This document shows positions 1 through 64,000 of a stretch of 64,000 nucleotides of DNA, piece by piece. The number at the start of each line of letters is the position of its first letter. Positions within the stretch are counted from its first letter, which is position 1. This DNA comes from Avibacterium sp. 20-132 (lineage in GTDB: Bacteria > Pseudomonadota > Gammaproteobacteria > Enterobacterales > Pasteurellaceae), in assembly GCF_023611925.1 (NCBI RefSeq), contig NZ_CP091456.1, positions 1,461,001 to 1,525,000 on the forward strand, written 5' to 3'. Below the pieces are notes generated by a model. The model was given only the letters and a program-made list of their open reading frames with translations, made no database searches and was not told where the DNA came from. A program made the position numbers and the translations under genes.

Positions 1-864
1 GTACGTGGCGTAGTGAAAGAAATTGATTTGTCTGATGTGCATTTAGCTATTCAGGAAAATCGAATATTATTACAAGAAGATACGGAGCTAGCAGAGCAGA
101 ATGCGGTGCCAAAAGTGTATCAAACCACCATTAAAACAAAACGTGGTTTGATTAAACCGCGTGGCGCAAATCAAATTCAGTATTTGCATAATATTTTACG
201 TTACGACATTAGCTTTGGGATTGGGCCTGCTGGAACCGGAAAAACATTCTTAGCTGTCGCAGCGGCGGTAGAAGCCTTAGAACGACAAGAAGTTCGCCGT
301 ATTTTGCTCACTCGTCCAGCAGTGGAAGCTGGGGAAAAATTGGGGTTTTTACCCGGCGATTTAGGGCAAAAAATTGAGCCATATTTACGACCGCTCTATG
401 ATGCCTTGTTTGAGATGTTAGGCTTTGAAAAAGTACAAAAGTTAATGGAACGCAATGTCATTGAAATTGCACCGCTTGCCTATATGCGTGGACGTACGCT
501 AAATGATAGTTTTATTATTTTAGACGAAAGCCAAAACACCACAACAGAGCAGATGAAAATGTTTTTAACCCGTATTGGGTTTAATTCTAAAGCGGTAATT
601 ACGGGCGATATTACGCAAATTGATTTGCCACGTAGCCAAAAATCAGGCTTACGCCACGCCATTGAAGTGCTAGAAAATGTGCCGGAATTGAGCTTTAATT
701 ATTTTGATAGTAAAGATATTGTGCGTCATCCAGTGGTCGCTAAAGTGGTACAGGCGTATGATAAATGGGACGAACAAGAAGAAATTCGCCGCCAAGAACG
801 CACCTTACAGCGTCAGCAAGAACAATCCAAACAACAAGCTTTAGAACGAGAAGAAACAGAATGA
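1..864 (+). CDS. ybeZ: PhoH-like ATPase YbeZ, 5' end cut by window
   Basis: PhoH-family cytoplasmic P-loop ATPase, linked in other bacteria to RNA metabolism and to the RNase YbeY encoded next door. The reading frame is open from base 1, so the start lies outside the window. By comparison with the roughly 350-residue E. coli protein about 70 N-terminal residues are missing. The Walker A motif GPAGTGKT is encoded near 223-246 and the Walker B region FIILDESQN near 511-537. The C-terminus is a charged Gln/Glu/Arg-rich tail. The stop overlaps the ybeY start (ATGA), so the two genes are probably translationally coupled. Confidence 0.95.
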
Positions 865-1328
865 AAGATGTGATCGTTGATTTACAAATTGCCTCACAAG
901 AGCTAGAAAATTTGCCGACAGAACAGCAATTTCAACAATGGGCAACGGCGGCAGTACAAGCAGAAAACCTACAACCAGAGATCACCATTCGTGTGGTGGA
1001 CGAAGCCGAAAGCCAAATGTTAAACGCTACTTATCGTGGCAAAGATTATCCCACTAACGTGCTTTCTTTTCCTTTTGAATGTCCTGAAGAAGTGGAATTG
1101 CCATTGCTCGGCGATTTAGTGATTTGCCGTCAAGTGGTGGAACGTGAAGCCAAAGAACAGGACAAACCTTTAATGGCTCACTGGGCGCATATGGTGGTTC
1201 ACGGTTGTTTGCATTTACTTGGTTATGATCATATTGAAGATGATGAGGCAGAAGAAATGGAAAGCCTTGAAACGGAAATAATGCAAGAATTGGGCTTTGC
1301 CGATCCTTATTTAATGGAAAAAGGCTAG
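861..1328 (+). CDS. ybeY: Endoribonuclease YbeY, 16S rRNA maturation factor
   Basis: Single-strand endoribonuclease acting in 16S rRNA 3'-end maturation and ribosome quality control. The protein is 155 aa, the same length as E. coli YbeY, and carries the zinc motif [11 protein letters not shown] near residues 112-122. The frame is open further upstream (ATG at 765), but that part overlaps ybeZ. The ATG at 861, overlapping the ybeZ stop by four bases, gives the family length. It lies in a tight run of ybeZ-ybeY-tmcA, all RNA-related. Confidence 0.95.
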
Positions 1329-1330
1329 CC

Positions 1331-3292
1331 TTGCAACCCCGTCAGCTTTGTTTCTTGGTTGGAGAAAATGAGTGGTTACAGGCACAACTTTCTCCGTTAT
1401 TCTCTTATTTAGAACGCTTTGAAACGCAAAGTGCGGTGCTTTTTTTCGATGAAAATTCTAGCGCACTTTTCGCCATTGAAAAGATTAAGTTAATTCCTTT
1501 TAGTAAAGCGAAAAATCAGCTTGGACGTGAACATTCGCTGATTATTTATGATGCTAGACAAAGCCTAAATTTGGATACGCTTGCGATTGCAGCTGGCACC
1601 CTACAAGCAGACGGACAGCTTTATATATTGTGTCATCATTGGCAACATTTAGCCACCCAAATTGATTTAGATAGCCTACGTTGGAGCGGGGTTCCACAAG
1701 GTATTCCCACGCCAAATTTTGTACAATTTATGCAACAAAAAGTGCGAGAGTATGGTTTTCCTGTTTACCAGCAGCACAATAACGCGTTATTTTTACCAGA
1801 GCCCTATAAGCCAGTGAGCGAAGTGGTAGAACTGGTTTATTCAGCTACCCAAGATCAACAACATATTTTACAGCGGTTATTGGATCAACCAAAAGAGATC
1901 AATGTCATCACCGCCAAACGTGGACGAGGAAAATCGGCATTGGCGGGATTATTTGCTACTCATTTAGACAAGGTTATTCTCACCGCACCGAATAAAAGTG
2001 CGGTGCAAATTTTACAAGATTTTGCCCAGAAGGATTTGCCTTTTATTGCCCCAGATGATCTCGCTCAGCAAGTACAACAAAATCCAGATAAATTTACCCA
2101 ATATTGGCTGATTATTGATGAAGCCGCAATGATCCCTCTGCCGTTATTAATGCAGCTAACCTCTCATTTTCACGCGATTTTATGCACGACGACAATCCAA
2201 AGCTATGAAGGAACAGGACGTGGTTTTTTGTTTAAATTTATGCAAAAAAATCACCGCACTTTGCAACATTTTGAGCTAAACACGCCGTTACGCTGGCGTG
2301 AAGATGATCTTATTGAGCCTTTTATTGCTGATCTTCTTTTATTAGAGGCAGAAAACAACTTAGTACAGCCAAATTTCCAACCAAATTCAGCGTTACAGTT
2401 TTATTGGCATAATAGCTTGAGCCTTTTCCAACAAGCGCAATATCAAGCGCTCTATGGCTTGCTTACTCTTGCGCATTACAAAACCTCTCCCACTGATTTA
2501 CGGCGTTTACTTGATGGTAAAGATCAGCAATTTTTATTGGCGAAAGCAAAGGACGATTTGTTAGGGGCGGTTTGGTTATTGCAGGAAGGCGGAATGCAAG
2601 ATAGGGCTGTGCTTGAAGGAATAATGCAAGGTATTCGTCGTCCAAAAGGGAATTTAGTGGCGCAAATATTGTGTCAAGCTAGTTTGAATGAAGCCGCCTG
2701 TAAACTGACTTCTACCCGCATTTCACGCATTGCGGTACAACCAAAATGGCAACATCAAGGGATCGGTACGAGATTAATTTCACAAGTGATAGCGCATAGT
2801 GAGAGCGATTTTCTTTCTGTAAGTTTTGGTTATTCAGCAGAATTAGCTTATTTTTGGCAAAAATGTGGTTTTGAGCTGGTTTATTTAGGCGAGCATAAAG
2901 AGGCGAGTAGCGGTTGTTATACCGCAATAGCACTAAAAGGAAAGAGTGTGGTAGGAAAACAGTTTTGTAACGAATTGGTGCTAGCATTTCAGCGTAATAT
3001 TGGGCTATCTTTTCATCCTTTAGCAGCGCAATTTATAAGTGTAGAACAGGATAAGAAATTAACGGAAGCAGATAAGAAAGCATTATATTATTTTGCTTAT
3101 TATCAGCGAAATCTTGCCAGCACAGTACCAGCTATTCAGCGTTTACTTGCACAAGTTAGCCCACAAAATATGCCATTGTTAGCGCATTATTGTGAAATGA
3201 AAATGTTGCCTTTAACCGGTAAAAAAAAATGGTTGCAAGGTTGTCGGGAAGAAATAAAACGGTTATTGCAAAAGCAAAAAATTCTTTTATGA
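1331..3292 (+). CDS. tmcA: tRNA(Met) cytidine acetyltransferase TmcA
   Basis: Makes N4-acetylcytidine at the wobble position of elongator tRNA-Met using acetyl-CoA and ATP. At 653 aa it is close to E. coli TmcA (about 670). In order: an N-terminal DUF1726-like part, a helicase-like P-loop module with Walker A TAKRGRGKS near residues 194-202 and DEAA at 263-266, then a GNAT acetyltransferase module (RIAVQPKWQHQGIGTRL near 465-481) and a tRNA-binding tail. The proposed start is TTG, two bases after the ybeY stop. No upstream ATG is possible in frame, but a later start cannot be excluded. It contains internal uptake signals. Confidence 0.93.
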   Translation: MQPRQLCFLVGENEWLQAQLSPLFSYLERFETQSAVLFFDENSSALFAIEKIKLIPFSKAKNQLGREHSLIIYDARQSLNLDTLAIAAGTLQADGQLYILCHHWQHLATQIDLDSLRWSGVPQGIPTPNFVQFMQQKVREYGFPVYQQHNNALFLPEPYKPVSEVVELVYSATQDQQHILQRLLDQPKEINVITAKRGRGKSALAGLFATHLDKVILTAPNKSAVQILQDFAQKDLPFIAPDDLAQQVQQNPDKFTQYWLIIDEAAMIPLPLLMQLTSHFHAILCTTTIQSYEGTGRGFLFKFMQKNHRTLQHFELNTPLRWREDDLIEPFIADLLLLEAENNLVQPNFQPNSALQFYWHNSLSLFQQAQYQALYGLLTLAHYKTSPTDLRRLLDGKDQQFLLAKAKDDLLGAVWLLQEGGMQDRAVLEGIMQGIRRPKGNLVAQILCQASLNEAACKLTSTRISRIAVQPKWQHQGIGTRLISQVIAHSESDFLSVSFGYSAELAYFWQKCGFELVYLGEHKEASSGCYTAIALKGKSVVGKQFCNELVLAFQRNIGLSFHPLAAQFISVEQDKKLTEADKKALYYFAYYQRNLASTVPAIQRLLAQVSPQNMPLLAHYCEMKMLPLTGKKKWLQGCREEIKRLLQKQKILL

Positions 3293-3338
3293 TAAGAGAT
3301 AAATCACACCAAGGAACAATAGCGATATAGGAGGAAAA

Positions 3339-3506
3339 ATGGATAATCAGCCAAAAGGCGTGTTACGCAGATTATGGGATAAATATAGCGAATTTTGCAA
3401 AGAATTGGGGGTTGATCAAGGGGCTTGTCGTAGTTGTGTGCCGGTGGTGAAATTTGATGATGAACCACCGAAAAAAGTAGAAAAGGATCAGAAAACCAAT
3501 TCTTAA
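3339..3506 (+). CDS. Small 55-aa protein, DUF5363-like
   Basis: A 55-codon ORF begins with ATG after a strong ribosome binding site (AGGAGG, spacing about 5) 46 bases after tmcA. It has an amphipathic basic N-terminus, three cysteines (C20, C30 and C33, the last two as CRSC), a segment VPVVKFD and a charged tail. I recall similar short proteins in Haemophilus under DUF5363, but this is from memory and no function is known. The strong RBS, codon use like its neighbours and position before a terminator support a real gene. Confidence 0.75.
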   Translation: MDNQPKGVLRRLWDKYSEFCKELGVDQGACRSCVPVVKFDDEPPKKVEKDQKTNS

Positions 3507-3537
3507 GATCCGATCGCGATCTTGCATTTTTTACAAT

Positions 3538-3571
3538 GCCATTTGGGGCTTTCTCAAATGGCTTTCTTTTT
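3538..3571 (+). terminator. Rho-independent terminator after the tmcA unit
   Basis: Eight-pair stem GCCATTTG/CAAATGGC with a 9-base loop, followed by TTTCTTTTT. A weaker AAGATC/GATCTT hairpin lies just upstream near 3504-3522. Together they separate the ybeZ-ybeY-tmcA unit from the dcw cluster. Confidence 0.75.
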
Positions 3572-3610
3572 GCCTGAAATAGACAAATCTTTACATAAGG
3601 CAGGATCAAA

Positions 3611-3680
3611 TTGCTTGCAACTTAGTCAAACTAATACTAAACTTACGCATAAGTGGTAAAAAGTGGTGTTTTGTGGTAAA
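3611..3680 (+). promoter_or_regulatory. Putative mra promoter with three MraZ-box repeats
   Basis: Three GTGGT repeats lie exactly 10 bp apart at 3653, 3663 and 3673, about 60-90 bases before mraZ. The MraZ repressor of other bacteria binds arrays of TGGGN repeats with 10-bp spacing in its own promoter, so this looks like the autoregulatory operator. A possible promoter (TTGCTT at 3611, TACTAA at 3635, spacer 18) lies just upstream and would place the operator around the start of transcription. The repeats are seen directly. The promoter hexamers are weak. Confidence 0.7.
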
Positions 3681-3705
3681 AACTGCAAAAAATCTGTAAA
3701 AAACA

Positions 3706-3714
3706 ACCGCACTT
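3706..3714 (-). repeat. DNA uptake signal (USS) between mra operator and mraZ
   Basis: ACCGCACTT, the complement of the Haemophilus-type 9-base uptake core, in the leader of mraZ. It marks DNA for natural transformation and is one of more than forty in the window. Confidence 0.85.
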
Positions 3715-3739
3715 ATTTTTAACCAAGAGATCTCAAACA

Positions 3740-4198
3740 ATGTTTCGTGGCGCATCATCGGTAAATTTGGATTCAAAGGGACGGCTTGCCATTCCTACCC
3801 GTTATCGCGCAGAGATCCTAGAAAAAAATAATGGTCAAATGGTTTGCACGGTAGATATTCGCCAACCTTGCTTGCTACTTTATCCTCTAGATGAATGGGA
3901 AATTGTTGAGCAAAAGTTATTAAGTTTGTCGAATTTTGATCCTGTGCAACGCAGTTTACAGCGTGTGATGCTCGGTTATGCTACGGAATGTGAGCTTGAC
4001 AGCGTAGGGCGAATTTTGATTAGCGCGCCATTACGCCAGCACGCAAAACTGGAAAAAAGCACAATGTTAGTGGGTCAGTTAAATAAATTTGAAATTTGGA
4101 GCGATGTAGAATGGCAAGCTCAAATTCAACAAGATATGGCCCTCGGTGCAAGTGGGCAGCTTGCTCAATCCCCTGAATTAATTACGCTGTCGTTATAA
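3740..4198 (+). CDS. mraZ: Transcriptional regulator MraZ
   Basis: First gene of the dcw cluster and a DNA-binding repressor of it in E. coli. It is 152 aa, the same length as E. coli MraZ, with the two AbrB-like (SpoVT) halves expected. The first begins [20 protein letters not shown] and the second centres on [11 protein letters not shown], each carrying the family's D-x-x-GR-I signature. The start follows AACCAAGAGATCTC, a modest RBS. Its likely operator is the 10-bp-spaced GTGGT array about 65 bases upstream. Confidence 0.96.
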
Positions 4199-4236
4199 GA
4201 GAAGATGAACTTCCAGCAAGCGCAGCGGCACTAGCA

Positions 4237-4273
4237 GAGATAAGCGGTGTACTTGAGTACACCGCATTATCTC
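4237..4273 (+). other. Strong hairpin between mraZ and rsmH
   Basis: GAGATAA then GCGGTGTAC, a TTGA loop, GTACACCGC and TTATCTC: a 16-pair stem with a single unpaired A on the 3' side. The following sequence is AT-rich (ATTTTAATATTTAATTTTTT) but lacks an immediate clean U-tract. It sits 38 bases after mraZ and 38 before rsmH. It may be a partial terminator, a processing site or an mRNA end stabiliser inside the operon. Confidence 0.7.
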
Positions 4274-4311
4274 ATTTTAATATTTAATTTTTTATTATTT
4301 TACAACGAGTT

Positions 4312-5277
4312 ATGAACGCGCAGAACCTTTTTTCTTCACCTGAACATTTTACCGTTTTATTGAATGAAGCGGTGGACGGCTTGGCATTGAAAGAAAAAGG
4401 CATCTATATTGATGGTACCTTTGGGCGTGGTGGTCATTCTCGTCTGATCTTATCTCGCTTATCACAAGATGGCAGATTAATAGCCATTGATCGCGATCCT
4501 CGCGCCATTGCAGCAGCACAGCAAATTCAAGATCCGCGTTTTCAGATTGAGCATCAGAGTTTCTCAGCGATCCCTGAGATCTGCGAGAAACTCGGTTTAG
4601 TTGGGAAAATTGATGGGATTTTGCTCGACCTTGGCGTTTCTTCACCGCAATTAGATGAAGCAGAACGCGGTTTTAGCTTTATGAAAGATGGGCCACTTGA
4701 TATGCGAATGGATACTACGCAAGGTTTATCAGCGGCAGAGTGGTTACAACAGGTTTCAGAGCAAGATCTTGCTTGGGTACTGAAAACCTTTGGTGAAGAG
4801 CGGTTCGCTAAGCGTATTGCGCAAGCTATTGTTAATTATAATAAAAACGCACGTCAAAATGGCACAGAGCCACTGCATCGTACCTTGCAATTAGCTGAAT
4901 TAATCGCTCAATCAGTACCTTTTAAGGATAAACATAAACATCCTGCAACACGCAGTTTTCAGGCAATTCGTATTTTTATTAATGCCGAATTCGAAGAGCT
5001 AGAGCGTGTTTTAACCGGGGCTTTACAAGTGTTAGCGCCACAAGGACGTTTGTCAATCATCAGTTTCCATTCCCTAGAAGATCGTATGGTGAAGCATTTT
5101 ATGCGTAAGCAAAGTAAGGGGGAAAGTTTACCAAAAGGCCTTCCATTGCGCGAAGATCAAATTCAGCGTAGTCAAACCTTAAAAACCATTGGTAAAGCAA
5201 TTATGCCAACAGAACAAGAAATTGCACAAAATGCACGCTCTAGGAGTGCAGTACTGCGCATTGCGGAGAGGGTATAA
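4312..5277 (+). CDS. rsmH: 16S rRNA (cytosine-1402 N4) methyltransferase RsmH
   Basis: SAM-dependent methyltransferase (formerly MraW) that modifies C1402 of 16S rRNA at the ribosomal P site. It is 321 aa, near the family norm of about 313. The SAM site [14 protein letters not shown] lies near residues 34-47 and the motif [19 protein letters not shown] near 105-123. The C-terminal [13 protein letters not shown] is also typical. The start ATG follows a weak RBS (ACGAG). It is the second dcw gene and ftsL starts two bases after its stop. Confidence 0.96.
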
Positions 5278-5279
5278 AA

Positions 5280-5600
5280 ATGATTGAAAATTCAGAACGC
5301 TATCCATTGCGTAGCATTATTGTCGAGGATCTTTTTGCCTCAAACAAACTCTTGATGGCGTTAATGGCATTAGTGATTGTGAGTGCGCTAAGCACAATTT
5401 GGATTACTCACCAAACGCGTGGGCTGATTGCAGAAAAAGGCGAATTAGTACTACAACACCAAGCCTTAGAAAATGAATTTTTAAACTTAAAGTTAGAAGA
5501 AGCAACCCAAAGTGATAATACTCGTGTTGAGGCGATTGCAACTGGGAAATTACAAATGCAACATATCTCGCCAGAACAAGAAATTTTATTATTAGAATAA
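5280..5600 (+). CDS. ftsL: Cell division protein FtsL
   Basis: Small bitopic membrane protein of the FtsQLB divisome subcomplex that relays activation to FtsW/FtsI. It has 106 aa: a short cytoplasmic N-terminus, one membrane span (about residues 23-42, LLMALMALVIVSALSTIWIT) and a periplasmic coiled-coil rich in Leu/Glu (about 45-80). Sequence is poorly conserved in this family, so the call rests on size, topology and its position between rsmH and ftsI, which is invariant in gamma-proteobacteria. Confidence 0.93.
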   Translation: MIENSERYPLRSIIVEDLFASNKLLMALMALVIVSALSTIWITHQTRGLIAEKGELVLQHQALENEFLNLKLEEATQSDNTRVEAIATGKLQMQHISPEQEILLLE

Positions 5601-5614
5601 TTTGAGGGGCAAGG

Positions 5615-7414
5615 ATGATTAAGAAAAATAATAAAGCAAAGCGTAGCACTAGCACAGGCAGTGCGATTAAACGCAATAAACCTAAAATTTCTTACGATAG
5701 TAGTTTTTTGCTGATACGTTTTCGTGTTGCTGTTTTTTTCACTATGCTTTTGTTAACTGCATTGATTGCCCGAGCGGCTTATGTGCAAGTGGTAAATGCG
5801 GATCCCCTTGCTGATGAGGCAGATAAGCGTTCAGTGCGAACACAACAGGTGCTTTCAGTTCGAGGTTCAATTTTAGATCGTAATGGACAATTACTTTCTG
5901 TAAGCGTGCCAATGTATTCCGTGGTGGCTGACGCAAAATTTGTGTTTGAAGAGAATTCGTTACAGGATAAAGATCGTTGGCAAGCCTTAGCCAAAGCCCT
6001 CGGTGTTTCTTATAGCCAGTTAGTTAAACGCGTGGAAAAAGATCCTTCTTCGCGTTTCGTGTATTTATCTCGTCAGGTTTCACCAACCGTCGCGGATTAT
6101 GTTAAGCAACTAAAAATTAAAGGCGTTGTACTGAAAACAGAGGCTCGCCGTTTTTATCCTAGAGTCGAGGAGACAGCTCATTTAATTGGTTATACCAATA
6201 TTGATGGTGAAGGCATTGAAGGGATTGAGAAAAGTTTTAACGCGTTATTGGTGGGAAAATCGGGTTCTCGTACTTACCGCAAGGATAAATTTGGACACGT
6301 TGTAGAAGACATTGCAGATGTAAAAAAATATGATGCCCACGACGTTACCTTGAGTATTGATGAAAAACTGCAATCAATGGTTTACCGTGAAATCAAAAAA
6401 GCGGTGGCAGAGAATAAGGCGGAATCAGGTACCGCAGTATTAGTGGATATTCGCACTGGTGAAGTGTTAGCGATGGTCAATGCCCCTTCCTATAACCCAA
6501 ATAACCGTGTTGGTGTGAAAGCAGATTTAATGCGAAACCGAGCGATTACAGACACCTTTGAACCCGGTTCGACAGTAAAACCTTTCGTTGTTTTGACCGC
6601 ACTTCAAAACGGTGTGGTAGGGCGTAACGAAGTGATTAATACAGGGCCTTTGGTGTTAAATGGACACGAAGTGAAAGACGTTGCCCCTAGAGATCGCCAA
6701 ACCCTTGATGAAATTCTCGAAAATTCCAGTAACCGAGGGGTAAGTCGTTTAGCTTTGCGTATGCCACCGAGTGCATTAATGGAAACCTACCAAAATGCGG
6801 GGTTAGGGAAGCCAACAGAGTTAGGGTTGATTGGTGAACAATCAGGCATTTTAAATGCAAGTCGTAAACGCTGGGCAGATATTGAACGCGCTAACGTGGC
6901 TTATGGTTATGGGATAAATGCGACACCACTACAAATTGCGCGTGCTTACGTAACGTTAGGAAGCTTTGGGATTTATCGTCCACTTTCCATTACTAAGGTT
7001 GATCCGCCAGTGATTGGTCAGCGTGTGTTTTCCGAAAAAATTACCCGTGAAGTGGTCAATATGATGGAAAAAGTGGCAATTAAAAATAAACGCGCAATGG
7101 TAGAAGGTTATCGTGTCGGGATTAAAACAGGGACGGCAAAAAAACTGGAGAAAGGTCGCTATGTGGATAAATATATTGCTTATACCGCAGGCATTGCCCC
7201 AATTTCTGATCCCCGTTATGCCTTGATTGTACTGATTAATGAACCAAAAGCAGGACAATATTATGGTGGTGCGGTTTCTGCCCCATTATTCTCAAATATT
7301 ATGGGATATGCACTACGAATGAATAATGTTACGCCGGATGGCATCGCGCAACAAAAAGTCGCAAAACGCACTGTTCGTTTAAGTGATCAGAAAAAAGATG
7401 AAAAAACCAACTAG
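5615..7414 (+). CDS. ftsI: Septal peptidoglycan transpeptidase FtsI (PBP3)
   Basis: Class B penicillin-binding protein that cross-links septal peptidoglycan together with FtsW. It is 599 aa. A basic cytoplasmic tail is followed by one transmembrane anchor (about residues 30-58), the pedestal domain with RGSILDRNG near 83-91, and the transpeptidase domain. The active-site motifs are all present: STVK with catalytic Ser319, SSN at 371-373 and KTGT at 504-507. RBS GAGGGGCAAGG. Substitutions around KTGT and SSN cause beta-lactam resistance in Haemophilus, but I do not infer resistance here. Confidence 0.97.
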
Positions 7415-7435
7415 CTTCTGGTAGAGGAAAAAAGA

Positions 7436-8911
7436 ATGAAAAAACTCACCGCACTTTTGGGGATAAACCATTTGCCTCAAGAGGTTGAGCTGACCGAAAT
7501 GACCTTAGACAGCCGCTCTGTAAAGACTGGCTGTCTTTTCGTTGCGATAAAAGGGCATCAAACAGACGGCAGAAATTATATTCCACAAGCTATTGCCAAT
7601 GGCGCAAGTGCGGTGCTTTTTGAGGCAGATTTTCCGCAACAACATTTAGCCGTCAAAATGGAACAAGGTATTCCGCTTATCGCTTATTATGAGTTAGCAT
7701 CACATTTATCTCATCTTGCAGGGCAATTTTATGATGATCCTTCTCATCATTTAACATTAGTCGGTGTAACAGGCACGAATGGTAAAACCACGGTAGCTCA
7801 GCTTTTGGCGCAGTGGGCGAACTTGCTTGGGCATCGCAGCGCGGTAATGGGGACGATTGGGAATGGGGTGCTTGGGCAAATAAAGGAAGCGACAAACACC
7901 ACCGGTTCAGCCATTGAAATTCAATCTGCGTTGGATCATTTTGTGCAAGCTGGGGCAGATTTTGCAGCGATTGAAGTATCTTCACACGGCTTAGTACAAC
8001 ATCGTGTTGAAGCTTTGCAATTTGCTGTGGCGATTTTTACCAATCTGAGCCGTGATCATCTTGATTATCATCATACAATGGAAAATTATGCAGCGGCGAA
8101 ATATCGTTTATTCAGCGAATTAGCGACTCAGCATAAAGTGATTAATGCTGATGATCCCGTTGGTGCACAATGGTTGCAGGCATTGCCGAATGCCATTGCA
8201 GTAAGTGTAAAAGCTGATTATCAACCAACGCATCAACAATGGTTAAAAGCAGAGCAAATCCAATTTCATCATCAAGGCGCGGTCATTCATTTTGCGTCCA
8301 GTTGGGGCAAGGGGGAATTACATAGCCCATTGATCGGTGCATTTAATGTCAGCAATTTATTATTCGCTTTTGCAAGCCTCCTTGCTTTAGGTTATTCCTT
8401 AACCGAACTTTGCCAAAGTGTGGCAAAATTACGGGGCGTTTGTGGGCGAATGGAGCGTTTGAATGCCCCAAACCAAGCAACCGCTATTGTGGATTATGCC
8501 CACACGCCAGATGCGTTAGAAAAAGCGTTGCAAGCCGCACGCTTACATTGTGATGGCGTGCTTTACTGTGTTTTTGGTTGCGGTGGCGATCGAGATACGG
8601 GCAAACGTCCACAAATGGCACACGTTGCAGAACAGTTTGCTGATTTCGTGATTGTTACTGATGACAACCCACGCACTGAAGATGCAACGAAAATTATTCA
8701 AGACATTCAAGCTGGATTTGTTGATTTAACCAAGGTGAAGATTATTCATCAGCGTGATCAAGCAATTAGACAAGCACTTACAATGGCGCAACCACAAGAT
8801 GTGGTGCTGATTGCGGGTAAAGGCCACGAAGATTATCAAATTATTGGCACAAGCAAATTGCCATTTTCCGATCAAGCCACAGTAAAACAATATTTTAGTG
8901 AAACAAAATGA
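7436..8911 (+). CDS. murE: UDP-MurNAc-tripeptide synthetase MurE (meso-DAP adding)
   Basis: Cytoplasmic ligase adding meso-diaminopimelate to UDP-MurNAc-L-Ala-D-Glu. It is 491 aa with the Mur ligase ATP-binding loop GTNGKTT at 113-119 and the motif DDNPRTE in the C-terminal domain. The DNPR signature is diagnostic of the DAP-adding (not lysine-adding) enzyme, as expected for a Gram-negative wall. Start ATG follows AGAGGAAAAAAG. The stop overlaps the murF start by four bases. Confidence 0.97.
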
Positions 8912-10290
8912 TTAAATTAACGACACAACAATTGGCGAATATTCTCAATGGCACACTTTCTGGTGAAAGTGGTGTGGTGATTGAAAATATCAGCACGGAT
9001 ACCCGTCAAGCCAATCCACAAGGCGTATTCTTTGCCTTGAAAGGTGAGCGATTTGATGGCCATCAATATTTAGCCAATGCCGTAGAACAAGGGGCATTGG
9101 CGGTGATTGTGGATCACCTATGTGAAATTAACGTACCACAGATCATTGTGGCTGATACTCGCCTTGCTTTAGGACAATTGGGCAAATGGTTAAAAGCAGA
9201 AATTAACCCTTTAACTGTGGCAATAACAGGATCATCAGGCAAGACCACGGTAAAAGAAATGACGGCTGCCATTTTGCAACAAAGTGCGGGGGATTTTTCT
9301 CAGGTTTTATTTACCAACGGTAATTTTAATAACGATATTGGCGTGCCATTAACCCTATTACGTCTTACGCCACAACATAAATTTGCGGTGATCGAATTAG
9401 GTGCGAATCATCTTGGTGAAATTGCTTACACCACCGAATTAGTGCGTCCTAATGTAGCAATGGTCAATAATGTTGCCGCCGCACATTTAGAAGGTTTTCG
9501 TAGCCTTGCTGGGGTAGCACAAGCCAAAGGGGAAATTTATCAAGGCTTAGCACCGCAAGGCATTGCGTTAATTAATTTAGATTGCAATTATTTATCTGAT
9601 TGGCAAAAGAATATCGCCGATCACCAAGTGCGGTCGTTTTCTTTAACAAATTCACAAGCTGATTTTTATGCCACAGAAATTCAGCTCAACGAGCAAGGAT
9701 CGCAATTTGTCTTACACAGTCCGCAAGGGGATATTGCAATTCAGTTACCTTATTTAGGTGAACATAATATCAGTAATGCCTTAGCCGCTGCTGCTTTGGC
9801 AATGAATGTGGGGGCAACGCTTTCTGATGTGCAACGAGGTTTGGCAACAGGGACAAAAGTGAAAGGGCGTTTATTCCCCATTCAGCCTTGCAAAAATTTA
9901 TTGTTACTTGATGATACATACAACGCCAATGTGGATTCTTTGCAATCGGCGATTCAAGTGTTACAAAAATATCCCGCTTTTCGCATTTTAATTGTTGGCG
10001 ATATGGCAGAATTAGGCGAAAATAGTCAGTTTTGTCATCAGCAAGTGGCAGAGGCTGCACAAGCCGCACAATTAGATTTTGTCGCAAGTTATGGTAAGGA
10101 AAGTGCCGTAATTTCAGCCCAATGTGGCGGAACGCATTTTTCTCAACAAAATCAATTAGCTGATTTTGTTACTGAATTAGTTAAAGAAAAATTAGCACAA
10201 AATCAATCTGTCGTGGTGTTAGCCAAAGGCTCTCGCCGAATGCAATTAGAAAATGTGATTGAATTATTAAAGGATAGCTTTCAATGTTAG
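8908..10290 (+). CDS. murF: UDP-MurNAc-tripeptide D-Ala-D-Ala ligase MurF
   Basis: Adds the D-Ala-D-Ala dipeptide in the last cytoplasmic step of UDP-MurNAc-pentapeptide synthesis. It is 460 aa with the ATP loop TGSSGKTT at 107-114, the central signature [15 protein letters not shown] and the C-terminal [13 protein letters not shown] segment of this subfamily. It overlaps murE by four bases and mraY by seven, so it is probably translated by coupling. Confidence 0.97.
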
Positions 10291-11366
10291 TTTGGCTCGC
10301 AGAATATCTGCAACAATACCAGAGTGGTTTTAATGTTATTTCTTATATTACCGTACGTGCGATCTTGGCATTATTAACGGCATTGTTAATTTCTTTATGG
10401 ATTGGACCAAAAGTGATCCGCCGCTTACAAATTCTAAAATTTGGGCAAGAAGTGCGTAATGACGGGCCAGAAAGCCATTTAAGCAAAAAAGGTACCCCAA
10501 CGATGGGGGGGATTATGATTTTATTCGCCATTACCGTCAGTACATTACTTTGGGCGAATTTAGCCAATCCTTATATCTGGTTTAGCTTACTTGTTTTGCT
10601 CGGCTATGGTGTGGTGGGGTTTGTGGATGATTACCGTAAGATCACCCGCAAAAATACAGACGGCTTAATTGCACGCTGGAAATATTTTTGGCTTTCTGCG
10701 ATTGCCTTAGTGGCAGTGTTTGGTATGTATGCAGTCGGCAAAGATACTGATGCAACACGCCTTGTTGTGCCATTTTTTAAAGAAGTGATGCCACAGCTTG
10801 GCTTATTCTATGTTGTGTTAGCCTATTTTGTTATTGTTGGTACAAGTAATGCGGTAAATTTAACCGATGGCTTAGATGGGCTTGCCATTATGCCAACGGT
10901 ATTTGTTGCTGGGGCATTTGCCTTGATTGCGTGGGCAACGGGTAACATAGAATGGGCGAATTATTTGTATATTCCGCACATAAAATATACTTCTGAATTG
11001 GTTGTGTTTTGTACTGCGATTGTTGGGGCGGGATTAGGTTTCCTTTGGTTTAATACTTACCCAGCACAAGTTTTTATGGGCGATGTGGGATCACTTGCGC
11101 TAGGTGGCGCATTAGGCGTGGTTGCAGTGCTTGTGCGACAAGAATTTCTATTAGTGATTATGGGCGGGGTTTTTGTGATGGAAACGCTGTCAGTGATTTT
11201 GCAAGTGGGTTCTTACAAACTGCGTAAACAACGTATTTTTCGTATGGCACCCATTCATCACCATTTTGAATTAAAAGGCTGGCCTGAGCCGCGTGTGATT
11301 ATCCGCTTTTGGATTATTTCCTTAATGCTTGTATTACTTGGCTTGGTTACGTTGAAATTACGTTAG
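10284..11366 (+). CDS. mraY: Phospho-MurNAc-pentapeptide transferase MraY
   Basis: Integral inner-membrane enzyme that transfers phospho-MurNAc-pentapeptide to undecaprenyl phosphate, making lipid I. It is 360 aa, identical in length to E. coli MraY, with about ten membrane spans. Catalytic and magnesium motifs visible are [34 protein letters not shown] and APIHHHFE. It overlaps the end of murF and is followed 19 bases later by murD. Confidence 0.97.
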
Positions 11367-11385
11367 AAAAGGGTGAAAGCAAACA

Positions 11386-12696
11386 ATGAATCAATATCAA
11401 GATAAAAATATCTGTGTGGTTGGCTTGGGGAAAACCGGTCTATCTTGTGTGGAATATTTACTTGCTCAAGGAGCAAAGGTTCGAGTGATGGATACCCGCC
11501 AATCACCTGCTGGTGTAGAGCAGTTGGGGAAAAATGTCCTCGTGCATACAGGGAGCCTGAACTCACAATGGTTGCTGGAAAGCGATATGATTGTGATAAG
11601 CCCCGGGCTTGCAGTAAAAACACCAGAAATTTACACCGCACTTCAAGCTGGCGTTGAAGTGGTGGGCGATATTGAATTGTTCTGCCGTGCCGCAGATAAA
11701 CCGATTATTGCGATTACCGGTTCAAATGGAAAAAGTACCGTTACCACACTGGTAGCTGAAATGGCGAAAGCAGCGGGCTTGAAAGTGGGAATGGGCGGTA
11801 ATATTGGTATCCCAGCCCTTTCTTTACTTGAACAACATCACGATATTTATGTGTTGGAGCTATCAAGCTTTCAACTAGAAACCACTTATAGCTTAAAAGC
11901 CGTTGCTGCCACAGTGCTGAATGTGAGTGAAGATCATATGAATCGCTATGTGGATTTAGAAGATTATCGCCAAGCAAAGTTAAAAATTTATCATCATTGC
12001 CAAACTGCAGTAATTAACGCCGAAGATCCACTCACTCAACAAGAAGGGAGCTTGCGAGCGAGAAAACAAGTCAGTTTCGCCGAACATAATGCGGATTATT
12101 GGTTAAAAACAGAAAACGGTAAACAATATTTAATGGCATATGATGAGGTGATATTACCTTGCGATGAAATCAGATTGACAGGTCGCCATAATTATATGAA
12201 TGCGCTTGCTGCCATTGCCCTTGCACAAAGTGCGGGGATAAATTTGCAAGGAATTTGCACCGCACTGCGTGAGTTTACCGGTTTAGATCACCGCTTTCAA
12301 TTAGCTCATTTGGCACAGGGGGTACGTTGGATTAACGATTCCAAAGCCACTAATGTCGGTAGCACCGTTGCCGCACTCACTGGCTTGCAAGTGGCGGGCA
12401 AACTTTATTTATTGCTCGGTGGAGACGGCAAAGGGGCTGATTTTTCTGAACTCGCTGCGCTTATTAATCAACCGCATATTGAATGTTATTGCTTTGGGCA
12501 AGATGGTGTAAAACTGGCACAACTTTCTACGCAAAGTCATTTATTTGACACAATGGAACAGGCGATAGAGGATTTTCGTGCAAAACTAAAAGAGGGCGAT
12601 ATGGTGTTACTTTCCCCTGCTTGCGCGAGTCTTGATCAATTTGCCTCGTTTGAAAAACGCGGTGAGGAATTTACTCGTTTAGCGAAACTAAGTTAG
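11386..12696 (+). CDS. murD: UDP-MurNAc-L-Ala:D-Glu ligase MurD
   Basis: Cytoplasmic ligase adding D-glutamate to UDP-MurNAc-L-alanine. It is 436 aa (E. coli 438). The N-terminal Rossmann-like VVGLGKTGLS binds the uridine nucleotide. The ATP loop TGSNGKST is at 111-118, and the late motifs LLLGGDGKGADF and LLSPACASLDQF are typical of MurD. It lies 19 bases after mraY and ends 10 bases before ftsW. Confidence 0.97.
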   Translation: MNQYQDKNICVVGLGKTGLSCVEYLLAQGAKVRVMDTRQSPAGVEQLGKNVLVHTGSLNSQWLLESDMIVISPGLAVKTPEIYTALQAGVEVVGDIELFCRAADKPIIAITGSNGKSTVTTLVAEMAKAAGLKVGMGGNIGIPALSLLEQHHDIYVLELSSFQLETTYSLKAVAATVLNVSEDHMNRYVDLEDYRQAKLKIYHHCQTAVINAEDPLTQQEGSLRARKQVSFAEHNADYWLKTENGKQYLMAYDEVILPCDEIRLTGRHNYMNALAAIALAQSAGINLQGICTALREFTGLDHRFQLAHLAQGVRWINDSKATNVGSTVAALTGLQVAGKLYLLLGGDGKGADFSELAALINQPHIECYCFGQDGVKLAQLSTQSHLFDTMEQAIEDFRAKLKEGDMVLLSPACASLDQFASFEKRGEEFTRLAKLS

Positions 12697-12706
12697 AGAA
12701 TCATCA

Positions 12707-13885
12707 ATGCAGTTTATTGAAAAGTTAAAAGCCCAGTTAAGAATCACACCAAATAATTTGCTCTACGATAGAGCATTATTATGGTTGTTTGTGAGTTTGC
12801 TCGTGATTGGATTGATCGCCGTATCCTCAGCATCTATTCCTGTGGGGGCGAGATTATTCAATGATTCTTTTTATTTTGCAAAACGTGATGCCATTTATGT
12901 GGTGTTGTCTATTTTTGCTTGCTACACCGTCTTAAATATTCCAATGACATTTTGGGAAAAATATTATGGCTATATTTTTTGGATCGCAATCATTTTGCTC
13001 GTAATGGTGCTTATTCCGGGGATTGGGTCAAGAATTAACGGTGCGAGACGCTGGATTCCAATGATTTTCTTTAATTTCCAACCCGCTGAATTTGCGAAGT
13101 TGGCGCTCACTTGTTTTTTGGCGAGCTATTTTACCCGTCGTTACGATGAAGTGCGCAGCCGCAAACTCAGTGCTTTCAAGCCATTCATTGTAATGGGAGT
13201 ATTGGGCGCTTTATTATTGTTGCAACCCGATTTAGGAAGTACCGTTGTATTATTTGTGATTACTTTTGGCTTGCTTTGGATTGTCGGAGCAAATCTCTGG
13301 CAATTCTTAGCGTTGGGTTGTTCTGGCGTATTGCTTGTATTATGGCTAGCGATTTCATCAGCTTACCGCTTTAAACGTTTAACGGGGTTTTCCGATCCCT
13401 TCAAAGACCCTTATGGTACGGGATTTCAGCTTTCAAACTCATTAATGGCATTTGGTCGAGGCGAAATTACAGGTGAAGGATTAGGAAACTCCATTCAGAA
13501 ATTAGAATATTTACCCGAAGCCCATACTGACTTTGTGATGGCGGTAGTCGGAGAAGAATTTGGTTTAATCGGCATTTTATTTGTCATTGCATTGTTAGCA
13601 TTATTGGTGTTTAGGGCAATGAAAATTGGGCGAGAATCATTACAACTAGAGCAACGTTTCAAAGGGTTTTTCGCCTTCGGTATCAGTTTTTGGATTTTCT
13701 TCCAAGGCTTTGTGAATTTAGGAATGGCATTAGGTTTATTACCGACCAAAGGATTAACCTTCCCCTTGGTAAGTTATGGGGGATCAAGTTTGATTATTAT
13801 GTCGGTGTGTATCGGCATTTTATTGCGCATTGATCACGAAAATCGACTGATGCGAAGTGGACACGCACGCTTGCGTGATGATTAA
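12707..13885 (+). CDS. ftsW: Septal peptidoglycan glycosyltransferase FtsW
   Basis: SEDS-family polytopic membrane enzyme that polymerises lipid II at the septum in partnership with FtsI. It is 392 aa with about ten membrane spans. Family motifs include GARRWIP, FQPAEFAKLAL, LLQPDLGSTVVL and, in the large periplasmic loop, YLPEAHTDFVMAVVGEEFG. The C-terminal SYGGSSLI is also characteristic. Position between murD and murG is the conserved dcw order, which separates it from the elongation paralogue RodA. Confidence 0.97.
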   Translation: MQFIEKLKAQLRITPNNLLYDRALLWLFVSLLVIGLIAVSSASIPVGARLFNDSFYFAKRDAIYVVLSIFACYTVLNIPMTFWEKYYGYIFWIAIILLVMVLIPGIGSRINGARRWIPMIFFNFQPAEFAKLALTCFLASYFTRRYDEVRSRKLSAFKPFIVMGVLGALLLLQPDLGSTVVLFVITFGLLWIVGANLWQFLALGCSGVLLVLWLAISSAYRFKRLTGFSDPFKDPYGTGFQLSNSLMAFGRGEITGEGLGNSIQKLEYLPEAHTDFVMAVVGEEFGLIGILFVIALLALLVFRAMKIGRESLQLEQRFKGFFAFGISFWIFFQGFVNLGMALGLLPTKGLTFPLVSYGGSSLIIMSVCIGILLRIDHENRLMRSGHARLRDD

Positions 13886-13901
13886 GACAAAAGGATAAAT
13901 T

Positions 13902-14960
13902 GTGGCACAACAAAAAAAACGTTTATTGGTGATGGCGGGGGGGACTGGCGGACACGTTTTCCCAGCTATTGCGGTTGCACAATATTTACAGCAACAAGGT
14001 TGGCAGATCTGTTGGCTTGGTACGCAAGATCGTATGGAAGCCCAATTATTGCCGAAGCACGGTATCCCGATTAAATTTATTCAAATTTCTGGTTTGCGAG
14101 GTAAAGGAATAAAAGCCTTACTTGCCGCGCCATTTAAAATTGTGCGGGCAATTTTCCAAGCGAAAAAAATTATTCAAGATTATCAGCCTAGTGCCGTGCT
14201 TGGTATGGGAGGGTATGTTTCTGGCCCGGGTGGGGTGGCAGCAAAATTGTGTGCGGTTCCCATTGTGTTACACGAACAAAATGCGGTGGCGGGATTGACC
14301 AATTCTTGGCTGGCTAAAATTGCAACGCGCGTATTGCAAGCCTTTCCTAACACTTTCCCGAATACTGAAGTCGTGGGCAACCCTGTTCGCCAATCTTTAT
14401 TTGCAATGCCAAGCCCCGCCGAGCGTTTTGCCGCGCGTTCAGGAAAATTAAATGTGCTTGTGGTGGGGGGAAGTCAAGGCGCACGCGTATTAAATCTCAC
14501 TTTACCAAAAGTGGTGGAGGCATTAGGGGATAAATTGACCGTTCGTCACCAAGTTGGGGCAAATATGTCAGAAAAAATCACCGCACTTTATCCGCCAGGG
14601 GCTGATGTACAAGTAACTGATTTTATTGATGATATGGCGGAGGCCTATGGCTGGGCAGATATTGTTATTTGCCGTTCCGGTGCTTTAACCGTGTGTGAAC
14701 TTGCGGCTGTCGGGACACCTGCGATTTTTGTGCCATTCCAACATAAAGATAGACAGCAATATTTGAATGCAAAATATTTAGCTGATGTGGGCGCAGCCAA
14801 AATTATTGAACAAAAAGATCTCAGCGCAGAAGCACTTATTGAGATGTTGAACCAATTTGATCGTAGCCAATTATTAACAATGGCAGAAAAAGCCAAAGCA
14901 ATGGCCACACCTCAATCTGCTCAGCAGGTGGCCGAGGTGATTATGGCGGTGGCAAAATAA
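13902..14960 (+). CDS. murG: Lipid II synthase MurG
   Basis: Membrane-associated GT-B glycosyltransferase that adds GlcNAc from UDP-GlcNAc to lipid I. It is 352 aa (E. coli 355). The N-terminal glycine loop [12 protein letters not shown] is at residues 11-22, the second loop [12 protein letters not shown] follows near 105, and the UDP-binding [12 protein letters not shown] lies in the C-terminal domain. The start is GTG after AAAGGATAAAT; no in-frame ATG fits better. Confidence 0.96.
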
Positions 14961-14983
14961 GAATAAAAGCAAGAGGCAGAGCA

Positions 14984-16414
14984 ATGAAAGAATTTCAAAA
15001 ACGAGTAAGACAAACCGTGCCAGAAATGCGTCGCGTGAAACAAATTCATTTTGTCGGTATTGGTGGTGCGGGAATGGGCGGTATCGCGGAAGTATTATTA
15101 AATGAAGGCTATCAAGTAACAGGATCTGATATTGCGGAAAATGCGGTAACTCAACGCCTAAGTGCATTGGGGGCAAAAATTTATTTTTCTCACCAACCCG
15201 CTAATGTAGATGGCGCCAGCGTGGTGGTGGTATCCAGTGCGATTAAAGAAGATAATGTTGAGGTTGTGGAAGCGCATAATAACCGCATTCCCGTTATTCA
15301 ACGTGCGCAAATGTTAGCGGAGATTATGCGATTCCGTCACGGCATTGCTATTGCAGGAACACACGGAAAAACCACAACAACAGCAATGATTTCAATGATT
15401 TATGCACAAGCAGGGCTTGATCCTACCTTTGTAAATGGCGGATTAGTGAAATCAGCAGGGACAAATGCACATTTAGGGGCAAGCCGTTATTTAATCGCTG
15501 AAGCAGATGAAAGTGATGCCTCTTTTTTACACTTACAGCCAATGGTTTCTGTGGTAACAAATATTGAACCCGACCATATGGAAACCTATCACGGTGATTT
15601 TGAAGAAATGAAACAAACCTATGTCAATTTCTTACATAATTTACCGTTTTATGGCTTAGCGGTAATGTGTGCAGATGATCCTGTGTTACTTGAACTTATT
15701 CCAAAAGTGGGGCGTCAGGTGATCACTTATGGCTTTAATGAAAATGCCGATTATCGCATTGAAGATTATCAGCAAACAGGTTTTCAAGGCCATTACACGG
15801 TTGTTACACCGCAAGGTGAACGGGTGAATGTATTGCTTAACGTCCCGGGTAAACATAATGCGTTAAATGCAACGGCAGCCTTTGCCGTGGCAAAAGAAGA
15901 AGGGATTAGCAATGAGGCTATTTTAGCCGCCTTAGCCGATTTCCAAGGGGCAGGACGTCGTTTTGATCAGCTTGGTCAATTTATTCGTCCAAATGGAAAA
16001 GTAATGTTAGTGGACGATTATGGACATCATCCGACTGAAGTGGGCGTAACCATTGAAGCAGCGAAAAAAGGTTGGGAAAATAAGCGAATTGTGATGATTT
16101 TCCAACCTCATCGTTATTCGCGTACTCGAGATCTGTTTGATGATTTCGTACAAGTATTATCGCAAGTGGATGTGCTATTAATGCTTGATGTGTATGCTGC
16201 AGGTGAAGCCCCTATTGCAGGAGCTGATAGTCGTTCATTATGTCGTTCGATTCGTAATTTAGGTAAAGTCGATCCGATTTTTGTCGCTGAACAGGAAAGT
16301 CTTGCGGAAATCTTAGATCAGGTGATTCAAGATGGAGATCTGATTTTGGCGCAAGGGGCGGGTAATGTGAGTAAGTTATCCCGTCAATTAGCAACAAATT
16401 GGGCAGAAAATTAA
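14984..16414 (+). CDS. murC: UDP-MurNAc:L-alanine ligase MurC
   Basis: Cytoplasmic ligase adding the first amino acid (L-Ala) of the stem peptide. It is 476 aa. The N-terminal dinucleotide-fold motif [17 protein letters not shown] spans residues 22-38, the ATP loop GTHGKTTT is at 125-132, and [10 protein letters not shown] and the C-terminal [10 protein letters not shown] are typical. It precedes ddlB by 11 bases. Confidence 0.97.
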
Positions 16415-16425
16415 TTGGAAGCAGT

Positions 16426-17352
16426 ATGAAGAAAACATTAAAACAAGAAAAAATTGCCGTATTACTTGGGGGAACTTCTGCAGAGCGTGAAGTATCGCTT
16501 AATTCCGGTGAAGCGGTGCTTAATGCCTTAAAAAGTCTAGGTTATGATGCTCACCCAATTGATCCTAAAACGTTTCCCGTGGCGGAATTAAAACAACAAG
16601 GATTTGATCGCGTATTTAATATTTTACACGGACGTGGTGGCGAAGATGGCACAATGCAAGGATTGCTTGAGCAAATAGGTCTTCCTTACACTGGCTGTGG
16701 GGTAATGGCATCCGCTTTAACAATGGATAAAATGCGTACTAAGATGCTGTGGAAAGCCTTTGGTTTACCTGTGGCGAATATGGAAATCGTAACGAAATCA
16801 ACAGTCTCTGAACTAAATCCTGCCGCTGTTGTCGAAAAATTAGGTCTGCCATTAATGGTGAAACCTTCGTTGGAGGGGTCAAGTGTAGGTTTAAAGAAAG
16901 TCAATCATCTTGATGAATTACAAAGTGCGGTGGAATTTGCGTTAGGTTTTGATGAGACGATTTTGATTGAAGAATGGCTTGCTGGCGATGAATTTACTGT
17001 GCCTGTTTTAGACAATGAAGTGCTACCTGCCATTAAAATTGTTCCTGAAGGCGAATTTTATGATTATGAAGCAAAATATGTTTCTGATAATACGCAATAT
17101 TTTTGTCCAGCCGGTTTAACTGATGAGCGTGAACAGGAATTACGTCAATTAGTCAAGCGTGCTTATGATGCAGTAGGTTGCCGTGGGTGGAGCCGTATTG
17201 ATGTAATGATGGACGGTGAAGGGCAATTCCGCTTAGTGGAAGTCAACACTAACCCGGGAATGACGAGCCATAGTTTATTCCCGAAATCAGCGGCGAGCGT
17301 TGGTTATTCTTTTGAACAGTTAGTAGAGAAAATTTTGGAGCTGAGTGTTTAA
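16426..17352 (+). CDS. ddlB: D-alanine:D-alanine ligase DdlB
   Basis: ATP-grasp ligase that makes the D-Ala-D-Ala dipeptide used by MurF. The start chosen is ATG 16426, with GGAAG seven bases upstream, giving 308 aa against 306 in E. coli. The frame is open to 16399, but that would need a TTG inside murC. Motifs: [17 protein letters not shown] at the N-terminus, [11 protein letters not shown] and [14 protein letters not shown] in the ATP-grasp core, and the metal-binding [12 protein letters not shown]. The stop overlaps the ftsQ start by one base (TAATG). Confidence 0.96.
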
Positions 17353-18122
17353 TGAAGTTATGGCGGCATAAAGCGATACAAAGCATACGCACGGGGGAGC
17401 CAAGATCTCGCTTTTTTATGCAGGTCAAGCCATTAATTGTGCTATTATGTCTAGGGTTACTGTTTTATGTTTACTCAAATTGGCAAAACTGGCTGGAAAA
17501 ATTAGATGATCGTCCAATTAGTGCTTTTAATCTGGTAGGAACGCCAGCATTCACCACCGATGAAGATGTGCGTGATATGCTGATAAAAATGGGCGATCTT
17601 AAAGGTTTTTTTGGACAAGATGTAAGTTTAGTTCGTGAGCAAATTCAAAAAATGCCTTGGGTCAAACAAGCCGTAGTGAGAAAAATTTGGCCTGATCGCC
17701 TTAATATTTTAGTGAGTGAGTATACACCTGTCGCAGTTTGGAACGATAATGAATTTTTATCTAGTGATGGCGTGGTGTTTAAATTGCCAATGGATAAGTT
17801 GCAAGATAAAAACTTACCGCATTTAGCAGGGCCTGATTATCAAAGTCTAGTCGTACTGGATGCGTGGAAAAAGATTTATCAAGATCTTAAAACAAAAGGC
17901 TTAACGTTAAAATCTGTTGCAATTGATGATCGCGAAGCTTGGCAATTAGAACTTGATAATGGCGTATTATTAAAATTAGGACGCGGAGAATGGAAAAGCA
18001 AACTTGATCGTTTTGCTACTATTTATCCGCAAATTGAAGTTCCTGAAAATAAAAAGTTATCCTATGTTGATCTACGCTATAAAGTAGGGGCAGCAATAGG
18101 AATGATTGATATAAATGAATAA
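17352..18122 (+). CDS. ftsQ: Cell division protein FtsQ
   Basis: Bitopic inner-membrane protein of the FtsQLB complex. It is 256 aa: a basic cytoplasmic segment, one membrane span (about residues 26-43, PLIVLLCLGLLFYVYSNW), a periplasmic POTRA domain (about 55-125, containing MPWVKQAVVRKIWPDRL) and the beta domain. It starts on the last base of ddlB and precedes ftsA by 24 bases, the standard ddlB-ftsQ-ftsA arrangement. Confidence 0.96.
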   Translation: MKLWRHKAIQSIRTGEPRSRFFMQVKPLIVLLCLGLLFYVYSNWQNWLEKLDDRPISAFNLVGTPAFTTDEDVRDMLIKMGDLKGFFGQDVSLVREQIQKMPWVKQAVVRKIWPDRLNILVSEYTPVAVWNDNEFLSSDGVVFKLPMDKLQDKNLPHLAGPDYQSLVVLDAWKKIYQDLKTKGLTLKSVAIDDREAWQLELDNGVLLKLGRGEWKSKLDRFATIYPQIEVPENKKLSYVDLRYKVGAAIGMIDINE

Positions 18123-18146
18123 TTTTACCTGATAAGAAGTTAGAAA

Positions 18147-19424
18147 ATGGCAAAGATTGTGGAATCAAAAACGATTGTCGGATTGGAAGTCGGTACTTCT
18201 AAAGTTGTCGCTGTTGTGGGTGAAGTGTTGCCAGACGGCGTAGTAAATATCTTAGGTGTAGGAAGTTGCCCTTCTAAAGGGATTGATAAAGGCAGCATTA
18301 CTGATCTCAATGCAGTGGTGACCTCTATTCAACGTGCGATTGAGGCAGCCGAATCAGTGGCAGATTGCCAGATTATGAGCGTTACTTTAGCAATTACGGG
18401 CGATCACATCCAAAGTCTGAATGAAAGTGGCTTTGTTCCTATTGCCGAAGGAGAAGTTACGCAAGATGAAATTGATTCCGCAATGCACACTGCTAGCTCA
18501 GTGAGAATGGGCGAAGGGCTTTCCTTATTGCACATTATTCCACAAGAATATGCGGTAGATAAGCAGGTAAATATTAAAGATCCCCTTGGTTTACAAGGTG
18601 TACGTTTAAAAGCGCAAGCGCATTTGATTGCTTGTCACCAAGATTGGCAAAACAACCTTAAAAAAGCCGTAGAGCGTTGTAAATTAAAAGTGGATAAAAT
18701 CGTTTATTCAGGCGTTGCATCAGGTTGCTCTGTGTTAACCGAAGATGAGAAAGATCTTGGTGTTTGCTTAATTGATTTTGGTGCAGGCACAATGGATATT
18801 GTCGTTTACACTAATGGGGCATTACGTTTTAGTAAAGTCATTCCTTATGCAGGAAATCGTGTTACCGATGATATTGCTTATGCTTGTGAAACATCAAGAA
18901 CAGAAGCTGAACGGATCAAAGTGAATTATAGCAGTGCGTGGAATCCCCCTTCTTCACACCCAGAAAAACGGATTGAAGTAGCGGGAATTGGCGGACGAGC
19001 GCCACGCGTGCTAACCAAAGAACAATTATCTGTTGCCACCTCAGCGCGTTATGAAGAATTACTCGGCTTAGTTCGCCAAGAATTAAACCAATTGCAGTAT
19101 GAACTTGAAAGCAAACAAATGAAGTTTGAATTAATTGCTGGTGTTGTGATTACCGGTGGGGGCGCACAAATTGAAGATTTAAAACAATGTGCCACTAAAG
19201 TATTTGGAATGCAAGTACGTGTCGGTAGCCCATTAAATATAACTGGGCTAACGGATTATGTAAATAAACCCCAATATTCTACCGTTGTTGGTTTGTTACA
19301 GTATAATCATAATGATGAAGATGAAAGCCCTATTAATGATCAATATGGCTCAGGAGAAAGCTTTTTAGGCGCTGCTTGGGCTGGGGTGAAAAAAATTATG
19401 AATAAAGTGCGGTCTGAATTTTAA
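18147..19424 (+). CDS. ftsA: Cell division protein FtsA
   Basis: Actin-like ATPase that anchors FtsZ filaments to the inner membrane. It is 425 aa (E. coli 420). The N-terminal phosphate-1 motif [17 protein letters not shown], the SHS2/1C region with GDHIQSLN, the phosphate-2 motif [15 protein letters not shown] and the adenosine motif [14 protein letters not shown] are all present. It ends in an amphipathic membrane-targeting helix, [15 protein letters not shown]. The final 22 bases of this gene, up to the first base of the stop, are duplicated at 20125-20146. The next gene is not ftsZ but an ftsZ-like paralogue. Confidence 0.97.
19401..19422 (+). repeat. 22-bp direct repeat, copy 1 (3' end of ftsA)
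   Basis: Encodes the last seven FtsA residues (NKVRSEF) plus the first base of the stop, with an uptake signal core at 19405-19413. An identical 22-base copy lies at 20125-20146, so the two bracket the ftsZ-like gene. Confidence 0.95.
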
Positions 19425-19456
19425 TCAATTTTTATTTAAGCTGAGAGGAAAGAAAA

Positions 19457-20059
19457 GTGGGTGATAAATTATTGATTAGTGTGCTGGGTGTTGGAAGTTA
19501 TGGTACAAAAAAACTCCAGATGATTATGGATAAAATGCAAAAAAATGCTCAAGACGATACGTTCATTAGTTCCCCCCATAGCAATGAGTTTGCTTTTTAT
19601 GCTATAGATAACGATAAAGATGTACTCAATACGAGCAAGGCACAAGATAGCTTGCTGCTAAGTGATGAGTTAAATCAAGAAACATTAGTTGCTCAACAAG
19701 TAGAAGAAAAATTACGCCAAATGGTTGGTAATAGTGATTTGGTTATCTTAGTTTCAGCTGCTGGTGGTAACACATCCTCAATGGTGATTCCTGCGATTGT
19801 AGAGAGTCTTAATGAGATTAAAATCCCATTGGCAGCAGTGGTAGTGAAGCCTTTTGATTTTGAAGGAAGCAAACGTAGTGTAAATGCAGAAATTGCGATC
19901 AGCAAAGTGGAAAAATTAGCTACAACGCTTAAGGTATTAGATAATAATAACTTGATCTCAGTACTAAATCATCAGCCTTTGAATGAGGCATTTGCACAAA
20001 TGGATCGTGAAGCGGTTGAGTTCGTATTGAGTTTTGCTGAAAAACATTTTGTTGCCTAA
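19457..20059 (+). CDS. Divergent truncated FtsZ paralogue between ftsA and ftsZ
   Basis: Intact 200-codon ORF with a GTG start, GAGAGGAAAG eight bases upstream, 32 bases after ftsA. It aligns with the N-terminal half of the FtsZ encoded at 20233. LLISVLGVG (residues 5-13) matches [16 protein letters not shown] (46-53) matches IFYAVNTD, and PLAAVVVKPFDFEG (124-137) matches [13 protein letters not shown]. Key GTPase parts are altered: the T1 GGGGG loop is GSYGT, the T3 GAGANP region is deleted, and T4 GGGTGTG is GGNTSSM (103-109). The protein ends near helix H7 and so lacks the T7 loop NVDFADV, the C-terminal domain and the conserved C-terminal tail. It probably cannot hydrolyse GTP. Lack of any internal stop suggests selection. 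A role capping or regulating FtsZ is inference only; a decaying duplicate is the alternative. Confidence 0.85.
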   Translation: MGDKLLISVLGVGSYGTKKLQMIMDKMQKNAQDDTFISSPHSNEFAFYAIDNDKDVLNTSKAQDSLLLSDELNQETLVAQQVEEKLRQMVGNSDLVILVSAAGGNTSSMVIPAIVESLNEIKIPLAAVVVKPFDFEGSKRSVNAEIAISKVEKLATTLKVLDNNNLISVLNHQPLNEAFAQMDREAVEFVLSFAEKHFVA

Positions 20060-20124
20060 AATAGAGTGCGGTGAAAAATTTACGATTTTTTGGTTTCTTT
20101 TATTATTTTTTTGGAATTTTTATT

Positions 20125-20146
20125 AATAAAGTGCGGTCTGAATTTT
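20125..20146 (+). repeat. 22-bp direct repeat, copy 2 (ftsA-tail remnant before ftsZ)
   Basis: Identical to 19401-19422. Read in frame it gives NKVRSEF followed by TGA (20146-20148), exactly the FtsA C-terminus, but with no ftsA upstream of it. It contains an uptake signal core at 20129-20137 and lies 86 bases before ftsZ. It is best explained as a scar of tandem duplication or ectopic recombination. Confidence 0.93.
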
Positions 20147-20166
20147 GAGAATTTGCATTTTTCATC

Positions 20167-20216
20167 TACAATAAGAGCAATTTAGGTTTTAATTTTGTGC
20201 CAGCAAAACCCTGGCA
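20167..20216 (+). promoter_or_regulatory. Possible ftsZ promoter -10 and leader hairpin
   Basis: TACAAT at 20167-20172 resembles a -10 element, though no good -35 is visible at the right distance. Downstream, TGCCAG (20198-20203) pairs with CTGGCA (20211-20216) to form a small hairpin ending just before the ftsZ RBS (CGGAG). This could tune ftsZ transcription or translation separately from upstream dcw genes. Confidence 0.35.
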
Positions 20217-20232
20217 TTAACGGAGAATAACT

Positions 20233-21540
20233 ATGTTTGAACCAGTGGATTATGATCTTGGTGATATGAACGGCGCACTTATTAAAGTCGTTGGCGTTGG
20301 CGGTGGTGGCGGTAACGCTGTGGATCATATGGTTGCTAATATGATAAAAAACGATATTGGCGGCACATTAGTGGGGGCTGATGAATTAGCTTTCCCAACT
20401 GCAAATGACGAACACGATAGAATTATTTTCTATGCGGTAAATACTGATGCACAAGCCTTGCGTAAAAGCAAAGTACAACAAACCGTTCAAATTGGTGGTT
20501 CAACAACCAAAGGACTGGGAGCAGGTGCTAATCCAAATGTTGGTCGTAAAGCCGCAGAAGATGATCAAGAGGCGATTCGTGCAATGCTTGAAGGGGCGGA
20601 TATGGTATTTATTGCCGCAGGTATGGGCGGTGGTACAGGAACAGGTGCCGCTCCAATTGTTGCGCAAATCGCAAAAGACTTGGGTATCCTTACTGTTGCT
20701 GTAGTAACCAAGCCTTTCGCATTCGAAGGTCCAAAGCGTATGCAATTTGCCGAAATGGGAATTAAAGAGCTTTCTAAACACGTTGATTCTTTGATTATCA
20801 TTCCAAATGAAAAATTATTAAAAGTATTAGGTAAAAACATCAGTTTAGTAAATGCCTTTGCTGCTGCAAATGATATTCTCCGTAATGCAGTAACGGGTAT
20901 TTCCGATATGATTACTTCTCCCGGCTTAATTAACGTGGACTTTGCAGACGTTCGTACCGTAATGTCTGAAATGGGGCGCGCGATGATGGGATCTGGTGTG
21001 GTTGAAGGTGAAGCGGGTGATGGACGTGCAGAGAAAGCTGCACAGGAAGCGGTTGCTAGCCCATTATTGGAAGATGTGGATTTATCTGGGGCAAGAGGCG
21101 TGTTAGTTAATGTCACTGCTGGATTTGATTTAACCTTAGATGAATTTACCATAGTGGGGGATACGATTAAAGCCTTTGCATCAGAAGAGGCAACGGTTGT
21201 GGTAGGAACAACGTTAGTACCAGATATGTCGAATGAAATCCGTGTAACCATTGTCGCAACGGGGATTGGTGATATTGATGCACCAGATATTAAAATTGCA
21301 CCACGTACCGTACCATTAGGTCAGCCAATGCAAAAAGTTAATCAAGAACCATTTGGACAACAGCAAGCAACAGGCTATCAGACGCATAATTCACAAGTGG
21401 GGCAAATGCCAAATCGTCCTGCTGATTTAACACATAGAAATATTTTAGATACGCCAATTACTGATCGTTTAAATTCACTTAAAAGAGAAGAAGGCTTAGT
21501 GAATGCGAACAGTTTTATGCGTAAACCGGAAGATAAATAA
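20233..21540 (+). CDS. ftsZ: Cell division GTPase FtsZ
   Basis: Tubulin-like GTPase that forms the Z ring. At 435 aa it is longer than E. coli FtsZ (383). It has the T1 loop [10 protein letters not shown] (21-30), T3 GAGANPNVG (97-104), the tubulin signature GGGTGTG (132-138) and the catalytic T7 loop NVDFADV (234-240). Between helix H1 and strand S2, roughly residues 40-63, there is an extra acidic segment of about 25 residues absent in E. coli. As I recall, H. influenzae FtsZ also has one here. The C-terminal linker is short and Gln/Asn-rich and ends in [10 protein letters not shown], a divergent form of the FtsA/ZipA-binding tail. Start ATG follows CGGAGAATAACT. Confidence 0.97.
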
Positions 21541-21582
21541 AGGAATAAATCTTATTGTTATTCAATGGATTTAGGAAATATT

Positions 21583-22500
21583 ATGATTAAACAAAGAACC
21601 TTAAAACAAAGTATTAAAGTAACGGGTGTTGGGTTACATAGTGGAAACAAAGTCACACTAACTTTACGCCCAGCAATGGCAAATACCGGTGTTATTTATT
21701 GCCGTACGGATTTAAATCCGCCAGTAACTTTCCCTGCCAACGCCAATGCAGTGCGTGATACGATGCTTTGTACCTGCTTGATAAATGAAGAAGGAATTAG
21801 AATTTCCACGGTTGAGCATTTAAATGCCGCATTAGCAGGATTAGGGATTGATAATGTGATTATTGAGGTGGACGCACCTGAGATTCCAATTATGGACGGT
21901 AGTGCTAGCCCATTTATTTATCTTTTATTAGATGCTGGTATTGAAGAACAAAATGCCGCGAAAAAATTTATTCGCGTGAAAAAGCCAATTCGCGTAGAAG
22001 ATGGTGATAAATGGGCAGAATTTAAACCTTATAATGGTTTCCGTCTGGATTTCACCATTGATTTTAATCATCCAGCGATTAGCAAAGATGTGCGTAATTA
22101 TGTGATGGATTTTTCAGCTCAAGCATTCGTGCAACAGATTAGCCGTGCAAGAACCTTTGGTTTTATGAAAGACATCGAATATTTACAATCACAAGGTTTA
22201 GCACTCGGTGGTAGCCTAGATAACGCGATCGTGCTTGATGATTATCGCATTTTAAATGAAGATGGTTTACGTTTTAAAGATGAACTCGTTCGTCATAAAA
22301 TGTTAGATGCGATTGGTGATTTATATATGTGTGGTTATAACATCATTGGCGATTTCAAAGCCTATAAATCAGGACACGGTTTAAATAATAAATTATTAAG
22401 AGCCTTGCTTGAAGATCAAGAGGCGTGGGAGTTTGTTACCTTTGAAGATAAACAGCAAGTACCACAAGGTTATCTCGCACCAAATCAAGTATTTATCTAA
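21583..22500 (+). CDS. lpxC: UDP-3-O-acyl-GlcNAc deacetylase LpxC
   Basis: Zinc deacetylase for the committed step of lipid A synthesis. Starting at ATG 21583 (TAGGAAA upstream) gives 305 aa, the E. coli length, beginning [10 protein letters not shown]. An in-frame ATG at 21565 would add six residues. Zinc and catalytic motifs present: [32 protein letters not shown], and the late [13 protein letters not shown]. It is the last dcw gene and is followed by a strong terminator. Confidence 0.97.
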
Positions 22501-22511
22501 ATATTAAAAGG

Positions 22512-22547
22512 AATAAAGCCATATTGAAAAATATGGCTTTATTTTTT
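22512..22547 (+). terminator. Terminator of the dcw cluster
   Basis: A perfect 14-pair stem (22512-22525 with 22530-22543) closed by a GAAA tetraloop, running into a T-tract. It lies 12 bases after lpxC and is followed by an uptake signal at 22548-22556 (ACCGCACTT). It also faces the convergent LysR gene. Confidence 0.9.
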
Positions 22548-22562
22548 ACCGCACTTTTTATT

Positions 22563-23483
22563 TTATTTGCTTTTTTTCATTTCTATCTGATGGACAATAC
22601 TTTTTAAAATAGTACTTAATTTTTCAAAAACAAATAATACTCGCTCACTCACCACACTTTGATAAGGTCGATATAAATAAAGTTGCCATTTTTGTTTTTC
22701 TATTTCAGGGAAAAGCTCTACTAATTTTCCTTGCTCAATATAAGGTTGGCATAAAATATCAATTAACTGCGAGCAAGTGCGTCCAACTAAGGCAGATTGT
22801 AATTCACTATACATATCAGAAGCCAAAAATTTTGGGTGGGTTGGAATAAAATGTTGTTGAGAGTTAATTTGCCAGTGCCAAATACGTTTAAGTTTGGGGT
22901 TGATCAAACCGCTGAGTGGATAGTTTAATGCAAGATCTTGCAGATTTTCAGGTGTTCCTAAACGCTGTAATAATTTTGGCGAAGCGACAATTTTTTCTTG
23001 TATAGTAAAGATGTGATGAGCAATCCAATCTTGTTCTGGTTCAAGGCATACGCGCAACCCAATATCAATTTGATCATCAATCGTTTTTAGCTTATCTAAG
23101 GATACACGCCAATCAATTACCAAATCAGGATAAGGCTCGAGGGCAAGCAATAATTCATACAAAAGTTGATCGTTATAAGGCATTGGTGGCAGGGTAATTC
23201 TCACAATGCCTTGCATTGCTTTATCATTAATTTTTTGTGAAGAAAACAATCGTTCGCTATCTGCTAATAATTGTTGTGCTTGAGGGAGAAATTGTTCGCC
23301 AAATTCTGTCAGTTTAATGCTACGTGTATTACGTTGAAATAAGGGTTCGCCTAGCAGATTTTCTAGCTCGGCTATTATGCGTGTTACCACTTGTGGCGAT
23401 ACGGCAAGCCGTTGTGCCGTTTCACGAAAATTTAAGGTTTCACTCGCGACACTAAAATAACGAAGCGCATCAAGTTTATTCAT
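22563..23483 (-). CDS. LysR-family transcriptional regulator
   Basis: 306-aa regulator if started at the ATG preceded by AAGGAATAAT (complement of 23481-23483). The frame is open 16 codons further upstream, but without a better RBS. The N-terminal winged HTH reads LRYFSVASETLNFRETAQRL and VSPQVVTRIIAELENLLGEPLFQRNTRSI. The rest is the periplasmic-binding-like effector domain. It is divergent from hchA with a 145-base shared intergenic region, so it probably controls hchA and perhaps the two oxidoreductase genes after it. The effector is unknown. Confidence 0.9.
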   Translation of the reverse strand: MNKLDALRYFSVASETLNFRETAQRLAVSPQVVTRIIAELENLLGEPLFQRNTRSIKLTEFGEQFLPQAQQLLADSERLFSSQKINDKAMQGIVRITLPPMPYNDQLLYELLLALEPYPDLVIDWRVSLDKLKTIDDQIDIGLRVCLEPEQDWIAHHIFTIQEKIVASPKLLQRLGTPENLQDLALNYPLSGLINPKLKRIWHWQINSQQHFIPTHPKFLASDMYSELQSALVGRTCSQLIDILCQPYIEQGKLVELFPEIEKQKWQLYLYRPYQSVVSERVLFVFEKLSTILKSIVHQIEMKKSK

Positions 23484-23628
23484 ATTATTCCTTTTTTGCG
23501 AATAGTCTATTCCAATTTTATTCCTTTTCAACCCAATTATCTAGGGGTAAAATGCACGCCAGAAAAAACGCTAAAACGGTTTTTCATTGTGAACTTTATA
23601 CAATATAAATACTTTTGGAGAGTAAATA
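23484..23628. promoter_or_regulatory. Divergent control region, LysR gene / hchA
   Basis: 145-base intergenic region between divergent genes, expected to hold both promoters and the LysR operator. TATACAAT near 23598-23605 and TAAAAT near 23552 could be -10 elements for hchA. I could not identify a convincing LysR box or matching -35, so this is a location rather than a mapped site. Confidence 0.35.
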
Positions 23629-24495
23629 ATGACAGATTTAAGTAAAAATCCAGTAGCAGATCGCGCTGAACACAATGCATTCTTCCCATCAGAATATTCT
23701 TTAACCCAATATACCAGCAAAAAAACGGACTTCGATGGCTTCAAATTCGATAAACCATATACGGGCGGTAAACACAAAGTATTAATGATTGGTACTGATG
23801 AGCGCTATATTGAAATGCAAAACGGCAAATTATTCTCAACAGGTAACCACCCCGTTGAAATGTTATTACCGATGTTGCATATGCACCACGCTGGTTTTGA
23901 AATTGATGTGGCAACGTTATCAGGTAACCCTGTGAAATTAGAAATTTGGGCAATGCCAGAAGAAGATAAAGCCGTTATGGATTTATATAATCAATATTTG
24001 CCAAAATTAGTAAATCCAAAAAAATTAGAAGAGATTTTACCTGAGGTATTGGCTGAAAATTCACCTTATATCGCCGTATTTATTCCGGGAGGTCACGGTG
24101 TATTAGCTGGGGTGCCACACAGTAAAGAGGTGAAGAAAGTATTAGATTGGGCATTAGCGAAAGATAAACACGTGATTACTTTATGTCACGGACCAGCTTC
24201 TTTGTTAGCAGCAGGTGTCGGCGAAAAAGCAGAAGATTTTCCATTTAAAGGCTATGAGCTTTGTGTTTTCCCTGATGCATTAGATGAAGGTGCAAACCAA
24301 GCAATTGGTTATATGCCGGGTAAATTACAATGGTTAGTGGGTGAAAATTTAGCTAAATTAGGTGTGAAAATTATGAATGAAGGCATCACAGGACAAGTTC
24401 ATAAAGATCGTAAATTGCTTACTGGTGATAGCCCATTGGCATCAAATAATTTAGGGATTTTAGCTGCTGATGAATTATTGAAAGCAGTGAAATAA
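23629..24495 (+). CDS. hchA: Glyoxalase III / Hsp31 protein HchA (DJ-1/PfpI family)
   Basis: 288-aa DJ-1 superfamily protein very like E. coli HchA: it shares [10 protein letters not shown] at the N-terminus, [14 protein letters not shown], and the C-terminal [16 protein letters not shown]. The nucleophile Cys186 lies in the elbow motif LCHGPAS and Glu77 in NHPVE matches the E. coli catalytic or metal site. E. coli HchA converts methylglyoxal to D-lactate without glutathione and also acts as a chaperone and protein deglycase. RBS TTTGGAGAG. It is divergent from the LysR gene. Confidence 0.93.
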
Positions 24496-24501
24496 TTTTT
24501 A

Positions 24502-24546
24502 AAAGAGCGGTGTAAAAATTGAGGAAATTTTCACCGCTCTTTTTCT
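24502..24546 (+). terminator. Terminator after hchA
   Basis: AAAGAGCGGTG pairs with CACCGCTCTTT across a 19-base AT-rich loop, followed by TTTTC. The stem resembles but does not match the uptake signal (GAGCGGT instead of GTGCGGT). It separates hchA from the oxidoreductase pair. Confidence 0.8.
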
Positions 24547-24589
24547 ATTTCTGTTTTATCAATAAATTAAGCCAAACAAAGGAACGATA

Positions 24590-25339
24590 ATGAACAACAA
24601 CATTCAAGATAAAGTCGTATTAATTACAGGTGCATCAAGTGGCTTAGGTGAGGAAACGGCTCGCCATCTAGCCGCTTTAGGTGCGAAAGTAGTTTTAGGT
24701 GCAAGACGCTTAGAACGCTTACAAAAGTTAGCAACGCACATTAAACAACAAGGTGGACAAGCTGTTGTGGTGCAAATGGATGTATCAAAACGTGAAGAGG
24801 TAGAAAAACTAGCACAAACCGCATTACAGGAATTTGGTCGTATTGATGTGCTAATTAACAACGCAGGTATTATGCCGGGAGCGGTAATGAGTGCGTTAAA
24901 AGTGGATGAATGGGATCGAATGATTGATGTCAATATTAAAGGCGTACTCTATGGTATTGCCGCTGTGTTACCGACAATGTTAAGCCAGAATGCGGGGCAT
25001 ATTATCAATTTATCCTCAGTCGCGGGCTTGAAAGTATCATCAGGTGGCGGCACAGTATATAGTGCAACAAAATTTGCGGTGAAAGCCATTAGCGAAGGTT
25101 TGCGTGCTGAAATGGCGGGGCATAATATTCGTGTTACCACCCTTTACCCCGGTGCGATTGAAAGTGAGCTAAAATTCAGCAGTAGTGACCCTGAGTCTCG
25201 TGAGCGTGTACAAAAATTTTATGCTGCTCACGAAATTCCTGCTAGTTCTATTGCGCGAGCCATTGCTTATGCGGTGGAACAGCCAGATAATGTGGCGGTG
25301 AATGAAATTACTGTTCGCCCCACTGTACAGGAGTTCTAA
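24590..25339 (+). CDS. SDR-family NAD(P)-dependent oxidoreductase
   Basis: Classical short-chain dehydrogenase/reductase of 249 aa. It has the cofactor loop TGASSGLG at residues 13-20, NNAG at 90-93, and catalytic Ser near 142, Tyr157 and Lys161 in YSATK. An Arg-rich segment after strand 2 (GARRLERL) suggests NADP preference. It resembles the E. coli YdfG type and the broad-specificity SDRs. The substrate cannot be told from sequence. It is followed 15 bases later by a quinone oxidoreductase, probably one transcript. Confidence 0.9.
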   Translation: MNNNIQDKVVLITGASSGLGEETARHLAALGAKVVLGARRLERLQKLATHIKQQGGQAVVVQMDVSKREEVEKLAQTALQEFGRIDVLINNAGIMPGAVMSALKVDEWDRMIDVNIKGVLYGIAAVLPTMLSQNAGHIINLSSVAGLKVSSGGGTVYSATKFAVKAISEGLRAEMAGHNIRVTTLYPGAIESELKFSSSDPESRERVQKFYAAHEIPASSIARAIAYAVEQPDNVAVNEITVRPTVQEF

Positions 25340-25354
25340 ATTAAGGAATAAAGG

Positions 25355-26350
25355 ATGACAATGCAACAAATTGCGATGCGAGAAGCGGGAGCACCCGACG
25401 TTTTATTTATTCAACAAGCTACCATTCCAACACCACGAGCGGGTGAACTGTTAGTGAAAGTGGCTTACGCTGGGGTAAATCGCCCTGATATTATGCAGCG
25501 TCAAGGATTGTACCCAATGCCGAAAGGGGTAACCCCCATTATGGGGTTAGAGCTTTCAGGTACGGTCGTTGCCATTGGCGAAGGCGTAAGTGGATTTCAG
25601 CTAGGTGATAAGATTTGTGCCTTAACTGATGGCGGCGCTTATGCGGAATATTGTCTCGTACCAGCCAGTCAAGCTTTGCCTATTCCGAAAAATTATTCTT
25701 TAGTAGAGGCGGCTGCTTTGCCTGAAACATTGTTTACTGTATGGGTAAATTTATTTATGCAACAACAGGTTAAAGCTGGAGAACACTTATTGGTTCACGG
25801 TGGGACAAGTGGTATTGGCTTAACTGCCTTAGCGATTGCCAAAAGTCTTGGTATCAAAACCTACGCAACCGTAGGTAATACAGAAAAATGTACTATTGTT
25901 GAACAATACGGTGCGGTTGCGATTAATTATAAAACGCAAGATTTTGCAGAAGTCATCAAACAGGCAGGCGGTGTTGATGCTATTTTAGATGTGGTTGGTG
26001 CCAGTTATTTCCAACGCAATTTAGATTGCTTAAAACAAAATGGCAGATTATTTTTGATCGGCTTTATGGGCGGAGCAGTGGCATCAAACGTGGATTTATT
26101 GCAAATCGCGTTAAAGCGTGTCCATATTACAGGTTCAACAATGCGTAGTCGCACCAAGGAAGAAAAAGCTGAAATCGCACAATCGTTAAAAGAGAATGTG
26201 TGGCATCAATTAGAAAACGAGCAAATTGGCAAACCCATTATTCATCAATTGTTTGATTTTAAAGAGGTTAAACAGGCACACCAAGAAATGGATAAAGGAA
26301 CGCATATTGGCAAGATAATGCTTGCATTTGATAAAACGCAAACTATTTAA
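25355..26350 (+). CDS. NAD(P)H quinone oxidoreductase, zinc-independent MDR
   Basis: 331-aa medium-chain reductase of the quinone oxidoreductase (QOR/PIG3) type. The N-terminal GroES-like part contains YAGVNRPDIMQRQGLYP and the cofactor fold contains HGGTSGIGLTALAIAKSLG. The structural and catalytic zinc cysteines of alcohol dehydrogenases are absent. Such enzymes reduce quinones or enones with NADPH. Start ATG 25355; a second ATG two codons later is equally possible. With hchA and the SDR it makes a set suited to detoxifying reactive carbonyls (inference). Confidence 0.9.
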   Translation: MTMQQIAMREAGAPDVLFIQQATIPTPRAGELLVKVAYAGVNRPDIMQRQGLYPMPKGVTPIMGLELSGTVVAIGEGVSGFQLGDKICALTDGGAYAEYCLVPASQALPIPKNYSLVEAAALPETLFTVWVNLFMQQQVKAGEHLLVHGGTSGIGLTALAIAKSLGIKTYATVGNTEKCTIVEQYGAVAINYKTQDFAEVIKQAGGVDAILDVVGASYFQRNLDCLKQNGRLFLIGFMGGAVASNVDLLQIALKRVHITGSTMRSRTKEEKAEIAQSLKENVWHQLENEQIGKPIIHQLFDFKEVKQAHQEMDKGTHIGKIMLAFDKTQTI

Positions 26351-26360
26351 CTATAAAATA

Positions 26361-26417
26361 AAGTGCGGTGAAAATGATTTAGTTTTTTTGTGTAAAAAGC
26401 ACCGCACTTCTTTTTTC
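26361..26417. terminator. Terminator built from inverted uptake signals
   Basis: AAGTGCGGTG (26361-26370) and CACCGCACTT (26400-26409) face each other across a 29-base loop and are followed by CTTTTTT. A pair of inverted uptake signals acting as a transcription terminator is a well-known arrangement in Haemophilus. Confidence 0.82.
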
Positions 26418-26559
26418 TGACTTTTAATATTAATTCATTAGTGTTAACCCTTATTCATTAAAAAGCCTCATTATTTCCTTATGATTAATACGATATTCAT
26501 TTGATCTCCTTAACAATCTTGTTTATCCTACCTCCATTCCCCATAACCGAGAGAATAAA

Positions 26560-27723
26560 ATGGCATTGGATTTAGCAGAAATCAGACAACAGATCACTCA
26601 AATTGACCGCAGTTTATTAAAACTGCTTTCGGAACGTCATCGTTTAGCTTATGATGTTGTGCGTAGTAAGGAAATCACACAAAAAGCGTTGCGTGATGTA
26701 GAACGTGAACAGCAATTATTACAAGAGCTGATTCAGTTTGCAGAAACACAAAATTATCAGCTTGATCCGCAATATATTACGCAAATTTTCCAAAAAATTA
26801 TTGAAGATTCTGTACTCACTCAACAAGCTTATCTACAAAAGAAACTCAATGAACAGCGTGAGCAAAATAGCCATATTGCATTCTTAGGCAAACGCGGTTC
26901 TTATTCTCACCTTGCGGCGCGTAGTTACGCAACACGCTATCAAAAGCCATTTATTGAACTAAGTTGTAGTTCTTTTGAGCAAGTCTTTGAAAAAGTGCAA
27001 AATGGCGAGGCGGATTACGGCATTTTACCGCTAGAGAACACCACATCAGGCTCAATTAATGAAGTTTACGATTTATTGCAACATACGGATCTTTCTTTAA
27101 TCGGAGAATTAGCGTATCCGATAAAACATTGTGTATTAGCCACAGAGCAGGGGGAATTAAGTCAAATTGACACGTTATACAGCCACCCGCAAGTCATTCA
27201 ACAATGTAGTCAATTTATTCGTCGCCTTGACCGTGTGCATATTGAATATTGCGAAAGTAGCTCTCACGCAATGCAGCTTGTAGCGAGCCTGAACAAGCCA
27301 AATATTGCTGCGTTAGGTAATGAAGATGGCGGTCATCTGTACGGCTTGCGTGTACTCAAAAACAACATTGCCAACCAAGAAAATAACATTACAAGGTTTA
27401 TTGTATTAGCGAAAGCACCTGTTGCGGTATCGCCTCAAATTCAGGCAAAAACCTTATTGCTGATGACAACCAATAAACGACAAGCGGGGTCATTGGTGGA
27501 CGCGTTATTGGTATTTAAAAAGCACAATATTAATATGACGAAGTTAGAATCTCGTCCGATTTATGGTCAGCCTTGGGATGAAATGTTCTATTTGGAAATT
27601 GATGCGAATATCCATAATCCTGCCGTACAACAAGCGCTAGAGGAGTTAAGAGAATACAGTAATTATCTTAAAATACTCGGCTGCTACCCAAGTGAGATTG
27701 TAAAGCCGGTGGAAGTCAATTAA
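26560..27723 (+). CDS. pheA: Chorismate mutase / prephenate dehydratase PheA
   Basis: Bifunctional enzyme converting chorismate to prephenate and then phenylpyruvate in phenylalanine synthesis. It is 387 aa (E. coli 386). The order is an AroQ chorismate mutase domain (about residues 1-90, [21 protein letters not shown]), a prephenate dehydratase domain ([15 protein letters not shown], and [18 protein letters not shown]) and a C-terminal ACT domain with the [17 protein letters not shown] region for phenylalanine feedback. No phenylalanine-rich leader peptide was seen upstream, unlike E. coli. Confidence 0.96.
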
Positions 27724-27744
27724 ACGGGTAAGATGTGTAAATTT

Positions 27745-27788
27745 AAGTGCGGTGGAAAAATCGAAAAATTTCCACCGCACTTCTTTTT
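27745..27788. terminator. Bidirectional USS-pair terminator, pheA / permease
   Basis: A 14-pair stem (27745-27758 with 27769-27782) contains an uptake signal in each arm. T-tracts on both strands let it serve the convergent pheA and permease genes. Confidence 0.88.
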
Positions 27789-27797
27789 AGTGAGAGA

Positions 27798-29111
27798 TTA
27801 AATATTCCAGCCACCTAAATAGAAGGCTAATAATGCCACGGCGATTAATACCGTACCGATATTCAGTTTTTTCACTTCACCGCTGATAATTCGTCCGATC
27901 ACCAGTGTGGCAAAACCTAGCATAATGCCTGTTACGATATTTGCAGTTAGTACAATAAATACCGCACAAACTAAACCGCTCATCGCACCAATAAAATCAG
28001 AAAAATCTAATTTGTTTACGTTGCTTAACATTAGCAAGCCGACATACATTAACGCAGGTGCCGTGGCGTAGCTAGGCACAAGGCTGGCAAGGGGTTGGAA
28101 AAAGAGCATTAAAAGGAATAAGAGACCCACAACAATCGCACTGATCCCTGTTTTACCGCCCGCTGCGGTACCAGCGGCGGATTCAATATATACCGCTGCT
28201 GGCGCTGTTCCAAATAAGCCTGAAAATAAGCTACTCACTGAATCTGAAGTGAGGGCTTTGCCGCCATTGATGATTTGCCCGTCTTTATCTAACAAGTTTG
28301 CTTGCCCTGCTACGGCACGGATTGTGCCAGTGGCATCAAAAACGGCGGTCATTACTAAGGCAAAAACAACGGGCAAGATCGCAGGTTGTAATGCGCCCAT
28401 TAAATCCAGCTCAAGGAATAAGGATTGTTCACCAAAAGTGGGGATTTTGAATAATTCACCACTAAATTTTACATTTGGATCAATCACTAAACCGATAAGC
28501 GTGATAGCAATAATTACCCACAAAATGCCGCCTTTGATTTGCATTTTTTCTAAGCCGATGATTGCCGCTAACCCCGCAAGGGAAATTAGCACAGGGAAGG
28601 TGGTGAAATCACCGAGTTTTACCGGCAAACCAGCTTGGTTGCCAACCACAATCCCCACGCCATTGGCTGCGATTAATAATAAAAATAAACCAATCCCAAT
28701 TCCCGCACCTTGCGCAATGCTTGCAGGCAAGTTGCGTAAAATCCACGCACGAATGCCTGTTGCAGAGATTAAGGTAAAAACAAGCCCCATAAAAAATACT
28801 GCACCCAGTGCAACAGGAACGCTCACGCCTTGCCCTAGTACAAGGCTGAATGCCGTAAAGGCGGTTAATGAAATGGCGCAACCAATTGCCATTGGGGCGT
28901 TTGCCCATAAGCCAATCAGAATTGAGCCTAAGCCTGATACCAAGCAAGTGGCGATAAATACGCTTTCTGGTGGGAAGCCGGCGGCACTCAACATATTTGG
29001 TACTACAATCACGGAATACACCATTGCCAAGAAAGTGGTGAGACCAGCAATAATTTCTTGGCGTACCGTTGAGCCACGTTTGGTGATCTCAAAAAGTTTT
29101 TCTGCGAACAT
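27798..29111 (-). CDS. NCS2-family purine permease (AzgA-like)
   Basis: 437-aa polytopic inner-membrane protein of the AzgA-like nucleobase:cation symporter branch (E. coli AdeP/GhxP relatives). It begins [36 protein letters not shown], the family N-terminus. It also has [32 protein letters not shown] in the signature segment, and [24 protein letters not shown] sequence later. About 12-14 membrane spans. Adenine, guanine or hypoxanthine are the likely substrates. Start ATG lies after CGAAAGGAAATTT (complement). It is divergent from galE. Confidence 0.9.
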
Positions 29112-29239
29112 AAATTTCCTTTCGTTAATGAAGTTAAAATAAAAAGCCTTGTTGAAATAAAAATGGCGCTATTTTACAGAAAAGAAAAGAATAGTAAACG
29201 TTTGCTTGATAGAAAGTGCGGTGATTTTTGCGGAAGTTT

Positions 29240-29268
29240 TTGGGCTTGTTTTACAAATGGTTTATAAT
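29240..29268 (+). promoter_or_regulatory. Putative galE promoter
   Basis: A perfect -10 TATAAT at 29263-29268 lies 38 bases before the start codon. The hexamer 17 bases upstream (TTGGGC, 29240-29245) is a poor -35 match, so the -10 carries most of the support. Confidence 0.5.
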
Positions 29269-29305
29269 GCCGTCAAATAATACAAATAACCTAAGTGAGG
29301 AAAAA

Positions 29306-30322
29306 ATGGCGATTTTAGTCACTGGCGGTGCGGGCTACATTGGCTCTCATACTGTTGTAGAATTATTAAATGTGGGAAAAGACGTGGTGGTACTGGATAA
29401 TTTATCCAATTCTTCGGCGAAATCCTTGCAGCGTGTTGAGGAAATCACAGGCAAAGCGGTGAAATTCTATCAAGGCGATGTGTTAGATCGGGCAATGTTG
29501 CAGCAAATCTTTGCGGAGAATCACATTGACGCGGTGATTCATTTTGCTGGTTTGAAAGCAGTGGGCGAAAGCGTTCGTAAACCGATTGAATATTATATGA
29601 ATAATGTCACTGGCTCGTTAGTCTTAGTCGATGAAATGCGTAAGGCAGGTGTGTGGAATTTGGTCTTTAGCTCATCGGCAACCGTCTATGGCGATCCTGA
29701 AATTGTGCCAATCACCGAACAGTGCAAAGTAGGCGGCACAACCAATCCTTACGGCACATCCAAATTAATGGTGGAACAAATTTTAACGGATGTTGCTAAA
29801 GCAGAAGACAAATTTAGTTTTACTATTTTGCGTTATTTCAACCCAGTAGGGGCGCACCACAGCGGGCTAATTGGTGAAGATCCAACAGGTATTCCAAATA
29901 ATTTATTGCCTTATATTAGCCAAGTGGCAATTGGTAAATTACCGCAACTTTCTGTATTCGGTAGCGATTACGACACGCACGATGGCACAGGGGTACGCGA
30001 TTATATTCACGTTGTGGATCTTGCCGTTGGGCATTTGAAAGCCTTAGATCGTCACCAAAACGATGCAGGATTACACATCTATAACCTTGGTACAGGCACA
30101 GGTTATTCTGTGTTAGATATGGTGAATGCCTTTGAACAAGCCAATAATATTCACATTCCTTATCAGTTAGTGGCGCGCCGTCCGGGGGATATTGCGACTT
30201 GTTATTCCGATCCATCGCTTGCCGCAAAAGAATTAGGCTGGAAAGCAGAACGTGGCTTAACGGAAATGATGCAGGATACGTGGAATTGGCAGAAAAAGAA
30301 CCCTCAAGGGTACCGTGATTAA
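29306..30322 (+). CDS. galE: UDP-glucose 4-epimerase GalE
   Basis: Interconverts UDP-glucose and UDP-galactose, supplying galactose for lipooligosaccharide in Haemophilus. It is 338 aa from ATG 29306 (GTGAGG upstream), the E. coli length. NAD motif TGGAGYIGS at residues 6-14, catalytic Ser124, Tyr149 and Lys153 (NPYGTSK). The frame is open upstream to 29228, but that would add residues not found in the family. No gal operon genes adjoin it; ampG and adk follow, a neighbourhood I remember from H. influenzae. Confidence 0.96.
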
Positions 30323-30333
30323 TCCTTAATATC

Positions 30334-30368
30334 ATTGTGCTGTAAGGAAACTTACAGCACAATTTGTT
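30334..30368 (+). terminator. Terminator after galE
   Basis: A 13-pair stem (30334-30346 with 30351-30363) closed by a GAAA loop, then TTGTTTG. The following U-tract is imperfect, so some read-through into ampG is possible. Confidence 0.78.
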
Positions 30369-30388
30369 TGAAAAATACCCCGCACTCG

Positions 30389-31663
30389 ATGGCTATGACT
30401 ACACAAATTCACTTATTTTCACAAATTTTCAGCCGTAATATGCTGATCTGTCTATTTACCGGATTTAGCTCAGGCTTGCCTCTTTATGTTCTTGTGTCTT
30501 TATTACCTATTTGGTTGCGTGCAGAAAATGTGGATCTTAAAACCTTAGGCTATTTCACCCTGATGATGCTTCCGTTCTCGTGGAAATTTATTTGGGCGCC
30601 GTTGCTCGATCGTTTTGTGCCGCCTTTCTTAGGACGTCGTCGTGGCTGGATGTTTATTTCACAAATTTTATTATTAATCAGTCTTGCATTATTTGGCTTT
30701 TTAGATCCAAGCAAGCAGGCTGGGTTGAGTTTGATTGCAGCCTTGGGTGTGCTTTGTGCGTTTTTTTCTGCTACGCAAGACATTGTGCTAGATGCGTATC
30801 GACGAGAAATTTTAACTGATAAGGAATTAGGTTTAGGTAATTCTATTCACGTTAATGCTTACCGTATAGCTGGGCTTGTTCCCGGTTCGCTTTCACTAAT
30901 TTTGGCTGATCATTTTCCGTGGCAAACGGTATTTATTATCACCGCGATGTTTATGTTGCCGGGGATTTTAATGTGTCTATTTTTAAGTACAGAACCTAAC
31001 ATCACACTCAAAAAGCACCGCACTTTAAAAGAAAGTGTGATTGACCCTTTTAGTGAATTTTTTCAACGCAAAGGCGTCTGGTCTGCCTTAGGGATCTTAG
31101 CGTTTATTTTTCTGTATAAATTGGGCGACAGTATGGCAACGGCGTTAATTTCACCTTTTTATTTAGATATGGGATTTAGCAAAACGCAGATTGGCTTGGT
31201 CGTGAAAAACGCTTCTTTATGGCCAATGGTCATCGCGAGCATTTTAGGTGGAATTTTAATGCTGAAAGTCGGTATTAACCGTGCCTTATGGTTATTTGGC
31301 TTTGTGCAAATTATCACCATTCTTGGCTTTGCGTGGCTAGCTAAACAAGGGCCTTTTGAGCTTGTAGATAGCCGTGCCTTGTGGTCGCTTTCCCTTGTTG
31401 TGGCGGCGGAATATATCGGCATCGGCTTAGGTACCGCTGCCTTTGTTGCCTTTATGGCAAGGGAAACCAACCCACTTTACACCGCCACTCAGCTTGCCTT
31501 ATTCACCAGCCTTGCCGCATTACCAAGGGCTACGCTCAATACCCAAGCAGGGGCATTGATCGATTGGCTAGGCTACTATGATTATTTCTGGCTTTGTTTC
31601 TGGCTGGCAATCCCCGGTATGTTATGCTTAGTCAAAGTTGCCCCTTGGAATGAGGGGAGCTAG
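30389..31663 (+). CDS. ampG: Muropeptide permease AmpG (MFS)
   Basis: Major facilitator transporter importing GlcNAc-anhydro-muropeptides for cell wall recycling. Shared with E. coli AmpG: GFSSGLPLYVL near the N-terminus, LKTLGYF, FLGRRRGWMF between spans 2 and 3, SATQDIVLDAYRREIL, and FLYKLGDSMATALISPFYLDMGF. It is 424 aa from ATG 30389, with ATG 30395 as an alternative; neither has a good RBS. It lacks the C-terminal extension of E. coli AmpG, as in H. influenzae. Confidence 0.92.
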   Translation: MAMTTQIHLFSQIFSRNMLICLFTGFSSGLPLYVLVSLLPIWLRAENVDLKTLGYFTLMMLPFSWKFIWAPLLDRFVPPFLGRRRGWMFISQILLLISLALFGFLDPSKQAGLSLIAALGVLCAFFSATQDIVLDAYRREILTDKELGLGNSIHVNAYRIAGLVPGSLSLILADHFPWQTVFIITAMFMLPGILMCLFLSTEPNITLKKHRTLKESVIDPFSEFFQRKGVWSALGILAFIFLYKLGDSMATALISPFYLDMGFSKTQIGLVVKNASLWPMVIASILGGILMLKVGINRALWLFGFVQIITILGFAWLAKQGPFELVDSRALWSLSLVVAAEYIGIGLGTAAFVAFMARETNPLYTATQLALFTSLAALPRATLNTQAGALIDWLGYYDYFWLCFWLAIPGMLCLVKVAPWNEGS

Positions 31664-31697
31664 CGCGTTTATTGATAGAGAAATGTAGGAGAAAGTA

Positions 31698-32699
31698 ATG
31701 CAATTTTTGAAGAAGCTCAGTTTTTTATTAGCAAAATTCACCGCACTTTTTATTATTGTGCTATCACTGATTACCTTTTATCAACCGAGTTTATTTACTT
31801 GGGTCAAAGGCGATACACAAGTTTTTATTATCAGTATTATTATGCTTTCAATGGGAATGACCTTAGGTAAGCAAGATTATCAGGTGCTTGCGCAACGCCC
31901 TTTGGATATTTTAATTGGCACCTTTGTGCAATATACCGTTATGCCTTTTGTCGCGATTGCCATTGCAAAAAGTTTTGACCTTTCGCCTGCCTTGACACTT
32001 GGTTTAGTGCTTGTGGGATCTTGCCCCGGTGGCGTGGCATCTAACATTATGACTTTTTTATGTAAAGGCGACGTGGCATTTTCAGTGGGAATGACCACGG
32101 TTTCAACCTTGCTTGCACCAGTAATGACACCCTTGTTACTTAACTACCTTGTTGGGCAAAGCGTAGAAATGAATGCTTGGGCAATGTTCAAATTTATGCT
32201 TTTGGTTACGGTATTACCTGTGGCAGTGGGGTCAATTTTAAATATTACTTTACATCGTAAACAATGGTTCCAAGATATTAAAGCCTTAATGCCCGGCGTT
32301 GCGGTGATAAATTTTGCCTTTATTGTGGGAGGCGTTGTGGCCGTTTATGGCAATTATTTTTTACAGTCAGGTTTAATGATCTTACTTTGTATTGTGCTAC
32401 ATAATGTGATTGGCTATGCGCTAGGTTATTCCGCAGGGAAATTATTTGGTATGAGCTTAGCCAAAAAGAAAACCATTTCCTTGGAAGTTGGCGTGCAAAA
32501 TGCAGGGTTAGCCACGGGCTTAAGTATGAAATTCTTCCCAACCATTCCAGAATCTGCGGTGGTTTGTGCCGTTGCTTGCGTGTGGCATTCTGTGGCAGGA
32601 ACTGTCTATGCTAATTTTTTATTATGGCTAGATAAATACCGTAAATCACCACAACATTTGGAACAAATTAAACAAATCAACATTGATGAAGTGAACTAA
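31698..32699 (+). CDS. Bile acid:sodium symporter (BASS) family transporter
   Basis: 333-aa membrane protein with about nine or ten spans. BASS motifs include GTFVQYTVMPFVAIAIAK, LVLVGSCPGGVASNIMTFL (the sodium-site crossover region) and LEVGVQNAGLATGLSMKFF. Bacterial relatives transport pantoate (PanS), bile acids or other organic anions with sodium. The substrate here cannot be deduced. RBS TAGGAGAAAG. It lies 34 bases after ampG and may be co-transcribed. Confidence 0.87.
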   Translation: MQFLKKLSFLLAKFTALFIIVLSLITFYQPSLFTWVKGDTQVFIISIIMLSMGMTLGKQDYQVLAQRPLDILIGTFVQYTVMPFVAIAIAKSFDLSPALTLGLVLVGSCPGGVASNIMTFLCKGDVAFSVGMTTVSTLLAPVMTPLLLNYLVGQSVEMNAWAMFKFMLLVTVLPVAVGSILNITLHRKQWFQDIKALMPGVAVINFAFIVGGVVAVYGNYFLQSGLMILLCIVLHNVIGYALGYSAGKLFGMSLAKKKTISLEVGVQNAGLATGLSMKFFPTIPESAVVCAVACVWHSVAGTVYANFLLWLDKYRKSPQHLEQIKQINIDEVN

Positions 32700-32704
32700 A
32701 GTGA

Positions 32705-32713
32705 AAGTGCGGT
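32705..32713 (+). repeat. DNA uptake signal after the BASS gene
   Basis: AAGTGCGGT followed by an AT-rich run (CATTTTTT), matching the extended Haemophilus uptake signal. It lies in the gap before adk. Confidence 0.85.
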
Positions 32714-32793
32714 CATTTTTTGCTTAATTTTTCATTAAATAGTACAAATTTAATGTTCATCATTTGTTGAGTATTGAGTTTTAACGTTATTAA

Positions 32794-33477
<684 letters not shown>

Positions 33478-33495
33478 TTTCCACCGCACTTTATT

Positions 33496-33524
33496 AATCC
33501 CCTTGATTTTAAGGGGATTTTTTT
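33496..33524. terminator. Terminator between adk and ligase gene
   Basis: AATCCCCTT pairs with AAGGGGATT across a GATTTT loop, followed by TTTTT. It overlaps the last bases of the convergent ligase gene and is preceded by an uptake signal (ACCGCACTT, 33482-33490). Confidence 0.85.
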
Positions 33525-34344
33525 ATTCTTTCTTCCGCCAATAAGTGGCAAATCTCGGCAACCCTTTTTGCGTTAAACCACGATATTTATAGGTAATGAT
33601 TGAACCGATGGGTGGAGGATTTTCTCTATCTGTCAATTTAAAACCTGACCCGATACGGAATTCGCCGCGCTGATTTTTACAGGTAATGGCACCGAGCTTA
33701 TCGACAAATTGCCCCTTACCTTTATGATGTGCAATCACTTCACATTCTTCATCAAGTGAGGTCTTTAATTTCAATATTTGGTTGCTACGTTTCTTTTCAT
33801 AAGGGGCATTAGGATTACGCAACACCAAACCTTCTCCTTGATTTTGTTCTACTTGGTGCAGAAAATCTTGTACTTGAGAATAATCCTTAATGGGAATTTG
33901 TTTAATAATTTCAATATGTTGGCTAGGATGCCGTGCCAGATAATTTTCTAACACTGCTAAGCGTTCAAATAGATTGCCCTTGGCATTGGGGACATCAAAT
34001 ACATAGAGCTTTAATTTTTCCCAGCCTTTGTCTTTTTGTGAACGCACAATGGAGGAAATTTGCTCAAATTCATTACGCTGACTAAACAGTTCACCATCAA
34101 TAGCAAAAGGAGGAAAATCTTTAATAAAATAAGCAGGCGGTGTGAGGATTTTATTCTGCCTTGTAAAAAGCTGCTTACCATCCCAATATCCTCTGATGCC
34201 GTCTAATTTTTCGCTCATCACCCAACCTTGCACGTTTTGATTATGGTAAGTACCAAGCAACATTAAATCAGGTGGATTGGCATAAGCAAAAAGTGACCAG
34301 AGTGTGAATAAGGTGAACAAACTACACATAATATAAGACATCAT
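33523..34344 (-). CDS. ligA: Secreted ATP-dependent DNA ligase (LigA of Haemophilus type)
   Basis: 273-aa minimal ATP-dependent DNA ligase: an adenylation domain with the nucleophile motif EKLDG (Lys46), the later AIDGEL, EGLVLRNP and ILKLK motifs, and a small OB-fold tail (GAITCKNQRGEFRIGSGF). The N-terminus is a signal peptide (about residues 1-22, hydrophobic, ending FAYA), so the ligase should be periplasmic. The homologous H. influenzae enzyme is a known ATP-dependent ligase with a signal peptide. This is separate from the NAD-dependent replicative ligase. Its cellular job is unresolved; a link to DNA uptake has been proposed. Confidence 0.92.
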   Translation of the reverse strand: MMSYIMCSLFTLFTLWSLFAYANPPDLMLLGTYHNQNVQGWVMSEKLDGIRGYWDGKQLFTRQNKILTPPAYFIKDFPPFAIDGELFSQRNEFEQISSIVRSQKDKGWEKLKLYVFDVPNAKGNLFERLAVLENYLARHPSQHIEIIKQIPIKDYSQVQDFLHQVEQNQGEGLVLRNPNAPYEKKRSNQILKLKTSLDEECEVIAHHKGKGQFVDKLGAITCKNQRGEFRIGSGFKLTDRENPPPIGSIITYKYRGLTQKGLPRFATYWRKKE

Positions 34345-34545
34345 TTTTCTCCCATATAAAAACTTGTTCGGATATTAAGCGACTTTTCTGCCATCGTGGA
34401 AAATTAACCGCAGTTTTGCGATCCCGATCGTAAGAATTTTTTCGTTTTATAAGTGCGGTGGTTTTTTTCGCATTTTTTAGGATATGTGTGAATTTTTTGT
34501 TAAAATCGTTGCTTCCTATCTAACTATAACTAAAAGAGAGTGATT

Positions 34546-35694
34546 ATGAGCAAACTATTTCCTAATGCACAACTTCGAGATAATGCCCCTTATCGTTTTG
34601 ATATTGTGGGAAGTTTTTTACGTCCTGAAAGCTTAAAACAAGCACGCCAACAATGTAGCTGTGGTGATATTTCTTGTGCAGATCTGAGCGAAGTGGAAGA
34701 CAAAGAAATTGCCAATTTGGTGGCAAAACAAAAAGCAGTAGGCTTGCCTGCGGTAACTGATGGCGAATTTCGTCGTACTTTTTGGCATTTGGATTTTTTA
34801 AGTGCTTTAGAAGGCGTGGAAGAAGTTGAAGCAGAAAAATTTTCTGTTCAATTTAAACACCATAATGTTCGTCCTAAAACGTTGAAAATTGTCGATAAAA
34901 TTGGTTTTTCCGATCATCATCCATTCCTTGAACATTACCGTTCTTTACAGCAAATTGCAGGGGATTATCCTGTGAAATTCACCATTCCATCACCGTCAAT
35001 GCTACATTTAATTTGTACGGTGCGGGAAACGGCGTATCACCCCATTGAGCGTTATAAAAACAATAATCAACAGCTACTTGATGATATTGCTGAGGCTTAT
35101 ATTCGTGCAATGCAAAAATTCTATGCGTTGGGCTGTCGCAACTTGCAATTAGATGACACAAGCTGGGGCGAACTATGTTCTGAAGAAAAACGCCAAGCTT
35201 ATCAAGCGCGTGGCTTTGATCTCGAACAGCTGGCGAAAGATTATGTGTATATGGTCAATCGTATTATTGCTGTTAAACCTGAAGATATGACAATAACGAT
35301 GCACATTTGTCGTGGCAATTTCCGTTCAACGTGGTTCTCATCGGGAGGCTATGAGCCTGTAGCTGAAATCTTATTTGGCAATTGCAATGTAGATGGTTTC
35401 TTCCTTGAGTACGATAGTGATCGCTCGGGTGATTTCAAACCATTGCGCTTTATTAAAGATCAGCAAGTGGTACTTGGCTTAATTACGTCAAAAGATGGTA
35501 ACCTTGAAGATAAGAATGAAATCATTAAACGCATTCAAGAAGCCGCACAATATGTGGATATCAACCAACTCTGTTTAAGCCCACAATGTGGGTTTGCTTC
35601 AACGGAGGAAGGCAATATTCTGACGGAAGAGCAGCAATGGAATAAACTGGATTTTATCCGTGAAATTGTTGAGGAAGTTTGGGGCAAGGCTTAA
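34546..35694 (+). CDS. MetE-like cobalamin-independent methyltransferase (YxjG type)
   Basis: 382-aa single-domain protein matching the C-terminal catalytic half of MetE, similar to Bacillus YxjG/YxjH. Probable zinc ligands are His253 and Cys255 (MHICRGN), Glu288 (FFLEYDSDR) and Cys348 (SPQCGFA). Such proteins transfer a methyl group to homocysteine or a related thiol, and the methyl donor may not be methyl-folate. Start ATG 34546 after AAAGAGAG; a GTG two codons earlier is less likely. Odd: three extra cysteines near the N-terminus (37, 39, 44; QQCSCGDISC) where relatives usually have a plain charged segment. Confidence 0.88.
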   Translation: MSKLFPNAQLRDNAPYRFDIVGSFLRPESLKQARQQCSCGDISCADLSEVEDKEIANLVAKQKAVGLPAVTDGEFRRTFWHLDFLSALEGVEEVEAEKFSVQFKHHNVRPKTLKIVDKIGFSDHHPFLEHYRSLQQIAGDYPVKFTIPSPSMLHLICTVRETAYHPIERYKNNNQQLLDDIAEAYIRAMQKFYALGCRNLQLDDTSWGELCSEEKRQAYQARGFDLEQLAKDYVYMVNRIIAVKPEDMTITMHICRGNFRSTWFSSGGYEPVAEILFGNCNVDGFFLEYDSDRSGDFKPLRFIKDQQVVLGLITSKDGNLEDKNEIIKRIQEAAQYVDINQLCLSPQCGFASTEEGNILTEEQQWNKLDFIREIVEEVWGKA

Positions 35695-35724
35695 TTTTCT
35701 ACTATTTATTCCTAATTCCAGAAT

Positions 35725-35757
35725 AATACCGCTTTTTAATAGAGCGGTATTATTTTT
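35725..35757 (+). terminator. Terminator after the MetE-like gene
   Basis: AATACCGCT pairs with AGCGGTATT across a 9-base loop, followed by ATTTTT. It isolates the upstream gene from the nag locus. Confidence 0.8.
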
Positions 35758-35770
35758 GCGAATTTTTCTT

Positions 35771-35785
35771 TGTGATGTAGATCAC
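35771..35785 (+). promoter_or_regulatory. CRP-cAMP binding site upstream of nagB
   Basis: TGTGA-N6-TCAC at 35771-35785 (spacer TGTAGA) is a near-perfect match to the CRP consensus. Its centre lies about 70 bases upstream of the start expected from the TATAAT at 35837-35842, a distance suited to CRP activation. This predicts carbon catabolite control of nagBA. Confidence 0.8.
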
Positions 35786-35817
35786 GATTTTTTCTTTTCA
35801 ATAAAATTCTATTTTCC

Positions 35818-35867
35818 TTTGAAGTTAATTTTATTTTATAATCAAAATTATGAAATGATACTTCAAA
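35818..35867 (+). promoter_or_regulatory. nagB promoter -10 flanked by inverted repeats
   Basis: TATAAT at 35837-35842 is flanked by TTTGAAGT (35818-35825) and ACTTCAAA (35860-35867), with CTATTT and AATAG extending the symmetry. An inverted repeat straddling the -10 is a plausible operator for NagC, encoded two genes downstream. The repeat is directly visible; assignment to NagC is inferred from context. Confidence 0.5.
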
Positions 35868-35887
35868 ATAGCAAATAGGAGAGAGCT

Positions 35888-36691
35888 ATGCGTTTAATTC
35901 CTTTACAAACTTCCGAACAAGTCAGCAAATGGGCAGCTCGTCATATTGTTGATCGTATTAATGAATTTAATCCAACAGAAGCGCGGCCTTTTGTGCTTGG
36001 ACTGCCAACAGGTGGCACCCCTTTAGCAACTTATAAAGAATTAATTAAACTGTATCAGGCAGGGGAAGTGAGCTTCAAAAATGTGGTTACCTTTAATATG
36101 GATGAATATGTTGGATTGCCTAAAGATCATCCTGAAAGTTACCGCACTTTTATGTATAAAAACTTCTTCGATCACGTTGATATTCAAGAAAAAAATATTA
36201 ATTTACTAGATGGCAATGCCCCTGATCTGGATGAAGAGTGTCGCCGTTACGAAGAAAAAATGAAATCTTATGGCAAAGTGAATTTATTTATGGGCGGAGT
36301 AGGCGTGGATGGACATATTGCCTTTAATGAACCTGCCTCATCTTTAGCGTCTCGCACTCGAATTAAAACATTGACAGAAGATACCTTAATTGCAAACTCG
36401 CGCTTTTTTGATAATGATGTTAATAAAGTACCGAAATACGCCCTAACGATTGGGGTTGCAACCTTATTAGATGCGGCAGAAGTGATGCTTTTAGTTACGG
36501 GACATAACAAAGCCCTTGCGTTGCAAGCAGGCGTGGAGGGGAGCGTGAATCATTTTTGGACGATTAGTGCGTTACAACTACACCGCCACGCAATTTTTGT
36601 TTGTGATGAACCTGCTACACAAGAGCTAAAAGTAAAAACTGTCAAATATTTTACTGAGTTAGAAGCTAAAGCAATTCATAGTGTCTTATAG
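35888..36691 (+). CDS. nagB: Glucosamine-6-phosphate deaminase NagB
   Basis: Converts glucosamine-6-phosphate to fructose-6-phosphate plus ammonia, the exit of amino sugars into glycolysis. It is 267 aa (E. coli 266). Motifs: [26 protein letters not shown] with the catalytic Asp, and [17 protein letters not shown] with the active-site His/Glu. RBS ATAGGAGAGAG. It is first in nagB-nagA, with nagA starting 12 bases later. Confidence 0.97.
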
Positions 36692-36703
36692 AGAAGGTAA
36701 AAA

Positions 36704-37849
36704 ATGAGTTATGCATTAGTAAACGGGGTCGTTTATACCTCGCAAAGCGTGCAGTATGGGCAAGCAGTGATCGTCGATGGGGAGAGAATTGTGGCGATTA
36801 TGCCACAAGAAAATCTGCCTGAAGGATTGCAACAAATTGATTTAAAAGGGAATAATCTAACAGCAGGGTTTATTGATCTGCAATTAAATGGCTGCGGTGG
36901 CGTTATGTTTAATGGCGATACTTCAGTGAAAACCCTTGAAATTATGCAGCAAACCAATTTGCGTTCAGGCACGACAAGTTATTTGCCCACGTTTATCACG
37001 GCAGATGATGAAGGCATTAAGCAGGCTGTTTCAGTGATGGGCGAGTACCTTAAAAAGCATAAAAACCAAGCACTTGGTTTGCATTTGGAAGGCCCTTATT
37101 TAAGCGTAGAAAAGAAAGGCGTGCATCAGGCGGAATATATTCGTGCTATTAGTTCTGAAATGAAAGATTTTCTATGCCAAAATTCCTCGGTGATTAGCAA
37201 GATTACACTGGCGCCTGAAAACCCAACAGCGAAATATATTGGTGATTTTGTACAAAGTGGCATTATGGTTTCCATCGGGCATTCCAACGCCACTTATGAT
37301 GTGGCAAAACAGGCGATTGCCAATGGTGCAACTTTCGCTACACACTTGCATAATGCAATGTCACCGATTAGTTCAGGGCGTGAAATGGGGGTTGTCGGTG
37401 CGGTGTTAGATAGCGATATTTACACAGGTATTATCGTAGATGGTTTGCACGTTGAATTCGGCAATATCAAAATTGATAAAAAAGTCAAAGGCGATAAATT
37501 GTGTATCGTGACAGACGCCACTGCAGCCGCTGGTGCGGATATCACATCTTTCGATTTTGTGGGGAAAACCGTGTATGTGCGCAATGGTAAATGCTATGAC
37601 GAAAATGGTACGCTCGGCGGCTCTGCGATCACAATGATTGAATCGGTAGAAAATGCAGTAAAACACGTGGGGATTCCACTTGATGAAACGCTAAGAATGT
37701 GCAATTACTACCCAGCAAAAGCCATTGGTGTGGATGATCATCTAGGGGATATTGCCGAAGGGAAAATTGCTAACCTGACATTGTTCAATAATGATTTTAA
37801 AGTGCTAGGCAGTGCAGTCAATGGGCAATGGCAATGGTATGAAAACTAA
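36704..37849 (+). CDS. nagA: N-acetylglucosamine-6-phosphate deacetylase NagA
   Basis: Removes acetate from GlcNAc-6-phosphate, feeding NagB. It is 381 aa, the E. coli length. Amidohydrolase motifs: GFIDLQLNGCGGVMFN, HLEGPYL (metal Glu), SIGHSNATYD, ATHLHNAMSP (metal His) and CIVTDATAAAG (catalytic Asp). It is co-transcribed with nagB. No GlcNAc PTS gene adjoins, so uptake must be encoded elsewhere. Confidence 0.97.
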   Translation: MSYALVNGVVYTSQSVQYGQAVIVDGERIVAIMPQENLPEGLQQIDLKGNNLTAGFIDLQLNGCGGVMFNGDTSVKTLEIMQQTNLRSGTTSYLPTFITADDEGIKQAVSVMGEYLKKHKNQALGLHLEGPYLSVEKKGVHQAEYIRAISSEMKDFLCQNSSVISKITLAPENPTAKYIGDFVQSGIMVSIGHSNATYDVAKQAIANGATFATHLHNAMSPISSGREMGVVGAVLDSDIYTGIIVDGLHVEFGNIKIDKKVKGDKLCIVTDATAAAGADITSFDFVGKTVYVRNGKCYDENGTLGGSAITMIESVENAVKHVGIPLDETLRMCNYYPAKAIGVDDHLGDIAEGKIANLTLFNNDFKVLGSAVNGQWQWYEN

Positions 37850-37878
37850 GAGAAAAAACACCGCACTTTATTGATAAG

Positions 37879-37906
37879 AAAAAGGTAGCACAGGCTACCT
37901 TTTTAT
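37879..37906 (+). terminator. Terminator after nagA
   Basis: AAGGTAGC pairs with GCTACCTT across an ACAG loop, followed by TTTT. An uptake signal overlaps 37859-37868. It leaves nagC with its own promoter or with read-through only. Confidence 0.82.
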
Positions 37907-37989
37907 TTAGCCTGTTTTCTCAGCTAGGCATTTTGTTCAATTCATTTTAAAATACCCCCATTATCGGTTTTATGATGTAGGAAAAGAGA

Positions 37990-39213
37990 ATGTGGGATCA
38001 TCATCAAATTGCAAATGTTGATTTTGTTAAACAAATGAATAGTGCGGTGGTTTATAAATTAATTGATCAACAAGGACCAATTTCTCGTATTCAAATTTCA
38101 GAATTAAGCCAGCTTGCACCAGCCAGTGTGACAAAAATTACGCGAAATTTACTCGCGCGCGGTTTGATTAAAGAAGTTGAGCAACAAGAATCAACAGGGG
38201 GACGCCGAGCAACGTCGATTATTGCGGAATATAAGGCATTTCGAGCCATTCTAATTCGGTTGGGACAAGAGTATATTACCTTTGCAATAATGGATCTTTC
38301 TACAAAATTATTAAAGAAAACCGTGATTGATTTGCCAGAGATGAATAGTGCCGCTGAAATCGAAGCATTTTTATGTACTCACTTGAAGCAATTCATTGAA
38401 GCCAATCAGCATCGCCGTAGTGAATTTATTGCAATTGGTGTTACTGTATCAGGCTTTGTTGATAGCAAAACAAACGCGATTGAACATTTATCTTATCTTA
38501 AGTTAGATGAACCTTGGTTATTAGCGCAAAAAATAACACAGGAATTTCAATTGATGACCTTTATTGGGCATGATGTGCGTAGCCTTGCTTTAGCAGAACA
38601 TTATTTCGGTGTAACAAAAGATTGCTATGATTCTTTATTACTACGTATTCATCGTGGTGTTGGTGCTGGCATTGTGATTAATCACGAAGTATTCCTTGGT
38701 TATAAAAATAATGTGGGGGAAATTGGGCATATTCAGGTTGATCCTTTAGGTAAACGCTGTTTGTGTGGCAATGTAGGCTGTTTGGAAACCGTGGTTAGTA
38801 ATGCGGCAATTGAAGAAAAAATGCAACGTTTACTTGAAGATGGTTATCAAAGCAAATGGATTTCTTTAGAAAGTCATGATATTGAAGCGATTTGTAAGGC
38901 AGTGAATAAACAAGATACCGTGGCAGTAGAGTTGATTGAACACGTAGGTATCCAAATTGGACGCGTACTTGCGATGAGTGTGAATATGTTTAACCCTGAA
39001 AAAATCGTGATTTCAGGAGAAATTACGCAAGCTAAGGATGTGCTTTTTTCCGCTATTCGCCGTACCTTGGATAATTTGGCATTGCCTGCTTTTGTGAAAA
39101 ATACACCACTGGTGGCTTCTGAACTACAAAATGAAGATGTTATCGGCGCATTTGCGTTGATTAAACAAGCCTTATTCGATGGTAGATTGCTCCAACATCT
39201 ATTAGCAGAGTAA
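37990..39213 (+). CDS. nagC: ROK-family repressor NagC
   Basis: 407-aa ROK regulator strongly like E. coli NagC (406). The N-terminal winged HTH (ISRIQISELSQLAPASVTKITRNLL) is followed by the sugar-kinase-like domain with VHRGVGAGIV-type glycine loop and the zinc motif KRCLCGNVGCLE (about residues 255-266). In E. coli NagC represses nag genes and is released by GlcNAc-6-phosphate. The paralogue Mlc is the alternative, but adjacency to nagBA and specific residues such as SALAPASVTKIT-like HTH favour NagC. The probable operator is at the nagB promoter. Confidence 0.9.
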   Translation: MWDHHQIANVDFVKQMNSAVVYKLIDQQGPISRIQISELSQLAPASVTKITRNLLARGLIKEVEQQESTGGRRATSIIAEYKAFRAILIRLGQEYITFAIMDLSTKLLKKTVIDLPEMNSAAEIEAFLCTHLKQFIEANQHRRSEFIAIGVTVSGFVDSKTNAIEHLSYLKLDEPWLLAQKITQEFQLMTFIGHDVRSLALAEHYFGVTKDCYDSLLLRIHRGVGAGIVINHEVFLGYKNNVGEIGHIQVDPLGKRCLCGNVGCLETVVSNAAIEEKMQRLLEDGYQSKWISLESHDIEAICKAVNKQDTVAVELIEHVGIQIGRVLAMSVNMFNPEKIVISGEITQAKDVLFSAIRRTLDNLALPAFVKNTPLVASELQNEDVIGAFALIKQALFDGRLLQHLLAE

Positions 39214-39221
39214 AGTGCGGT
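39213..39221 (+). repeat. DNA uptake signal after nagC
   Basis: AAGTGCGGT beginning on the last base of the nagC stop codon, then CGCTTTT. Typical gene-end placement of uptake signals. Confidence 0.85.
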
Positions 39222-39291
39222 CGCTTTTACGCCGATTTGTATAATCTCTATGCGAATGAGAAAGAATTTAGAAAAAAGCGTAAAAAAAGAG

Positions 39292-39320
39292 TTGACGAAG
39301 GGGAGTCAGATCAGCATAAT
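39292..39320 (+). promoter_or_regulatory. tRNA operon promoter
   Basis: -35 TTGACG (39292-39297) and -10 CATAAT (39315-39320) with a 17-base spacer. The GC-rich stretch TAGCCCCGC just after the -10 is the discriminator type found at stringently controlled stable RNA promoters. It lies about 30 bases before tRNA-Met. Confidence 0.82.
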
Positions 39321-39358
39321 TAGCCCCGCAAAGCCGATGAGGTGAATGCAAAATGTTT

Positions 39359-39435
39359 GGCTATGTAGCTCAGTTGGTTAGAGCACAACACTCATAATGT
39401 TGGGGTCACAGGTTCGAATCCCGTCATAGCCACCA
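39359..39435 (+). tRNA. tRNA-Met (CAT), elongator
   Basis: 77-nt cloverleaf with CCA encoded. Acceptor GGCTATG pairs with CATAGCC, anticodon loop CTCATAA gives CAT, and the T arm contains GGTTCGAATCC. It closely resembles E. coli metT (elongator) rather than the initiator, which would have a mismatched 1-72 pair. The first G-C pair here is normal. Confidence 0.96.
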
Positions 39436-39440
39436 TATTT

Positions 39441-39525
39441 GCGGGACTGGCGAAATTGGTAGACGCACCAGATTTAGGTTCTGGCGCCGCGAGGTGTGTG
39501 GGTTCAAGTCCCTCGTCCCGCACCA
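39441..39525 (+). tRNA. tRNA-Leu (TAG)
   Basis: 85-nt class II tRNA with CCA encoded. Acceptor GCGGGAC pairs with GTCCCGC, the anticodon arm CCAGATTTAGGTTCTGG gives TAG, and there is the long variable arm expected of leucine tRNAs. Five bases separate it from tRNA-Met. Confidence 0.96.
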
Positions 39526-39552
39526 TTCATTAGCTTGCAGTTCTTTAGTAGG

Positions 39553-39627
39553 TGGGGTATCGCCAAGCGGTAAGGCACCGGGTTTTGATCTCGGCATCCC
39601 TAGGTTCGAATCCTAGTACCCCAGCCA
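39553..39627 (+). tRNA. tRNA-Gln (TTG), copy 1
   Basis: 75-nt cloverleaf with GCCA end. Acceptor TGGGGTA pairs with TACCCCA, anticodon loop TTTTGAT gives TTG. The weak U1-A72 pair is the usual identity feature of glutamine tRNA. Identical to the copy at 39673. Confidence 0.95.
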
Positions 39628-39672
39628 TACTATCCGATTTCTTATCAAAAATTCTGATTATAGAATTCCTAA

Positions 39673-39747
39673 TGGGGTATCGCCAAGCGGTAAGGCACCG
39701 GGTTTTGATCTCGGCATCCCTAGGTTCGAATCCTAGTACCCCAGCCA
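39673..39747 (+). tRNA. tRNA-Gln (TTG), copy 2
   Basis: Identical 75-nt duplicate of the preceding tRNA, 45 bases downstream. The order Met-Leu-Gln-Gln is the same as the start of the E. coli metT-leuW-glnU-glnW operon, so the arrangement is ancestral rather than a local oddity. Confidence 0.95.
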
Positions 39748-40042
39748 TTATGATTTATTTTCTACCTTGTTTTTAGTTCTCTATAAATTCATTTAATAGC
39801 TTGCCTATATTTTTCTTTTATAAGGTCAAAAATTAAATATTGCAGTATTAAATTAATTTGGAATTTTATTCTGATTTTTATTATCTTTCCGGTTTTAAAT
39901 ATTTTTAATTCTATTTCATTTATCGTTTTTCATCTTTTTATAGTTTTTTATCCTGAAAATGTAGCTTTAACTTTAGTCCTTGCTGTGTTATTGTGTGCAT
40001 CCATCATTGTTGTGGATGATGTAATAAAAAGGAATATAACAA
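39748..40042 (+). other. AT-rich gap before the NRAMP-like gene
   Basis: 295 bases without a gene. No clear terminator for the tRNA operon is visible. AATATTGCAGTATT near 39836 is a near-palindrome. A small hairpin CATCCA (39998-40003) / TGGATG (40013-40018) sits about 25 bases before the start codon, in the probable leader of the transporter. No known metal riboswitch was recognised. Confidence 0.4.
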
Positions 40043-41305
40043 ATGACAACGACTTCAAATTTCAATGCTTCTACGTGGCGTTCTAAATTTTCGGCTTTAG
40101 GTCCTGGTATTTTAATGGCTTCCGCTGCGGTTGGGGGATCGCATCTTATTGCGTCAACGCAAGCTGGGGCGATTTATGGCTGGCAATTAGCGATTATTAT
40201 TCTTCTTGCAAATTTATTTAAATACCCTTTTTTCCGTTTTGGTACTCAGTACACCTTAAGTACAGGGAAAACCTTGCTAGAGGGTTATAAAGAAAAAGGA
40301 TATTTTTATTTATTAATTTTTTTCTTGCTTAATGTTTTTGCGACAGCGATTAATACAGCTGGAGTAGGCATTGTAACTGCAGCGATTTTAAGTTTTATTT
40401 TACCTAAAGAATGGGGATTAAGTATTTCTCAGGTGAGTACGGTTATTATTGTCCTAACTTGGTGTATTTTATTGCTTGGTAAATACCGCTTTTTAGATCG
40501 TTTATCGAAATGGATTATGATTGCATTGACTACGGCAACTGTAACAGCAGTAATTATTGCCGTTTTCAAGGAAAAAGTGATTGCACCAGACTTTATTGAG
40601 CCATCTCCTTGGAATATGCTTTCGCTTGGTTTTATTGTTGCCTTAATGGGCTGGATGCCAGCACCTATTGAAATTTCTGCAATTAACTCAATGTGGGTTG
40701 TGGCCAAAAGACGTTTTACCCATATAAATTATAAAGATGGACTGTTTGATTTTAATGTAGGCTTTATTGGTACCGCTATTCTAGCAATGGTATTTTTAGC
40801 ATTAGGGGCGCTCATTCAGTATGGTTCTGGAGAAGCCGTGGAACAAGCAGGCGTGAAATATATTGCGCAATTAATTAAAATGTATGCTTATGCTATTGGA
40901 GATTGGTCTCGCTTATTAATTGCCTTTGTTGCATTAATGTGTATGTTCGGAACAACAATCACGGTGATCGATGGCTATTCCCGAGCGAATGCTGAGGCTC
41001 TACGTTTATTATTAAATCATAAAGAGCAGTCACCAAAACAATTGGCTTTATGGATGACCTTTGCCGCAGTAGCAGGCATAATTATCATTAGTTTCTTTAT
41101 GAGTGATGTCGCAACAATGTTGCGCTTTGCTATGATTTGCTCTTTTGTTTCAACGCCTATTTTTGCCTATCTTAACCTTTCTCTCGTCTTAAAAGGTGAA
41201 CATAAGGTTGAAGGGGGGTTATTATGGTTGTCATTTATTGGGCTTATTTATTTATCTTTGTTTACTGTGTTATTTATTTCATATCAAGTCGGTTGGATTG
41301 GTTAG
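40043..41305 (+). CDS. NRAMP-family transporter lacking canonical metal motifs
   Basis: 420-aa protein with about 11 membrane spans and overall NRAMP resemblance (SALGPGILMASAAVGGSHLI at the start of span 1). Known NRAMP metal transporters carry DPGN in span 1 and MPH in span 6. Here the corresponding positions read GGSH (31-34) and MPAP (about 205-208, in GWMPAPIEIS). The usual Mn/Fe site is therefore not conserved and the substrate may be different (Mg or a non-metal solute). RBS AAAGGAATATAAC. Convergent with the slam gene. Confidence 0.82.
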   Translation: MTTTSNFNASTWRSKFSALGPGILMASAAVGGSHLIASTQAGAIYGWQLAIIILLANLFKYPFFRFGTQYTLSTGKTLLEGYKEKGYFYLLIFFLLNVFATAINTAGVGIVTAAILSFILPKEWGLSISQVSTVIIVLTWCILLLGKYRFLDRLSKWIMIALTTATVTAVIIAVFKEKVIAPDFIEPSPWNMLSLGFIVALMGWMPAPIEISAINSMWVVAKRRFTHINYKDGLFDFNVGFIGTAILAMVFLALGALIQYGSGEAVEQAGVKYIAQLIKMYAYAIGDWSRLLIAFVALMCMFGTTITVIDGYSRANAEALRLLLNHKEQSPKQLALWMTFAAVAGIIIISFFMSDVATMLRFAMICSFVSTPIFAYLNLSLVLKGEHKVEGGLLWLSFIGLIYLSLFTVLFISYQVGWIG

Positions 41306-41361
41306 TCTAAAATTTAGAAAAAAATCACCGCACTTTTATATAATCTAAATTTTACTGATTC

Positions 41362-41408
41362 AGGAGAGCTATAGTCTCGATTTCTAGATCGAACGCTCTC
41401 CTTTTTTA
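41362..41408 (+). terminator. Terminator after the NRAMP-like gene
   Basis: AGGAGAGC (41362-41369) pairs with GCTCTCCT (41395-41402), with an inner TCGAT/ATCGA stem, followed by TTTTTTATTTTT. A separate upstream inverted repeat AAAATTTAGA (41309-41318) / TCTAAATTTT (41344-41353) flanks an uptake signal. The double structure resembles a short RNA gene, but no good promoter was found. Confidence 0.75.
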
Positions 41409-41465
41409 TTTTTACCATCTTAGCCAGTCAAGCTAAGAATGATAAGTACTAAAGGAGAATTTATA

Positions 41466-42884
41466 TTAAAATATTTTTTGTATTTCCAATGCGATGCTAT
41501 GTTTGTGATAAGGAATATTTAAGCTATTGCTGTTCACCCGTTGATAGTTATAGCTTAATGTTGGCACTATTCCCATGAATTGAATACGGGGTGACCAGAT
41601 GGATGTTGAGAATTGCGTTTCTCGATCTTGCCGTTTGGCATTACCACTTAACCCCCAATAAAATGGCGCTTTGTAGTATTTTTGTTCACGAGCAAGGCGT
41701 AAACGGACACCAATATTTTCGTTTTGATAGCCTATATTGAGATTCGCCCGATATTTTATATACCGATCTTGTGGATAAGCGGTAGCATATTTTTTACCTA
41801 TATCAACGGAAATGCCGGCATACCATTTTGAGTTAATGTTCCAAGAATTGCTCAACGATAAATTTTGCGTGTAGTTTGTGAGATGTTCATATTGTTTCTG
41901 CCGATACCTTTCAGTGGCATAATTAAATGCAATTTTACTGCGAAAATAGTTGGTCCATTGATATTGCCAACTGGTTGTTATACCAAAATGATTCGTATAG
42001 GGCTTTCCTGAAAAAACGCGTAATCCTGAATAAGGTTCTAGTGTAAATTGATGATGATAATTTGCATAGCCGAATGGTATTGTTATTCGCCCATAAAAAT
42101 CATTATATTGGTGGTAAGTGCGGTATATTTTTCCGATAAAATCGCTTTGCCATTGCGCATAAAAACCATTTGGCATAAAAAAAGTTTTTCGATTTCCAAA
42201 TTGATAGCCTAATCCTTTATCCGCAAGTTTTTTTTCAAATGAAAAGGCACCGATTTTTTGTTTATCTGGCGCATTATTAATATTTTTATCATTGAGAAAT
42301 TCAATTGCAATATAGTGTTTCCATGCTTTGCGCGATTGGAGGTATTGATCGACTTTTTCTAGTTGAGTAATAAATTGCGGGGAGGATGTCGTTGTTAAGT
42401 GCTGTTGAACAAGTTCAGTAGCTTGCCAAATTTGTTGATTTAGTAGAAGACTATCAATATGGTGAAAAATGGCTTTTTCCGAATTAGGGTAAAGTGTTTC
42501 TACTTTTGTAAACTCTGTTATAGCTAGGGGATATTGTTGTGCTGATTTTGCTACGAGTCCTTTTGCATAAGCAATGATAATTGGATTTGGATGAGTACTC
42601 GTTTCATAGACAGGAAGAATTTTTTTGAGTAGTGGAATATGTTCCTGCGCAATCGCAAGATTTATCACTTTTTGTAATAATTCTGGCGTATGGCGTAATT
42701 GTTCTGCCTTCATCTTAAGAGGCATTGAAGAAGTTTTTGGGGTTTCCTGCCAAGAGGAGGAAGAATTAATATGGATTGGCTCATAATTTAATTCTGGCGC
42801 TTCTTTTATATCTATGTTTTGTGGTAAAGCCCAGATTTTACTCGATAGAATAAGGGGAAGAATTAAAAATGTTGTTTTTTTCAT
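41466..42884 (-). CDS. Slam-type surface lipoprotein translocon
   Basis: 472-aa outer-membrane protein: signal peptide (residues 1-19, ending IWALP), an N-terminal helical TPR region (about 60-200) and a C-terminal beta-barrel (about 200-472) of aromatic-rich alternating strands ending in IQKIF with terminal Phe. This matches Slam (DUF560), which moves lipoproteins such as TbpB to the cell surface in Neisseria and Pasteurellaceae. Its position as last gene behind a TbpB-like lipoprotein and TbpA-like receptor strongly supports that. A hairpin separates it from the receptor gene, so expression may be lower. Confidence 0.87.
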   Translation of the reverse strand: MKKTTFLILPLILSSKIWALPQNIDIKEAPELNYEPIHINSSSSWQETPKTSSMPLKMKAEQLRHTPELLQKVINLAIAQEHIPLLKKILPVYETSTHPNPIIIAYAKGLVAKSAQQYPLAITEFTKVETLYPNSEKAIFHHIDSLLLNQQIWQATELVQQHLTTTSSPQFITQLEKVDQYLQSRKAWKHYIAIEFLNDKNINNAPDKQKIGAFSFEKKLADKGLGYQFGNRKTFFMPNGFYAQWQSDFIGKIYRTYHQYNDFYGRITIPFGYANYHHQFTLEPYSGLRVFSGKPYTNHFGITTSWQYQWTNYFRSKIAFNYATERYRQKQYEHLTNYTQNLSLSNSWNINSKWYAGISVDIGKKYATAYPQDRYIKYRANLNIGYQNENIGVRLRLAREQKYYKAPFYWGLSGNAKRQDRETQFSTSIWSPRIQFMGIVPTLSYNYQRVNSNSLNIPYHKHSIALEIQKIF

Positions 42885-42902
42885 TTTGCTTATTACTCAA
42901 GA

Positions 42903-42935
42903 AAATGCAGTATGCCTGAATGTCATACTGCATTT
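42903..42935 (-). terminator. Attenuator-like hairpin between receptor and slam genes
   Basis: A perfect 12-pair stem AAATGCAGTATG/CATACTGCATTT with a 9-base loop. Read on the minus strand it follows the receptor stop codon and runs into TTTTC, with the slam start about 20 bases beyond. The short U-tract suggests partial termination, which would set a low slam-to-receptor ratio. Confidence 0.7.
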
Positions 42936-42944
42936 AATAACCTA

Positions 42945-45500
42945 TTAGAATTTAATTTCTAGTCCTGCGAAGAAGTTACGTCCCGGGGCGGCCACGACAG
43001 AATAGTTTGGCGTGTCTAAATTCGTTTCTAAACTGCCATTCCATACTGTTTGTCGAGCGGATTCCCAAGTCACATAGCGGTAATTAAATAAATTATAGAT
43101 CCCTGCTCGGAATGTCATATATTTATTAAATCGATAATGCCCAGTGAGATCGGCAATGATCCAAGATTTGGTTTTAATGTGAGAACGGCTTTCTTCTATC
43201 ACACCTAAAGGTGAACTATCTTGGGCAACCAATTCTCCACTATCTTTGCCTTTGGAATAGGTTGTAACGAAGTTAATCCCCCATTTTTCTTCTGGTGAGA
43301 GGTAAGAGATTCCATAGACCACGCGTAATGGTTGAATAGAATCAAGGGAGTATGCTCTTCCTTCATATCCTTCAGGCATTTTGGCTGGTCCGCCAATTTG
43401 CTGCGTTTTACTGATTTTAGCAAAGAGATTAATTCCTTCAGGAAAGCGTTCCCATAAACTATATAGATCTAAATTGGCACTAATATCATAGCCACGTACT
43501 TTGATATCTTGTGTATTGTAATAGAATAGGTCACCTCGTCCTTGCCCTGTAGGTTTTTTTAGAGAGGCAAGAGCAATCATATTTTTATAGGTTGCCCAGA
43601 AATAACTGCTTTTTAGGCGTAATGCTTTGTATTCAAATTCTGCACCAATTTCTTGATTGCGTGAGTACTCTTTGTCTAATTTTCCTTGGATTGAATGTCC
43701 ATAGGCATTGAGATCAGGACCTAGCTGTTCATAAACAGACGGGATTCTAAATCCACTACTATTACGGTAAGTAAGGGCTAATGGTTCGATAATTTGATAT
43801 TTTATACCCAGATCCCAAGAGAGGTTTTGGTATTTACTTTGTTTGAATTGAATAGAGCGTTGCTGTTCCTCAAGGGTCGGGTTACCTTTAAATTGATAGT
43901 GATCATAACGTAATGCACTAGAGATAAACCATTTTTGTCCTAGCGTGATAGAGTCGCTTATACCTATAAAATAATGGCGACTTTTTATTGGACTAATTGG
44001 GTGAAAATCAATATGGTGTTTACCAGCAAATTCACGAGGTCCTGAGCCGACACGTTTATAAATGATGTCACTAAAACGATCATAATCATAAAAATGATGC
44101 TTACTCAATATTGTGCCGAGAACTACGCGGGTATCGTGTCCTGTTTCTCCCCATTCCCAGAGTTTATTCAAATTGAGATCGAAGCGATAGTCTGTTTGTT
44201 TGCTATTAACAATATGATGCCAAGATTTTTGCCCTTCTTCAGTTGCCCAGCAATTCGCATCTACGGAAGGCCATTTGGCACAATTTAACCGCTTCACTTC
44301 TGATTTCATAATCAGATCACGTTTATCAAAACGAACCACCGCAGAGTTTACCCAAGCAGCTTCGTCTTTTGCATCAAAACGGTACTCTAATCCAATTCTA
44401 TTGTTTTGATGAGTATCAAAATAAAATTGTGAAGGGGTATATTGAATCCGTTTTGTTGAGATTTCATCATAGAAAGGGGATTCAGGGTAGAGTACACCAT
44501 TAATCAGATGCTTTTCTTGACCATTATAATAATTTGGACGTTGCATTTCTCGCATTTTATATTGTTGTTTAGTTCGATTTAATACAATGCCCAAGTAGTG
44601 TTGAGGGGTAAAATGCCAACCAAATTTACTCAGTAATGAATGACTTTCATAATCGAGTGGATTAGGAATACGACGACGTACGCCACTTACTTCTTCCATA
44701 CTGACCCAACGCCCTTTTTTATTCATAATAGGATCGACAGGATCAGCGTGATTCGCAATGAAAAGCGTGCCTTTATAAAGATCTTTATGCGCTTGAATTT
44801 CATGTCCATTACGATGAGAATATTGCACAAACCCATCGAATTTCCCCGCTCGGAAAGCTAAACCACCGCTATATAATTTTCGCTTATCTTTGGAGGTATA
44901 GTCTGTTTTAAAACGACCGCCTATGGATTGATCGGGCTGTAAGAAATCATCAACATTCTTCGTTTCCATTGATACAGCACCACCTAATGCCCCACTACCA
45001 GATTCAGCAGATGATGCGCCTTTTCTTAGATCAAGTAGTCGAAGATCTTCATATTCCACATCATTTTTTGCTGAACCGGATAACATTGAAAATGTACCGC
45101 TTGCATCATGTCTTTTCAATGTTGATGAAGCACCTAATCCATCTAGATCAATAGCGACTCGATCTTGATCAACTCCACGTATAGAAAACCCTCTAGTGGT
45201 TCCTCGTCCTCCCGCTTCGGTGATTGAAACACCGGGATCGTAGCGTGTGATATCACGAATATTTTCTATTTGTTCATTTTGTATTTGAGCCTGATTTTTA
45301 CGTACTTCCCCTAAGCCAGAAACATTTTGCTTCTGTTTTTCAAATTTCTCTTTAATATGAATTGTTTCTAGTGTTGTAATCTCGGACTCTTCTAACGCCT
45401 CTTGCTGATTTTCTGCTTGAACATAAAGTGCGGTACAAAAAAGACAAAAAACGAGATTCATTTTATTTATGAGAGAAATGGTATTCTTTGCTGACATCAT
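42945..45500 (-). CDS. TonB-dependent receptor, TbpA-like
   Basis: 851-aa outer-membrane receptor with signal peptide (about residues 1-29), a TonB box-like segment (TLETIHIKE, 44-52), plug domain (about 60-185, with RGFSIRGVDQDRVAIDLDGL and GSGALGGAVSMETK) and a 22-strand barrel. The end YNLFNYRYVTWESARQT...APGRNFFAGLEIKF is very like TbpA. It is about 60 residues shorter than typical TbpA. The region 238-290, matching extracellular loop 3, is short and lacks the Cys pair and helix-finger stretch I recall from meningococcal TbpA. Host transferrin is the default ligand, but another host iron or haem protein is possible. RBS GGAAAGA; it starts 9 bases after the lipoprotein stop. Confidence 0.9.
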   Translation of the reverse strand: MMSAKNTISLINKMNLVFCLFCTALYVQAENQQEALEESEITTLETIHIKEKFEKQKQNVSGLGEVRKNQAQIQNEQIENIRDITRYDPGVSITEAGGRGTTRGFSIRGVDQDRVAIDLDGLGASSTLKRHDASGTFSMLSGSAKNDVEYEDLRLLDLRKGASSAESGSGALGGAVSMETKNVDDFLQPDQSIGGRFKTDYTSKDKRKLYSGGLAFRAGKFDGFVQYSHRNGHEIQAHKDLYKGTLFIANHADPVDPIMNKKGRWVSMEEVSGVRRRIPNPLDYESHSLLSKFGWHFTPQHYLGIVLNRTKQQYKMREMQRPNYYNGQEKHLINGVLYPESPFYDEISTKRIQYTPSQFYFDTHQNNRIGLEYRFDAKDEAAWVNSAVVRFDKRDLIMKSEVKRLNCAKWPSVDANCWATEEGQKSWHHIVNSKQTDYRFDLNLNKLWEWGETGHDTRVVLGTILSKHHFYDYDRFSDIIYKRVGSGPREFAGKHHIDFHPISPIKSRHYFIGISDSITLGQKWFISSALRYDHYQFKGNPTLEEQQRSIQFKQSKYQNLSWDLGIKYQIIEPLALTYRNSSGFRIPSVYEQLGPDLNAYGHSIQGKLDKEYSRNQEIGAEFEYKALRLKSSYFWATYKNMIALASLKKPTGQGRGDLFYYNTQDIKVRGYDISANLDLYSLWERFPEGINLFAKISKTQQIGGPAKMPEGYEGRAYSLDSIQPLRVVYGISYLSPEEKWGINFVTTYSKGKDSGELVAQDSSPLGVIEESRSHIKTKSWIIADLTGHYRFNKYMTFRAGIYNLFNYRYVTWESARQTVWNGSLETNLDTPNYSVVAAPGRNFFAGLEIKF

Positions 45501-45509
45501 TCTTTCCTT

Positions 45510-47294
45510 TTATTGTTGAATTTGTTTTCCACCAAAAACGGCACCAAAAGTTTTGTCTTCTTTTATTACCGTTCCGCCAATTTCATTAGCGTTTGTACCG
45601 TAAAAATGACCTGATACATTTGCATCACCTGTAATAACGGCACCGGAGCCGGTAATATTGCCATCGTGTACAGCTAGATTTGCTTTTCCATTAAAGCCAT
45701 TTTCAGTAATAGACAAATTCTCAAATTTTACTGCTGAAGTTCCGCCATTATTTTTTAATTCACCAGAGACTTGGCGAGTCGCAAAATTTGCCGTAAATTC
45801 TGCATCTTGATAACGTCTAGATACATTAGCCGCTTGACCTTTACCAAAGCCATACCAATGTCCGTGATACTTTACTTCACCCGTTACAGGGATTTCAGAA
45901 ATAGGTGTAACATAGCCTTGAACAAACAGATTGCCTCGCTTCTCGGTTTTATTATCTGCCTGTTTTATTTCGTGATTTTCAACACCAAAACGTAAAAAAT
46001 TAAAATCTCCACAGCATATTTTATCTGTGTTAGTAGTATCTAAATTAACCAAAATGCCATCAATTTGAAGCTTATTAATATCACCAGAAAAATTTTGTGA
46101 TTGTGGTTTATTTTCAGAAAAGGTGTTACTATCCCCTTCATTGGTAAAAGGTAAAGTTTGAGCATTTAGGTGTTTACCGTCAGTTTCAACGGCTTCTTCT
46201 GAATTTTGCTTAGCGGCAAAAACACCTGCAAAATGATTATCTTCTGACCATACCCGCCCAGCTAATTGTTTTGCTTTTTCACCCGCAAAAGAGCCTAATA
46301 CCTTTGCATTTTGCGGTAACGGAGGGTTGTCATTTCCATCATTAGCAAAAAGCGTGGTTTGACCATTTTTTGTGGCATTACCACGGAAACCGTTTTCTGT
46401 AATCGTTGCGTTAATGTCATAAACAATTTTTTTATCATTTCTATCAACCGCATCTAATGTTCCCGTTACCGTTTTATTTGAGAAATCAACGGTGAAAACC
46501 GCTTTATTTTGTTTTGATGTTCCACCAGCTTGTTTGCCTGTTTCGTAGTATGAACCACTACCGCTACCTTTTTGTGGCGTATAGGTTGCATATTCCCAAA
46601 CACCACTATAAGTTGCCTTTCCTTTCATTGGCATATCCATCGTTTTTTCACGAATGGCATAAAAAATATTATTATAGCTTTGGCCTTTAGGAAGTACTGT
46701 TTTCGGATCTTGTTCAATTAATTCAATAAAACCGACTTTGACATCACCATATTCTGTGATTTTGAGGTAAATATAATTGGTGCTATCTTCTTTCGCATAA
46801 AAAACCAATGTATCGTTCTTATCTCCTATTGATGCAAATTGTGAAATATTTTTTACCGCTCTTTTCCATACTTTCTTACCATTTTCATCAATAACTTGAA
46901 TAGATTCAGAATGAGGTTGATGATCGTGGGTTAGAGGATAATCACCTTTAAATAATAGGACATCATAGTCTTTAGGATTAAGGTTGGTACGTGCATCGGT
47001 AATTACTCGTTTTTGGCTTTTTACATCTTCAAAATCACTATTCATTACACTACCATCGCGACCCGGTCCCCAAGGGGTTGTAGCTACCCAGCCCATTTCA
47101 CTCAAGTCTTCTGGGGCAGGAGATTCTAATTTTTTGCCATTATTTTCGGTAACATAATTAGGCTTAGAGGGTTGATTATCCGTGACAACATTGGGTGGGT
47201 TAGCATTCTCTACGTCAAATCCGCCGCCACCAGAAGCACAGCTTATGCAGAATAATGAGGTGAGAGTACATAGAACGGTTTTCTTTATTTCCAT
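45510..47294 (-). CDS. TbpB-like surface lipoprotein
   Basis: 594-aa lipoprotein. The signal peptide ends CISC with lipidated Cys19, then SGGGGFDVENANPP, the glycine-rich anchor typical of TbpB. There are two repeated lobes, each with a handle and a beta-barrel. The N-lobe barrel begins ATYSGVWEYATY and ends RVWSEDNHFAGVFAAKQ; the C-lobe begins VKYHGHWYGFG and ends GTVIKEDKTFGAVFGGKQ. Two adjacent cysteines (ICCGDF) lie in the C-lobe handle. It is the first gene of the operon and should be exported to the surface by the linked Slam. Ligand specificity cannot be read from sequence. Confidence 0.88.
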   Translation of the reverse strand: MEIKKTVLCTLTSLFCISCASGGGGFDVENANPPNVVTDNQPSKPNYVTENNGKKLESPAPEDLSEMGWVATTPWGPGRDGSVMNSDFEDVKSQKRVITDARTNLNPKDYDVLLFKGDYPLTHDHQPHSESIQVIDENGKKVWKRAVKNISQFASIGDKNDTLVFYAKEDSTNYIYLKITEYGDVKVGFIELIEQDPKTVLPKGQSYNNIFYAIREKTMDMPMKGKATYSGVWEYATYTPQKGSGSGSYYETGKQAGGTSKQNKAVFTVDFSNKTVTGTLDAVDRNDKKIVYDINATITENGFRGNATKNGQTTLFANDGNDNPPLPQNAKVLGSFAGEKAKQLAGRVWSEDNHFAGVFAAKQNSEEAVETDGKHLNAQTLPFTNEGDSNTFSENKPQSQNFSGDINKLQIDGILVNLDTTNTDKICCGDFNFLRFGVENHEIKQADNKTEKRGNLFVQGYVTPISEIPVTGEVKYHGHWYGFGKGQAANVSRRYQDAEFTANFATRQVSGELKNNGGTSAVKFENLSITENGFNGKANLAVHDGNITGSGAVITGDANVSGHFYGTNANEIGGTVIKEDKTFGAVFGGKQIQQ

Positions 47295-47318
47295 AAAATA
47301 ACTCCTTATTGGTAATAG

Positions 47319-47354
47319 TTCTCATTAATATTATTATAAATAATAATTATTATC
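47319..47354 (-). promoter_or_regulatory. Fur-like AT palindrome upstream of the receptor operon
   Basis: 47337-47354 on the minus strand reads GATAATAATTATTATTTA, followed by TATAATAATATTAATGAGAA. It contains overlapping GATAAT/ATTATC-type hexamers of the Fur box. It lies 25-60 bases before the lipoprotein start, where it would overlap the promoter. Iron repression is the expected regulation for a transferrin-type receptor. Confidence 0.65.
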
Positions 47355-47485
47355 AAAAACTATTTTTCCAAATAAAGAAAATTTTCTGAAATGCTTTTTC
47401 AATAATGGTTTGTTTGATGTTTCAATATAAAGGAGATGAGAGATAATTACTAAATTTCAGGAATAAGAAAGATGTGGCGTAGTAA

Positions 47486-47511
47486 GGTGCATAGCGAAAG
47501 AGCTATGCACC
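47486..47511. other. Hairpin between prlC and the receptor operon
   Basis: A perfect 10-pair stem GGTGCATAGC/GCTATGCACC with a 6-base loop, 17 bases after the prlC stop on the minus strand. Neither side is followed by a proper U-tract, so it is more likely an mRNA 3' stabiliser than a full terminator. Confidence 0.5.
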
Positions 47512-47528
47512 AAAAAGGGAAATGAATA

Positions 47529-49571
47529 TTATGAGGTTGCAATCCCTTTATGCTTTAATAAAGCATCGAGTTTAGGCTCACGCCCTCTAAAGCGTTTAAA
47601 TAATGCCATTGGCTCTTCCGAACCACCACGGGTAAGAATTTCATCTAAGAAAGATTGCCCTGTTTGTGGGTTAAAGATGCCTTCTTCTTCAAAACGAGAA
47701 AATGCATCGGCTGATAGCACTTCGGCCCATAAATAACTGTAATAACCAGCGGCATAGCCTCCAGCAAAAATATGGCTAAAGCTATGTGGGTTTCTTGCCC
47801 ACTCAACACCTTTCAGCACCGCAACTTCTTTTTTCACTTGCTGTAATATCTCTAAAATTTGATTCTCTTGGTTCGCATCAAAATAATGATGTAAACGGAA
47901 ATCAAATAAGCCAAATTCAAGTTGGCGTAATACAAACATTGCTGCTTGGAAGTTTTTCGCTTTGAGTAGCTGTTGCAATTTTTCTTTTGGTAGAGGCTCA
48001 CCGGTTTCATAATGTCCTGAAATAAAGGCAAGGGCATCTTCTTCCCAGCACCAGTTTTCTAAGAATTGGCTTGGTAATTCCACGGCATCCCAAGGTACAC
48101 CATTGATCCCTGCCACATCGGCTACATCAATTTGTGTTAGCATATGATGAATGCCGTGTCCAAATTCGTGGAATAATGTGGTCACTTCATCATGGGTAAA
48201 GAGAGCAGGTTTATCACCCACAGGCGCATTAAAGTTACAAGTAAGATAAGCCACAGGATACTGAATAGTGCCGTCTGATTTACGGCGACGACCGACGCAA
48301 TCATCCATCCACGCCCCGCCACGTTTATTTTCACGAGCGTAGAGATCTAAATAAAAGCTACCACGCAGTTGATCTTGGCTATCAATCAGATCAAAGAAAC
48401 GTACATCATTATGCCAAGTTTCTACATCAAAACGCTCAACAGCACGAATATTAAATAAACGTTTAATCAGCTCAAATAAGCCACTCAGTACGCGATCTTC
48501 AGGAAAATAAGGGCGAAGTGCTTCATCATTAATCGCATATAAATGTTGTTTTTGTTTTTCGCTATAAAACGCAATATCCCAAGGTTCAAGTGCGGTGATA
48601 TTAAAGTGCGTTTTACAAAATGCGTTTAATTCGGCTAATTCTTGCTGTCCTTGCTCTTTTGAACGGCTTGCTAAATTCTCAAGGAAATCCAATACTTGTT
48701 GTGGGCTTTCAGCCATTTTGGTGGCAAGGGAAAGTTCGGTGTAATGCTCAAAATCAAGCAATTTTGCTAATTCCACACGCAAGGTTAAGATCTCTTGCAT
48801 AATGGCAGAGTTATCCCATTTGCCAGCATTCGGGCCTTGTTCTGAAGCGCGCGTAACGAACGCGCGGTACATTTCTTCACGCAATTGGCGATTTTCACAA
48901 TACGTCATCACTGGTAAATAGCTTGGAAACTCAAGGGTAAAGCGATAGCCTTCTCGCCCTTTGCTTTCTGCGGATTGTTTTGCGGCTTGTAAAGCACTTT
49001 CTGGCAAACCAGCTAATTCATTTTTATCTGTGATCACTTTATCCCAGCCCATTGTGGCATCTAGCACATTATTGCTAAATTGCGAGCTTAATTCAGATAA
49101 ACGCGCCACGATTTCCCCATAGCGTTTTTGTTTTTCTGCTGGAAGGGAAATGCCCGAGAGTTTGAAATCACGTAAGGCATTATCAATGGCTTTTTTCTGT
49201 GCCACGGTATAAGTTGCATATTCTGGGCTGTTTTTGAGTTGTAAATAGGCTTGATATAAACCTTCGTGTTGCCCTAACCAAGTGCTATATTCGGAAAGCA
49301 ATGGCAAGCAGGCTTGATAGGCTTCACGCAATTCAGGGCTATTTTTTACTGCATTTAAGTGGCTGACGGGTGACCACGCTTTACTTAAGCGATCACCACT
49401 TTCAGTAAGTGGCTCAATAAAATTCTGCCACGTTAAGTGCGGTTGTTTTAAAACTTGCGCGACGGTATCTCGATTTTCTTGAATTAATTGGCTAATTGCA
49501 GGTTGAATATGTTCAGGTTTGATGTGCGAAAATTGCGGTAAGGTCGTTTCGCTTAATAGCGGATTTGGCAT
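47529..49571 (-). CDS. prlC: Oligopeptidase A (M3 metallopeptidase)
   Basis: Cytoplasmic zinc endopeptidase degrading signal peptides and other oligopeptides. It is 680 aa from the ATG with AAGGAGCTGTT upstream (complement of 49569-49571), exactly the E. coli OpdA length, starting MPNPLL. Eleven further upstream codons are open but not family-like. The zinc motif HEFGH is in TLFHEFGHGIHHML, with the third ligand region in DAVELPSQFLENW. No start-region oddities. Confidence 0.96.
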   Translation of the reverse strand: MPNPLLSETTLPQFSHIKPEHIQPAISQLIQENRDTVAQVLKQPHLTWQNFIEPLTESGDRLSKAWSPVSHLNAVKNSPELREAYQACLPLLSEYSTWLGQHEGLYQAYLQLKNSPEYATYTVAQKKAIDNALRDFKLSGISLPAEKQKRYGEIVARLSELSSQFSNNVLDATMGWDKVITDKNELAGLPESALQAAKQSAESKGREGYRFTLEFPSYLPVMTYCENRQLREEMYRAFVTRASEQGPNAGKWDNSAIMQEILTLRVELAKLLDFEHYTELSLATKMAESPQQVLDFLENLASRSKEQGQQELAELNAFCKTHFNITALEPWDIAFYSEKQKQHLYAINDEALRPYFPEDRVLSGLFELIKRLFNIRAVERFDVETWHNDVRFFDLIDSQDQLRGSFYLDLYARENKRGGAWMDDCVGRRRKSDGTIQYPVAYLTCNFNAPVGDKPALFTHDEVTTLFHEFGHGIHHMLTQIDVADVAGINGVPWDAVELPSQFLENWCWEEDALAFISGHYETGEPLPKEKLQQLLKAKNFQAAMFVLRQLEFGLFDFRLHHYFDANQENQILEILQQVKKEVAVLKGVEWARNPHSFSHIFAGGYAAGYYSYLWAEVLSADAFSRFEEEGIFNPQTGQSFLDEILTRGGSEEPMALFKRFRGREPKLDALLKHKGIATS

Positions 49572-49697
49572 AACAGCTCCTTGCTTTTTTATAGTGTTTT
49601 GCATTACATAACAAATAAGGGGCGATTTTATAATATCAAGGTTGAGAAATCTAAAAAAATATGGATAATTGAGAATTATTTTTATTTGGAAAGAAAA

Positions 49698-50060
49698 ATG
49701 AAAGCTATTTACATCGTTTTAGGATTTATTTCGTTAGCACTCGGCATTATTGGCGCATTTTTGCCCTTACTACCGACGACACCTTTTTTATTACTCACGG
49801 TATTTTGCTTTGCACAAGGTTCTGAACGTTTACATAATTGGATTATTCACACGGAACTTTATAAAAAGCATTTGCAGTCTTTCAGTGAACAGCGTGCATT
49901 AACGTTAAAAACCAAAATTCGGATTCTTATTTTATCCACCACAATGCTGGCAATTGGGTTTTATTTTACCCCTACCATTTTTGGTAAAATCGCCATTTTA
50001 CTCGGTTTGATCATTCACTATTGGGTGTTTTTCTTTTGGATTAAAACGCTGAAAGAATAA
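49698..50060 (+). CDS. ybaN: YbaN-family inner-membrane protein (DUF454)
   Basis: 120-aa protein with three or four hydrophobic segments. The N-terminal GFISLALGIIGAFLPLLPTTPFLLLTVFCFA matches YbaN/DUF454, followed by RLHNWIIHTELYKKHL. Start ATG 49698 (TTGGAAAGAAAA upstream) gives the family length; the open frame extends to 49581 without homology. No function is established. In the related E. coli locus it lies near priC/apt, not here. Confidence 0.85.
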   Translation: MKAIYIVLGFISLALGIIGAFLPLLPTTPFLLLTVFCFAQGSERLHNWIIHTELYKKHLQSFSEQRALTLKTKIRILILSTTMLAIGFYFTPTIFGKIAILLGLIIHYWVFFFWIKTLKE

Positions 50061-50141
50061 CCCATTATTAAAGAAAGAATGATTGGTAATAAAGGGGCAT
50101 TTTTGTATAATGCCCCTACTTTTACCTGAGTTTTTAAGCCA

Positions 50142-51686
50142 ATGCCATCATTGAACGTTTCAACAATTTTACCAAGTGCGGTGTTTTTTTGCGTTATTTT
50201 CGGATTAACCGGTTGCGATAAGCCACAGCAGGTTACCACGCCTCATCCTACACAAACCACGACAACACAAACTGAACCTGAAGTGCGTATTCCTCGCTTA
50301 GTGCGTGGCGTTTATGGTGATTTAGTGATTTCACCAGACAAACTACAAAATGATGAACAAGCCATTTTTTTGCGTGATATTCTAGAAGGCTTGGTAATTT
50401 ACGATCCGCACGGCAATGTGATTCCTGCCGTTGCTGAAAGCTGGCAAACCAAAGATAATAAAACTTGGATATTTACTTTGCGTGAATCGGCAAAATGGTC
50501 AAATGGCTTACCTGTTACCGCCGAAGATTTTGTACAAAGCTGGCGAAAATTAGCGACTTCAAATAATCCGCTGAAAAAATACTTAGCTTTTATCAATATT
50601 CAGCACGCGACCGCTGTGATACAAGGGGAAGCGGATGCCGCTCAATTAGGCGTGCAAGCCCTGTCTCCACAGCAATTACAAATCACCTTAGAAAAAGCGA
50701 TCCCCTATTTACCCGCAATGTTGGCGCACCCTGTGCTATTACCGCAGTCTTTTGCCGAACAGCAAGGTTTTGTGAGCAATGGGGCTTATTATGTGAAAAA
50801 TCAGCAAGGGGATGAAATTCATCTGGCACAAAATCCTTATTATTGGCAAGGTGAGAATGTGGCATTCTCTTTGGTTGATTATAAAAAACTCACGTCAAAT
50901 CAAGAACTGACAGGGATTGATATTGTTGCCAATCCAACACATCGCAATGTACAAGTGACGTATTTTCCGAAGCTTTGCACTTATTATTATGAATTTAATT
51001 TTAATGATCCAAGGTTGGCTAAAAGTGCGGTACGAAAATCTCTTGTTTTTTTAGCTTCAACACGTAACTTAGTGCGGGGTGAACCGCAGGCTCGTCTGGC
51101 GAGTAATCATTTTCTTCCCATTTCAATGCAAGGTGAGCCAGAGAATGCGTGGTCGCCCGTGTTAGTGGAACAGCTTTTACAGCAAAATGGGATTACCGAA
51201 AAATCTCCTCTGGTGTTGCGTTTAACCTTTGACCAAGAAGGGATTAATCACACCATTGGGCAGCGTTTAGTGCAAATGTGGTCGCAATCTGATCTCATTC
51301 ATATTCAAGCCGATCCTGTGCCTTGGCAAACCTTATTGGAAAGACGTGCGAAAGGTGATTTTCAAATTATTCGCTCAGGCTGGTGTGCGGATTACAACGA
51401 TCCTTCGGCATTTTTAATGAATTTTTATTCTAAAAATCCAGACAATAAATCCGCGTATCACAACGAAAAAGTGGACGCGTTACTAGAACAGAGTCTACAA
51501 CCCATTTCTACGCAAAAACGCACCGCACTTTATCAGCAAGTAACTCAATTATTACAACAAGATAATGTGGTTTTACCCGTGTTTCAGTATACCACTCCCA
51601 TTTATCTTAGCCCTAATTTGCAAGGTATTGATCGGCAAAATCCAACCAATGTGATTTATAGCAAGGATTTAAAGCGGGAGTATTAA
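50142..51686 (+). CDS. OppA-like extracytoplasmic binding lipoprotein
   Basis: 514-aa family 5 solute-binding protein. Signal peptide with lipobox LTGC (Cys about residue 25), a Thr/Gln-rich linker, then the SBP fold: LEGLVIYDPHGNVIPAVAESW, WTFTL-like TWIFTLRESAKWSNG, and GWCADYNDPSAFLMNFYS near the C-terminus. It resembles the H. influenzae lipoprotein next to prlC (HI_0213 as I recall). No permease or ATPase genes adjoin, so it may feed an Opp/Dpp/Sap transporter encoded elsewhere. It may also have lost a transport role. Confidence 0.87.
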   Translation: MPSLNVSTILPSAVFFCVIFGLTGCDKPQQVTTPHPTQTTTTQTEPEVRIPRLVRGVYGDLVISPDKLQNDEQAIFLRDILEGLVIYDPHGNVIPAVAESWQTKDNKTWIFTLRESAKWSNGLPVTAEDFVQSWRKLATSNNPLKKYLAFINIQHATAVIQGEADAAQLGVQALSPQQLQITLEKAIPYLPAMLAHPVLLPQSFAEQQGFVSNGAYYVKNQQGDEIHLAQNPYYWQGENVAFSLVDYKKLTSNQELTGIDIVANPTHRNVQVTYFPKLCTYYYEFNFNDPRLAKSAVRKSLVFLASTRNLVRGEPQARLASNHFLPISMQGEPENAWSPVLVEQLLQQNGITEKSPLVLRLTFDQEGINHTIGQRLVQMWSQSDLIHIQADPVPWQTLLERRAKGDFQIIRSGWCADYNDPSAFLMNFYSKNPDNKSAYHNEKVDALLEQSLQPISTQKRTALYQQVTQLLQQDNVVLPVFQYTTPIYLSPNLQGIDRQNPTNVIYSKDLKREY

Positions 51687-51704
51687 CATCAGAGGAAAGT
51701 GAAA

Positions 51705-52463
51705 TCACGTTGTAAAAATCATTTCCCTAATTTTGCTAATTTGCGAGGCATTTAAACCATCACCGTTAAAAAAGCTCTTGAGCCAGTTCGTTTGCGTTTC
51801 GAGTTTATTCGGGTGATGCCTTTTTTCTAGGCTATTTAATTTTGCTTTAGCACGATCAATATAGATTTTTAATTCTGTTGATTGGGCAGGGGAAAAATCC
51901 ACCATTTTGAGTAGGGCTTTCACCTCTTTTTCAGCAAGATTTTCGGATTTTAATAACGCATTGATCCAATTATATTGACTTTGCGGTTTGTTCGGTAAGC
52001 TTCTGGGAGAAATCGCATTTATTTTATCAATGTGCTTCTGTATTGTTGAGGCAAATTCAGCCATATTTTTAGTTTGGCTATTATCTCTTGGATTCGGATT
52101 GCTTAGAATGTCATTTATGCTGTCTAATCGCTTAGCCTGTTTGATCCGATCTTTTATGAGGTAATAATGAATGATTGAATCGAACCCTTTATCTTTAGAA
52201 ATAATATAAAGGGAATTAAATTGATATTCTGTTGTGATACGCGCCATCTCATCAACAATAATAAAATCTAATGCATTTTTTCCTGATTTCGGACATTCAA
52301 TAATACGGCAATTTTTTCCGAATCTTATCAAAGAGGTTACCAATGTAACAGGCAGGGATTTTTGATTTTCACCAATACAAAGCACAATAAAATGATCATT
52401 TAGAGATAAATGCTCTAATGTTGTCGGTTGGATATTTTCATAATCAATAAAAATCAATTTCAT
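51705..52463 (-). CDS. PIN/NYN-like domain protein
   Basis: 252-aa protein whose N-terminal ~110 residues look like a PIN/NYN ribonuclease fold: FIDYENIQ (residues 5-12) with an acidic residue, KNALDFIIVDEMAR (63-76) and YIISKDKGFDSII (86-98). These are the spaced acidic positions expected for metal binding. The rest is helical and Lys/Ser-rich with two related segments (NWINALLKSENL and NWLKSFFNGDGL, each followed by an acidic/aliphatic helix), possibly a repeated nucleic-acid-binding unit. RNase activity is inference. RBS AGGGATAAG. It lies 18 bases after mrcB on the same strand. Confidence 0.7.
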   Translation of the reverse strand: MKLIFIDYENIQPTTLEHLSLNDHFIVLCIGENQKSLPVTLVTSLIRFGKNCRIIECPKSGKNALDFIIVDEMARITTEYQFNSLYIISKDKGFDSIIHYYLIKDRIKQAKRLDSINDILSNPNPRDNSQTKNMAEFASTIQKHIDKINAISPRSLPNKPQSQYNWINALLKSENLAEKEVKALLKMVDFSPAQSTELKIYIDRAKAKLNSLEKRHHPNKLETQTNWLKSFFNGDGLNASQISKIREMIFTT

Positions 52464-52481
52464 CTTATCCCTCGATAAAAA

Positions 52482-54842
52482 TTAATTGGTAGGTGCAGCT
52501 TCTTCCACGGGGACTGGCTGAGAGCCTAAAGCGGAGGGGGTTAACACATCCCACAAGCTCGGCTGTTTCGGTTCTGGTGCAACTTCGCGAGGGGCTGAAC
52601 AGAAAGATTGGTTACCATCTGTCCATACAGGAATTTGCCGTACATTGCCACAATCCCAACCTCCATAACTATTAATACCAACCCATTTAATGCCTGCTGG
52701 CGTAGATGGATGTAAAGTTTTCGCCTGCGTGCGTTGTAGATAGTTTTTATATACCTGCAATGCCCCCGTTGCTCCTGTTAATTTTGTTTCGCCATTGTCA
52801 TCACGTCCAAGCCAAACCGTGGCGACATTTTCGCCGTCAATCCCCACAAACCAAGTATCACGCGCAGAGTTTGTGGTACCCGTTTTTCCTGCTAAACGTA
52901 AATGGGCGAATTGGTTTTGCAAACTGCGGGCAGTGCCGCGTTCTACTGTTTGTTGCATAGCAAAAAGCGTTTCATAAGCCGCTTGTGCTGGAACAACTTG
53001 GTTTGGTTGCGTATTTCGCTGATAAATTAATTCCCCTTTTTGATTTGTAATGCTATTTACTGTTGCAAGGGGAATGGTCGACCCTTGATTGGCAATTGTT
53101 TGGAATAATTTCGTCACTTCATAAGGGGAAATTGAGTAAGATCCCAACAACATTGCCGGGACTTTAGGAATTTTTACTTTATCCCAGCCCATCGCTTTTT
53201 GGGTTTCAATCACTTTGCTTAGTCCTACTTTCATTCCAATATTTACTGTAGGAATATTTAACGATCGTGCAAGTGCATCCATTAACATCACAGAGCCACT
53301 ATAACGACGATCATAATTCCGCGGTTGCCAAGGCGGACTACCTTTAGTATGAATGGTAATCGGCTGATTTTTAATTGGCGTATTTAAACGAAATTCGCTA
53401 GGTTCAGTAAGTGCGGTTAAATAAATAGAAGGTTTTACGAGTGAGCCAATTTGACGTCTCGCATTTAATGCACGGTTAAAACCCGCATAGTTGGTTTGCA
53501 AACCACCCACAATGGCTTTGATTTCACCTGAATGATAATCTGCCACGATCATTGCAGACTCTAAATAAGGATTTTTATATTTCAACTGTAATTCAGAAAC
53601 GGCATTAATTACTGCTTGTTCAGCATAATGTTGCTGTTTAATATCTAACGTAGAGAAAATGCGTGTGCCAGATAAACTACTTGCACGATTTTCGCCTAAT
53701 TGCTGGCGAAGTTCGGCTTGCAAGGTTTGAATAAAAGCCGGATATTTTCGGTTAATTTGTCCCCGTTTTTGCACGCCAAGCGGACGTTTGCTCAACATCT
53801 CATACAACTCTTGCCCAATCACTTTGTGTTCAAGTAATAAACGTAACACCACATTACGGCGCTCAAGCGCATTTTCAGGGTTGCGCCAAGGATTATATAG
53901 CGAGGGGCCTTTTACCATTCCTACTAATAAGGCAATTTGATCTAAATTGATCTCACGAATTGAACGGCCAAAATAAAAATGGCTTGCTAATTCAAAACCG
54001 TGGATTTGCGTATTGCCGTTTTGTCCAAGATAAATTTCATTAAGATAGGTTTCCAAAATACGGTTTTTGTCGTAACGCCAATCTAAAATGAGTGCCATTA
54101 GCGCTTCATTGATTTTTCTTGTGAATGTACGTTCGTTAGAAAGGAAAAGATTTTTAACCAATTGCTGCGTTAAGGTACTTCCCCCTTGCACGCGATGGCC
54201 TGCTTGTAGGTTTGCCACAATGGCTCTTGCAATACCTAAAGGGCTTATCCCGTCGTGTTCATAAAATCGGCGATCTTCGGTTAAAAGCAAGGTATCAATC
54301 AATAATCTAGGATAATTTTGTAAAGAAAGGGTTAAGCGTTCTTCATTTTCTGATTGCAACATTGCAATTAATTTGGGGGCGAGAGAAAATTCATCAATGG
54401 CTTTTACATTAACTAAATCTTCTATTACCGCTAATTTGTTGTCTTTAAAGCGTAAACGGAAAACACGCTGGGCTTCAGGGTGAACAGGGAATGGAAAGGC
54501 ACCACGCAACAAAACGAGGGTATTGTCTTCAATTTTGAAATCGCCCGGGGCAGCAACCATTGTGGTTTGACGATAATCGTTTTCTAATAAACGTTGTTTG
54601 ACCTCATTGAGGCTTAGCCCATCAGATAATTTAATGGTATCTATTTTGCTATAAACTTCCGCGGGTAACTGCCAGATTTGCCCATCCATTTTGGTGCGGA
54701 TTTGCCCATCTAAATAAATTCCGTAAAAAGTAACGTAACAAGCCAGCACAAACGCGATTTTAAGCAAAAAATGACGAAAACGCTTTTTTCGCGAAGGGGA
54801 GGCTGTTTCTTTTGTTTCTGGTGTAGGATTGCTTTCTGACAT
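52482..54842 (-). CDS. mrcB: Bifunctional penicillin-binding protein 1B
   Basis: Class A PBP polymerising and cross-linking peptidoglycan. It is 786 aa: basic N-terminus, one membrane span (about residues 22-42), UB2H-like domain (about 60-150), GT51 glycosyltransferase with catalytic Glu189 in TEDRRFYEHDG and GGSTLTQQLVKN (220-231), then the transpeptidase with Ser467-x-x-Lys470 in GSLVKP, SLN near 525 and KTGT in AGKTGTTNSARDTW. The C-terminal tail is Pro/Glu-rich. In E. coli its outer-membrane activator is LpoB. Confidence 0.96.
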   Translation of the reverse strand: MSESNPTPETKETASPSRKKRFRHFLLKIAFVLACYVTFYGIYLDGQIRTKMDGQIWQLPAEVYSKIDTIKLSDGLSLNEVKQRLLENDYRQTTMVAAPGDFKIEDNTLVLLRGAFPFPVHPEAQRVFRLRFKDNKLAVIEDLVNVKAIDEFSLAPKLIAMLQSENEERLTLSLQNYPRLLIDTLLLTEDRRFYEHDGISPLGIARAIVANLQAGHRVQGGSTLTQQLVKNLFLSNERTFTRKINEALMALILDWRYDKNRILETYLNEIYLGQNGNTQIHGFELASHFYFGRSIREINLDQIALLVGMVKGPSLYNPWRNPENALERRNVVLRLLLEHKVIGQELYEMLSKRPLGVQKRGQINRKYPAFIQTLQAELRQQLGENRASSLSGTRIFSTLDIKQQHYAEQAVINAVSELQLKYKNPYLESAMIVADYHSGEIKAIVGGLQTNYAGFNRALNARRQIGSLVKPSIYLTALTEPSEFRLNTPIKNQPITIHTKGSPPWQPRNYDRRYSGSVMLMDALARSLNIPTVNIGMKVGLSKVIETQKAMGWDKVKIPKVPAMLLGSYSISPYEVTKLFQTIANQGSTIPLATVNSITNQKGELIYQRNTQPNQVVPAQAAYETLFAMQQTVERGTARSLQNQFAHLRLAGKTGTTNSARDTWFVGIDGENVATVWLGRDDNGETKLTGATGALQVYKNYLQRTQAKTLHPSTPAGIKWVGINSYGGWDCGNVRQIPVWTDGNQSFCSAPREVAPEPKQPSLWDVLTPSALGSQPVPVEEAAPTN

Positions 54843-54874
54843 TACACATTATACCTAGTGATCTGGCACGAATT

Positions 54875-55234
54875 TTAGCGCTTAAAGGATAAATAAGATT
54901 GTAAAAACTGTTCAAAATCTTCCAAGCCACAGAAAGCGAGGCTTTCCTCATCATAGTAATGAAAATCTGGCTCAAGTTCTTGTTGTTCATCAATAGCAAG
55001 ATTATTCGCACGAATCATCACTTCATCAGCACTGACAAATAGGCTATATTCAGCGCCAAGTAATTTGAAATCCTGTGTTGGCGCTTGGCGAGCTTGATTG
55101 ATAAGAGAAAGTGCGGTGGAAATTAGCTGAGAATTTGACCGCACTTCGGTATTTAACCAATTGGCTAAAGCCTCGTGTCCCATTGAACATTTGGCTGAAA
55201 TTTGTCCGCCTTGGGCAAAAAATTGATAATCCAT
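54875..55234 (-). CDS. yacL: YacL family protein (UPF0231)
   Basis: 119-aa acidic protein (E. coli YacL 120). It shares MDYxF at the start, SMGHEALANWLN, EVMIRANNL and the C-terminal YYDEESLAFCGLEDF. Function is unknown. It lies 32 bases upstream of mrcB on the same strand and 14 bases after erpA. Confidence 0.92.
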   Translation of the reverse strand: MDYQFFAQGGQISAKCSMGHEALANWLNTEVRSNSQLISTALSLINQARQAPTQDFKLLGAEYSLFVSADEVMIRANNLAIDEQQELEPDFHYYDEESLAFCGLEDFEQFLQSYLSFKR

Positions 55235-55248
55235 TTTGAGTGATTAGG

Positions 55249-55590
55249 TTAGATACTGAACGATGAACCGCAACCACAAGTCGTTGTCGCATTAGGGTTA
55301 TTTACCACGAAACGAGAGCCTTCTAGCCCTTCCGTGTAATCCACTGTGCCACCAATTAAATATTGCAAGCTCATTGGATCAATGACTAACTGCACGCCTG
55401 AATTCTCAATAGTGAGATCACCTTCATTCACTTTTTCATCAAAGGTAAAACCATATTGAAAACCGCTACAACCACCGCCTGTGATATAAACGCGTAATTT
55501 AAGCTCGCTATTTTCTTCTTCGGTAATCAAGGCTTTTACTTTATTGGCCGCCGCATCGGTAAAGGTTAAAGGAATTGCCATTTCTGTCAT
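55249..55590 (-). CDS. erpA: Iron-sulfur cluster insertion protein ErpA
   Basis: A-type Fe-S carrier delivering clusters to targets such as IspG/IspH. It is 113 aa (E. coli 114) with the three conserved cysteines: Cys41 in [11 protein letters not shown], and Cys105 and Cys107 in CGCGSSFSI. It is divergent from map across a short region. Confidence 0.96.
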
Positions 55591-55727
55591 AATTTATCTC
55601 GCTTGTATCCTTGTCAATTTTAAGTTGGCTATTATCTAATAACCAAGTAAACCATTCAAGAATTTATCAAGGATTTTTCAACGGAAAGGTGGTAAAATGC
55701 CGCACAAATTTTTGTCAAGGAGAAGTT

Positions 55728-56531
55728 ATGGCAATTCCAATTAGAACAGAACAAGAAATTGAAAAACTGCGTGAGGCCTGTAAATTAGCCTCTGATGTGT
55801 TAGTGATGATCGAACCTTATGTAAAAGCGGGTGTTACCACTGGCGAGTTAGATCGCTTGTGCCACGAGTATATGGTGGAACAACAAAAGGTGATTCCTGC
55901 TTGCTTAGGTTATCACGGTTTTCCTAAAGCAACCTGTATTTCCATTAACGAAGTGGTGTGTCACGGTATTCCCAGTGAAGGAAAACAACTAAAAAATGGC
56001 GATATTGTGAACATTGATGTAACAGTGATTAAAGATGGCTACTATGGCGATAATTCCAAAATGTTTATCGTTGGCGAGACAAATATCCGTAGCAAAAAAT
56101 TGGTGGACGTAACACAAGAAGCCTTATATATCGGCTTGCGTACGGTAAAACCGGGGATTCGTTTAAGAGAAATTGGCAAAGCAATCCAAAAATATGCAGA
56201 GTCGCAAGGCTTTAGTGTTGTGCGTGAATATTGTGGACACGGCATTGGTACCGAATTTCATAATGATCCCCAAGTGTTACATTATGACGGAGATGATGGC
56301 GGTGTGATCTTGAAAGAGGGAATGGTTTTCACCATTGAGCCGATGATCAACGCAGGCAAGCGTGAAGTGCGTTTAATGGGCGATGGATGGACGGTAAAAA
56401 CCAAAGATCGCAGCCATTCTGCGCAATTTGAGCATCAAATCGTGGTTACCGCAAAGGGTTGTGAAGTAATGACAATTCGCGAGGAAGAAGAAAAAGCAGG
56501 ACGCATTCAGCGGTTTATGGTGAATGTATAA
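55728..56531 (+). CDS. map: Methionine aminopeptidase, type I
   Basis: Removes the initiator methionine from new proteins. Start ATG 55728 after AAGGAGAAG gives 267 aa, near E. coli (264). The five metal ligands are in NIDVTVIKDGYYGDNS (two Asp), GHGIGTEFH (His), FTIEPMIN (Glu) and SAQFEHQIVV (Glu). The open frame back to 55611 lacks homology. Confidence 0.96.
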   Translation: MAIPIRTEQEIEKLREACKLASDVLVMIEPYVKAGVTTGELDRLCHEYMVEQQKVIPACLGYHGFPKATCISINEVVCHGIPSEGKQLKNGDIVNIDVTVIKDGYYGDNSKMFIVGETNIRSKKLVDVTQEALYIGLRTVKPGIRLREIGKAIQKYAESQGFSVVREYCGHGIGTEFHNDPQVLHYDGDDGGVILKEGMVFTIEPMINAGKREVRLMGDGWTVKTKDRSHSAQFEHQIVVTAKGCEVMTIREEEEKAGRIQRFMVNV

Positions 56532-56536
56532 TCTAC

Positions 56537-57071
56537 GGGCGAACACATCGGTTCGCCCCTACGATTTATTAAGTCATCAATATAATGTAGGGGCAGACCT
56601 ATGTGTCTGCCCGCATAAGGTTTTCTAAACAGCAAGCAGAAAAATAGAAATGGGCGAACACATCGCTTCACCCCTACGATTTGTTAAATCATCAATGTAA
56701 TGTAGGGGCAGACCTATGTATCTGCCCGCATAAGGTTTTCTGAACAGCAAGCAGAAAAATAGAAATGGGTGAACAGATCGGTTCGCCCCTACGATTTATT
56801 AAATCCATCAATGTAATGTAGGGGCAGACCTATGTGTCTGTCCGTATAAGGTTTTCTGAACAGCAAGCAGAAAAATAGAAATGGGCGAACACATCGGTTC
56901 GCCCCTACGATTTATTAAATCATCAATGTAATGTAGGGGCAGACCTGTGTGTCTGTCCGCATAAGGTTTTCTGAACAGCAAGCAGAAAAATAGAAATGGG
57001 CGAACACATCGGTTCGCCCCTACGATTTGTTAAATCATCAATGTAATGTAGAAGCAGACCTATGTGTCTGC
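56537..57071 (+). repeat. 115-bp tandem repeat array, about 4.6 copies
   Basis: Units begin at 56537, 56652, 56767, 56883 and 56998, a period of 115-116 bases, with only scattered substitutions between copies. Each unit holds two hairpins: GGGCGAAC/GTTCGCCC (loop ACATCG) and GGGCAGAC/GTCTGCCC (loop CTATGT). GCCCCTAC and GTAGGGGC can also pair across the 32 bases between them. The array fills the whole map-glnD gap (575 bases) and its last, partial unit ends just before glnD. There are no unique spacers, so it is not a CRISPR. It is likely a locally amplified extragenic palindromic element. Confidence 0.93.
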
Positions 57072-57106
57072 CTGAAGCTGATAGCCGAAAAGGAATCTTA
57101 TCCAAA

Positions 57107-59704
57107 ATGTTTACTTACTGTCGCGCAACGCCGTTTACAATACAATCTGTCAAAGCGCAAAAAGATCAACTCAAAAACCTTGAACTCGCTGAATTTCAAC
57201 AGGCTTCTATCTATCAATTATTAGAAAATCGCACAACATTTTATGACGATATATTGCAACACCTTTGGCAACATTTTCAGCTTGATCAACAACCAGATCT
57301 GAGCCTAATTGCAGTAGGTGGCTATGGACGAGGGGAAATGTTTCCTCTATCTGATTTAGATTTTTTGATTTTGACACAATCGCAACCTAGTGAAGAAATT
57401 CAGTTGCAACTCCGTCAATTTGTTCAGTTTTTATGGGATTGTGGGTTTGAAGTCGGGCATTCTGTTCGTACTTTGGCGGAATGTGAACAGACTGGTCGAG
57501 AAGATATTTCTATCGCCACTAATTTGCTCGAAAGTCGCTACTTATGCGGAAATGAAAAATTATTTGAAAAACTCACCGCACTTTTAAAACAGTCCGATTT
57601 CTGGCGCTTGGCGGATTTTTATCAGGCCAAGATGGAAGAAAAAAATGTGCGTTATCAACGTTATAACAACACTAGTTATAACCTTGAACCGGATATCAAA
57701 TACAGCCCGGGCGGTTTGCGTGATTTACATTTGCTCTATTGGCTCGCCCTACGGCATACCGGGGCAAAAAACTTGCAGGATATTTTACAAACGGGCTTTA
57801 TTTACCCCGAAGAGTATGCGTTATTGCAAGAAAAGCAACATTTTTTGTTTAAAATGCGCTTTGCTTTGCACCTCATTTTAAAGCGTTACGATAACCGACT
57901 ATTATTTGATCGCCAAGTAAAAGTGAGCCAATTGCTTGGCTATCAAGGGGAAGGTAATGAAGCCGTAGAAAAAATGATGAAAGCATTTTTTCAATCTTTA
58001 CAAACGATTGCGACTCTGACACATAGCTTAACGAAACATTATCGTGAACATTTTATAGACAAGCCAAGTCAGCAAACCTGTTTTCCGTTAGATCGCCATT
58101 TTCACGTTGCGAATAATGCCATTTGCTTAACGCAAAAAGACTGTTTTCAACAACAGCCAGACAGTATTTTAGATTTGTTTTTCTATCTCACTCAATACCC
58201 AACAGCAGAAATTCATTCCAGCACGCTACGCCAATTAATCCGCACGATTGAAACATTTCAAGGCTATTTAAGTGAAGATTCACCAGCGAGAGAAAAATTT
58301 CTCCGCTTATTTCAACAACCAAATTGCGTGCAACGAGCATTTTTGCCAATGCATCAATATGGCGTGTTACGCATCTATTTACCACAATGGCAAGCCATTG
58401 AAGGATTAATGCAATTTGATTTATTCCATAGCTATACCGTTGATGAGCATACCTTGCGCGTGATGCTAAAATTAGAACGTTTTACCCAGCCCGAAAGCCA
58501 ATCTGCACACCCTATCTGCTATGGCATTTTTACTCAATTATCACAGCGTGCTTTGCTTTATCTTGCAGGGTTATTCCACGATATCGCCAAAGGTCGCGGA
58601 GGTGATCACGCCGAGCTTGGCGCAAAAGACATTGCAGATTTTGCCGCGTTACACGGTTTTTCTGCTCAAGACAGTGAATTAATGCAATGGTTAGTCGCTC
58701 AGCATTTATTGATGTCGGTAACGGCACAACGGCGAGATATTGACGATCCCAATATCGTCCTTGCATTTGCTGAGGAAGTTACGACTCAACAACGCCTTGA
58801 TTTACTCACTTGCTTAACGGTGGCAGATATTTGTGCGACTAATGAAACGCTTTGGAATAGTTGGAAACGTTCTTTATTAACAAAGCTTTATCAATCTACT
58901 ACCGAGCAATTTAGCCTAGGAATGGCAAACCTGTTGGATAATCAGAACAAAATCGCACAGCATAAAAATCAGGCACTGGCATTATTACAACAAGAGAAGC
59001 CCGAACTTCTGCAAGAAACCATTCAGTGCTTGTGGCAAACGTTCCCACAAGATTATTTCTTACGCAATAATCCAAAGCAAATTTGCTGGCATAGCGCACT
59101 CATTGCGGAAAGTCGAAAACAAAGTGCGGTGCAAAATGTAGTAAAAATCAGTAACCGCTTTTCCGCAGGGGGGACGGAAATCTTTATTCATTGTGAAGAT
59201 CAAGACAATTTATTCCATAAAGTTGTCAGCACCATCGGCGCAAAATGTTTTAGTATTCACGACGCACAAATTCTCACGGCTGAAGACGGCAAGGTGTTTG
59301 ACAGTTTTATTGTTACTGAATTAGATGGAACACTCGCGAAATTTGATCGCCGCCGCGAGCTAGAGCAAGCCTTGCAAAAGGCACTGAGTGCGAACAAAAT
59401 TGCGAAAATCAGCACAATGAAAAACCATCAGCTTAAGCCATTTCGTGTAAAAACCGAAGTACGCTTTTTGCATTTAGCGAAAAGTACGCACACAGAAATG
59501 GAACTGTTTGCCCTTGATAAAGCAGGGTTGTTAGCAGAAATCAGCCAAATTTTCACCGCACTTCAGTTAAATATCCAAAACGCTAAAATTACCACAATTG
59601 GTGAAAAAGCGGAGGATTTCTTTATTTTAACCAATCGCGAAGGGAAGGCATTGTCGCAACAGGAAAGAGAGGCGTTAGAGCAGCGAATTTTAGCCTCGAT
59701 ATAA
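57107..59704 (+). CDS. glnD: PII uridylyltransferase / uridylyl-removing enzyme GlnD
   Basis: Nitrogen sensor that uridylylates PII at low glutamine and deuridylylates it at high glutamine. Domains in order: nucleotidyltransferase ([17 protein letters not shown], with the D-x-D metal site), a helical linker, an HD hydrolase domain ([16 protein letters not shown]), and two C-terminal ACT domains ([16 protein letters not shown], and [18 protein letters not shown]). ATG 57107 gives 865 aa, close to the H. influenzae length I recall. ATG 57062 would give 880 aa, but the added residues come from the repeat array. The RBS for 57107 (AGGA) is rather distant. Confidence 0.93.
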
Positions 59705-59717
59705 TCAAATATAATTG

Positions 59718-59748
59718 AACACCGCTTTTTTAAAGAGCGGTGTTTTTT
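59718..59748. terminator. Terminator after glnD
   Basis: AACACCGCT pairs with AGCGGTGTT across a 9-base loop, followed by TTTT. An A-rich flank on the other side may let it also serve the convergent transporter gene. Confidence 0.85.
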
Positions 59749-59763
59749 ATGAATTTTTTCTTA

Positions 59764-60627
59764 CTACTTGCGTAAATTTTCTAAGGCGACAGCGGTGATG
59801 ATAATTGCACCGCCAAGTAACATTGTGAGCGTAGGGGCTTCATTAAGCCATAGCCAAGCAATAAGAATGGCATAAACTGGTTCAAGGGAAATAATCATCG
59901 CCGCCGTTCTTGCGCTTAGCACATCAAGGCTAGAAACAAAGAGCGTGTAGGCAAGGCTGGTGCAAAGCAAGCCAATGCAGGCGATCCAAAACCAATCTTG
60001 TAAAGAAACACTTGGCAATTCATTGGCGTAAAATGGTAAAAGCACAATAACACCCACCAAATATTGCCACCAGCTGGCTTGGCTACCTGAAAGGAGGCCT
60101 CGATTTTTGCGATTTAGCACCGCAAGTAAGCCGTAAATCGCCCCTGAAAAAATGCCCCATAATAGGCCTTGTGTGGATTGGTTGCCAAATTCAAAGGCAG
60201 GGGTTACAAGGATTAATCCAAATGTAATGGCGAGTAATAAGAAAAATTCACCTAATTTTAACCGCACTTTGAATATGAGCATTTCAAATAAGCAGACAAA
60301 GGCGGGAAAACTGGCAAAGCCCAGTGTTCCCACTGCGACACCGCCAACTTTAACTGCAATATAAAAGGTGACCCAATGGGCAGTGAGTAAACTACCTAGC
60401 ACAAATTGTAACAAAATGCCTTGTGCAGAAAGCTTGTTGAGAGGCATTTTCTTATAGAGGAAGAAGAGGGAGAGTGCCATAAGAGCGATAAATACACGCC
60501 CAAGCACTAACACGCCAGCACTGCTTTGAATCAGCACGCCCAGCACGCCCGTTAAACCAAATAACACTGCGGTACTATGTACTTTTAGCAATGCAAGCTG
60601 ATAGTGTTTGTTGGCGTTTTCCATCAT
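59764..60627 (-). CDS. EamA/DMT-family transporter
   Basis: 287-aa protein with ten predicted membrane spans in two EamA halves (first near residues 10-140, second near 150-285). The second half ends ISLEPVYAILIAWLWLNEAPTLTMLLGGAIIITAVALE, the typical DMT signature. Exporters of amino acids or metabolites are common in this family; the substrate cannot be predicted. The start may be Met1 or Met2. It lies 16 bases after hemL on the same strand. Confidence 0.87.
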   Translation of the reverse strand: MMENANKHYQLALLKVHSTAVLFGLTGVLGVLIQSSAGVLVLGRVFIALMALSLFFLYKKMPLNKLSAQGILLQFVLGSLLTAHWVTFYIAVKVGGVAVGTLGFASFPAFVCLFEMLIFKVRLKLGEFFLLLAITFGLILVTPAFEFGNQSTQGLLWGIFSGAIYGLLAVLNRKNRGLLSGSQASWWQYLVGVIVLLPFYANELPSVSLQDWFWIACIGLLCTSLAYTLFVSSLDVLSARTAAMIISLEPVYAILIAWLWLNEAPTLTMLLGGAIIITAVALENLRK

Positions 60628-60643
60628 TTCTTCCTACTTTTCC

Positions 60644-61933
60644 TTAAGCATTTTTGATTGTGGCAAAGGCATTATCGGCTGCTTGCAAGGTGCGTTCAAT
60701 ATCTTCATCAGTATGTGCCAAAGACATAAAACCTGCTTCATAAGCGGAAGGGGCGAGATAAATCCCTTGTTCTAGCATTTTATGGAAGAATTGTTTGAAT
60801 TTTTCCGCATCGCATTTCATCACCTGCTGATAAGTGCTGACTTCAGGCTGATCAGTGAAGAAAATACCAAACATTCCTCCTACATAATTCACCACAAATG
60901 GAATGTGATGTTTGTCCGCGAGAGCTTTTAAGCCAACGGCGAGTTTTTCCGTTAAGGTAGCAAGGCGTTGTTCGTTACCTGCTTTTTTCAATTCTGTTAA
61001 ACAGGCTAGTCCCGCTGCCATTGCAATTGGATTGCCAGAGAGCGTGCCAGCTTGATACACAGGCCCTGTTGGTGCGATATATTGCATAATTTCTTTTTTT
61101 CCGCCAAATGCACCTACGGGCATTCCGCCGCCAATAACCTTGCCAAGGGTGGTTAAGTCAGGGGTTACGCCATAGTATTGTTGCGCACCGCCTAAGGCAA
61201 CACGAAAACCGGTCATCACTTCGTCAATGATTAATAATGCACCATACTGATCACAGAGTTCACGTAATTGTTGTAAAAAGCCTGCCTTAGGTGGAATGCA
61301 GTTCATATTTCCTGCAACTGGCTCGATAATGACACAGGCAATCTCATCAGGATACTGTTCAAAGGCTTGTTTAACAGAATCAATATTATTGTATTCACAA
61401 GTTAACGTCTGTTTTGCAAAATCCGCTGGCACGCCCGGTGAGCTAGGTTGCCCAAGGGTTAATGCACCTGAGCCAGCTTTTACCAGTAAGCTATCAGAAT
61501 GTCCGTGGTAACAACCTTCAAACTTAATAATTTTATCTCGTTTGGTATAACCTCGCGCTAAGCGAATGGCGGACATTGTGGCTTCAGTACCTGAACTTAC
61601 CATTCTGACCATTTCAATAGAAGGCACAAGCTGGCAAACTAAGGTGGCTAAATCAATTTCTAATGGGGTAGGCGCCCCAAAACTCAAGCCTTTTTCGGCA
61701 GTTTTTAGCACCGCACTTAAAATTGCGGGGTGGTTATGCCCTAAAATCATCGGCCCCCAAGATCCCACATAATCAATATATTGCTTGCCGTCTGTATCAA
61801 AAATATAGGCGCCCTCTGCACGGTCAATAAATACCGGCGTACCACCGACGCCATTAAAGGCACGGACAGGCGAATTAACCCCACCGGGGATGACTTTTTG
61901 CGCTTGGGAAAAGAGGCTTTCTGAATGGTTCAT
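60644..61933 (-). CDS. hemL: Glutamate-1-semialdehyde 2,1-aminomutase HemL
   Basis: PLP enzyme making 5-aminolevulinate for haem from glutamate-1-semialdehyde. It is 429 aa (E. coli 426). PLP lysine is in [17 protein letters not shown] (about residue 264), with [10 protein letters not shown] before it and [13 protein letters not shown] at the N-terminus. Its presence implies an endogenous C5 route to haem precursors, in contrast to the haem-requiring H. influenzae, though the rest of the pathway is not in view. Confidence 0.96.
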
Positions 61934-62081
61934 TACTATTTGTCCTTTATCTTATCTAAGAGAAATTGCATAAAACTGAAATATTGTACTGTAAAACTGA
62001 GTAAATTTATAAAAATATTTATGTACGCGTTTGCCTTTATGGTATGCTTTTGCCACTTATTTTTTACTGAAATTATTCATT

Positions 62082-63152
62082 ATGTTGTTGAGTTTTCTGC
62101 TCACATTTCTCGGTGCATTGCTTTCTTTATTTGCGATGCGTCCGATTGCGCAAAAAATCGGTTTAGTGGATAAACCAAATTATCGCAAACGCCACAAAGG
62201 CGCAATCCCTCTGATTGGGGGCATTTCGCTATTTATCGGTAACTGTGTCTTCTATTTTCTTGAGTGGGAGCAAATGCGGCTGCCAGCGTTATATCTTTTC
62301 AGTATATTTGTGTTATTAGCCATTGGTATTTTAGATGATCGCTTCGACATCAGCCCTTTCATTCGTGCGGGAATTCAAGCCTTTTTAGCTATTTTAATGA
62401 TTGATATGGGCAATATTTATCTCGATCATCTCGGGCAAATTTTAGGCCCATTCCAACTAACACTCGGTTCAATTGGGTTGATGATCACCGTGTTCGCAAC
62501 GATTGCTGTGATCAATGCCTTCAATATGATAGATGGTATAGATGGTTTACTTGGTGGCTTATCTAGCGTTGCTTTTGGGGCGATAGGCATCTTACTCGTT
62601 ATGGATAATCAAATGGATCTCGCCTATTGGAGTTTTGCCTTAATTATTGCTATTTTACCTTATTTAATGCTTAATCTTGGCATTCCTTTTGGTACGAGAT
62701 TTAAAGTTTTTATGGGAGATGCTGGTAGCACACTGATTGGCTTTACGATTATTTGGATCTTACTGCTTAGCACACAGGGTAAAGGTCACCCAATGAATCC
62801 AATCACGGCATTATGGATCATTGCCATTCCCGTGATTGATATGATCGCGATTATTTACCGTCGTTTGCGTAAAGGTAAAAGCCCATTTCGTCCTGATCGC
62901 TTGCATATTCACCATTTAATGGTGCGTGCGGGGCTAAGTTCACGCCAAGCCTTTTTATTTATCACCTTTATCGCCGCACTCTGTGCAGGTTTTGGGATTT
63001 TAGGTGAAATTTATTACATCAATGAATGGATAATGTTTCTCGGCTTTATTCTTCTGTTTTTCATTTATGTCTTTTCAATCGCCAGAGCGTGGCGTATTAC
63101 TCGCTGGGTAAGACGCCTAAAACGCCGCCATCGCCGTCTAGCAAAACAATAA
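62082..63152 (+). CDS. wecA: Undecaprenyl-phosphate GlcNAc-1-phosphate transferase WecA
   Basis: Polytopic membrane enzyme starting surface glycan synthesis by moving GlcNAc-1-phosphate onto undecaprenyl phosphate. ATG 62082 gives 356 aa, the H. influenzae length; the frame is open to 62031. There are about 11 spans. Motifs: GLVDKPNYRKRHKG, the Asp-rich GILDDRFDI, NAFNMIDGIDGLLGG, VFMGDAGSTLIGF and the cytoplasmic HIHHLMVRAGL. No obvious RBS is visible. The next gene is a Wzz-like regulator. Confidence 0.95.
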   Translation: MLLSFLLTFLGALLSLFAMRPIAQKIGLVDKPNYRKRHKGAIPLIGGISLFIGNCVFYFLEWEQMRLPALYLFSIFVLLAIGILDDRFDISPFIRAGIQAFLAILMIDMGNIYLDHLGQILGPFQLTLGSIGLMITVFATIAVINAFNMIDGIDGLLGGLSSVAFGAIGILLVMDNQMDLAYWSFALIIAILPYLMLNLGIPFGTRFKVFMGDAGSTLIGFTIIWILLLSTQGKGHPMNPITALWIIAIPVIDMIAIIYRRLRKGKSPFRPDRLHIHHLMVRAGLSSRQAFLFITFIAALCAGFGILGEIYYINEWIMFLGFILLFFIYVFSIARAWRITRWVRRLKRRHRRLAKQ

Positions 63153-63165
63153 GGAGAAAAAAACG

Positions 63166-63978
63166 ATGCAATCAAAAAATACAGCAAAAAAATCTTTTAT
63201 CATTATTTTGTTTACGATTATTTTTGCTTTGGCTGGGTATGGGGCAAGTTTTTTACAGAAATTACAGTGGAAGGCGGAAGCGAAAATCTCTCAACCAACC
63301 GTAAATCAATTAGGTAATTATTATGCTTTGGCATCAATGTATCAGTTTATTCAAGGTAAGAATGAGCCAGAAGCCTTGTTAGTGAACAACGTGTATGATG
63401 AATTTAAACGTCAGGTTTCTGCTTATGACAATATCCGTCAATTTTGGTTGCAAAGTTCCTACTATAAACAACGAGAAACAGGAAATGCACAAAATGATGA
63501 AGAATTACTTGAGCAATTAGTAAAAACAGTCAAATTTTCCACCGCACTTAAAGGACAGCCAGAAACACTTTCTATTCAATTAGATAACCCTAAACAGGCG
63601 CTGGAAATGCTCAATGCATTTATTGAGCAAAGCAATCTTGCAACAAGAGAGGTGATTTACAATGAATTGATCGGGCAGTGGAAAAATTTGTTTAATCAAG
63701 TAAGTAGTGCTGCTCAATTAAAGCTAGGCGCAACCTTACAGGCTAATACACTGGGGGAGCAAGATTGGCAAGGCAAATTAAATATGATGAAATCAGTCAA
63801 TCCGCTTGATAATAATTTGACTGCTTATCGTTACCTTAAATCACCAATTCAACCGCTTCATCCTGAACGTCAGGCATTATATTGGGTATTATTTGCAGGT
63901 TTATTGGGGCTGATGATAGGTATTTTCTTCGCAAACATACTCACAACAAAATCTAAAAAAGAAAGTATTGAAGAATAA
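63166..63978 (+). CDS. Wzz-like polysaccharide chain-length regulator
   Basis: 270-aa inner-membrane protein with a span at each end (about residues 9-28 and 240-261) and a large periplasmic helical domain between, the Wzz/PCP topology. WKAEAKISQP after the first span and SPIQPLHPERQALYWVLFAGLLGLMIGIF at the end fit the family. It lies 13 bases after wecA with RBS AAGGAGAAAAAA, the same pairing as E. coli wecA-wzzE. Function in controlling glycan chain length is inferred. Further glycan genes probably follow beyond the window. Confidence 0.85.
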   Translation: MQSKNTAKKSFIIILFTIIFALAGYGASFLQKLQWKAEAKISQPTVNQLGNYYALASMYQFIQGKNEPEALLVNNVYDEFKRQVSAYDNIRQFWLQSSYYKQRETGNAQNDEELLEQLVKTVKFSTALKGQPETLSIQLDNPKQALEMLNAFIEQSNLATREVIYNELIGQWKNLFNQVSSAAQLKLGATLQANTLGEQDWQGKLNMMKSVNPLDNNLTAYRYLKSPIQPLHPERQALYWVLFAGLLGLMIGIFFANILTTKSKKESIEE

Positions 63979-63979
63979 A

Positions 63980-63988
63980 AAGTGCGGT
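63980..63988 (+). repeat. DNA uptake signal at the window end
   Basis: AAGTGCGGT followed by TGGATTTTTT, directly after the Wzz-like gene; the extended Haemophilus-type uptake signal. Confidence 0.85.
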
Positions 63989-64000
63989 TGGATTTTTTAG

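What the first reader, a model, noticed from the sequence alone, without database searches (positions are those of the whole stretch)
19457..20059. Undescribed FtsZ half-paralogue inserted between ftsA and ftsZ
An intact 200-codon gene in the division cluster encodes a protein alignable to the N-terminal domain of the neighbouring FtsZ (AFYAIDND vs [18 protein letters not shown] vs [10 protein letters not shown]). T1 is degenerate, T3 is deleted, the tubulin signature GGGTGTG is GGNTSSM, and T7, the C-terminal domain and the tail are absent. FtsZ protofilaments assemble head-to-tail, with T7 of one subunit completing the GTPase site of the next. A subunit with only the nucleotide-side half could bind one filament end, cannot activate its neighbour's GTPase, and could cap or poison polymers. 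Co-transcription with ftsA and ftsZ would fix its ratio. The open frame and good RBS argue for retention by selection. I know of no described protein of this form at this locus.
Basis: partly seen in the sequence, partly recalled or inferred. Interest (0 to 1): 0.88.

Follow-up and report, generated by a model that had tools for sequence, protein, structure and literature searches.

The report
Selected half-FtsZ paralogue in Avibacterium
A bacterial genus carries, inside its cell-division gene cluster, a shortened copy of the division protein FtsZ with a degenerate nucleotide site; the copy has been kept intact by natural selection in several species, although how it acts is still unknown.

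The parts
19457..20059 (+). N-domain-only FtsZ paralogue (called z2 here), GTG start, 200 aa, ends inside H7
18147..19424 (+). ftsA (425 aa)
20233..21540 (+). ftsZ (435 aa), full length with FtsZ_C
19401..19422 (+). copy 1 of the 22-bp direct repeat = 3' end of ftsA in use; contains AAAGTGCGGT (uptake-signal core, role recalled)
20125..20146 (+). copy 2 of the repeat = likely fossil of the ancestral ftsA 3' end, upstream of ftsZ; the only other exact copy in the genome
20145..20172 (+). sigma-70-like site TTGAGA-16-TACAAT in front of ftsZ; ATCTACAATA widely conserved in the family
20060..20124 (+). 3' flank of z2, seen in the z2-bearing genomes and, decayed, in G027; not in G026
19443..19448 (+). 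ribosome-binding-like GAGAGG before the GTG start
   Evidence: sequence read (by eye, no tool score)

Best explanation
z2 is a genus-specific pseudo-FtsZ. A tandem duplication of [ftsA tail - spacer - ftsZ N-domain] in the ancestor of the genus left an N-domain fragment between ftsA and ftsZ. The fragment quickly lost the GTP-binding loops and then settled under purifying selection. It is probably translated from ftsQA read-through mRNA, while ftsZ keeps its own promoter-like site. Most likely it is a non-essential modulator of division that touches FtsZ (or an FtsZ partner) through surfaces other than the canonical nucleotide-side face. Candidates are the H1 end/S2, S3, H3 and the C-terminal half of H7, which are among the best conserved segments. 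Shown: existence, predicted fold, genus restriction, repeat scar, selection, loss of GTP-site residues. Inferred: the duplication as the cause of the scar, the mRNA source, that it acts on FtsZ, and the surface used.
For: Fold and homology. Derived from a Pasteurellaceae FtsZ: it carries an insertion between H1 and S2 where the 10 Pasteurellaceae FtsZs shown have one and the 8 other FtsZs shown have none; z2 plus 19 Pasteurellaceae FtsZs form one side of a branch against 18 others with support 100/99 (the bootstrap had not settled). Scar: exact 22-bp ftsA-tail repeat at 19401 and 20125, with no other copy in the genome at 0 or 1 mismatch (7 at 2 mismatches). A short ftsA-ftsZ gap of 83-95 bp is found in 30 of 35 other-genus loci examined and in G026 (84 bp). 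Selection: NG86 dN/dS 0.12-0.21 in all 6 pairs of the 4 intact copies; third-position excess, for example 52/43/107; identical length in all four. Genus monophyly 100 in ftsA, lpxC and ftsZ trees of 12 rows. Conserved segments: H1 C-half 9/11, S2 7/8, S3 7/8, H3 10/14, H7 C-half 10/13 invariant, besides the core strands S1 6/7 and S6 5/6.
Against: No interaction, expression or phenotype data exist. Three of 7 genomes have no intact copy (G026, G027, G025), so no essential role. The conservation test rests on 4 sequences, two of them nearly identical, and p 0.035 is nominal. dS is saturated in pairs with G023 (1.4-2.3). Placement next to the genus's own FtsZ is not resolved (AU p 0.43 for z2 with genus FtsZ; long stem). 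In a quick tree that also held other short FtsZ-like proteins, z2 fell outside the FtsZs, weakly (72) beside the L068 296-aa and L070 284-aa proteins, all on very long branches. No complex could be modelled here.
Confidence: 0.5

Rival explanations
1. One reading: z2 binds one filament end by the normal head-to-tail contact of the N-domain top face with T7 of FtsZ and caps or poisons polymers.
For: N-domain fold predicted; T5 KPFxFE and F182 kept in all 4 copies. The C-domain/T7 side of FtsZ is where MciZ and Gp0.4 bind (passages and section read), so proteins that act there do block assembly.
Against: T3 deleted; T1, T4 and T6 altered; Q47 and L178 positions not kept, G023 having E at L178; the top face is less conserved than the rest. 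H6/T6 is the most variable segment (3 of 16 invariant).
Confidence: 0.15
2. z2 has left division altogether: a stable Rossmann-like fold re-used for another binding role, kept at this locus only because it was born there.
For: Loss of GTP and polymer features; dispensability; long stem branch of several changes per site.
Against: It sits between ftsA and ftsZ in 5 of 5 genomes that have it.
Confidence: 0.2
3. z2 took over the role of an FtsZ antagonist when MinC was lost in the stem of the genus.
For: MinC_C is missing in 7 of 7 genomes of the genus and present in 5 of 5 nearby outgroup genomes tested; SulA and MinE are missing in all 12, ZapA present in all 12.
Against: MinC_C is present in only 35 of 140 family genomes; of the 105 without it only 5 have z2 (4 intact). 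G026 and G027 have neither. One coincidence on a tree is no test.
Confidence: 0.1
4. z2 is a decaying relic or an annotation-only ORF.
For: Lost or broken in 3 of 7 genomes of the genus.
Against: dN/dS 0.12-0.21, constant length, third-position excess, open frame improbable under neutrality.
Confidence: 0.05

Closest known systems
FtsZ (TIGR00065; PF00091 + PF12327)
   Same: Homologous N-domain with the same predicted fold; neighbouring gene
   Different: No T7, C-domain, linker or tail; tubulin signature GGNTSSM in the window copy; half the length; far below the ftsZ equivalog cut-off
Additional FtsZ homologues of Agrobacterium tumefaciens that are not full length
   Same: Extra FtsZ homologues besides one full-length, essential FtsZ; Atu2086 is the only paralogue with linker and C-terminal peptide (passage of PMC13170164 read). 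That one of them is N-domain only is recalled, not seen in any call.
   Different: Different bacterial class; sequences and gene position not compared here
FtsZl1 / FtsZl2 families (PMC2875224, passages read)
   Same: FtsZ-superfamily proteins beside a normal FtsZ; FtsZl1 lacks recognisable T6-H7
   Different: Those carry extra C-terminal regions and (FtsZl1) mostly vWA-domain operons; z2 is a Pasteurellaceae FtsZ derivative between ftsA and ftsZ with H7 largely kept
FtsZ inhibitors MciZ, SulA, phage T7 Gp0.4
   Same: Candidate functional analogues: proteins acting on FtsZ assembly; MciZ binds H10/S9 and Gp0.4 mainly the synergy loop and nearby C-domain parts
   Different: Not homologous to FtsZ (recalled); z2 function untested
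Short FtsZ-like proteins elsewhere in Pasteurellaceae and Enterobacterales (L067 196 aa, L069 179 aa, L133 188 aa)
   Same: N-domain only
   Different: Not beside ftsA-ftsZ in the stretches read; L067 beside a PDDEXK_4/PDC-S26 gene and L133 beside a weakly UDG-like gene. L067 and L069 fell apart from z2 in a quick tree (very long branches); L133 was not in that tree

Membership tests
Tubulin/FtsZ superfamily | PF00091 GTPase domain above curated cut-off | tested here: met
   73.6 bits vs 33
Tubulin/FtsZ superfamily | FtsZ-type N-domain fold | tested here: met
FtsZ (cell-division equivalog) | TIGR00065 above cut-off | tested here: not met
   81.5 vs 295.2 bits
FtsZ (cell-division equivalog) | tubulin signature GGGTGTG and intact T1/T3 | tested here: not met
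   T4 GG[NQ]T[SA]S, T3 67-74 deleted
FtsZ (cell-division equivalog) | T7 synergy loop, FtsZ_C PF12327, C-terminal peptide | tested here: not met
   protein ends in H7; no PF12327 hit while the neighbour has 108.2 bits
FtsZ (cell-division equivalog) | GTP-dependent polymerisation | not testable with these tools
   needs protein
FtsZ paralogue derived from a Pasteurellaceae FtsZ | family-type H1-S2 insertion and tree placement with Pasteurellaceae FtsZs | tested here: met
   the quick tree with other short FtsZ-like rows left it unplaced
FtsZ paralogue derived from a Pasteurellaceae FtsZ | sister to the genus's own FtsZ | tested here: inconclusive
   AU p 0.43, long branch
FtsZl1 | vWA-domain operon partner | tested here: not met
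   neighbours are ftsA and ftsZ; in Pfam at E<=1 z2 hits PF00091, DUF4073 and Psg1 only, so no Tubulin_2
FtsZ end-capper | sub-stoichiometric block of assembly | not testable with these tools
   needs purified proteins
   Q47 to D/D/E/Q, L178 to L/S/S/E, T3 lost; loop alignment near 172-180 is uncertain

The most novel reading that the evidence does not exclude
Avibacterium built a dedicated regulator of its Z-ring out of FtsZ itself: a nucleotide-free N-domain pseudo-subunit, born in the division gene cluster, that binds FtsZ by a non-canonical face and replaces the MinC antagonist lost in the same stem lineage.
Probability: 0.15. Interest if true: 0.85.

Novelty: new variant of a known kind. 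Interest (0 to 1): 0.55.

Why it matters
In the few bacteria with two ftsZ copies the additional copy is described as lying outside the dcw cluster (PMC9871819, passage read; some genomes of another family here do hold two full-length FtsZ genes close together, cluster not examined). z2 lies inside the cluster, is only half a subunit, has lost its nucleotide site and is nevertheless under selection. It gives a natural experiment in how an essential polymer-forming protein can spawn a probably non-polymerising relative, and it is a small candidate modulator of FtsZ that can be tested with two purified proteins.

Tried and rejected
Considered and rejected: chance ORF or relic. Phage origin: no relative confirmed in viral contigs; 10 records of the phage collection with weak matches, at most 34.7% identical; no PHROG hit; the structural search of viral proteins gave 9 matches at E up to 0.001, none above TMq 0.72, those with names being FtsZ, tubulin or PhuZ-like apart from one 'uncharacterized' and one 'cell division protein'. 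Defence gene: no PADLOC hit for z2. FtsZ decoy for T7-face inhibitors such as Gp0.4: unlikely, because z2 lacks the synergy loop and C-domain that Gp0.4 binds.

Membership with the other short FtsZ-like proteins is not settled. In one search z2 fell weakly (72) beside the L068 296-aa and L070 284-aa proteins, while L067, L069 and the L070 262-aa protein went together elsewhere (87); all are very long branches. The insertion and the tree without those rows favour separate origin.

The direct repeat as mere uptake signals: the 9-bp core AAGTGCGGT occurs 45 times in the window, but the 22-mer occurs exactly twice in the genome, with none at 1 mismatch and 7 at 2 mismatches.

Weak or null results: promoter and terminator counts do not exceed shuffles (13 vs 12.2; 1 vs 3.4). 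The G027 spacer beats 1000 of 1000 shuffles against z2 plus flank in each of three genomes, but its first 60% alone does not (281, 190 and 445 of 500 shuffles reach it); the signal sits in the last 40% (0, 1 and 5 of 500). So the remnant is probable, not proven. G084, another genus, also has two ftsA-tail-like copies (20 of 24 bases, 0 of 2000 shuffles), but its intervening DNA is not clearly z2 (217, 202 and 9 of 1000), so tail duplication is not unique to this genus. MinC correlation: see rivals. The lpxC dN/dS rows for G023 and G027 covered only 4 codons (wrong start taken) and are not used. The G025 copy was left out of dN/dS. YN00 failed for most distant pairs, so NG86 is quoted.

Literature: searches showed no described N-domain-only FtsZ between ftsA and ftsZ in the listings or passages seen. 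The held library lacks most subscription papers.

Full report
What is there. The window lies in a 2.585-Mb single-contig genome. Two loci are named Avibacterium endocarditidis (L032) and Avibacterium gallinarum NCTC 11188 (L033). Their contig lengths (54432 and 70121) equal those of the G024 and G025 contigs, genomes of the window's genus, so the genus is taken as Avibacterium; the species of the window is not known. Between ftsA (18147-19424) and ftsZ (20233-21540) lies a 200-codon gene at 19457-20059 with a GTG start and a GAGAGG stretch before it. I call it z2.

Where it occurs. Of 140 family genomes, 5 have a close homologue, all in the 7-genome genus of the window: the window itself, G028 76%, G024 74%, G023 63%, and G025 in two frames because of a 1-nt deletion. 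In the 133 genomes outside the genus the best match is at FtsZ level (best E 4.1e-19; the rows listed reach 35% identity; the list was cut at the weak end). G026 and G027 lack it. G026 has an 84-bp ftsA-ftsZ gap; G027 has 286 bp with a probable remnant of the 3' end and flank.

How it arose. In 30 of 35 other-genus loci examined, ftsZ begins 83-95 bp after ftsA. The exceptions are G084 (181 bp) and the four g36 genomes (210-271 bp to the FtsZ match), in none of which a z2-like match was found in the gap. In z2-bearing genomes the ancestral ftsA end survives as a fossil directly upstream of ftsZ, and ftsA uses a second copy upstream of z2. In the window these are exact 22-bp repeats 724 bp apart, the only two copies in the genome at 0 or 1 mismatch. 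This is what a tandem duplication of [ftsA tail - spacer - ftsZ N-domain] would leave; the duplication itself is inferred. z2 carries an insertion between H1 and S2 where the Pasteurellaceae FtsZs shown have one and the other FtsZs shown do not. In a careful tree of 41 rows, z2 plus 19 Pasteurellaceae FtsZs form one side of a branch with support 100/99 (bootstrap not settled). Its exact sister is unresolved (AU p 0.43 for z2 with the genus FtsZ), and a quick tree with other short FtsZ-like rows left z2 on a very long branch outside the FtsZs, weakly beside two of them. The genus is monophyletic with support 100 in ftsA, lpxC and ftsZ trees, so the simplest history is one gain in the genus stem and later loss in G026, G027 and, by a 1-nt deletion, G025. 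Gain and loss by transformation is possible too, since the repeat contains the uptake-signal core (role recalled).

Selection. The four intact copies have exactly 200 codons. NG86 dN/dS is 0.182, 0.209, 0.122, 0.176, 0.165 and 0.146 for the six pairs; dS is saturated for pairs with G023. FtsA in the same six pairs is 0.017-0.048. FtsZ is 0.032-0.062 without G023 and 0.208-0.245 with G023, so z2 is not more relaxed than the odd FtsZ of G023. Substitutions fall mainly at third positions, and neutral simulations rarely keep the frame open (21 and 69 of 2000). z2 diverged fast at first (long stem) and slowly since, the pattern expected of a change of function.

How it may work. If that were so, this face should be the constrained one. 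It is the reverse: 23 of 52 top-face columns are invariant in z2 against 91 of 148 elsewhere (p 0.035), while FtsZ from the same genomes shows no such deficit (49 of 63 vs 99 of 135, p 0.60). The top-face columns were chosen by me from recalled loop positions. In E. coli, Q47K and L178E forms of FtsZ are described as monomeric (PMC13423816, section read). z2 has lost Q47 in 3 of 4 copies and L178 in 3 of 4, with E at L178 in G023. The loop alignment around 172-180 is uncertain and n is 4, so this lowers the capping model without excluding it. The constrained segments, besides core strands, are the H1 end, S2, S3, H3 and the C-terminal half of H7. I therefore favour a modulator that binds FtsZ or a partner by another surface, at about even odds. 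Repurposing away from FtsZ is the main rival.

Expression. z2 begins 32 bp after ftsA. The consensus scan lists no + strand promoter-like site between 17750 and 20079. The promoter-like TTGAGA-16-TACAAT (20145-20172) lies after z2 and before ftsZ. Its ATCTACAATA is present in all 26 other-genus loci, in 5 of 9 loci, and in all 7 genus members. Consensus counts in the region do not exceed shuffles; the argument is conservation, not score.

Context of regulators. MinC_C is missing from 7 of 7 genus genomes and present in 5 of 5 near outgroups, but only 35 of 140 family genomes have it, so the coincidence is weak evidence. SulA and MinE are missing in all 12 genomes tested, ZapA is present in all 12.

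Novelty. Short or odd FtsZ relatives are known in kind: FtsZ homologues of Agrobacterium that are not full length (PMC13170164, passage), and the FtsZl1 and FtsZl2 families (PMC2875224, passages). Additional bacterial ftsZ copies are said to lie outside the dcw cluster (PMC9871819, passage). I saw no description of a half-FtsZ between ftsA and ftsZ in the listings of searches. I file it as a new variant of a known kind.

Noticed in passing
L067:1406-3194 (G049:C103): A 196-aa N-domain-only FtsZ-like protein with intact GGGTGTG overlaps an upstream PDDEXK_4 gene scored as PADLOC PDC-S26; L068 (G115) has a 296-aa FtsZ-like gene beside the same nuclease family: a possible two-gene defence-like pair.
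   Followed up: partly
L133:2699-4032 (G343) and L069:2600-5178 (G066): Further N-domain-only FtsZ-like genes (188 and 179 aa): in L133 overlapping a weakly UDG-like gene (20 bits, cut-off 24.3) near what looks by eye like a recombinase gene, in L069 beside a DUF6892 gene and a weakly HEPN-like gene.
   Followed up: partly
L134:3446-5142 (G007), L070:1453-3113 (G005), L071 (G001): Tandem pair of FtsZ-like genes: 262-272 aa with the Tubulin domain, then 284-286 aa with FtsZ_C (read in G005 and G007); in G001 the first has one TAG inside.
   Followed up: no
L061 and L065, ftsZ: FtsZ of G023 and G027 is only 64-67% identical to that of the rest of the genus (FtsA 85-91%), yet the two are nearly identical to each other at silent sites (dS 0.05 while ftsA dS is 1.04): a fast-evolving FtsZ allele that seems to have moved between species.
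   Followed up: partly
G000, G023-G028: MinC_C absent in 7 of 7 genomes of the genus but present in 5 of 5 nearby outgroups; family-wide 35 of 140 have it. MinE is missing in all 12 genomes tested, so these 5 have MinC without a MinE match.
   Followed up: partly
L014 (G084), ftsA-ftsZ spacer: Independent-looking second copy of the ftsA tail before ftsZ with other DNA in between.
   Followed up: partly
window, 45 places: AAGTGCGGT uptake-signal core occurs 45 times against 0.33 expected, as in naturally transformable Pasteurellaceae (the uptake role is recalled).
   Followed up: no
f3 genomes, e.g. G309:C10, G337:C63: Two FtsZ-like genes of full length close together in several genomes of one other family of the order.
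   Followed up: no
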